A program made the position numbers and the translations under genes. From positions 12,217 to 46,556 of the forward strand of contig NVWI01000008.1 of assembly GCA_002746215.1 (NCBI GenBank): 34,340 nucleotides of DNA, written 5' to 3'. The stretch comes from SAR86 cluster bacterium (lineage in GTDB: Bacteria > Pseudomonadota > Gammaproteobacteria > Pseudomonadales > Pseudohongiellaceae). Below the pieces are notes generated by a model. That model saw only the letters and a list, made by a program, of their open reading frames with translations. It made no database searches and was not told the origin of the DNA. Below are positions 1-34,340 of the stretch, one piece after another. Numbering within the stretch: position 1 is the stretch's first letter; each line of letters opens with the position of its first letter.

Positions 1-1
1 C

Positions 2-1123
2 GCTATTAATTCGGCTGTTGGTGGCGCTTCAATATTAGCGGGAAGAACTACTGGGGTAACTGACAATCAGGGCGAAGTAAAAACTATTCTAGAGAGTGGA
101 ACTGTGGCGGGGAACTATTTTATCAGGGCTACGCACGATGCCTCTGGAACCTTGGGTATTTCTGAGGATATTGTGATCTCTTCTGGAGTTCCTGAAGCGA
201 GTGGTTTTTCTTTGAGTGTTGATAAAAGAAATATTTCTCAGGCATATAGAATTAATGGTATAGAAGTTACTTTGTCGATTATTGCTGAAGATCATTTTGG
301 TAATCCCCCGTCTGATGGTACAAGCGTTAGTTTCTGGGCGCCAGAATCAGGTCAGATAGGCTCCTCTTGTGTGTTGGTAAATGGGGAATGTTCCGTTAAC
401 TGGCAAAGCAATGCTGCTAGGCCGCTAGATGGTCGTCTTGAGATTATTGCTTATACCGCAGGTGCAGAAGATTATACCGACAATAATGGAAACTTTGTTT
501 TTGATGCTGCTGATACCTTTACAACTACCGCTGGTGGTGACGATCTGGGCGAGGCTTATACTGATGAAAACGAAGATGGCATTTATAATTCAGGTGAGTT
601 TTTTGTAGATACAAACTCTAATGGAATGAGGGATAGTGGTAATGGCTTATGGGATGGTCCTTGCCTTACAGCAGTGGATGCAAGTGCGCTTTGTGCTGGT
701 AATAGTACAGTTACTATTTCAGCTACTAATACTATTATTATGTCTACAGATACTCCCAGACTATTCAATACTGGGAGTTTTGGTGCTCCTGGAACAGGAA
801 TTACGTTGAATGATGGGGGGCCTTCTGTAAGCCGTATTAACTTGTTTATTGCGGATGGTAATACTAATGCTGATGTCCTCGGAGGAAACCCTATGCCAGG
901 CGGTACAACTATTGTTTTTAGTGTTGATGGAGCTGGTGTTTCGCTGGTGGGCAATGGTAGCTTTACGGTGGATACTTTTGCTTCAAGCCCTACCGGCCCT
1001 TATTCGGCGGCTGTGAGAGCTCCTATAGCCATGGCGACACCATTTTCAGCGGACTTGCTTTTGACAATAACGCCTCCTGGTGAAGCCCCAATACAGTTCT
1101 CATGGCCTATAACGGTTAATTAA
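2..1123 (+). CDS. Large secreted/surface protein with bacterial Ig-like domains (5' end outside window)
   Basis: The reading frame is open from base 2, so the visible part is the C-terminal 373 residues or so of a longer protein. The GTG at 104 is internal, not a start. The text is typical of invasin/intimin-like Ig repeats: short beta-strand segments rich in Gly, Ser, Thr and Val, with phrases such as DHFGNPPSDGTSVSFWAP and the GSFTVDTFAS-like repeat ends. Around 560-650 there is an Asp/Asn/Gly-rich stretch (TDENEDGIYNSGE, then VDTNSNGMRDSG) that resembles calcium-binding loops of dockerin/EF-hand type. Cysteines are few and could form two disulfides. No anchor (LPXTG, OmpA or autotransporter barrel) follows; the protein ends in a beta-strand-like IQFSWPITVN. 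Ig-like fold and extracellular location are inferred from composition; the function (adhesion, matrix) is unknown. It converges on acs. Confidence 0.7.
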   Translation, partial: AINSAVGGASILAGRTTGVTDNQGEVKTILESGTVAGNYFIRATHDASGTLGISEDIVISSGVPEASGFSLSVDKRNISQAYRINGIEVTLSIIAEDHFGNPPSDGTSVSFWAPESGQIGSSCVLVNGECSVNWQSNAARPLDGRLEIIAYTAGAEDYTDNNGNFVFDAADTFTTTAGGDDLGEAYTDENEDGIYNSGEFFVDTNSNGMRDSGNGLWDGPCLTAVDASALCAGNSTVTISATNTIIMSTDTPRLFNTGSFGAPGTGITLNDGGPSVSRINLFIADGNTNADVLGGNPMPGGTTIVFSVDGAGVSLVGNGSFTVDTFASSPTGPYSAAVRAPIAMATPFSADLLLTITPPGEAPIQFSWPITVN

Positions 1124-1136
1124 CATTGAATGTTAA
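1120..1136. other. Short perfect palindrome between convergent genes
   Basis: TTAACATT and AATGTTAA flank a single G, overlapping the stop of the Ig-like gene. It lies in the 22-bp gap between convergent genes and could slow transcription from both sides. It has little GC and no adjoining T-run, so it is a poor candidate for an intrinsic terminator. Confidence 0.3.
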
Positions 1137-1145
1137 GCTAGAAAA

Positions 1146-3077
1146 TTAATATTTATTTTCAATCAGGTTTGTCACCACAGATGGATCAGCTAGGGTCGAC
1201 GTATCTCCCAGATTATCCAGTTCATTCGCTGCTATTTTACGTAAAATTCGGCGCATGATTTTACCGGAACGTGTTTTTGGTAAGCCAGGCGCCCACTGAA
1301 TCACATCAGGTTTAGCAATTGAACCTATTTCTTTAGATACTAGAGTCACTAATTCTTTCTTTAGTTCATCGCTTTCATTTATACCCATCATTAGCGTGAC
1401 ATAGGCATAAATACCCTGACCTTTAATAGCATGGGGAAAACCAACAACGGCGGCTTCTGCTACGGAAGGGTGTAAAACTAACGCACTTTCAACTTCAGCC
1501 GTCCCGAGTCGGTGACCACTGACATTAAGCACATCGTCAACACGTCCGGTAATCCAGTAATATCCATCTTCATCCCGGCGAGCGCCGTCGCCAGTAAAAT
1601 AATAACCAGGATAGGTTGTGTAGTATGTCTCTATACAACGCTGGTGATCACCATAAACGGATCGGATCTGGCCAGGCCAACTTTGAGTAATGACGAGATT
1701 ACCTGAAGCTGCGCCGTCCAGAATGTTACCTTCGGGATCGACCAGGGCGGGTTTGACACCAAAAAACGGCAAAGTAGCGGAACCCGGTTTGAGGTCAGTC
1801 ACGCCGGGTATGGGTGTAATCATAAGGCCACCAGTTTCAGTCTGCCACCAGGTATCCATAATAGGGCACTGTTCTTTACCAACCTGATGGTAATACCATT
1901 CCCAGGCTTCAGGGTTTATAGGCTCGCCTACGCTACCTAAAATCCGTAGCGAGCTTCTTGAGGTGCTTTGCAACGGTTCATTACCTTGAGCCATTAATGC
2001 GCGTAGAGCAGTAGGGGCGGTATAGAATGTAGTGACCTGATATTTATCGACAACTTGCCAGAGTCGGCTGGCATCAGGGTAGGTGGGCACACCTTCAAAC
2101 ATAAGTGTTGTTGTGCCGTTCGCCAAAGGGCCGTAGACGATATAAGAATGCCCGGTTACCCAGCCGACATCAGCGGTACACCAATAAATATCACCATCAC
2201 GGTTATCAAAAACATAATGATGAGTCATGGCGGCCTGTAGCAGATAGCCGGCGCTGGTGTGTAATACTCCTTTAGGCTTACCTGTGGAACCAGAGGTATA
2301 CAGGATGAAAAGGGTATCTTCGCTGTCCATGGGTTCTGGATCACATTCAGAACTGACATCCTCTATCGCTTCGTGATACCAGATATCACGACCCTCTTGC
2401 CAGTTAACACTGTTGCCAGTTCGTTTAATAACCAGAACTGTATGGACATCTGGGCAACTATTGAGGGCTGTATCGGTATTATCTTTTAAAGGGACAAACT
2501 TGCCACCGCGGACGCCTTCGTCAGCTGTAATGACTGTCTGGCAATCTGAATCCAGGATACGGTCTTTTAGAGCTTCCGGAGAAAAGCCACCAAATACAAC
2601 CGAATGGACAGCTCCAATACGGGCACAAGCTAACATCGCAAAGGCTGCTTCAGGAATCATGGGCATGTAAATGCAGACTCTATCTCCCTTATTGACCCCT
2701 CGCTGTTTCAACACATTAGCCAAAGCACAGACATGATCATGTAATTCTTGGTAAGTGATGGTTCTGTCGGTGCCTGGCTCATCACCTTCCCAGATAATGG
2801 CGATTTGATCCGCACGTTCTGGCAGGTGGCGATCAATGCAATTGGCACTAACATTAAGTTTCCCACCGTTAAACCACTGGAACTTCCCCTCTTTCATGTC
2901 ACCTTGGTAAACCTTCGAAAAGGGCTGAACCCAATCCAGGAAGAGATTTGCCTGATTTGCCCAGAAAGTTTCAGGGTCATCAATAGATTGTTTATAAAGG
3001 CTTGAGTATTCTTCCAAACTGAGATGGGAATTGGCTTTGGAGTCTTCAGAGACTGGGTATATATGTTGCTCGGACAT
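1146..3077 (-). CDS. acs: Acetyl-CoA synthetase (AMP-forming)
   Basis: Makes acetyl-CoA from acetate, ATP and CoA via acetyl-AMP in the cytoplasm; the main route for growth on low acetate. It has 643 residues, close to the family's usual 650. Visible motifs are the adenylate-forming P-loop [11 protein letters not shown] (about 260-270), [10 protein letters not shown], the hinge region [20 protein letters not shown], and the C-terminal [11 protein letters not shown]. Lys606 in that last motif is the residue reversibly acetylated by Pat-type enzymes in Salmonella Acs. The ATG at 3077 has a plausible AGAGGT ribosome site. It follows panD by 51 bp on the same strand; in Pseudomonas aeruginosa pgi sits between panD and acs, and it is absent here. 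Confidence 0.96.
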
Positions 3078-3128
3078 GACTAACCTCTATGCACAGAAAT
3101 TCTGTGCCAATTATTTTTAGGTATTTAT

Positions 3129-3509
3129 TTAGGCTGCTTGAACTGGAATAGTGTTACTAGAGCGAGTAATAGTATTAGTTTCGTCCAGATAGACTAGGCG
3201 AGGTCTGTAGTTCAATAACTCCTGTTCACTATAGGCACAATATGCGCAGATAATTAAGCAGTCACCTACGGCGGCCTTATGAGCTGCGGCTCCGTTTACG
3301 GAAATGATTTTTGACCCAGCTTCGGCGCGAATAGCATAAGTGGTGAAGCGTTCACCATTAGTCACATTATAAATCTGAATCTGTTCATATTCACGAATTC
3401 CTGAGAAATCCAGCAGATCACCATCTATTGCACAGGAGCCTTCATAATCAAGCTCTGAGTGAGTGACACAAGCGCGGTGTAATTTTGCCTTCAACATGGT
3501 GCTGTTCAA
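3129..3509 (-). CDS. panD: Aspartate 1-decarboxylase, pyruvoyl-dependent
   Basis: Decarboxylates L-aspartate to beta-alanine for pantothenate and CoA synthesis. The 126-residue product aligns along its length with E. coli PanD ([37 protein letters not shown], end IPVQAA). The self-processing site is Gly24-Ser25; Ser25 becomes the pyruvoyl group, and Lys9 and Tyr58-type residues are in place. The start is TTG at 3507-3509, preceded by a good AGAGGA ribosome site about 8 bases away. The ATG four codons later is too far from that site, and the TTG start matches the E. coli length. A short Cys-rich stretch (CAYCAY) in the C-terminal third is unusual. It lies 174 bp downstream of panC and probably shares its transcript. 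Confidence 0.96.
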
Positions 3510-3683
3510 ATTAGGTTCCTCTTACCAGTAATTCTGTCATTCTCATCATGAGGGAGTGTAATTATCGCTGAAACGCGATAAGCGCGCAAATACAGACTAA
3601 CTTTCATGGTAGTAATATTTGGATATACCAGTTTGGGTAGTTTAGTGAAGAAGCCATTTACACAGCGCTATACTTTTCTGAAA

Positions 3684-4538
3684 TCAAGAAAAGGTGATTG
3701 AAATGTTGTCAATCAAACGCGTTTCACCGAGATAGGCGGCAGTCAGAATGACAAGTTCTGTATCACTTGGTTTGGCTGGAAGCAGCGTATTGGTATGACA
3801 GATTGAAAAATAGTCTGGTTGTAGTCCTGCTATTGATATTTTCTGCAAAGCTTTGTTTTCCAGTTTGGCAAAATTTAAACCAGAAGAGTTCTTGAGAGCA
3901 TCAGCAGTTTGTAGAAGGCTTTGGTAAAGAATAGCTGCTTGTTGTTTTTGCTCTGCGCTGAGATAGTTGTTGCGTGAACTTAGAGCCAGTCCTGAAGTTT
4001 CACGTTGAGTGGGGATACCAATAATTTCCAGAGGTATATTTAGGTCATGTACCAGTTTTTTGATGATAGTTAGTTGTTGATAATCTTTTTCACCAAAATA
4101 GGCTTTATCAGGCTGGCAGATAGTGAAAAGCTTAGTAACAATTGTGCAGACACCGTCAAAATGTCCTGGCCGGCTAGCACCACAAAGTAACTGGCTAAGG
4201 CTTGGTACAGTGACTAATGTTTCGAGTCTTGGACCAAAGGGATATATCTCTTCAATATTGGGGGCAAAGACTGCGTCACAGTTAATGCTTTCAAGAGCGG
4301 TTGTGTCATCTTCAAAACTACGAGGATAGTTTTGCAAGTCTTCATTTGGCCCAAATTGGGCCGGATTGATAAAAATTGTGGTAACGATAAAGTCGCATTG
4401 TTTTCGGGCCATTTTTACCAGAGATAAATGGCCTTCATGCAAATTACCCATGGTCGGCACCAGCCCAATGCTAAGACCATTATCTCTAGCGAGTTTAAGG
4501 TCTTGCCTTAAATCAGCAATAGTTCGGTAAATTTGCAT
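3684..4538 (-). CDS. panC: Pantothenate synthetase (pantoate-beta-alanine ligase)
   Basis: Joins pantoate and beta-alanine with ATP, releasing AMP and pyrophosphate, to make pantothenate. The 284-residue length is typical. It has the nucleotidyl-transferase HxGH motif in PTMGNLHEGH (His34 and His37), the pantoate/ATP-binding stretch FINPAQFGPNEDL, FGEKDYQQL, and the KMSKS-like LALSSRNNYLS. The start ATG at 4538 lies 16 bp after the panB stop, so panB-panC-panD form one biosynthetic unit covering all three committed steps except the ketopantoate reductase. Confidence 0.97.
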   Translation of the reverse strand: MQIYRTIADLRQDLKLARDNGLSIGLVPTMGNLHEGHLSLVKMARKQCDFIVTTIFINPAQFGPNEDLQNYPRSFEDDTTALESINCDAVFAPNIEEIYPFGPRLETLVTVPSLSQLLCGASRPGHFDGVCTIVTKLFTICQPDKAYFGEKDYQQLTIIKKLVHDLNIPLEIIGIPTQRETSGLALSSRNNYLSAEQKQQAAILYQSLLQTADALKNSSGLNFAKLENKALQKISIAGLQPDYFSICHTNTLLPAKPSDTELVILTAAYLGETRLIDNISITFS

Positions 4539-4554
4539 GTGGTTTTAAGTGAGC

Positions 4555-5349
4555 TTAATTATAAGACTGTTCAGGGCTTGGGAAGCTTTCGTCTTTAACA
4601 GCGGCCACGTATGACTTTATAGCGCCAGGAATACCTTCTTTAGATTCAGCCAGAAAGTTTTTTACAAATTTTGGTGTAATTGGTGAAATTCCGAGGACAT
4701 CATGCATAACCATAATTTGTCCGTCGACATCTTTGCCCGCACCAATGCCTATGACCGGGATTGTGAGTTTTTCACTGATAGTTAAAGCTAACGCAGCAGG
4801 AATGCATTCCAGTAAAAGCATACTGGCGCCATATTCTTCCAGCATCAGTGCTTCCTGGATAATAGTATTGGCTTGTTGAGGGTCTCGGCCTTGAACTCTA
4901 AATCCGCCCAGGCGATTGACTGATTGCGGCGTTAATCCCATATGAGCACAAACTGGAATTCCTCGCTCAGTTAACAGTCGAGTGCTTTCAGCAATCCAGG
5001 CACCACCTTCCAGCTTGATCACGTGCGCACCGGCTCGCATCAAACGCGCGGAATTTTCCAGGGTCTGGCTTTCTGACGAATAAGACATAAACGGCAGATC
5101 AGCTATCAATAAAGCGCCCTGATTGCCACGTTTAACACACTGCATGTGATAGATGATATCTTCCATGGTCACCGGTATGGTTGAATCATGCCCTTGCAGC
5201 ACCATACCTAAAGAGTCGCCCACCAGAATAACTTCCACACCGGCTTCACAAAATAATTGGGTAAACAGAGCGTCATAGGCCGTAATGCAGACAAATTTTT
5301 CGTCTTTCTGTTTCATCTGTTGCAACGTGTGAAGCGTAATTGGAGTCAA
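4555..5349 (-). CDS. panB: 3-methyl-2-oxobutanoate hydroxymethyltransferase
   Basis: Transfers a hydroxymethyl group from 5,10-methylene-tetrahydrofolate to alpha-ketoisovalerate to give ketopantoate, the first step of pantothenate synthesis. The 264-residue TIM-barrel protein shows the Mg2+/substrate motifs VGDSLGMVLQGHDST, ADLPFMSY, IKLEGG and GIGAGKDVDGQIMVMHDVLG. The start is TTG at 5347-5349 with AGGA about seven bases upstream; an in-frame stop lies just before it, and no ATG sits in a comparable position. It follows the nucleoside kinase gene by 21 bp and precedes panC by 16 bp. Confidence 0.97.
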   Translation of the reverse strand: MTPITLHTLQQMKQKDEKFVCITAYDALFTQLFCEAGVEVILVGDSLGMVLQGHDSTIPVTMEDIIYHMQCVKRGNQGALLIADLPFMSYSSESQTLENSARLMRAGAHVIKLEGGAWIAESTRLLTERGIPVCAHMGLTPQSVNRLGGFRVQGRDPQQANTIIQEALMLEEYGASMLLLECIPAALALTISEKLTIPVIGIGAGKDVDGQIMVMHDVLGISPITPKFVKNFLAESKEGIPGAIKSYVAAVKDESFPSPEQSYN

Positions 5350-5370
5350 AATTATTTCCTATTTAGCGCT

Positions 5371-6048
5371 TTAAATTAAGGCTGGTTTTGGGTTGAAAAA
5401 ATGACGGTTGCCTTTGTTGGCGCTGAGTATATGCTCTACAAGTTGCGAATAGTCATCGTCATTGTTTACTAAGTCAATTTCAGCGCTGTTCACTACAAAC
5501 AGGCTGCTTTCATCATAGTAGTGAAAAAAATTGGTATAAGCATCTATTAAGTTGAGTAAATAATTTCGGTCTATTGATTGCTCATAAGCTATTCCGCGAT
5601 TTTGAATACGCTCAAACAAGACGTCTACTGGTGCCTGTAAATAAATGACTAAGTCGGGTTTTGGTGCGTCTATGGTTAGATGGTCATAGACATTTTCATA
5701 AAGTTGGTACTCATCAGCATCAAGATTTTGGCGAGCAAAGATACGGTCCTTTTCTATCAGAAAGTCGGCAACCCGAACAGGTTCAAACATATCATTCTGA
5801 CGTAATTCCTGAAGTTGTTGAGCGCGCTGAAAAAGAAAAAAGAGCTGGGTCGATAAAGCATTTTGTTTTGGGTTTTTGTAAAAACGATCTAGAAAGGGGT
5901 TCTCTTCACTTCTTTCCAGCAGCATATCGTAATTAAAACTTGCAGCGAGCCGTTTGGCCAGGCTGGTTTTACCAACACCTATAGGGCCTTCAATAGCGAT
6001 ATAACGCGGGATGTTAGGGCTGGAAATACTTGTTACGCTGTCTGACAC
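5371..6048 (-). CDS. Deoxynucleoside kinase family protein
   Basis: Predicted to phosphorylate a deoxynucleoside at the 5' position with ATP. The 225-residue sequence has the P-loop GPIGVGKTS (residues 21-29), the LERSEENPFL segment near 45, a DRIFARQNL stretch, and the C-terminal DRNYLLNLIDAYTNFFHYYD, all typical of the dCK/dGK family. The sequence does not tell which base is preferred. The start is GTG at 6046-6048; an ATG two bases upstream is in another frame. It sits exactly where folK, the dihydropterin pyrophosphokinase gene, sits between pcnB and panB in Pseudomonas. The protein is not a FolK: the P-loop and helical layout are of nucleoside kinase type. Confidence 0.85.
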   Translation of the reverse strand: MSDSVTSISSPNIPRYIAIEGPIGVGKTSLAKRLAASFNYDMLLERSEENPFLDRFYKNPKQNALSTQLFFLFQRAQQLQELRQNDMFEPVRVADFLIEKDRIFARQNLDADEYQLYENVYDHLTIDAPKPDLVIYLQAPVDVLFERIQNRGIAYEQSIDRNYLLNLIDAYTNFFHYYDESSLFVVNSAEIDLVNNDDDYSQLVEHILSANKGNRHFFNPKPALI

Positions 6049-6063
6049 ATCGGTACCATTTAT

Positions 6064-6088
6064 ATTAGTGCGAATACATTAGTGCGAA
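6064..6088. repeat. Two direct copies of an 11-bp unit in the pcnB-kinase gap
   Basis: ATTAGTGCGAA occurs at 6064-6074 and again at 6078-6088, separated by three bases, in the 50-bp gap that replaces folK. It may be a small duplication; no function is evident. Confidence 0.6.
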
Positions 6089-6098
6089 AAACCTATTT

Positions 6099-7472
6099 TC
6101 AATGAATTTCTTTTTTACTTGTTTGTCCTGATTTTACCCTGCGTTTGTGGGGTTTTGAAAGCGAGGAGTTTTGTAGCTTTTGTTGCATAGTCTGGCGCTG
6201 TTGAGGATCGGCTGCCTGATAACTTGTCCACCATTGTCCCAGGCCATTCAGATCTTCACCACTAGCTTCTCGCAGTAAAAGGAAATCATAAGCGGCCCGA
6301 AAGCGCTTTTTGGTGACCAGCAAAGCGGCTTTATTCCCAAAGCGACGTTCCAGGCGCAATTGGTACTCCCAGATTTCTCTCATAGGAATACTAAAGCGCT
6401 TAGGGATGGCAATGCGTGTCAGTTGCATTTCAATAATTTCTTGTCCGGCTTCATGCATGGCTGGCATTGGGGGCAAATTTGCAGAAATTTTTTGTTGGAA
6501 AGATCTTCTTACTGCTGGCCAAAGAATCGCGGCGAGCAGGAAAGCTGGTGTGACGCTTTTTGCATTCAATATGCGATCATCAGTACTTCGGAAAGCACCT
6601 TCGAGCATGACTCTATCCCTGTCGTCTGCAAAAGAAGTTAGCTTGGAAAGTGGTGGGAATAACACACTAATTACCTGATATAGAACGAGTTTATTAAATG
6701 TGATTAGTCCGCTGCCATTAAAGAAGAGTTTAAGGAATTCATCAAAAAGTCTGGCCGGAGGTATTGATTCAAGTAAAGAGGCGCAAGCTTTAATGGGCGC
6801 TTCAGTATTTGCTTCAATAGAAAAATTCAGTTTGCTTGCAAGTCTTATGGCTCGTAATATTCTGACAGGGTCTTCTCTATAGCGTTGCTCTGCGTCTCCA
6901 ATTATTCGTAAGGTTCGTTTATGAATGTCTGCCATGCCATGACAAAAGTCATGTACGGTAAACCCCTGGACAGTGTAATAGAGGGCATTAACCGTAAAGT
7001 CGCGTCGTAAAGCATCTTCTTCAATAGTTCCGTAGACATTATCTCTGAGTATCATGCCGCTTTGGTTATGGGCTGAATCAAGATGTTTTACATTACGCGC
7101 AAGGCTGTTACCGCTAATTTTCGTACTCTGACTGGCTTGGGCGCGAAAAGTAGACACTTCAATAATCTCGCGACCAAAGCGCACATGCACTATACGGAAG
7201 CGTCTCCCAATAATTCTGGAATTTCTGAAAATTTTAGTGACCTGTTCAGGAGTGGCATTTGTCGCTATATCGAAATCTTTTGGTTGTAAATTTACGAGCA
7301 GATCACGCACGCCACCACCCACAATATAAGCATCGAAGCCAGCGTCGTTTAGTTTGTATAGAACTTTCAATGCAGAAGGGCTTATCGCCTTTCGAGAAAT
7401 ACCATGCTCAGCGCGACGAATGATTATGGATTCAGTGGCTGGGGGAGTAACTTGTTTTGAAGGCTTGGTCAA
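6099..7472 (-). CDS. pcnB: Poly(A) polymerase I
   Basis: Adds 3' poly(A) tails to RNA, promoting decay of sRNAs and mRNA fragments. The 457-residue protein has the class II nucleotidyltransferase signature VGGGVRDLL (51-59) and the catalytic DFD at 66-68, followed by RRF-type RNA-binding motifs, EDALRRDFTVNALYY and GDAEQRYREDPVRILRAIR. The C-terminus is basic (KPHKRRVKSG), as in E. coli PcnB. The start appears to be TTG at 7470-7472: the preceding codons run back to a stop within four triplets, and the conserved region begins at about residue 20. No clear ribosome site is seen. E. coli pcnB also uses a weak start (AUU), so low translation may be conserved. A strong terminator and a CrcZ-like region lie upstream, as in Pseudomonas. 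Confidence 0.93.
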   Translation of the reverse strand: MTKPSKQVTPPATESIIIRRAEHGISRKAISPSALKVLYKLNDAGFDAYIVGGGVRDLLVNLQPKDFDIATNATPEQVTKIFRNSRIIGRRFRIVHVRFGREIIEVSTFRAQASQSTKISGNSLARNVKHLDSAHNQSGMILRDNVYGTIEEDALRRDFTVNALYYTVQGFTVHDFCHGMADIHKRTLRIIGDAEQRYREDPVRILRAIRLASKLNFSIEANTEAPIKACASLLESIPPARLFDEFLKLFFNGSGLITFNKLVLYQVISVLFPPLSKLTSFADDRDRVMLEGAFRSTDDRILNAKSVTPAFLLAAILWPAVRRSFQQKISANLPPMPAMHEAGQEIIEMQLTRIAIPKRFSIPMREIWEYQLRLERRFGNKAALLVTKKRFRAAYDFLLLREASGEDLNGLGQWWTSYQAADPQQRQTMQQKLQNSSLSKPHKRRVKSGQTSKKEIH

Positions 7473-7543
7473 AGTTATAAACTAATAAACTAAAGTCGTC
7501 ATTCTACACAAGTGGAGAGGCAATGAAGAGGTAATGAGGAAAT

Positions 7544-7580
7544 AAAAAAACCGGTAAGGTTTTAGCCTTACCGGTTTTTT
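7544..7580. terminator. Strong bidirectional intrinsic terminator
   Basis: The arms CCGGTAAGG (7551-7559) and CCTTACCGG (7566-7574) pair around a six-base loop, extended by an A6 run on the left and a T6 run on the right. On the minus strand it would end any transcript from the cbrB-pcnB interval before pcnB, giving a defined 3' end to the proposed sRNA. It also implies that pcnB needs its own promoter or read-through. Confidence 0.93.
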
Positions 7581-7960
7581 AAACTTTTCTTTTTATTATT
7601 ATTATTATCACATCCCTGTAGCAAAATTCGGAAACAAATTGTTACCTTTATCAGGGTATTCTTATCCCTTAAGTTGACCTCACGCTTCCCCCCTTGCTGT
7701 GCTGATGTTTCAGTTCTTGCAGCTTGGGTACAGCATAATGCTGTAAACCTGGATCAGATAATTGTTCTGCCAAAGTATTGTTATTATTATTAGTTTTTAA
7801 TTATTAAAGACAGACAACCAGCTAATACTAAGACAGTATTTGTAGCAAGTATATGGTTTATTTTAAATACACATATAAATCATATAGTTGCTTTAATTCA
7901 GGGGATTTTAATGCATTCAATGAAATGGCAAGTGGTGTTAAGAATTGTAACTATTGGGCG
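7544..7960 (-). ncRNA. Candidate CrcZ-like Hfq/Crc-titrating small RNA
   Basis: The 548 bp between cbrB and pcnB hold no convincing gene. In Pseudomonas this exact interval encodes CrcZ, about 400 nt long, whose AAnAAnAA motifs sequester Hfq/Crc and relieve catabolite repression (established knowledge). Seen here on the minus strand are one A-rich tract at 7777-7792 (AATAATAATAACAATA), a second at 7591-7608 (six consecutive AAT triplets), a small hairpin at 7730-7744 (ACAGCA/TGCTGT), and a 3' end at the strong terminator. The 5' end is a guess from a weak sigma-54-like element at 7972-7987, which would give a transcript of about 415 nt. The homology is by position and motif only; primary sequence similarity was not tested. 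An alternative is an mRNA leader of pcnB or decayed coding DNA. Confidence 0.45.
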
Positions 7961-7971
7961 GGTAATTTGGT

Positions 7972-7987
7972 AACAAAATATTTTCCA
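7972..7987 (-). promoter_or_regulatory. Weak sigma-54-like -24/-12 element
   Basis: On the minus strand TGGAAAATATTTTGTT places GG ten bases before GT, resembling the TGGCAC-N5-TTGCW consensus but with T for the nearly invariant C at -12 and a poor -24 half. It lies just after the cbrB stop, where the CbrB/RpoN-dependent crcZ promoter lies in Pseudomonas. It is kept only because position and spacing fit; a sigma-70 promoter is equally possible. Confidence 0.22.
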
Positions 7988-8020
7988 GCATTACGCTAGT
8001 AGATAGTCAATTATTAACTT

Positions 8021-9418
8021 TTAGAGGGATTTCTTTTGTCTCGGGATACCAAAACGTTGGCGTCTCTCCCATAGGCATTTACGGCTAATGCCCAGTTTTT
8101 TGGCTAGTTGTGTTTCGTTCATAGAGTCCTGGTGGTCAAGCACAAAGCGTTGAAAATAATCTTCGAGCGATAAGTCTTCTATTGGATCATCATCTATATT
8201 CTCGGTTTTATTATTAGCGTTTTCCATCAACTGAATGACGCTATTTTGGTTTTGCTGAATTTGTTCAATATTCAAGGAGTCAATTTCTATAAGTTCAACA
8301 TTAATTCCAAGCAGGTCTATCGGTATTTCTGATCCTTCTGTGAGAATTACGGCACGCTCTATAGCATTTTCCAGTTCTCTAATATTCCCAGGCCAGGGGT
8401 ACATGGTAATTGCCTGAATAGAATCGGCACTGAAATGCATAGTTTCCATACCTAGTCGGTTACAGATTAGCTTCAGTTTCTTATCAACCAATTCCAGTAT
8501 ATCTGCGCCTCGTTCGCGCAGTGGAGGAATATCTAAAGGCATGACATTTATCCGATAAAATAAATCTTCTCGAAAACGGCCTTCTTCGACAAACTGTTGT
8601 AAATTTCGGTGAGTAGCTGCGACCAGACGCACATCAACTTTGGTTGATTCAACTGAGCCGACTTTTCTGATTTCATGTTCTTGCAAGACGCGCAAAAGCC
8701 TTGCTTGTGCCTCTAGTGGTAGTTCTCCAATTTCATCAAGAAACAATGTGCCATTATTGGCTGCTTCTATAAGGCCAGTACGGGTGGTAGTAGCACCTAT
8801 AAATGACCCTTTTTCATGCCCAAACAGTTCAGATTCAATCAGGTTTTCAGGGATGGCAGCACAATTAATTGATATTAGATTAGAGTCGTTGCGTGAGCTA
8901 GCTTCATGCAGAGCTCTTGCGACTAATTCCTTGCCAGTCCCAGACTCACCTTGAATTAACACTGAGGAATTAGTGAGTGCTACTTTACGAATTCGTCTAA
9001 ACAATTCTTTCATTGTTGGGCAGCTGCCCACCATACCGGGAACAGGCTCTTCATTGGCATTTGTTATGATTTTGTTTGGTTCTGTTGTGATGGCTTTTAA
9101 TGCGGTCAGCACTTCTTCAGTTTCAAAGGGAATAGACAGGTATTCCATGGCACCACTCTTTGAGGTGCTAATGGCAGAACGTAAGCTGGCAAAATTACTA
9201 GTGATTAAAACGGGTGTAGACGTGTGTTTAATTAGCTCTGTGCCAAGAGAGTCAGGTAAGCGCAGGTTGCAAATAATGGCATCAAGTTGTTCTAAATTAA
9301 ACTCAAGAGCTTCGCTCACAGAAGAGCAAGTCAGGCTCTGAAAGCCAGCTTGTTCCACTATTTCAGTGATTTTACCAAGAGTCGCTTGGTTATTCTCTAC
9401 AAGTAATATAGTAGTCAT
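8021..9418 (-). CDS. cbrB: CbrB-like sigma-54-dependent regulator with degenerate receiver domain
   Basis: An NtrC-family activator of 465 residues. Receiver domain: 1-115; AAA+ domain: about 130-360 with Walker A GESGTGKE (157-164), Walker B LFLDE (225-229) and the R-finger region FYRINVMPLDIPPLRER; a Gln/Asn-rich linker follows; the Fis-type helix-turn-helix is at the end (ETQLAKKLGISRKCLWERRQRFGIPR). Position between gluQ and pcnB and the C-terminal sequence support CbrB, the regulator of carbon/nitrogen balance in Pseudomonas. Three receiver residues are lost: the acidic pocket reads VENN, the phospho-acceptor Asp is Asn51, and the conserved Lys of KPF is Ile96. The sigma-54 contact loop reads GSFIGA (204-209) instead of GAFTGA. 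No cbrA kinase gene lies beside it. It is probably phosphorylation-independent; whether it activates RpoN is uncertain. Confidence 0.85.
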   Translation of the reverse strand: MTTILLVENNQATLGKITEIVEQAGFQSLTCSSVSEALEFNLEQLDAIICNLRLPDSLGTELIKHTSTPVLITSNFASLRSAISTSKSGAMEYLSIPFETEEVLTALKAITTEPNKIITNANEEPVPGMVGSCPTMKELFRRIRKVALTNSSVLIQGESGTGKELVARALHEASSRNDSNLISINCAAIPENLIESELFGHEKGSFIGATTTRTGLIEAANNGTLFLDEIGELPLEAQARLLRVLQEHEIRKVGSVESTKVDVRLVAATHRNLQQFVEEGRFREDLFYRINVMPLDIPPLRERGADILELVDKKLKLICNRLGMETMHFSADSIQAITMYPWPGNIRELENAIERAVILTEGSEIPIDLLGINVELIEIDSLNIEQIQQNQNSVIQLMENANNKTENIDDDPIEDLSLEDYFQRFVLDHQDSMNETQLAKKLGISRKCLWERRQRFGIPRQKKSL

Positions 9419-9628
9419 AAACCGTGAATCGTATGAGAAAGCTGTCTAGGAAGGTCCTAAATCGACTTTGTAACGTTTTTAATAGTAATACTGTTCCCTT
9501 TCTACCCACTTTTAATGAAAAGTGCAATAGTAATAATCAAGAAGAGGAGGTTAATTTAAGTTCATAGCGCTAGCATAATTAGTTTCTTAACTTTCTTGGT
9601 AAATATTGTTTCTCAAGAAATTAGTCGC

Positions 9629-10549
9629 TTAATTCAGTAAACCTTCATCAAGTTGTTGTAAATTCTTCAATTTTTTAATTTTCCAGTTTTCAATAGCCCA
9701 TAATAGAATTTCTGAGGGCTTGCCGTCTTGAAGTTCAGCAGGAGGACGTTGTTGTAAATAAAGTAAAGCTTGGTACAAAGTGAGGGAGGGCTTATTTAGA
9801 TTTAAAGCTGTTGCATGATGTTGTTTACTTAGTTTTTGACCAAGTGAGTTGGTGATGACTGGAATATGGCTATAAACAGGTTGGGGGTAGTCTAGTAATT
9901 TTTGTAAATAAATTTGTCTATGACTGGAGCCAATCAGGTCGATGCCACGGACTATGTGGGTAATTTCCTGGAAAGTGTCATCAACGACAACTGCAAGTTG
10001 GTAAGAATATAAACCGTCTTTGCGTTTGATGATGAAGTCGCCGATTTCTGCTTCCAGGTTTTGAGATTGTTTCCCCTGCAATAAATCATCAAAGAACATA
10101 ATTGAATTAGAGACTTTGCAACGTAGAGCATAGTTTCCTGGTTCCAAGTCGGAACCTTTAATGTCGCGTAAGCTGCAAGTTCCTGGATAAATGCCTGAGC
10201 AGGCTCGTAAGTCTTGCCTGCTACAGATGCATGGAAAAACCAAGTCCTGCCTTTGTAACTGGGCTAGTGCATCATGATAGGCCTTGTGACGACGACTCTG
10301 GTATAAGACTTCACCATCCCAATTTAAATTTAAGCATTCAAGCGCTTGTAAAATTTGATTAGCCGCTTCGGTGCTTTCCCTAGGCGGGTCGAGATCCTCC
10401 ATGCGGACAAACCACTTGCCTTTATTTGCGCGAGCATCAAGATAGCTGGCTAGTGCAGCAATTAAAGAACCCGCATGTAAAGGGCCAGTAGGAGAGGGCG
10501 CAAAACGGCCTCGGTATGGAGAGATATCAAATTTCTTGGGAGCCGAAAT
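9629..10549 (-). CDS. gluQ: Glutamyl-Q tRNA(Asp) synthetase, probable ATT start
   Basis: Glutamylates the queuosine base at position 34 of tRNA(Asp). It is a short relative of the GluRS catalytic domain with no anticodon-binding domain. The full product has 306 residues, near the 308 of E. coli YadB. Motifs are RFAPSPTGPLHAGSL (HxGS signature), MEDLDPPRE, the zinc-site pattern CIC...YPGTC, and GQKLSKQ (KMSKS equivalent). The reading frame contains no ATG, GTG or TTG between an upstream in-frame stop inside dksA and codon 50 (the ATG at 10402), yet the essential N-terminal motif lies in that stretch. The best start is ATT at 10547-10549, five bases after the dksA stop, with GGGAG seven bases upstream. 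ATC at 10523-10525 or a CTG are alternatives, as is a base-call error. It is co-transcribed with dksA, as in many proteobacteria. Confidence 0.88.
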   Translation of the reverse strand: MSAPKKFDISPYRGRFAPSPTGPLHAGSLIAALASYLDARANKGKWFVRMEDLDPPRESTEAANQILQALECLNLNWDGEVLYQSRRHKAYHDALAQLQRQDLVFPCICSRQDLRACSGIYPGTCSLRDIKGSDLEPGNYALRCKVSNSIMFFDDLLQGKQSQNLEAEIGDFIIKRKDGLYSYQLAVVVDDTFQEITHIVRGIDLIGSSHRQIYLQKLLDYPQPVYSHIPVITNSLGQKLSKQHHATALNLNKPSLTLYQALLYLQQRPPAELQDGKPSEILLWAIENWKIKKLKNLQQLDEGLLN

Positions 10550-10562
10550 ATTCAGGCTCCCA
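10537..10562. promoter_or_regulatory. Hairpin spanning dksA stop and gluQ start
   Basis: GGGAGCC and GGCTCCC (10538-10544 and 10555-10561), plus an extra A-T pair, flank a ten-base loop. On the minus strand the 5' arm contains the last dksA codons and the probable gluQ ribosome site, and the loop contains the dksA TGA and the gluQ ATT. No T-run follows in the direction of transcription, so it looks like an RNA element for translational coupling rather than a standard terminator. A terminator between dksA and gluQ-rs has been reported in Shigella. Confidence 0.7.
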
Positions 10563-11175
10563 GTTGTTTTTCCTTGATTTCATCGAGTGTTTTACAATCA
10601 ATACATTTATTGGCTGTTGGGCGTGCCTCGAGACGACGAATACCAATTTCAACACCGCAGGAATTACAAAAGCCATAATCATCCTTTGCTATTTGCTCAA
10701 TAGTGGAATCAATTTTTTTAATCAAACGGCGTTCACGGTCACGAGTTCTCAGCTCAATGCTGAATTCCTCTTCGAGCGTAGCACGGTCAGCCGGATCTGG
10801 TGGGTTGGCGGCTTCATCTTGCATATGATGAACAGTCCTATCGACTTCTTCCATTAATTCATTGCGCCAGTTCAGTAATATATTTTTAAAATGAACGCGC
10901 TGCGCTTCATTCATATACTCTTCACCCCGTTTTATCTTATAGGGGGTAAATTCACTGACTTCAAAATGCGTATTAGGACTTTTTGGCTTGGCTTTAGCTG
11001 GGCTTACAGGTTTTTTTACAACGGTTTTCTTTGCCGCTGGTTTTTTCGCAGTAAGTGCTTTCTTAGCCACGGTCTTAGGCTTCGCAGTAGCTTTTTTAGG
11101 GCTGGCTTTTGCCTTAGCAGTCACTTTAGGCGTCGTTTTTTTGGCTTTAGTAGCCGGTTTTTTTTTGCTTACCAT
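10552..11175 (-). CDS. dksA: DksA transcription factor with H1-like N-terminal extension
   Basis: Binds RNA polymerase through the secondary channel and, with ppGpp, adjusts rRNA and amino-acid promoters. From about residue 70 the protein matches E. coli DksA closely: [32 protein letters not shown] with tip acids Asp127 and Asp130, [12 protein letters not shown], and a C4 zinc finger with Cys170, Cys173, Cys191 and Cys194. The first 65 or so residues are an extra Lys/Ala/Pro/Thr tail (repeats such as AKKPAAKK), giving 207 residues instead of about 150. That tail resembles histone H1 or AlgP-type DNA-binding tails, and is probably disordered. It starts at ATG 11175, with gluQ immediately downstream. 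The antisense hydrophobic frames here are artefacts of the Lys/Ala codons. Confidence 0.95.
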
Positions 11176-11210
11176 TACATTATCTCTGTCTAATTCACTA
11201 CTATGAATGT

Positions 11211-11265
11211 ACCAGTAGCTCTTTTAATGTGGGCCGCATTCTCGAAAGGAATGCATTCTACTGGT
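11211..11265. promoter_or_regulatory. Nested inverted repeats in the dksA leader
   Basis: Outer arms ACCAGTAG (11211-11218) and CTACTGGT (11258-11265) enclose inner arms GCATTC (11236-11241) and GAATGC (11249-11254). They lie 36-90 bp upstream of the dksA ATG, within the likely promoter or 5' untranslated region, and could form a two-tier RNA structure or an operator. A TAGAAT hexamer within the outer arm on the minus strand could be a -10 element. Confidence 0.4.
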
Positions 11266-11321
11266 TTATTTTAAATCAGGAAACTATTTGTCGGGCTTTT
11301 TATTGTCTCTTTTTATTGTCT

Positions 11322-11660
11322 CTACAGATCAGATTCTTTAATCCAGATATTACCTTCTTTAACTTCGTAATCTATTGCCTGTAAACCCCGCCCTTGGCAA
11401 GGTCCTTGCAGGCATTCACCGTTCTCAATGGCAAATAGGGCGCCATGTGAACAGCACTGAATAAGATTTCCATCCTTTGATAAGAAATCATTCGGCTCCC
11501 AGTTAAGTGGGGTTGTTCCATAGTGAGGGCAGCAATTTTGATAAAAATATATTTCCCCACATTTTTTTACGCCAAAAATTTCCACGTCTGCTTCATTTAT
11601 TATAAATCCACGGCTTTCGCCTTCAGGGATACTGTCGACAGAGCAAACCTCAATCTGCAT
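11322..11660 (-). CDS. Small Rieske [2Fe-2S] protein
   Basis: A 112-residue soluble Rieske-fold protein. The cluster ligands are visible as CPH (Cys44, His46) and CCSH (Cys69, His72), with the following GALF and the Gly/Pro-rich GPCQGRGL loop. It has no signal peptide or membrane helix, so it is cytoplasmic and more like the ferredoxin components of ring-hydroxylating or nitrite-reductase-type systems than the bc1 Rieske protein. Its start overlaps the stop of the upstream PLP-enzyme gene (TAATG), so the two are translationally coupled and may act in one pathway. No oxygenase or reductase partner is nearby; its redox partner is unknown. Confidence 0.85.
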   Translation of the reverse strand: MQIEVCSVDSIPEGESRGFIINEADVEIFGVKKCGEIYFYQNCCPHYGTTPLNWEPNDFLSKDGNLIQCCSHGALFAIENGECLQGPCQGRGLQAIDYEVKEGNIWIKESDL

Positions 11661-12892
11661 TAGATCGCTAATGCCTGATTAAAATCGGCAAGCAGGTCTG
11701 CTTTTTCCTCTATGCCTACAGATATTCTAACCAGGGAATCTGCTATACCCATAGAAGCCCTGCGCTCAGGCCCCATTTCAAAATATATTGTATGAGCAAC
11801 TGGGATTCCTAAACTACGGTTGTCACCTAAATTGCTAGAACTAACGACCAGCTCCAGAGCGTTTAGAAAATCAAAACAATCAAGACTATCGTCCAGCTCA
11901 ATGCTAAGTATTGCACCAAAATGCTTGAATAGCTCACGGGCTCTGTCATGTTGGGGGTGTGTTGATAGTCCTGGATAACTTACCTTTTTGACCTTTGGGT
12001 GGCGATCACATAATTCGGCGATAGCAAGAGCATTATCACAGGCATGATTAATTCTCATCTGTAAAGTATCAGAACCGACAGATAAGTGGTGTGCAGATTC
12101 AGGCGCTAGAGCAGCGCCAAAATCACGTAGCCCTTTTTTACGTATCTGTGTAATACCCCATTGTGCAGATTCTTTGTTTTTATAGTTGTCGTATATATTG
12201 TCAAAGCTGCTCCAGTCGTAAAGACCAGTATCTGTCACGCTGCCGCCCAGAGCATTACCATGACCACCTATGTACTTAGTCAATGAGTTGATTATTAGGC
12301 TTGCTTTAACCTTAATTGGTAAAAACAGGCAGGGTGAGGTCATGGTGTTATCAACAAAATAAATGAGTTTTTGTTTCTCACATAAACTCCCGATAGCAGA
12401 TAGATCGGCAATCTGTGTGACCGGATTGGCAATGGTTTCGACAAACACCAGCTTAGTATTAGGCTTAATGGCGGCTTCAACATTCGTGACGTCCGTTGCA
12501 TCAACGAAAGTGATTCCAATACCTAAGTTATTTAAAGTATTAAATAAACTGTTGGTATTGCCGAACAGAAAAGCACTAGAGACGATATGATCGCCAGAAC
12601 GCAGTAAGGCAAGCAAAGTAGAGCTAATAGCGGCCATGCCGGTTGCAAAAATCACGCTGGTTAAACCTTGCTCCATCAAGGTAATTTTATTCGCAAGAGC
12701 TTCTATAGTTGGATTATTTTGCCTGCTATAAGCGTAGCCTTGGCGTTTATTCTGAAATACCTCTACTAACTCTCTGGCATCTTCATAGCCATAAGCGACG
12801 GAGGTATGGATTGGCTTATGTAATACACCATGCTCAGGCTGGCCTTTGCGGTCAGCATGCAAGATAGTACTTGTGAACTGTTTCTTTGCCAT
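11660..12892 (-). CDS. PLP-dependent Cys/Met metabolism enzyme (cystathionine gamma-synthase family)
   Basis: A fold-type I PLP enzyme of 410 residues. The PLP-binding lysine is Lys206 in SLTKYIGGHGNALGG, the pyridine-nitrogen Asp is Asp181 in YFVDNTMTSP, and the PLP phosphate loop is ATGMAAIS (83-90). SRQNNPTIEALANKI and the C-terminal VRISVGIEE are family signatures. The reaction cannot be settled from sequence; candidates are O-acyl-homoserine sulfhydrylase, cystathionine gamma-synthase and methionine gamma-lyase. The usual active-site Tyr of the LYGGT segment is replaced by Phe110 (AFLFGNTNS). It overlaps the Rieske gene downstream by one base. The 118 bp upstream contain no evident gene. 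Confidence 0.85.
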   Translation of the reverse strand: MAKKQFTSTILHADRKGQPEHGVLHKPIHTSVAYGYEDARELVEVFQNKRQGYAYSRQNNPTIEALANKITLMEQGLTSVIFATGMAAISSTLLALLRSGDHIVSSAFLFGNTNSLFNTLNNLGIGITFVDATDVTNVEAAIKPNTKLVFVETIANPVTQIADLSAIGSLCEKQKLIYFVDNTMTSPCLFLPIKVKASLIINSLTKYIGGHGNALGGSVTDTGLYDWSSFDNIYDNYKNKESAQWGITQIRKKGLRDFGAALAPESAHHLSVGSDTLQMRINHACDNALAIAELCDRHPKVKKVSYPGLSTHPQHDRARELFKHFGAILSIELDDSLDCFDFLNALELVVSSSNLGDNRSLGIPVAHTIYFEMGPERRASMGIADSLVRISVGIEEKADLLADFNQALAI

Positions 12893-13010
12893 CGCTCTAT
12901 AGTATTGCTAAAAGTGTCGGTATAAAAAAAGAGGGCGGATGATACTCCTATTCCTAGTAGTATAGAAGCATCACTGAGAAGAGCCGCTGAGGTTCTAAGC
13001 AGATTCTGCG

Positions 13011-14498
13011 TTACTCCTCTTTTACCATAACATCTATTAGAACGCTGAGATCCTGCTCAGGAGCGGGATCCGTAGAGTCTGCGGGGCCGACCCACAACTG
13101 CCCCATCATGCCCGCTTCTGCATGATCCAGAATATGACAGTGATACATCCACATGCCGGGTCTGCCTTCAAAGTGAACGGCTATACGCACTGTTTCCCCA
13201 ACCGGTACATCAATCGTGTCTTTCCATTCAGGGATGCGACTTTCATCCAGAACCTGGAAGAAGTATCCGTGTAAATGGAAGGGGTGGTTGAAATCGGAGT
13301 TGTTAATTAAGTTCCAGACATGAGTTTCGCCGACTCGTGCTTCCAGCGGTTTCATGCTCCAGTAGGGAATCCCGTTAAAGCCCATTTCAATCTTATTGGA
13401 GGTGTCTTGCGCAATTGTCATTTCCAGATCTGTTTCTATGGCATTGCTGATATCAATGGGTTCAATAATTCGAAGTTGTTCAGGAATTTCTTCAGGTATG
13501 ACCGCTTCATCCATTACAGTAACAATGTCTATCATAGGTACTGAAGCACGCCGATAAACAGTACCGAAACCACGATTAAAGGGGATCCAGCGGAAGGTTT
13601 GAGTTGTTCCAGGTTCGTGCATAGGCGTGAATACAACATCTGCTCGCTCAGAGGGGCTAATCACAACACGGCCTGCTTCTCTGGAGCGTTCAGCAAGGCC
13701 ATTATCACCGCCAAGAATAGTAAAGGTATGATCGCGTAGACGAATCGGGATATATCTGGAGCGGGAGGCATTGATAACTCGCCAGCGCTGTTGTTTTCCC
13801 TGGCGTACTTTAAGCGTTGGACGAATTTTGCCATTGACCAGGACAACAGTGCCTTCCTTACCGAATAAGTTAGTAAAATCGCCACCTGCATTTTCTGCTA
13901 AAAAGCTTCCATCTCTTACATTCAGACTCATATCTGACATGACTAATATCAGCTCATCCCCAAATTCTTCTGGATCATTTGGGTCTTCAATAACTATTGG
14001 TCCGTACATACCCCAACCAACTTGAGCAGCTGAATTAACATGCGGGTGATACCAGTAGGTGCCAGCATCGTTTACCGTGAACTCATACCGAAATTCCCCA
14101 CCGGGTTCGATAGGCGGTTGAGTAACGCCAGGAACACCATCCATTTGATTAGGTACGCGCAACCCATGCCAATGTATAGTGGTGGAGTCAGGCAGTGAAT
14201 TTTTAAAGTGAATGATGACGGTATCACCAACCTTGGCTTTGATCAGCGGCCCAGGTAATGTGCCACCGTATGTCCATACTGGCGTAGTCAGGCCATCAAT
14301 AATTTCAATATCGACAATCTGCGCTTCCAGTTCAATTTCCAGAATATTGGGATCAGGATTGAGATCTTCAGGGATAGTCAAAGCCAGGTCGTCATCCCAC
14401 CCCTCAGGTTGCTCTACGTCTAAGGCTGTCAACGGTTCACGACTACAACTCGCAAGTAAGATCAGGCTGAATAGTAAAAATAATCTGGATTTAGGCAT
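13011..14498 (-). CDS. Multicopper oxidase (laccase-like) lipoprotein
   Basis: Three-cupredoxin-domain oxidase that couples oxidation of a phenol, Cu(I) or other metal to reduction of oxygen to water. I choose the ATG at 14498, giving 495 residues, because it starts a clear lipoprotein signal (RLFLLFSLILLASC, lipid-modified Cys18) and has GGGGA upstream; the open frame extends further but through non-signal sequence. Copper ligands are HWHG (109-111), WYHPH (151-153), HPFHLHG (405-410) and HCHILDHAEAGMM (453-465), the last supplying the type 1 Cys and an axial Met. It is likely anchored on the periplasmic side of a membrane. No Met-rich CueO-like insertion is seen, so the substrate is open. 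It lies downstream of the Tat-exported molybdoenzyme gene with a terminator between them. Confidence 0.92.
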   Translation of the reverse strand: MPKSRLFLLFSLILLASCSREPLTALDVEQPEGWDDDLALTIPEDLNPDPNILEIELEAQIVDIEIIDGLTTPVWTYGGTLPGPLIKAKVGDTVIIHFKNSLPDSTTIHWHGLRVPNQMDGVPGVTQPPIEPGGEFRYEFTVNDAGTYWYHPHVNSAAQVGWGMYGPIVIEDPNDPEEFGDELILVMSDMSLNVRDGSFLAENAGGDFTNLFGKEGTVVLVNGKIRPTLKVRQGKQQRWRVINASRSRYIPIRLRDHTFTILGGDNGLAERSREAGRVVISPSERADVVFTPMHEPGTTQTFRWIPFNRGFGTVYRRASVPMIDIVTVMDEAVIPEEIPEQLRIIEPIDISNAIETDLEMTIAQDTSNKIEMGFNGIPYWSMKPLEARVGETHVWNLINNSDFNHPFHLHGYFFQVLDESRIPEWKDTIDVPVGETVRIAVHFEGRPGMWMYHCHILDHAEAGMMGQLWVGPADSTDPAPEQDLSVLIDVMVKEE

Positions 14499-14591
14499 AG
14501 TTCCCCATTGGCTGCTAGCAACTGTTACTGAGAGTATAAGCTGGGACCTGGCGTTCCTGCCAGTCAGAGATAGGATAATTAGATTTAAATC

Positions 14592-14619
14592 AAAACTGGG
14601 GCTCACAGGCCCCAGTTTT
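14592..14619. terminator. Intrinsic terminator between molybdoenzyme and multicopper oxidase genes
   Basis: An 11-bp perfect stem, AAAACTGGGGC (14592-14602) with GCCCCAGTTTT (14609-14619), encloses the loop TCACAG. It lies just after the sulfite-oxidase-like stop and before the multicopper oxidase start. The short T4 tract makes it moderate rather than strong. Confidence 0.75.
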
Positions 14620-14632
14620 AAGCTTGGTTAAA

Positions 14633-15805
14633 TCAAGTAATAGTTAGTGTGCGAGTAAATTGCCCGTAATTTTCCCAGCGGGAAATTTTCTCAGGTAGCT
14701 CCTCAGGCGTTGCCTGGATCTGACCATTGACATCTATGACTCGGGAAACGATTTCATGATCGCCAGGTGTTGCATTATCCCAGGCGAAACTGAATAGTTT
14801 CCAGGAGTAACGAGTAGCACCGGGAAGTATTTCAGCGCGTTGCCAGGGGCCATTATCAATTTTTACTTCCACGGCTCGTAGTGGAGTACCGTCATTGATA
14901 GTGAATCCCATAATGTTGTGGCTGTTACCGCTTCGAGTAACACGTGTGATAGCTGATTTTAGACGAATTTTGGTCACCAGGCGTTCTTCCCAACGCTCTA
15001 CACCACCGATGTCACGACGGCTTAAGGTGACATAGTCACGCGCCTGAAACCTACCGGAAAAGCGCCTGTCCTGTACATGAATCTGTTCCAGCCACTTAAC
15101 ATTAGTGACGCCGTACCAGCCTGGAACTAATAGTCTGATTGGGGAACCATGAGCACCAGGTAGAGGCTCACCATTCATTTCATAAGCCAGGATAATATCG
15201 TCCTGCATGGCTTCATTGAAACTCAAACCACGACCAAAGCTTTGTTCTACCTCAGTATCGCGAATGGTCTCCATACCGCGATCTGCACCATAAAAGGCAA
15301 TTTCTGTGCCGCCATATTGGATGCCAGCATCTTGCAATAAATCGCGCAGTCGGCAGCCCCCCCAAAGAGCATTGCCAATCAAACCTTGATAAATGCCTTG
15401 CTGATTACCGCCACATTCAAAGCCTGCGACTATTTCCACTTTAGGTCGGCGTCGAATATCAGCCATACTTAAGCTCATTGGATTGTCTACCATGCCGCTT
15501 ACCTGAATTCTGTGAGTATTCGTATTAAGCTCAGGTTGGCCATAATGCTGAACAACATAGAACTGGTCTTCGTTGCGCGAATAAAAATCTTCTATAAACT
15601 GTGTGTTCTGAAAAAATACGCCACCAGCCGTTTTGGGTGGACCAGCGAAATCAGGCGGCATATCAGTAAAGGGTATCAGGACTTCATCTTGCGCCATGGC
15701 TGTTTGTGAGATAATGGCAGCTGAGCCGGTCATAGCAAAACCACCCATAACAGCGCCACTTTTTAGAAAATCTCTCCGTTTATTTTCTGGATCTTGTTCT
15801 GACAT
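14633..15805 (-). CDS. Tat-exported sulfite-oxidase-family molybdopterin enzyme
   Basis: Periplasmic oxidoreductase of the sulfite oxidase fold, 390 residues. The N-terminus has a twin-arginine signal (RRDFLKSGAVMGGF, cleavage likely after AMA at 36-38). Cys131 in AGFECGGNQQG is the molybdenum ligand, and GSPIRLLVPGWYGVTNVKWL is the conserved cofactor-binding block. The C-terminal third (from about 275) is the Mo-co dimerisation domain, an Ig-like fold (VEVKIDNGPWQRAE). There is no heme CXXCH or b5 domain, so electrons must go to a separate carrier. It resembles SoxC/SorA-like proteins more than MsrP. No soxD-like cytochrome is adjacent. Sulfite oxidation is the default guess; the true substrate is not shown by the sequence. 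Confidence 0.88.
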   Translation of the reverse strand: MSEQDPENKRRDFLKSGAVMGGFAMTGSAAIISQTAMAQDEVLIPFTDMPPDFAGPPKTAGGVFFQNTQFIEDFYSRNEDQFYVVQHYGQPELNTNTHRIQVSGMVDNPMSLSMADIRRRPKVEIVAGFECGGNQQGIYQGLIGNALWGGCRLRDLLQDAGIQYGGTEIAFYGADRGMETIRDTEVEQSFGRGLSFNEAMQDDIILAYEMNGEPLPGAHGSPIRLLVPGWYGVTNVKWLEQIHVQDRRFSGRFQARDYVTLSRRDIGGVERWEERLVTKIRLKSAITRVTRSGNSHNIMGFTINDGTPLRAVEVKIDNGPWQRAEILPGATRYSWKLFSFAWDNATPGDHEIVSRVIDVNGQIQATPEELPEKISRWENYGQFTRTLTIT

Positions 15806-16006
15806 TGCCTATCCCTCAATAAAATAAATTATTGTTTATTATTCAATTGCTACGAATGCTAGTCAAGCAGAGCTTGTTTCTTTAGCAGTGACTTAGTGCG
15901 AAACTCATGCGTGTAGTGACTCAAATAGTTACGCTCGAAATAGGTCGAAAATTCAAACTGACACAGTACTTTATTTTTGGGGAATCTACGCTTAAGTATA
16001 GTTTTA

Positions 16007-16363
16007 TTATTGCTCTTGCTGACTCTGACACTTAAGGCATAGTCGTGCTTCCGGGCTTATTTGCAAGCGGGCAAAAGCAATGACTTCATCACAATGTTCA
16101 CAATAGCCATAATCCTCATCCGGCACTTTATTTAAGGCTTTTTGTACTAACTTTAAGCGTTTTTTAGCGTGCTGCAATGTGGAATCAGCCATATGTTGCT
16201 GTTGCATGGCATCCATACGTGAAAGCCTACCCACCTTACTTTGATCCAGAACTACCGTTGCAGCAGCTGGCAAGGCTAATTCTATTTGCTCACGTAAATC
16301 AGATAAGAGTTGTTCTAATATTGCCGTTAGCGTTGCAATTTGTTCGGGGTTTAAACTATTCAT
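16007..16363 (-). CDS. Small TraR/DksA-family zinc-finger protein
   Basis: A 118-residue DksA/TraR-type protein with one C4 zinc finger (Cys88, Cys91, Cys109 and Cys112; YGYCEHC and LCLKCQ). An N-terminal helical segment leads to the signature LDQSKVGRLSRMDAMQ at 40-53, which replaces the acidic DxxD coiled-coil tip of DksA. It belongs to a widespread small family distinct from true DksA, with unknown effect on RNA polymerase. It follows the 436-residue membrane-anchored protein gene by 17 bp and is probably in its transcript. It is the second DksA-fold protein in this window. Confidence 0.85.
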   Translation of the reverse strand: MNSLNPEQIATLTAILEQLLSDLREQIELALPAAATVVLDQSKVGRLSRMDAMQQQHMADSTLQHAKKRLKLVQKALNKVPDEDYGYCEHCDEVIAFARLQISPEARLCLKCQSQQEQ

Positions 16364-16380
16364 TTATATACTCTGGCCAT

Positions 16381-17691
16381 TTACAAGTCCTGGAAAATTG
16401 GTAAGAGCTCAATTGTATTCTTAATGCTTTCCATGCGGTTTAAGTAAGCCTCAGAATTTCGGTTTCCATATTGGGCAATAAATTCAGCTTCACTGATTCC
16501 ATCAGGCCGACCGACCAGGGGCATATAATCGATTTCCAGTTCCATTTCTGAAAAGAAGCGTTGTAGTTGCAAAGCAGCATTCGGGTTTGTGCTGGCTAGT
16601 TCGCCCATGCGAGAACCAATCTGGTTGGCAGTAATATCACTAAAGCTGAAACCAGAATAGCTACGACTATCTTGTACTTCTTTATAGATAGATAGCATGT
16701 TAGCCAGGTCATTATTGGCATATGCTGCAATAGCAGCGGAAGCAATCATATGTCGCGGGAGATCATCTCTGGATTCTAGAGTGATACGTAAAGGTCTTGT
16801 TATTGTTGTTTCTAGTGCGTCAGATCCTACTAGGTCTTCAATATCCAGCTCATCTAATAAATAACAACTCAGAATTAAAAAAATTGCCTGGTTTTCCTCT
16901 CTCGGATCGCCATCATTTTCCAGGGCATAACTAAAAAGAGGTGCCAATAGAACATTTAAACTAATGGATCTGCTAGCGTCCGGGACTTCATTAAGAACTG
17001 AAATTAAATGCCTCTGATAAGTAATAAGATTGTTATAGGTTGTTTGATCAATAAGCAGTCGTCTCGCTTGTTCACTGATCAGGTTAATATCCACTGTTCC
17101 CCAGTTGACGGTAAGGCCAAGATAATTTTCTTTAATTTCAATTCGTTTGATTGAGGCCAATACTGAGTTAAGGAGTAGATAATTATTATTTTTGGCAAGT
17201 TCTTGTTGGCTGTAATTTAAAAAAGGACGCAATATGAAGCGAGGAATTGTAAATTCACCCAAGCGAATCTCTTGCAAGAATAAAGAGCCATTGGCCTGTT
17301 CGAAGCTGGCTTCAAAATTTAAGTAAGACCCAAATAAATTAGGTTTTATAGCGAAACTGCCGCTTAGTTTGGCAGAGTCGGGCAATAGCTCCACTAACAT
17401 TGAGCTGTCACTCAACCATTCGAAGCTGCCGCTGTTTAATTGTTGTGAGAAGTAGAGTAAAAGTGCGTTACTTTCAGTTTCATTGAGTTCAATAAGTTGA
17501 TCATTACTGTTAAACAAATAGCGAGGGTCGTATTCAATCAGCATATTCTCAATGCTGCTCATTTGCTGCTGATCAAGTTGTCTGTTTAAAGGGGAGTTCG
17601 CAGTGTCTTCCAGAACTATAAATAAGCTAAGCAGGGGCAGGCTGAATAAAAGCAGTACTAAGATACTCATTGCATAGATAAAAAACTTCAT
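16381..17691 (-). CDS. Uncharacterised membrane-anchored protein
   Basis: I do not recognise a named family. The 436-residue protein begins with one hydrophobic segment (residues 4-26, an uncleaved signal anchor or signal peptide). A long soluble part probably lies in the periplasm. Residues 60-210 look like mixed beta strands (LVELLPDSAKLSGSFAIKPNLFGSYLNFEASF), and residues 240-436 are more helical, ending with SDITANQIGSRMGELAS and a region like PLVGRPDGISEAEFIAQYGN. There are no catalytic motifs that I can name. It sits 17 bp upstream of the small zinc-finger gene and is divergent from the coiled-coil lipoprotein gene. Confidence 0.75.
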   Translation of the reverse strand: MKFFIYAMSILVLLLFSLPLLSLFIVLEDTANSPLNRQLDQQQMSSIENMLIEYDPRYLFNSNDQLIELNETESNALLLYFSQQLNSGSFEWLSDSSMLVELLPDSAKLSGSFAIKPNLFGSYLNFEASFEQANGSLFLQEIRLGEFTIPRFILRPFLNYSQQELAKNNNYLLLNSVLASIKRIEIKENYLGLTVNWGTVDINLISEQARRLLIDQTTYNNLITYQRHLISVLNEVPDASRSISLNVLLAPLFSYALENDGDPREENQAIFLILSCYLLDELDIEDLVGSDALETTITRPLRITLESRDDLPRHMIASAAIAAYANNDLANMLSIYKEVQDSRSYSGFSFSDITANQIGSRMGELASTNPNAALQLQRFFSEMELEIDYMPLVGRPDGISEAEFIAQYGNRNSEAYLNRMESIKNTIELLPIFQDL

Positions 17692-17822
17692 GGCAAACAG
17701 TATACGTAGCCTGGTTTATTCTGGGTAGCAAACAAGAGCTAGTTAACAAGAGAAAGCTTCATAAATATAGCGATTATGCTGTATTATCGCTGCCTTACAT
17801 TTTTTTATGTTGTTTTCAGAAT

Positions 17823-18434
17823 ATGAAATTTAATCAACAATTTTTAAAAGTTACTTGTGTAGCGCTAACACTATTTTTATCTGCCTGTGTCAATAATGCA
17901 GTGCAAGAAACTGAACGCACCCAACAAGAACAAGCGGATCTGGCGAGTCTGGAGCAGCTCCGTGTAGAAGAAGCTGAAAGAGAAGACGCTAGTAGGCAGG
18001 CCGAAGTAGCTCGTATAGAATTACAAAGAGAAGAACTTGCTCGTCAAGCAGTAGAACGTCAACGAGAAGTGGAGGCAACAGAGGCCCGCAGGCTGGCTGA
18101 AGAGGCCCGAATTGCGGCTGAACGAGAAGCCGAAGAATTGCGTCAGACGACTGCTTTGACCAGGCAACAAGCCAGGGTAGAAGAATTAATGATGCAGGTT
18201 CAATTGATTAATGAACAAACGCAGGCTGTTGAGTCGGCGAACGGAGTCTTAAACCAAGCGCTTGAAGCAGCAGAAGCAATGAGTACGGCGCTCAGTGAAG
18301 AAAACCAAAAATTCAATGCTATTGATCCCGCAACCGGAAATTTACCGGAAGAAATCGATGCAGAACGTCTCGATGAATTAACCGCACGCCTTGAACGATT
18401 ACGAGCTCAAGCGGCGGCTTTGCAAGCGCAATAA
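17823..18434 (+). CDS. Coiled-coil lipoprotein
   Basis: A 203-residue protein with a lipoprotein signal (FLKVTCVALTLFLSAC, Cys22 lipid-modified). Residues 30-125 are dense in Glu, Arg, Ala and Gln with heptad character, predicting a long parallel or antiparallel coiled coil; a second helical stretch follows at 130-160 and again at 180-203. The periodic REEL/AEEARIAAER pattern resembles TolA-like or LppC-type spacer regions. The residue after the lipidated Cys is Val, so transport to the outer membrane is allowed. There is no peptidoglycan-binding motif. The start at ATG 17823 is chosen for the signal peptide; the ribosome site is weak. It lies 107 bp upstream of the H+-pyrophosphatase gene on the same strand. 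Confidence 0.8.
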   Translation: MKFNQQFLKVTCVALTLFLSACVNNAVQETERTQQEQADLASLEQLRVEEAEREDASRQAEVARIELQREELARQAVERQREVEATEARRLAEEARIAAEREAEELRQTTALTRQQARVEELMMQVQLINEQTQAVESANGVLNQALEAAEAMSTALSEENQKFNAIDPATGNLPEEIDAERLDELTARLERLRAQAAALQAQ

Positions 18435-18541
18435 TTCATACTCTCCACCACCCTTTCTTAGCTTTGTTTGTTCACCACGTTATGGTAAAGTGCGCGGGTT
18501 TTTTTAACCCATATTAATTCATTCGTACGGAGAAATTCTGA

Positions 18542-20683
18542 ATGACAATTGCACTAATTATTATTCTGTCCCTGTTGGGTCTTGTGATTGCTTTTTATTA
18601 CATGAAAAAGGTAATGAGCGTTCCTATAGATCTAGGGCTCGACGCAGAAGAAAGTAGTCGCCTTAAATACATTCATGGCGCGATTGCAGAAGGTGCCATG
18701 GCCTTTTTGAAGCAAGAGTACAAATACCTGGCCTATTTTATGGTGGGTTTTGCCCTGGTCATCGCGGTGTTAATTGATGACCAGCATACCCCAGATGTTA
18801 GAGAAGGTATCTTTACAGCGATTGCTTTTCTGTTTGGTGCAATTATTTCCATTCTTTCCGGCTATATCGGTATGAAAATTGCGACGGCTGGTAATGCCCG
18901 TACAACGGTTTCTGCGCGTAATAATATTGCTGATGCTTTTACTGTCGCCATGAATTCTGGTGCTGTGATGGGTTTTGCGCTGGTTGGTCTGGCAACACTA
19001 GGCTTGGTAATTATTTATGTGTCTATGAAAGCGTTACTACCTGATGTCGAAAACAATGTGTTGATGGAAGTCATTGCTGGTTTTGGACTGGGTGGTTCTT
19101 CTATTGCTCTTTTTGCGCGTGTTGGTGGTGGTATCTTTACCAAGGCGGCGGATGTAGGGGCCGATCTGGTGGGTAAAGTTGAAAAAGGCATTCCTGAGGA
19201 TGATCCCCGTAATCCGGCTGTTATTGCTGATAACGTGGGGGATAACGTAGGTGATGTAGCAGGTATGGGCGCTGACTTGTTTGGTTCATGTGCTGAGAGC
19301 ACCTGTGCGGCGATGGTTATTTCTGCCTTAGCCTTTGCAGGCGATTTGAATGCCTTGCTTTATCCGATCATGATTACAGCGGTAGGCATTCCGGTGAGCC
19401 TTGTTGCCAAAATGCTGGTACGTGTACACAGTGAAGAACAGGTGGCACCTGCGCTGAAGAAATTATTAATACTCTCCAGTGTCATGATGGCGGTAGTGCT
19501 TTACTTTGTGACGATGTGGATGATCCCTGAGTCTTTCACTATTAATGGTGAGGTTTATTCGAGCACAGGTGTTTACTGGTGCTTCTTCTCTGGCTTGTTT
19601 GCCGGTCTGGCTGTTGGCCTTCTAACCGAGTACTACACGTCGGATCAATACAAGCCTGTGCAGGATATTGCTAAGTCTTGTGAAACCGGTGCAGCAACCA
19701 ACATTATCTTTGGTTTAGCGCTGGGTTATAAGAGTACTGTGCTGCCTTATATTGCTATTGCTATTGCCATCTTTGTTTCATGGGAACTTGCTGGCATGTA
19801 CGGCATTGCTATTGCTTCTTTGGGCATGCTGGGAACTCTGGCAATTGCTCTGACCATTGATGCCTATGGACCGGTAGCTGATAACGCCGGTGGTATTGCT
19901 GAAATGGTAGGACTGGATAAAGAAGTACGTCGCCGTACGGATATCCTGGATTCTGCTGGTAATACAACTGCTGCCATTGGTAAAGGTTTTGCCATTGGTG
20001 CAGCAATCCTGACTTCACTGGCCTTGTTCGGTGCCTTCCTGACACATTCTCAAAACTTAATGAGAGAGCTGCCGGAATATGGTGCTGACTATGATCTGAT
20101 CAGTTCAATCACCTTGCTTGATCCGGTTGTGTTCGTGAGCCTATTTATGGGTGCAGTATTACCATATTTATTTTCTGCAATGACCATGAAATCGGTTGGC
20201 TCAGCCGCCTTTGATATGATCGAAGAAGTGCGCCGCCAGTTCCGTGAAATCCCTGGCATTATGGAAGGTCAGGGACGTCCTCAATATGCTCAGTGTGTGG
20301 CTATTTCAACTAAGGCTGCACTGCGCGAAATGATAGCACCTGGCGTCCTGATTATAGGTACGCCACTTGCGGTTGGCTTCTTGTTTGGTGTTTCTGCGGT
20401 GGCAGGAATGTTGGCGGGTTCATTGGTGACCGGTGGTGTTATGGCGATTGCATCGTCTAACAGTGGTGGTGCCTGGGATAATGCCAAGAAATATATCGAA
20501 GCAGGTAATTTAGGTGGGAAAGGTTCTGATGTACATAAAGCAGCAGTAGTAGGCGATACTGTTGGTGATCCGTTAAAAGATACCTCAGGCCCTTCACTGA
20601 ATATCCTGATTAAATTGTCAGCGATTTTGAGCCTGGTATTCGCACCGTTCTTTGTAAACTATGGTGGAATACTGATTAATTAG
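18542..20683 (+). CDS. hppA: Membrane-bound proton-translocating pyrophosphatase, probably K+-dependent
   Basis: Couples pyrophosphate hydrolysis to H+ pumping across the inner membrane; 713 residues with about 16 predicted membrane helices. Substrate motifs are [18 protein letters not shown] (195-212), [19 protein letters not shown] (220-238) and the C-terminal [26 protein letters not shown] carries the ion-gate Glu at 252, the arrangement seen in proton-pumping enzymes, not the one-turn-earlier Glu of Na+-pumps. At Asn474-Gly480 the sequence is NTTAAIG, with Ala where K+-independent enzymes have Lys; that implies K+ activation (established for the family). The start ATG has GGAG seven to eight bases upstream. 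A strong terminator follows. Confidence 0.95.
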
Positions 20684-20702
20684 AAAGCTTAAGAGCGTTA
20701 TT

Positions 20703-20730
20703 AAAAAAGGGGCAAGTTGCCCCTTTTTTT
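20703..20730 (+). terminator. Intrinsic terminator after hppA
   Basis: GGGGC and GCCCC around AAGTT, flanked by A6 on the left and T7 on the right, lie 20 bp after the hppA stop. Confidence 0.92.
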
Positions 20731-20789
20731 ATGTTTTAGAATCAGCTCTGGCATAAGTGTCTTCACCTTTCATCTTCTTCCAATTTTTC

Positions 20790-20834
20790 TCGGCACTATG
20801 GATCGGCACTATGGATCGGCACTATGGATCGGCA
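20790..20834. repeat. 13-bp tandem repeat, about 3.5 copies
   Basis: The unit TCGGCACTATGGA occurs three times without a mismatch (20790-20828), followed by a partial TCGGCA. It lies between the hppA terminator and mrp, about 100 bp before the mrp start. Perfect identity suggests recent slippage expansion. It might alter mrp promoter spacing; no promoter is confidently visible. Confidence 0.9.
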
Positions 20835-20934
20835 AGTTCCGCAGCGCCGAATGTCGACTGAAGAAGGTGAGAGAGAACATTCGTATTAGCTGCCCCTGTT
20901 ATACTTTGACCGATAAGAACTTAATGAGAACTTT

Positions 20935-21777
20935 ATGAGCCAGAAACAAGAAAACATTAGCCCTAACCTGGAGGGCATAAAAAATATTATCGTAGTCGCT
21001 TCTGGCAAAGGCGGTGTAGGTAAATCCACTACTGCTGTCAATCTGGCGCTGAGTCTGAAAGATCAGGGTGCAACGGTTGGTTTGTTCGATGCAGATATCT
21101 ATGGCCCTAGCATTCCAACGATGTTGGGTCTGGCAGAAGGAACGCGGCCTGAGATTGTTGATGAGCGCACCATGAAACCCATTGAGGCGCACGGGATTAA
21201 GTGCCATTCGATTGGCTTTCTGGTCGATGCAAACCAGGCTATGGTCTGGCGTGGGCCGATGGTGGTAGGAGCTTTTAACCAAATTTTAAATGATACGCAA
21301 TGGGGTGAGCTGGATTATCTGGTGATTGATATGCCGCCAGGCACCGGGGATATCCAATTGAGTCTCGCACAATCCGTGCCTGTCACCGGCGCGGTGATTG
21401 TTACTACGCCTCAAGATGTTGCTCTGTTAGATGCGAAGCGCGGCATAGAAATGTTTCGCAAGGTGGGTATCCCAATTCTGGGTGTGGTGGAGAATATGAG
21501 CTTACATGTTTGTAGTGAATGTGGGCATGCAGAACATATCTTTGGTGAAGGTGGGGCAGAACGCATTGCTAAAGATTATGGCGTTGATGTACTAGGAAGT
21601 TTGCCACTTAACATAGCCATTCGCGAACGCAGCGATGAAGGAATCCCCATTGTGGTTGCAGATGCTTATGGCAAAGTGAGTGAAATATACCGCAGTATCG
21701 CAGCAAGAGTCGTCAGCACTGTTAAGGATTTAAACAGCAGTTTACGCACGCCCAACATCAGTATTATGGATGATTAA
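20935..21777 (+). CDS. apbC: Mrp/ApbC-family Fe-S cluster carrier ATPase
   Basis: P-loop NTPase that binds and transfers [4Fe-4S] clusters. The deviant Walker A SGKGGVGKST is at 23-32; the NBP35/ApbC signatures DADIYGPSIPTMLG, VWRGPMV, DYLVIDMPPGTGD and VTTPQDVALLDAKRG follow. The cluster-binding CSEC is at Cys193 and Cys196. With 280 residues it lacks the N-terminal MIP18/DUF59 domain found in E. coli Mrp, so it is the short form. The ATG start at 20935 has only a weak ribosome site. Its TAA stop overlaps the stop of the convergent darP gene. Confidence 0.93.
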   Translation: MSQKQENISPNLEGIKNIIVVASGKGGVGKSTTAVNLALSLKDQGATVGLFDADIYGPSIPTMLGLAEGTRPEIVDERTMKPIEAHGIKCHSIGFLVDANQAMVWRGPMVVGAFNQILNDTQWGELDYLVIDMPPGTGDIQLSLAQSVPVTGAVIVTTPQDVALLDAKRGIEMFRKVGIPILGVVENMSLHVCSECGHAEHIFGEGGAERIAKDYGVDVLGSLPLNIAIRERSDEGIPIVVADAYGKVSEIYRSIAARVVSTVKDLNSSLRTPNISIMDD

Positions 21778-22319
21778 TCTGTCTGTTTAAGTTTGCGCAA
21801 ATACTGGAATAGTTTTTTGTTTGAGCTTGGCAGTTTGTTTTTATTCAGTTCTTTTTGAGCTTGACGAATTAACTGACGTAGATATTGAATATCTATGTCC
21901 GGATGCTCAAGAATAAGTTCCTGCAACGCTTCAGCAGAGCCAGCCAGCAGTTGTTCGCGTAACTTTTCCAGTTGTTGATCTAAACGTTTATTAAGGTTGG
22001 CATGGTGCTGGTGCCGACCCAGTGCTTGCTCGATTTGAGTAGTCTCGACACTGCGCATTAATTTGCCGATAAATTGCAGCTGTCTGCGACGTGCTTCATG
22101 CTTGTTTGGTAAGCGCTTGTATTCTTGAATAGCGTTCAATAGTTCAGCAGGCAGTTGACACTTTGCCAGTAATTTCTCAGTTATTTCAGTGAGTTCTTTG
22201 CCTAAATCTTGTAACTCCAACATTTCCCGCTTACGTTGGCTTTTACTAACAGGCTCTTCAGTATCAAAAGAGTCTTCGCTATTATTGAGTGTGAGTGAGT
22301 TATTTTCAGTATTATTCAT
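21774..22319 (-). CDS. darP: DarP/YjgA ribosome-associated protein (DUF615)
   Basis: A late 50S-assembly factor in E. coli. The 181-residue product has the family's conserved EEPVSKSQRKREMLELQDLGKEL and NKHEARRRQLQFIGKLMR blocks and a helical Lys-rich C-terminus (LRKLKQTD). I choose the ATG at 22319 over an upstream ATG at 22400, because the added residues would lie inside mgtE and do not match the family. It begins seven bases after the mgtE stop, so the two genes form an operon. Its stop codon overlaps that of the convergent mrp. Confidence 0.92.
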   Translation of the reverse strand: MNNTENNSLTLNNSEDSFDTEEPVSKSQRKREMLELQDLGKELTEITEKLLAKCQLPAELLNAIQEYKRLPNKHEARRRQLQFIGKLMRSVETTQIEQALGRHQHHANLNKRLDQQLEKLREQLLAGSAEALQELILEHPDIDIQYLRQLIRQAQKELNKNKLPSSNKKLFQYLRKLKQTD

Positions 22320-22326
22320 AGCATGC

Positions 22327-23685
22327 TTAATATAGTAATGCCGCAAAGCCGAGGAAGGAAAGAAAGCCAACCACATCAGTGATTGTCGTGAGTACAACAC
22401 TGCCAGCCAGCGCAGGGTCTATTTTTAGTTTCTTAAGAAACATGGGCAGAAAAGCGCCCGATAATGCTGCCACAATTAAATTAACCACCATGGCGCCGCC
22501 GAAAATATAGGCAAGCTTATTATCGTCAAACCAGAAGCTTGCAATCAATGCCGCAACTGCCGCCCATAATAAGCCATTTAACAAGCCGACACCTAGCTCA
22601 CGCCACATGAGCCATGAGGCGTTAGTTTTGCCGATTTGCCCCTGTGCCATACCACGAATAACCAGGGTGATAGTCTGATTGCCGGCAACGCCGCCCATGC
22701 TTGCCACGATAGTCATTAGCACGGCTAAAGCAACGATTTCATCAATAGTACTGGCAAAGCGATTGATAACAGATGCGGCAATAAAAGCGGTTATCAGATT
22801 AACACCTAGCCAAATAGCTCGGCGCTTGGCGGTTTTGAGCACTGGGGCAAAGATATCGTCTTCCTCATCCAGGCCCGCCATGCTCATAAAGGAGTGATCA
22901 GCATCTTCTCTGATAACATCGACGATATCATCAATTGTGATACGTCCGAGTAATTTCCCCTCTTCATTAACAACCGGCGCTGAAATCCAGTCCATTCTCT
23001 CGAAGAGTTGCGCGACTTCATTATCGGGCATGGATACTGGAATGGCCTTAAAGTCTGTAATCATGATTTCACTGACTGTGAGGTTAGGGTCAGAAACGAG
23101 CACTTTACGTAGCGGTAACAAGCCAACCAGATGGTCATCCCGGTTAACTACTAAGAGATTATCAGTCATAGTTGGAATTTCATCATGGCGGCGTAAATAG
23201 CGTAGGACTACATCCAGGGTGTGACTGCGTCTTACCGTTATGGTGTCCGTATTTAACAGGCCGCCTGCAGTATCTTCAGGGTAGGAAAGCACAGCCTCCA
23301 GGCGTTGCCTGTCCTGATCACCCATGGCAAGAAGAACTTCATTAATTTCCTGGTCAGGAAGTTGCTGAAGAATATCAGCCAGGTCATCGGTTTCTAGTCC
23401 TTCAGTAAGGCTGACAACTTCTTCAGGGCTTAATTTGTTGAGAATGTCACTTTGTAAATCTTCGTTTAGAAAATTTAAAACGTCCCCTTCATTTTCTTTT
23501 GGAACTAAACGCCATAAAGTTTTCCGTGCTTTATGCGGAGAGGATTCAAGCAGATGAGCAATGGTGGCTGCGGGTAATTGATTGAGCATCTGCCGCACAT
23601 GCACAAAGGAGCCGCTATCCAGCGCAATGCTTAGCGCTTCGAGTTGTTCCTGAGTTTGGTTGGTGTTTTCGCTCGGTTGCAGCAT
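22327..23685 (-). CDS. mgtE: MgtE magnesium transporter
   Basis: Mg2+-gated Mg2+ channel of the inner membrane, 452 residues. Domains in order are the helical N domain (about 15-135, with repeated short motifs ending in LPDQE and SYPEDTAGGLLNTD), a pair of CBS domains (about 140-255), a plug helix, and five membrane helices from about 290. GGVAGNQTITLVIRGMA and the last-helix TTITDVVGFLSFLG, with the ion-pathway Asp, are conserved. An extended -10 element lies about 90 bp upstream. It is co-transcribed with darP. Confidence 0.95.
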   Translation of the reverse strand: MLQPSENTNQTQEQLEALSIALDSGSFVHVRQMLNQLPAATIAHLLESSPHKARKTLWRLVPKENEGDVLNFLNEDLQSDILNKLSPEEVVSLTEGLETDDLADILQQLPDQEINEVLLAMGDQDRQRLEAVLSYPEDTAGGLLNTDTITVRRSHTLDVVLRYLRRHDEIPTMTDNLLVVNRDDHLVGLLPLRKVLVSDPNLTVSEIMITDFKAIPVSMPDNEVAQLFERMDWISAPVVNEEGKLLGRITIDDIVDVIREDADHSFMSMAGLDEEDDIFAPVLKTAKRRAIWLGVNLITAFIAASVINRFASTIDEIVALAVLMTIVASMGGVAGNQTITLVIRGMAQGQIGKTNASWLMWRELGVGLLNGLLWAAVAALIASFWFDDNKLAYIFGGAMVVNLIVAALSGAFLPMFLKKLKIDPALAGSVVLTTITDVVGFLSFLGFAALLY

Positions 23686-23773
23686 GCCTACTTCTACTTT
23701 TATCTAATGTTTTTCTGCTTGCCTTCTATCTTTCTGGAAAACCCCACAAAGACATCTGCTATTGGAAGCAGGT

Positions 23774-23782
23774 ATTATACCA
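23774..23782 (-). promoter_or_regulatory. Extended -10 promoter upstream of mgtE
   Basis: On the minus strand TGGTATAAT is a perfect extended -10 (TGnTATAAT). No good -35 is seen at 16-18 bases, which is tolerable for this promoter class. It predicts a leader of about 80 nt before the mgtE ATG. A GGGC/GCCC inverted repeat lies just upstream of it. Confidence 0.5.
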
Positions 23783-23975
23783 GTGCAAGGGCAGCAAAGC
23801 CCTAGCAGGTTGTTGCTTAGCTATTAGGCTTGCCAAACCGGCGTTAAAAATTGGATAAAAATGCTCATTTTCTACGTGTAAACTGTGCTTTTTCTCTAAT
23901 TTTCGCCTTGTCTTGATTGCGCTCATGACGCTTTTCAACAGGCTGCTAGAAAGTAGAAGGAGCATAGTAATTTTC

Positions 23976-25661
23976 ATGACAAAGTCAAAATTACAAAGTG
24001 TGATTGCATTGCTGGTAGTTATTGGCTTTTCGGTATTGGCATGGTCAGTCCACCCCGACTCAGCTGTAGACGGTATTGTTTGGTATAGCATTTTGCCTCC
24101 GATTATAGCAGTGGCCTTTGCAATAGCTACTCGGCATTTATTATTAAGCTTGGCAGCCGGTGTGGTGCTGGGCAGCTTGTTGATTAATGTGCCGCCCGCA
24201 GTGACTCAAGTTTCAGCGTGGGGTTCAAGTTTCGTCACTTTAGGGGTTCAATTTTGGAGTGTGATAAGTAACCCTTTCAATCTAGCGGTGCTCGCATTCA
24301 TCATGTTGATGCTGACAATGGTTAGTATCGTTATTCTTTCAGGAGGCTTGCTGGCAATAGTCAGATGGCTGGAACAATATGCTAAAGGTCCCAGGTCTAC
24401 TCAGTTTATTACTACTCTGATGGGGTTTCTGGTTTTCATTGATGACTATGCCAATGTCATGATTGTTGGTACGTCCATGCGCCCGATTTCCGATTCAATG
24501 AAAATCAGCAGAGAAAAGCTGGCCTTTATCGTTGATGCGACTGCAGCGCCGATTGCGGGCATAGCACTAATGTCCACCTGGATTGGTTATGAAGTCGGCA
24601 TTTTTTCTGAAGTGAGCACTGCATTGGGCTTTGGACGAGATGCTTATTCAATGTTTCTCGATGCACTTAGTTTCCGCTTCTATTGCATATTCATGATTTT
24701 GTTTCTGTTTGTGAATATTTGGTCACGGCGAGAATTCGGAGGAATGCTGAGAGCTGAACAGCGCAGCAGGGCAGGAGAAGTCAGTGCTGCTGATGCAACC
24801 TTACTGAGTGGTGATGATGACACTATACAGCCTGCACAATCTGGCAGAATTAAAATGTCCACAGCATTTTATCCTTTTGGAATTTTGTTTTTTGTTTTGT
24901 TTTTTGGGCTGTGGATTGATGGCGGAGGTTTGGGTTTACTTGCAGAAGCTCCGATGAGCTTTTTTAGTTTCAGTGCCTGGAGGGAGGTTATATCAGCCTC
25001 TGAGAATAATGTTCATGTGCTGAATATTGCGGGCTTACTGGCATTACTTACAGCAATTTTCTGTGCGGTTGTCATTGCAACCTTGCCTAAACAGTTAATT
25101 GGGCAGGCAATTAAAAAAGGTGCAAAGTCGGCTTTCTACCCCTGGCAAATTCTGATTCTGGCCTGGACACTTAGCGGTATATGTAACGAATTGCAGACAG
25201 GCCCGTTTCTGGTGGCAGTCGTTGGCGAGGGAATGCCTGCGGTTATTTATCCAGTGTTGGTGTTTGTGCTGAGTGCCGCTGCCGCTGTGGCCACAGGAAC
25301 TGCCTGGGGGACGATGGCAATTTTCATTCCCATTACTTCCCAGGTTGCTTTTCAGTTGGATGGTGGCACTTATGGACTGGTGACTATTGTGAGTTTGGCG
25401 GCTGTGCTTGATGGCGCTATTTTTGGTGATCACTGTTCACCAATTTCGGACACAACTGTCATGAGTTCGATTGCAACATCTTGTGATCATATTCACCATG
25501 TCCGAACTCAGTTTCCTTATGCCTTGCTGGTTGCTTTTGGTGCAATTGGATTGGGCTATATTCCCGCAATGCTAGGTGCGCCACTATGGCTGACGATGGC
25601 AGGAGCAGTAGTTTTTTTCAGTTTGTTTTTATTGTTGGTGGCAAAACAGGTAAGGGCTTAA
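23976..25661 (+). CDS. NhaC-family Na+/H+ antiporter
   Basis: Inner-membrane secondary transporter of 561 residues with about 11-12 hydrophobic helices. It matches the NhaC/MleN-type family: GFLVFIDDYANVMIVGTSMRPISD, FIVDATAAPIAG, and near the C-terminus AAVATGTAWGTMAIFIPI and DGAIFGDHCSPISDTTVMSS, where the Asp residues probably bind the cation. Na+/H+ exchange is the default; malate/lactate or amino-acid exchange is known for relatives and cannot be excluded. I choose ATG 23976 because the first helix follows directly; AGAAGGAG lies about 13 bases upstream. A TTG at 23913 would add 21 residues. It is divergent from mgtE. Confidence 0.85.
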   Translation: MTKSKLQSVIALLVVIGFSVLAWSVHPDSAVDGIVWYSILPPIIAVAFAIATRHLLLSLAAGVVLGSLLINVPPAVTQVSAWGSSFVTLGVQFWSVISNPFNLAVLAFIMLMLTMVSIVILSGGLLAIVRWLEQYAKGPRSTQFITTLMGFLVFIDDYANVMIVGTSMRPISDSMKISREKLAFIVDATAAPIAGIALMSTWIGYEVGIFSEVSTALGFGRDAYSMFLDALSFRFYCIFMILFLFVNIWSRREFGGMLRAEQRSRAGEVSAADATLLSGDDDTIQPAQSGRIKMSTAFYPFGILFFVLFFGLWIDGGGLGLLAEAPMSFFSFSAWREVISASENNVHVLNIAGLLALLTAIFCAVVIATLPKQLIGQAIKKGAKSAFYPWQILILAWTLSGICNELQTGPFLVAVVGEGMPAVIYPVLVFVLSAAAAVATGTAWGTMAIFIPITSQVAFQLDGGTYGLVTIVSLAAVLDGAIFGDHCSPISDTTVMSSIATSCDHIHHVRTQFPYALLVAFGAIGLGYIPAMLGAPLWLTMAGAVVFFSLFLLLVAKQVRA

Positions 25662-25694
25662 TACTTCTTTATTTCTTCTTACTTTTTCTTCTTT

Positions 25695-25961
25695 TTATTC
25701 TTCGTCGAACTTATTTTCAACCAGTTCGGTAATTGCAGAAAAGGCGTTAAGTTCATCACTGCCATCCAGCTTTATGTCAAGCACGGTGCCGGGAGATGCA
25801 GCCAGCAGCATAATTGAAAGTATGCTTTTGCCATCTACCATTTTTTCCTGGTTGCCAATTTCGAACTTGGATTCGAATCGGCTAACAACTTCAACCAGCC
25901 GTGCCGCAGCCCGAGCATGTAAGCCAGCCTTATTGCTGATTGTTATTTTATCTTCGATCAT
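25695..25961 (-). CDS. npr: HPr-like phosphocarrier NPr
   Basis: An 88-residue phosphocarrier of the nitrogen PTS, passing phosphate from PtsP to PtsN. The active His15 is in GLHARAA, and the KSILSIMLLAAS helix region follows. The usual Pro after His-Ala-Arg is Ala, as in other NPr proteins. There is no HprK-type Ser signature context. It starts three bases after the rapZ stop. No ptsP gene is in the window. The 33 bp between it and the convergent antiporter gene is a nearly pure pyrimidine tract on the plus strand. Confidence 0.92.
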   Translation of the reverse strand: MIEDKITISNKAGLHARAAARLVEVVSRFESKFEIGNQEKMVDGKSILSIMLLAASPGTVLDIKLDGSDELNAFSAITELVENKFDEE

Positions 25962-25964
25962 CTG

Positions 25965-26828
25965 CTAAATCTTACTTAATTCTCTATGTCGAACCTGAAT
26001 ATTACTAATTGTTTGGGAGAAATGCTCCCTTAGTTTTTCACTGAGGAAGACAGAGCGATGTTGACCGCCAGTACAACCCAGGGCAATGGTAATGTAACTA
26101 CGGTTGTTACGTTCAAAACTAGGTATCCATTTCCCAAGAAAGTCTTTGATATCATTGTACATTTCCTCAACTTCAGGCTCTGCTGCAAGAAAACTGATAA
26201 CTTCTTGATCAAGCCCGGTCAGCCCTCTGAGGGTATTAACCCAATAGGGGTTCGGCAGGCAACGAACGTCATAAACCATGTCAGCATCAATAGGAATGCC
26301 GTGTTTAAAGCCAAAAGACTGAAATTGTAATGCCAAGCTATTAGGCTGATGATTTGCAACCCTGTCTCGCACTATATCTCTTAAATCATGTAAAGTCAGG
26401 CTGCTGGTATCTATCGTTAAGCTGGCCAGGTTCGCAATGGGAGAGAGCAGTTCTTTCTCCAGTTTGATTGCTTCCAGCAAGCCAAGGTTGGTATTACTTA
26501 AAGGGTGCTTACGTCGAGTTTCACTAAAGCGTTTCAGCAGTGTGTTGGTTTCAGCATCCAAAAAGATTATTTGTCGGTCTAAAGTGGAGGCATCTAATCT
26601 GGCAAATATTTCCCTAAACTTTGAAAGGTCATCTGACAGGTTTCGTGCATCGATACTCACTGCAACCTTATCTAGCTCGTTGTTGTTTTCTTCAGCGATG
26701 CGTTCAGCGAGTGCGGCTAACAGGCTAGCAGGCATATTATCAACACAGTAATAACCCAAATCCTCCAATACATGGAGGCAGGTGCTTTTGCCTGAGCCGG
26801 AGCGACCACTGATGATAATAAGTTTCAT
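25965..26828 (-). CDS. rapZ: RNase adapter RapZ
   Basis: Binds GlmZ/GlmY-type sRNAs and directs RNase E to control glucosamine-6-phosphate synthase in enteric bacteria. The 287-residue protein has Walker A GRSGSGKS (8-15), the DNMPASLL segment, a Walker B-like QIIFLDAE, and the RNA-binding C-terminal region with GCTGGQHRSVF. Whether a GlmY/GlmZ pair exists here is not known. It is followed by npr and preceded by a 217-bp gap from ptsN that contains competing hairpins. Confidence 0.95.
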   Translation of the reverse strand: MKLIIISGRSGSGKSTCLHVLEDLGYYCVDNMPASLLAALAERIAEENNNELDKVAVSIDARNLSDDLSKFREIFARLDASTLDRQIIFLDAETNTLLKRFSETRRKHPLSNTNLGLLEAIKLEKELLSPIANLASLTIDTSSLTLHDLRDIVRDRVANHQPNSLALQFQSFGFKHGIPIDADMVYDVRCLPNPYWVNTLRGLTGLDQEVISFLAAEPEVEEMYNDIKDFLGKWIPSFERNNRSYITIALGCTGGQHRSVFLSEKLREHFSQTISNIQVRHRELSKI

Positions 26829-26902
26829 ATTGGCATTTTATGCTATTTTTTAAGCTTAAGGGAAAACTCAGAGAGTTTCTGGTCGTTGCTCCGGTATTTT
26901 AA

Positions 26903-26938
26903 GCCCTTTATGTAAAGGGAAAGTGAAGCTTAAAGGGC
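26903..26938 (-). promoter_or_regulatory. Mutually exclusive hairpins upstream of rapZ
   Basis: GCCCTTTA at 26903-26910 can pair either with TAAAGGG at 26913-26919 (two-base loop) or with TAAAGGGC at 26931-26938. Only one pairing can form at a time. It lies about 75-110 bp before the rapZ start, in the ptsN-rapZ gap, and could be an attenuator or processing site. Confidence 0.35.
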
Positions 26939-27045
26939 AATAAGGGAATAAAAAGCCTATTATTAAAGTGGGGTCAGATGAGACTTTTACCACTTTTAAA
27001 ATTTTTTAGTGGTGAGTTTGATCAGAGTTTGTATGCTCAAAGGTC

Positions 27046-27504
27046 TTAATTAGAAGCAGGCGCGCGCATGGCAGCAGCGTAGAGTTCAGCATCATTTTGA
27101 CTTTTTCTGAGGTTATCGCAGTAGGACTGGCTTTTAAAGAGTTCAGCTAGGGTTCTCAATACCTCAAGATGGCCTTCAATGGTATTTTCTGGCACGAGTA
27201 GAAAAAATAGCAAATCAACAGGGTTTTGATCAATGGCATCGAAATTTATGGGGTTGGTTAATTTTACTAGGCAGCCAATAGTATTCTTACATTTGGGGAC
27301 GCGGCAATGAGGAATTGCAATGCCATTGCCAAGCCCGGTGCTACCCAGTTGCTCCCTAGCTATCAAAGCTTCATAAACTTCATCGGGATTTACATCAACT
27401 TTGCTGGCGATTAATTCTGCGCTGGTTTCCAGTAAGCGTTTTTTGCTTATACCGTCGACATTACAAAAGGTTAGGTCAGGACTTATGATTGATTCAAGCT
27501 GCAT
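27046..27504 (-). CDS. ptsN: PTS-Ntr EIIA protein PtsN
   Basis: Terminal phospho-acceptor of the nitrogen PTS; controls K+ transport and sigma-54-linked functions. The 152-residue EIIA-type domain has the phosphorylated His66 in GNGIAIPHCRVP and the conserved LLFFLLVPE strand. It lies 101 bp after rpoN, with no hpf gene between them as in E. coli and Pseudomonas. The RpoN and PTS-Ntr proteins together suggest coordinated nitrogen and potassium control. Confidence 0.94.
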   Translation of the reverse strand: MQLESIISPDLTFCNVDGISKKRLLETSAELIASKVDVNPDEVYEALIAREQLGSTGLGNGIAIPHCRVPKCKNTIGCLVKLTNPINFDAIDQNPVDLLFFLLVPENTIEGHLEVLRTLAELFKSQSYCDNLRKSQNDAELYAAAMRAPASN

Positions 27505-27605
27505 GGTTTATTAAATGTGGTCTTAAATTGGCAGGGTGCTTTCTAGATTACTTTTTTAGGGCGCTTTCTAGAGTGCTTTTTAAAAAAATTGTTAAGTAAA
27601 ACTGC

Positions 27606-29156
27606 CTAAAGTAGACATTTCCTTTCGTTTGAAGGTGAGATGGACAGGGATTCCCTGTATTTTGCAATTGTTCGGCGCGCAATATTAATACCTTGTTCAC
27701 CCAAAAGGGAAGTGATTTTGCTATCACTAAGGGGTTTTTGTGGATTTTCGTTGGCTACCAGCTTTTTAATAAGTGCGCGAATAGCCGTAGAAGAGCACTC
27801 TCCGCCCTCCTGAGTGCTCACATGCGAAGAGAAAAAATATTTTAATTCGTAGATGCCACGGGGTGTATGCATGTATTTTTGAGTGGTGACACGTGAAATA
27901 GTCGATTCATGCATACCAACCGCTTCGGCGATGTCGTGCAAAACCAGGGGTTTCATTGCTTCATCGCCGTAGTCAAAAAAACCTCGCTGGTGTTCTACTA
28001 TCTTGCTGGCAACTTTTAATAATGTTTCGTTTCGACTTTGTAAGCTTTTCAGAAACCAGCGTGCTTCTTGTAGATTTTCTTTCAGGTAAGCACTATCGCT
28101 ACCTGAGTTTCCCCGTCCTACCAATGCTGCATAATCTGGATTAACTCTGATAGAAGGTGTTGTGTCTGGATTGAGTTCGACTTTCCAGCGTTTTTTTTCT
28201 TTTTTGACAAAAACATCAGGAACGACGTAGGGCGTATCTGATAGGGTTATTTCCGAGCCGGGCCTGGGGTTTAGACTAAGAATTATCTGTAGAGCTGCTT
28301 TCAACTCAGGTTCTTTGACCCTGAGACGTTTCATAATCAGTTTGTAATCTCGTGTCGCCAGCTGAGGCAGAAAGCCTTCAATAACTTTACCCGCCAAGGT
28401 GAAACCAGGGCACTCAGCGTCGCAATGCGCTAATTGCAAACGTAAACTTTCACTGAGGTCGCGGTAGCCTACCCCAATGGGGTCAAATTGCTGTATGCGG
28501 TGGAGTACTGCAAGCACTTCATCTTCTTCTATATCAAGATCTCTGATAAGCCCTGCATGAATCGATGCAATGCTTGAAGTTAATAAGCCGTTAGGGTCAA
28601 TAGAGTCGACTATCGACATAGCGATTAGACGGTCACTGTCAGACATGGGCGTTAAGTTGAGCTGCCAGTTTAAATGATCTTGGAGTGATTCAACGGCACT
28701 ATTTCTGGATTCAAAATCACTGTCTTCATTACCTAGGTTGGTATAGGACGAGGTCGGTGTTGTGTTGATGTAGATGTCTTCCCAGGAACTATCGACAGCG
28801 AGTTCTTCTGGGATTTCATTTTCATTCCAATCGCTATTTTGCAGTTCCTGAAGGTCGTCGCTAAGTTCAGGGCTGCCTTGTTCTGCATTTTGTTCCGCGC
28901 TTTTTTCTGAACTTATATCTGAATTAGGCTCAGAACTATTTACTATTTCTTCCTGAGTGACATTATTTTGACTATCTTCAACAGCGTCGCCTTCATCCTG
29001 ATTTTCATCCAGCTCCAACATGGGGTTGCTTTCCAGGGCTTCCTGAATTTCCTGTTGTAAGTCTAGGGTAGAAAGTTGCAACAAGCGGATGGCCTGTTGC
29101 AACTGGGGTGTCATGGTGAGTTGTTGGCCTAACTTGAGTTGAAGCGATAATTTCAT
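27606..29156 (-). CDS. rpoN: RNA polymerase sigma-54 factor
   Basis: Sigma factor for -24/-12 promoters that need an AAA+ activator. The 516-residue protein has the Gln/Leu-rich region I ([20 protein letters not shown], 3-22), an acidic region II rich in Glu/Asp (about 50-125), the core-binding domain, the helix-turn-helix ([20 protein letters not shown]), and the RpoN box [10 protein letters not shown] at 493-502. It lies downstream of lptB with a 191-bp gap holding a palindrome. It is the presumptive partner of the CbrB-like activator. Confidence 0.97.
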
Positions 29157-29282
29157 AAGTGCTGCCGAGATGATTCAAAACCTAGATTAGAGCTAAGGTT
29201 AGTTTGCTCGCCACTAGGTGTTTATTGACTATAGCAAAGTTTATGCAATTATCATACCGAAGAGGGTTGAGGTGGAGAAATG

Positions 29283-29308
29283 GGTGTCAGAGTCATGACT
29301 CTGACACC
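29283..29308. repeat. Perfect 26-bp palindrome with a degenerate half-copy nearby
   Basis: GGTGTCAGAGTCA is followed at once by its exact reverse complement, giving 26 bp with no loop. A third, degenerate copy of the half-site (TACTCTGGCACC) ends at 29344, next to the lptB stop. The block lies between lptB and rpoN. It resembles the palindromic ends of REP-like or RAYT-associated elements, but no transposase is present. It could also form an RNA hairpin in the lptB-rpoN transcript. Confidence 0.85.
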
Positions 29309-29347
29309 GGAAAAAAAGGATTAGAAAGGGTTTACTCTGGCACCAAT

Positions 29348-30073
29348 CTAAATACGAAACTCATGCCCCAGATAGACATTCTTGACCTGCTCATTCTGCA
29401 TGATACTGGCCGGATCACCTTCAGCTAAAATAGCGCCTTCATTAACAATGTAGGCGCGTTCGCAGATATCGAGCGTTTCACGCACATTATGATCAGTGAT
29501 GAGTACGCCAATATTGCGTTTGCTGAGATCTCTAATAATCACCTTAATATCATTGACTGAGATAGGATCAACACCGGCGAAGGGTTCATCCAGTAAGATA
29601 AAATCAGGGTCAGTCGCTAAGGCGCGGGCTATTTCAACGCGACGACGCTCGCCGCCAGAGAGGCTCATACCCAAACTGGATTCAAGGTGCTGGATATTGA
29701 ATTCTTGCATGAGCGTTTTGCATATCTCCTGGCGCTGGCTGTTATCCAAGTTTTTACGGGTTTCAAGAATAGCCAAAATATTGTCTTTAACGCTTAGTTT
29801 ACGAAAGATAGAGGATTCCTGCGGAAGGTAGCTCAGGCCTTTGCGGGCACGTTCGTGCATGGGGGCTTTGGAAATATTTTCATCGTCAATAAAAACCTGG
29901 CCATGATCGGCTTTAACCAGGCCAATGATCATGTAAAAAGAGGTGGTTTTGCCCGCACCGTTTGGGCCTAATAAGCCAACGATTTGGCCACTTTTTAAGG
30001 TGAGGGAGACATCCTTGACGACCTGCCTGCCTTTATAGCTTTTACCAAGCTTGCTGACGCTGAGGGTTTTCAT
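29348..30073 (-). CDS. lptB: LPS export ABC transporter ATPase LptB
   Basis: Cytoplasmic ATPase of the LptB2FGC complex that drives LPS from the inner to the outer membrane. The 241-residue protein closely matches E. coli LptB: Walker A GPNGAGKT (36-43), signature [15 protein letters not shown], Walker [14 protein letters not shown] and switch His in [11 protein letters not shown] choose the ATG at 30073 by comparison with E. coli; a TTG at 30088 overlapping the lptA stop would add five residues. Neither has a strong ribosome site, so translational coupling to lptA is likely. Confidence 0.96.
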
Positions 30074-30084
30074 ATTGGGTTTAT

Positions 30085-30582
30085 TCAAGGGGTAGCAGTA
30101 GATGGAATAACCATATTCATTTGCGTGGCATCCAGTTTGCGGTTGGCAATATCGTATTCAATGCGTTCTGCGGTGGTCTCAATAGTACCTTCCTGCGAAA
30201 AGGCCGCATTGCCTTGAATAATGATTATTTGGTTTGCGTTATCGAGCGTGATACTTGATCCGCTGGCATAAACAATTACCTGGCCAACTTCAGGCTGTTG
30301 TTGGAATGTTGCCGGTGATCCTGTGGCAGTTATCAAATGAATAAGACCTTGCTCACGTTCGATCCTGAATTCAAGGCCCGTTAGTTTGAGGCTGCCCTGG
30401 CTGATTTCAGCAGGCTCATCGCTTGTGCCACGACAAATTTCCAGGCCCTGATCTAAAAATGATTCACTGCGAGCTGGGCAGCTCGTGAGCATATCCTGAT
30501 TAAGATCATCAGGCAGGGCTAAAGAGAAAGTCGCTAATGCACAAAAGTTTATTAAAACTAGAAGCTTCAAAAATCTATTCAT
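30085..30582 (-). CDS. lptA: Periplasmic LPS-transport protein LptA
   Basis: Periplasmic bridge protein that carries LPS between LptC and LptD. The 165-residue precursor has a signal peptide ([19 protein letters not shown]) and the OstA/LptA beta-jellyroll with repeated strands ([40 protein letters not shown]). It is a little shorter than E. coli LptA (185). It overlaps the end of lptC by eight bases and abuts lptB. Confidence 0.92.
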
Positions 30583-31138
30583 AACGCCCTTTAACCTGGC
30601 TGAGAAAAGTAAAGTGTCTTGTTGTTAAATCTGCTGTCATGCCTAGGCTGCTGATTTCTCGATTCATTGTTTCAAACAGGATTTCGCTTTCGGTGCTAAG
30701 GTACTTGCTAGTAAGGTAAATTGTAAGTTCGTCGGTATAAATGTTGTAGGTTTGACCGTCAGCATCGGTATGTTGGACAACGACATTTTCCGAAAGATCC
30801 AGTCTTTCTTCAGAGCGTTCGATATCCTGTCGTATTGTGCCATAGACCGCACTCAGGAACCACGGGCCGGCCTGGCTTTCGTAAATAATTAGACGCGGGG
30901 AGTCGATGGTTGCATATTCCGGGTATGGGTAGTGCACGATACGCTCAGCTTGTAGGCGGTATTCAGATTCACCCTCAGGACTAAATTGGGTGCTGTCGAC
31001 TGTCGTCAAATAATAATCAAACGTTTGATCAACTCGGCTGCCTTCGAGACTGGAGAAACTGTCATCGTTGCTTCCTGAAATTAATAACAAGAACAACATG
31101 CAAGCAAGAACGGCTAAAACAATTGTGTGATAGCGCAT
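30575..31138 (-). CDS. lptC: LPS-transport protein LptC
   Basis: Single-helix inner-membrane protein that takes LPS from LptFG and passes it to LptA. The 187-residue protein has an N-terminal membrane segment (VLAVLACMLFLLLIS) and a periplasmic LptA-like domain with the strands YRLQAERIVHYP and YNIYTDELTIYLTSKYLSTE. It lies 12 bp after kdsC and overlaps lptA by eight bases, so kdsD-kdsC-lptC-lptA-lptB form one transcript. Confidence 0.93.
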   Translation of the reverse strand: MRYHTIVLAVLACMLFLLLISGSNDDSFSSLEGSRVDQTFDYYLTTVDSTQFSPEGESEYRLQAERIVHYPYPEYATIDSPRLIIYESQAGPWFLSAVYGTIRQDIERSEERLDLSENVVVQHTDADGQTYNIYTDELTIYLTSKYLSTESEILFETMNREISSLGMTADLTTRHFTFLSQVKGRYE

Positions 31139-31150
31139 CGGTTTACCTGC

Positions 31151-31684
31151 TTACATGAAAGGCGCTATGGCCGCATCAAATTTATTTTGTGCCTGTAAAA
31201 TCAGGTCACAAATTTCACGTACAGCACCTTGGCCGCCGGGGCGTTCGGTACAGCATAAGGCATGTTGAAGAATGACGGGATTTGCATTGGGCACAGTGAT
31301 GCCAAAACCGACGCGGCGGATGCAGGCCAGATCGGGAAGGTCGTCACCCATGTAGGCGACTTCGTGATAGCGTAGATTCGATTTTTCCAGGATATCATCC
31401 AGGGCTGTGAGTTTTGCTTCGCAGCCTTGCACCAGTGTCTTTATGCCAAGCTCTTTAGCCCGTTGTGTGACAATGCTGGATGTTCTGCCGGTTATCAGGG
31501 CGACTTCAATACCTGCATTTTGCAACAACTTAATGCCCTGTCCGTCGAGGGTGCTAAAGGCTTTAAACTCATCACCTTTGTCAGAAAAGTAGAGCTTGCC
31601 GTCACTTAAGACGCCATCGACATCGAGCACAAGTAATTTAATATTTTGTGCTTTATCTAAAATTTCTTTGGGTAGATCAGACAT
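31151..31684 (-). CDS. kdsC: Kdo-8-phosphate phosphatase
   Basis: HAD phosphatase that removes the phosphate from Kdo-8-P to give Kdo, the inner-core sugar of LPS. The 177-residue protein has the nucleophile motif LDVDGVLSDG (Asp21, Asp23), the GRTSSIV motif, Lys/MGDDLPD (motif III) and the C-terminal flexible tail. It lies 14 bp after kdsD and 12 bp before lptC. Confidence 0.95.
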   Translation of the reverse strand: MSDLPKEILDKAQNIKLLVLDVDGVLSDGKLYFSDKGDEFKAFSTLDGQGIKLLQNAGIEVALITGRTSSIVTQRAKELGIKTLVQGCEAKLTALDDILEKSNLRYHEVAYMGDDLPDLACIRRVGFGITVPNANPVILQHALCCTERPGGQGAVREICDLILQAQNKFDAAIAPFM

Positions 31685-31698
31685 GTTTGCACCTGAAT

Positions 31699-32670
31699 TT
31701 AGACAACATTGGCTTTTAATAAATCATGCATGGTGATGATGCCTGCAAGTTTTTGCTCATCATCCAATACAACCAGGCTGTAGATTTCGTTGTCCTGCAT
31801 TATTTTTGCCGCTTCGGAGGCGAGGGAGTTGGGGCCAATCGAACGAAATGAGCGGGTCATTACTTTGTCTATCCGCGTAAGTTGCAGGTCTTTGTTTTGA
31901 TCAAGTACACGCCTTAAATCACCATCAGTAAAGACGCCTGCTAAATTTCCTGCGTCATCCTTAATGGTTGTCATGCCCAGTTTCTTGGCACTGACTTCCA
32001 GTAAGGTTTCACTGATGGGCGTGTCCGTACTGACAATTGGAATATCTAAGTCAGAGTGCATGACGTTCTCAACCTTGAGCAATAAACGCCGCCCCAAGTT
32101 TCCACCGGGGTGTGAAAAAGCAAAATCTTCTGCGGTAAAGCCGCGCGCCTCTAACAGAGCCATTGCCAGAGCATCACCCAGTACTAGTGAGACTGTGGTA
32201 CTGGTCGTTGGTGCTAAACCTAAAGGACAGGCTTCGATTTCTACACTGGCATCCAGATTAACATCTGCACTTTCAGCCAGGGCTGAGTTGGCATTACCCG
32301 TCATCGTGATTAAAGGAACGCCTTTGCGTTTTAACACGGGCAAGATAGAGAGTAGTTCTTCTGTCGTGCCGGAATTTGATAAGGCAAGGATCACATCCTT
32401 TTCGGTAATCATGCCTATGTCGCCATGGCTGGCTTCAGCGGGATGAACGAAATGTGCCGGAGTACCGGTGCTCGCTAAAGTTGCTGCAATTTTGTTGGCA
32501 ATATGACCAGATTTCCCCATTCCCATGACGATAATGTGGCCAGTGCAATCAAGCATTAACGTACAGGCCTTATTGAAAGAGTTATCAATTCTGGTCTTAA
32601 GCGCTGCTACGGCATCTTGCTCAAGGGAAATGGTTCTGAGGGCAGTTTCTATAAATGAGTTTTTCGTCAT
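31699..32670 (-). CDS. kdsD: Arabinose-5-phosphate isomerase KdsD
   Basis: Interconverts ribulose-5-P and arabinose-5-P, the first step to Kdo. It has the SIS domain (MGMGKSGHIANKIAATLASTG, HGDIGMI) and two C-terminal CBS domains (about 200-323). The 323-residue start at ATG 32670 is chosen because it matches the family N-terminus; TTG 32688 would add six residues and overlap the upstream stop. It begins 10 bp after the yrbG stop. Confidence 0.95.
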   Translation of the reverse strand: MTKNSFIETALRTISLEQDAVAALKTRIDNSFNKACTLMLDCTGHIIVMGMGKSGHIANKIAATLASTGTPAHFVHPAEASHGDIGMITEKDVILALSNSGTTEELLSILPVLKRKGVPLITMTGNANSALAESADVNLDASVEIEACPLGLAPTTSTTVSLVLGDALAMALLEARGFTAEDFAFSHPGGNLGRRLLLKVENVMHSDLDIPIVSTDTPISETLLEVSAKKLGMTTIKDDAGNLAGVFTDGDLRRVLDQNKDLQLTRIDKVMTRSFRSIGPNSLASEAAKIMQDNEIYSLVVLDDEQKLAGIITMHDLLKANVV

Positions 32671-32680
32671 GAGGCTAACT

Positions 32681-33646
32681 CTATACAAACAAGAAAGTAG
32701 TGTAAGTTAAATATAACAGCATTAAAACTGCACCAAAAAAACGTCCGAATTTCTTGCCACTTTTAATTTTCATAATAAGAAAGACGGTAAGTACCAAAGT
32801 CATTGCCAGCATTACGCCGCCATCGCGCCATAAAACAATCGCATCAATATGTAGTGGTGCAAGAAAGGCTGGAACTGGTAATACCAATAATAAATTTAAA
32901 ATGTTTGAGCCGATGATGTTACCAATGGCCAGATCATGATGACCTTTAAGGACGCTGGTTACTGAAGCTGCAAGTTCAGGCAAGCTGGTGCCAATGGCGA
33001 CTATGGTCAATCCGATAACCAGCTCACTGACACCCAGAGCGCGCGCAATGCCGGTAGCGCCATAAACCAGCGCATTAGCGCTGATGATTAGGAGTATAAG
33101 CCCGAATAGCATGAGCCCTAGAGATTTGGCTGTACTAATATCTGTTATGAATTCAGATACCTCTTCATCCTCTGCAAGGTGGGTCTCGGATAACGAACCT
33201 TTTATTTTAAAAACAAACAAGGTGAAACAGACCAGCAGTACCAGAAGAATTACTCCATCAACCCAATTTAAGTACAGGTCTAGAAAAATTATTAAGGCCG
33301 CAAGGGTAACTATTAGTAGCGCTGGTAATTCTTCTTTTAGTAGTGAAGCGGGAATAATAATCGGACAAATCAGGGCGGTAAGACCAAGTACCAAACCTAT
33401 ATTAGCAATATTTGATCCCAGAACATTGCCGATAGCCAGCTCAGGAGAGCCACTTAGGGCCGCTGTTGCGGAAGTCACTATTTCAGGTGCAGATGTGCCG
33501 AAAGAGACAATGGTTAAACCGATGACCAGGGTAGAAACACCTAGATTACGAGCAGTGGTGGATGCCCCTAAGACAAACCTGTCGGCACTCCAGACAAGCC
33601 CAATGATCCCGCCGATAATACCCAGCGTGAACAATACATATTGCAT
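32681..33646 (-). CDS. yrbG: Inner-membrane cation/Ca2+ exchanger YrbG
   Basis: CaCA-superfamily exchanger with about ten membrane helices, 321 residues. The two alpha repeats are visible: IVSFGTSAPEIVTSATAAL with GNVLGSNIANIGLVL (about 47-88), and IVAIGTSLPELAASVTSVL with GNIIGSNILNLLLVLP in the second half. The Glu/Asp in GTSxPE coordinates the cation. It is the first gene of the Kdo/Lpt operon, divergent from ibaG. In E. coli mlaFEDCB lies between it and ibaG; that cluster is absent here. Confidence 0.93.
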   Translation of the reverse strand: MQYVLFTLGIIGGIIGLVWSADRFVLGASTTARNLGVSTLVIGLTIVSFGTSAPEIVTSATAALSGSPELAIGNVLGSNIANIGLVLGLTALICPIIIPASLLKEELPALLIVTLAALIIFLDLYLNWVDGVILLVLLVCFTLFVFKIKGSLSETHLAEDEEVSEFITDISTAKSLGLMLFGLILLIISANALVYGATGIARALGVSELVIGLTIVAIGTSLPELAASVTSVLKGHHDLAIGNIIGSNILNLLLVLPVPAFLAPLHIDAIVLWRDGGVMLAMTLVLTVFLIMKIKSGKKFGRFFGAVLMLLYLTYTTFLFV

Positions 33647-33724
33647 TCTTTAAATCCTGACTTTCAGTAAAGGCGCGATTATAGCTTATTTAGAACAGCA
33701 TAGACCTGTAGAAGGGCATAAACT

Positions 33725-33753
33725 CTGACAAATTCTTTGCATTGAGATAGAAT
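33725..33753 (+). promoter_or_regulatory. Sigma-70-type promoter for ibaG-murA
   Basis: CTGACA (33725-33730) and TAGAAT (33748-33753) are separated by 17 bp, each one base off consensus. The predicted start is about 22 bp before the ibaG ATG. Confidence 0.65.
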
Positions 33754-33781
33754 GCTGGCCCTTGCGAGTGAGTGAAGAATC

Positions 33782-34027
33782 ATGGCTATTTCAACTGAAC
33801 AAATTACAACTATTATTGCTGCTGAACTCAGCGATGCTGAGATAGAAGTGAGTGGTGCTGATGGCAAATATCAGATAAAGGTTATTGCGGATATTTTTGC
33901 GGATTTAAATTCTGTGAAGCGCCAGCAAACTATTTATCGTATTATTAACGAGCATATTAGCTCGGGAGCTATTCATGCTGTCAGCATGTCGTTATTTACA
34001 AAAGAAGAGCATGCACAAACGAAATAA
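33782..34027 (+). CDS. ibaG: BolA/IbaG-family protein
   Basis: An 81-residue BolA-like protein of the IbaG type, which pairs with monothiol glutaredoxin in iron-sulfur metabolism. The family's SVKRQQTIYRIINEHI and the IHAVSMSLFTKEE end with the conserved His are present. In many gammaproteobacteria this gene lies directly before murA, as here. A terminator follows, so murA may depend on its own promoter or on read-through. Confidence 0.93.
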   Translation: MAISTEQITTIIAAELSDAEIEVSGADGKYQIKVIADIFADLNSVKRQQTIYRIINEHISSGAIHAVSMSLFTKEEHAQTK

Positions 34028-34045
34028 ATAAGGGCTGATGTCAGT

Positions 34046-34072
34046 AAAAGAGCCGGATGGCTCTTTTTTTTT
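34046..34072 (+). terminator. Intrinsic terminator between ibaG and murA
   Basis: AAGAGCC and GGCTCTT around GGAT, followed by a long T-run, lie about 20 bp after the ibaG stop. Confidence 0.9.
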
Positions 34073-34139
34073 GTTAGGTGAAAGTTCACAGCACTGGCGT
34101 CAAATTTGCTAGAATGTTTCAGCTTACTTATTAGCTTAA

Positions 34140-34340
<201 letters not shown>

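Follow-up and report, generated by a model that had tools for sequence, protein, structure and literature searches.

A putative CrcZ-lineage small RNA downstream of an orphan cbrB in a SAR86 cluster bacterium

Results

The interval between cbrB and pcnB

The stretch of DNA analysed here, 34,340 nucleotides of contig NVWI01000008.1 of a SAR86 cluster bacterium (hereafter the window), contains a gap of 548 nt (7473-8020) flanked by a cbrB-like open reading frame (ORF) and by pcnB, both on the minus strand. The genes of the locus are as follows:

6099-7472, minus strand: pcnB (TIGR01942, above cut-off)
8021-9418, minus strand: orphan cbrB, encoding a receiver, a sigma54-interaction AAA+ domain and a C-terminal helix-turn-helix region (Pfam PF00072, PF00158)
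9419-9628, minus strand: site of cbrA (about 3 kb) in relatives; cbrA is absent here
9629-10402, minus strand: gluQRS (NF004314, above cut-off; the frame extends upstream with a GRFAPSPTG motif)
10552-11175, minus strand: dksA (TIGR02420, above cut-off)

The order dksA-gluQ-(cbrA)-cbrB-gap-pcnB is common to the relatives whose loci were fetched, wherever the contig extends far enough and the genes were matched. No ORF of at least 100 amino acids is listed between 7473 and 8020, in agreement with a preliminary description of this DNA, made from the letters alone, which had seen no convincing gene in the gap and had proposed a CrcZ-like small RNA there. The gap lies 3' of cbrB and 5' of pcnB on their common strand, and this cbrB-pcnB interval is indeed the one that crcZ occupies in Pseudomonas, as noted in that description and stated in a 2022 review (PMC8871633).

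Three observations were made on other genes of the window. The gluQRS frame upstream of its listed ATG (10403-10540) contains GRFAPSPTG and none of ATG, GTG or TTG, and its start codon is likely to be unusual. In DksA, a long Lys/Ala/Pro-rich N-terminal tail resembling those of histone H1 precedes a normal domain, Pfam DksA_N beginning at residue 92. Finally, just 101 nt (27505-27605) separate two ORFs which we take to be rpoN-like and ptsN-like; hpf usually sits between rpoN and ptsN, and 101 nt are too few to hold it.

A predicted small RNA conserved within the genus

The following features were located in the gap:

7544-7821, minus strand: predicted CrcZ-type small RNA (about 277 nt), alignable with its counterparts in the four congeners
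7777-7791, minus strand: 5' A-rich array of AAN repeats, AATAATAATAACAAT, a predicted Hfq distal-face site; 10 of 16 columns (7791-7776) invariant in five genomes
7585-7606, minus strand: 3' A-rich array, AATAATAATAATAAAAAGAAAA, i.e. (AAT)4 AAA AAG AAA; 16 of 23 columns (7610-7588) invariant
7545-7580, minus strand: intrinsic terminator, 15 pairs and then T-rich
7833-7848, minus strand: position of the sigma54 -24/-12 core, which in the window reads TTGCTACAAATACTGT and is altered with respect to the congeners
7936-7975, minus strand: predicted CbrB half-sites TGTTAC (7975-7970), GTTACA (7951-7946) and TTAACA (7941-7936)

Five genomes of the window's genus (g1, G000-G004) were returned, and their gaps can be aligned from the CbrB-site block through the terminator. 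Invariant in all five are 157 of the 278 columns of the RNA, 9 of 16 in the sigma54 core and 21 of 43 in the binding-site block, whereas the spacer that separates this block from the core has 10 of 85. The case for an RNA gene is carried by this conservation (157/278 against 10/85), because the arrays alone do not go beyond chance: in the A+T-rich gap of the window there are two A-rich spans where about 1.1 are expected (p = 0.3). CrcZ is recognised by several arrays of the AAnAAnAA type; two are present here, the 3' one having a length that fits six AAN triplets. The two tracts and the terminator were found where the preliminary description had placed them, on the strand of cbrB and pcnB, and the comparison with related genomes that it had proposed showed them to be conserved across the genus.

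Four terminator-like sites lie within 7400-8100 (two of them being the 7545-7580 hairpin read on both strands) versus 0.3 in shuffles, and the RNA of the window, terminator included, folds more stably than its shuffles (z = -3.48). RNAalifold predicted 69 pairs over the five genomes, seven with two-sided (compensatory) changes. Three of the seven belong to the stem of the terminator; the covariation term for the whole RNA is slightly unfavourable (+1.8). In the RNA body, counting the columns where the other four g1 genomes agree, the window has private differences in 6 of 163 columns and its four congeners 5 to 25 in 162 to 182.

A transcript starting near 7960 and running for about 415 nt had originally been suggested. 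We ruled this start out, since 7960 falls within the conserved CbrB-site block; the position of the conserved -24/-12 place (7848-7833) predicts a start near 7821 and thus a length of about 277 nt.

The promoter region of the window

At -24, all four congeners have TTGGCA; at -12, three have GC and one GT. In the window the -24 GG is GC and the -12 GC is GT, the latter being shared with L008. Across its whole gap the window reaches a sigma54 score of at most 10.0, versus 12.0-13.5 in the four congeners, on a consensus-based scale with a maximum of 14.5 whose threshold of 12 was fixed after scores had been seen. The string that reaches 10.0, TGGAAAATATTTTGTT (about 7987-7972), was rejected as it is not conserved in the genus. 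A sigma70 promoter in place of sigma54 was also considered and set aside: three weak promoter-like sites were found in the region versus 2.5 expected, none convincing by eye. The CbrB half-sites are kept in the window, but their spacing is unlike the consensus TGTTAC-N12-14-GTAACA-N15-19-GTAACA given in the review (PMC8871633).

The layout is widespread in the order

A cbrB-like protein was matched at E ≤ 1e-80 in all 57 genomes of the order; in G053 the sole match, at 36% identity, is probably to a paralogue. A wide set of 145 records was then made of loci L007-L070, the window and 80 named loci, which are the best 80 of 573 confirmed stretches ranked by likeness to the C-terminus of the window's CbrB. 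Removal of duplicates and of records with no match left 125 distinct cbrB loci, of which 120 entered the layout count. Those omitted have less than 250 nt downstream: L157 and L168, where pcnB was not found, and L020, L038 and L058, where the gap is truly short.

The layout was defined by three elements: a sigma54 core with a score of 12 or more (maximum 14.5), two or more GTTAC/GTAAC half-sites in the 170 nt upstream of it, and an AAnAAnAA array in the 60 nt downstream. In this set, which includes the best 80 of 573, it is found in 109 of 120 loci, in none of 2400 dinucleotide shuffles and on none of the 120 reverse strands. Where pcnB was found downstream the count is 103 of 110. Of the 21 families of the order that contributed a locus, 16 have the layout (15 of 20 other families and the window's own). 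The distance from -12 to the first array has a median of 15 nt (n = 110), and at least two A-rich spans are present in 116 of 120 loci versus 680 of 2400 shuffles. The eleven loci in which the layout is missing are L017, L018, L019, L043, L046, L047, L053, L189, L192, L212 and the window itself.

Two loci, L169 and L050, have very short CrcZ-like genes 3' of cbrB (about 100 nt by eye), each with a sigma54 core, two A-rich arrays and a terminator-like hairpin.

CbrB without CbrA

The CbrB of the window is 76-81% identical to that of three congeners and 73% identical, over a partial match, to that of the fourth. The CbrB of G004 looks disrupted; this was treated as an assembly error, pcnB there also being split over three frames. 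Walker A and B motifs are kept in the window's CbrB, and the following positions are altered:

9389-9394, minus strand: acidic pair of the receiver, NN (residues 9-10), DE in relatives
9266-9268, minus strand: phospho-acceptor Asp replaced by Asn (residue 51)
9131-9133, minus strand: conserved receiver Lys replaced by Ile (residue 96)
8792-8809, minus strand: GAFTGA loop, here GSFIGA, with Ile (ATA codon) at the position of Thr

The receiver of the window thus reads NN, N and I in place of DE, D and K. CbrA was searched for in 22 of the 57 genomes at E ≤ 1e-30, with a CbrA protein of g8 as query. No match was obtained in any of the five g1 genomes (G000-G004), in any of five g2 genomes, in G047 or in G037 (75% complete). 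The other ten genomes were matched, one of them being the query's own; the match in G049 covers a part of the protein, at 27% identity.

At the level of loci, cbrA lies directly upstream in 109 of 125; in 108 of these the receiver keeps DE, D and K, and the start of the remaining one cannot be read. Among the 16 loci with no cbrA match, two of which (L017 and L218) have their upstream sequence cut off, 14 receivers are readable and 12 have lost at least one of DE, D and K, those of L054 and L157 being intact. A tree of CbrB (AAA+ and C-terminal part, 124 rows), computed by a quick method and with several long branches meeting, has six changes of cbrA presence and four of receiver state. Across independent pairs on this tree cbrA and receiver change in the same direction in three on average and in opposite directions in none; only four such pairs are supported, too few for significance.

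The Thr of GAFTGA, described as critical in PspF in an earlier study (PMC2941729), is replaced in 3 of the 109 loci with cbrA (by Ser, Ile and Ala) and in 7 of the 16 without it, the window included. One locus with cbrA, L182, combines a GAFIGA loop with a good sigma54 site and six arrays, so that Ile at the place of Thr is no proof of lost sigma54 activation. The low sigma54 score, the altered core (-24 GG to GC) and the Ile in the loop nevertheless suggest that the window's own species may have lost this route, and sigma54-driven expression of the RNA is doubtful there.

In four g2 loci (L018, L019, L020 and L038), cbrA and, 3' of cbrB, the sigma54 site and the A-rich arrays are lost or nearly so, while cbrB is kept and encodes DAFPGA or GAFNGA loops; CbrB may have a sigma54-free role.

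Relation to CrcZ by sequence

The preliminary description had proposed a covariance search with the Rfam model of CrcZ (RF01675). The window is not matched by this model, and the best score in its own genome, 16.4 bits at other places, stays below the gathering score of 95 bits. In the order, 41 of 194 genomes are matched at E ≤ 0.001 and nine exceed the cut-off; in four g3 genomes, which belong to the window's family, the match falls in the cbrB-pcnB gap with E values of 4e-9 to 2e-7, below the cut-off. Weak matches of other Rfam families in the window (snoRNA, miRNA and the like) all score under their gathering scores, lie mostly over the terminator hairpin and an A-rich stretch, and were taken as noise.

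A profile built from genus g8 matches the congener L010 with E = 9e-7 and 22.6 bits, the best of 615 decoys reaching 4.8 bits; on the window it scores 4.0 bits, i.e. inside the decoy range. A profile of the genus matches other genera weakly (L017 at 12.1 bits, L151 at 8.5 bits, best decoy 3.2). With no RF01675 match and 4.0 bits from the g8 profile, the link by sequence between the window and CrcZ is therefore indirect, while the link by synteny and layout is strong. The proposed likeness to CrcZ is borne out by synteny and by what relatives show of the promoter layout, the A-rich arrays and the terminator; the start and length first given were wrong.

Hfq and Crc

The genome encodes Hfq, whose sequence keeps the stretch YLISGIKLQGQ, which holds distal-face residues. 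Crc, for which a look elsewhere in the genome had been suggested, was not found there: two PF03372 proteins are present, neither being Crc by similarity. On contig C11 the Exo_endo_phos protein belongs to the ExoA/APE type, its best PDB match scoring 300 bits and Crc 115, and the protein on C8 clusters with another set. None lies beside pyrE in the 3.5 kb covered there.

The Crc query was L094 of G041, whose best PDB match is Crc at 270.7 bits, the next being an exodeoxyribonuclease III entry at 263.6. Among the 57 genomes searched, it scores at best 122-153 bits (ExoA-type) in every g1, g2 and g8 genome, and 194-300 bits in genomes with Crc or a Crc-like protein (632 in its own), a range that pools true Crc and Crc-like exonucleases. 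Scores of the latter size are also absent in G010, G019, G029, G034, G037, G051, G052 and G053. Absence of Crc does not track absence of cbrA, because g8 has cbrA and no Crc while G047 is the reverse.

Discussion

We propose that the gap encodes a small RNA of the CrcZ lineage, that CbrA is gone and CbrB has become a pseudo-receiver protein, and that the RNA would act on Hfq alone; we give this reading a probability of about 0.7. The RNA would be transcribed from about 7821 to 7545 on the minus strand and, through its A-rich arrays, would bind and titrate Hfq, with no Crc found to assist. In the genus it would be driven by CbrB, bound at the half-sites, at a sigma54 promoter, as in Pseudomonas. 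Because the kinase CbrA appears to be gone and the receiver to be a pseudo-receiver, CbrB would act unphosphorylated, and an earlier report describes CbrB as 'barely dependent on phosphorylation' (PMC6296734). The RNA level might then follow the amount of CbrB, read-through from cbrB, which maintains basal CrcZ according to the 2022 review (PMC8871633), or another input. The simplest reading is of an Hfq decoy that has outlived the loss of its sensor. The non-canonical activator first suggested for this organism takes a form that had not been foreseen, i.e. a CbrB with no CbrA and a receiver with no phospho-acceptor.

Since the promoter core of the window is altered while the RNA body has only 6 of 163 private differences, the RNA of this species would either be served by another promoter or by read-through, or be a recent relic. 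More tentatively, and with odds somewhat short of even, the carbon-signalling pathway may have been shortened from the top: the kinase deleted, the receiver turned into a pseudo-receiver, no Crc, and the decoy RNA retained to buffer Hfq, with its tie to the CbrA signal severed and perhaps, in the species of the window, that to sigma54 as well.

That the RNA gene of this species is only a relic, its own promoter having fallen silent and the gene disappearing as in the related genus g2, where most arrays and the promoter are lost, we consider unlikely. In favour of this reading are both promoter substitutions of the window (-24 GG to GC, -12 GC to GT), its GSFIGA loop, and the five g2 loci, with best sigma54 scores of 9.5-11, zero to two arrays and DAFPGA, GTFPGA or GAFNGA loops. 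The RNA body, however, has 6 private differences in 163 columns versus 5 to 25 in 162 to 182 in the congeners, which argues that it was constrained until recently; L182, with GAFIGA, cbrA, a good sigma54 site and six arrays, indicates that Ile need not kill the system, and read-through from cbrB could still yield the RNA (PMC8871633). It is more improbable still that the conserved block is the 3' untranslated region of cbrB with its terminator, or the leader of pcnB, with no independent RNA. The block does lie on the strand of both genes and the window has no clean promoter, but a sigma54 core and upstream half-sites precede the arrays in 109 of 120 loci, the terminator of the window stands between the arrays and pcnB, and crcZ holds the same place in Pseudomonas (PMC8871633). 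A chance origin of the arrays in A+T-rich spacer DNA, with which the two spans of the window taken alone would agree (p = 0.3), is hardly credible given that their position is conserved across the genus and that at least two spans occur in 116 of 120 loci versus 680 of 2400 shuffles.

According to the 2022 review, the cbrA-cbrB-crcZ organisation has not been described beyond Pseudomonas and Azotobacter, and the system is unique to the Pseudomonadaceae (PMC8871633). The preliminary description, which had placed the candidate outside the canonical Pseudomonas context, agrees with that review; the same layout in 16 of the 21 families that contributed a locus shows the locus to be widespread in the order. 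Natural lineages that have lost the sensor, the phosphorylation site or Crc offer test cases for the part that phosphorylation and Crc play in RNAs titrating Hfq.

Two known systems serve for comparison. Unlike CbrAB, the system of the window has no CbrA found in its genome, a receiver that lacks the phospho-acceptor Asp, the acidic pair and the Lys, and GSFIGA for GAFTGA; like CbrAB, it has a CbrB with a sigma54 AAA+ domain, the C-terminal motif SRKCLWERRQR and the same neighbours. The second is CrcZ (RF01675) of Pseudomonas and Azotobacter, the kind of RNA with which Pseudomonas sequesters Hfq once preferred carbon sources are exhausted. CrcZ of P. aeruginosa is 407 nt long and has six A-rich stretches, through which it titrates Hfq in vitro, Hfq being the main regulator that represses catabolic mRNAs at A-rich ribosome-binding sites and Crc being ancillary (PMC4063720). 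The predicted RNA differs in being about 277 nt long, in having two arrays rather than six, in not matching the Rfam model, and in coming from a genome where cbrA and Crc were not found. It resembles CrcZ in its place between cbrB and pcnB, its strand, its A-rich arrays and its terminator and, in the congeners, in the CbrB half-sites and sigma54 core that lie upstream.
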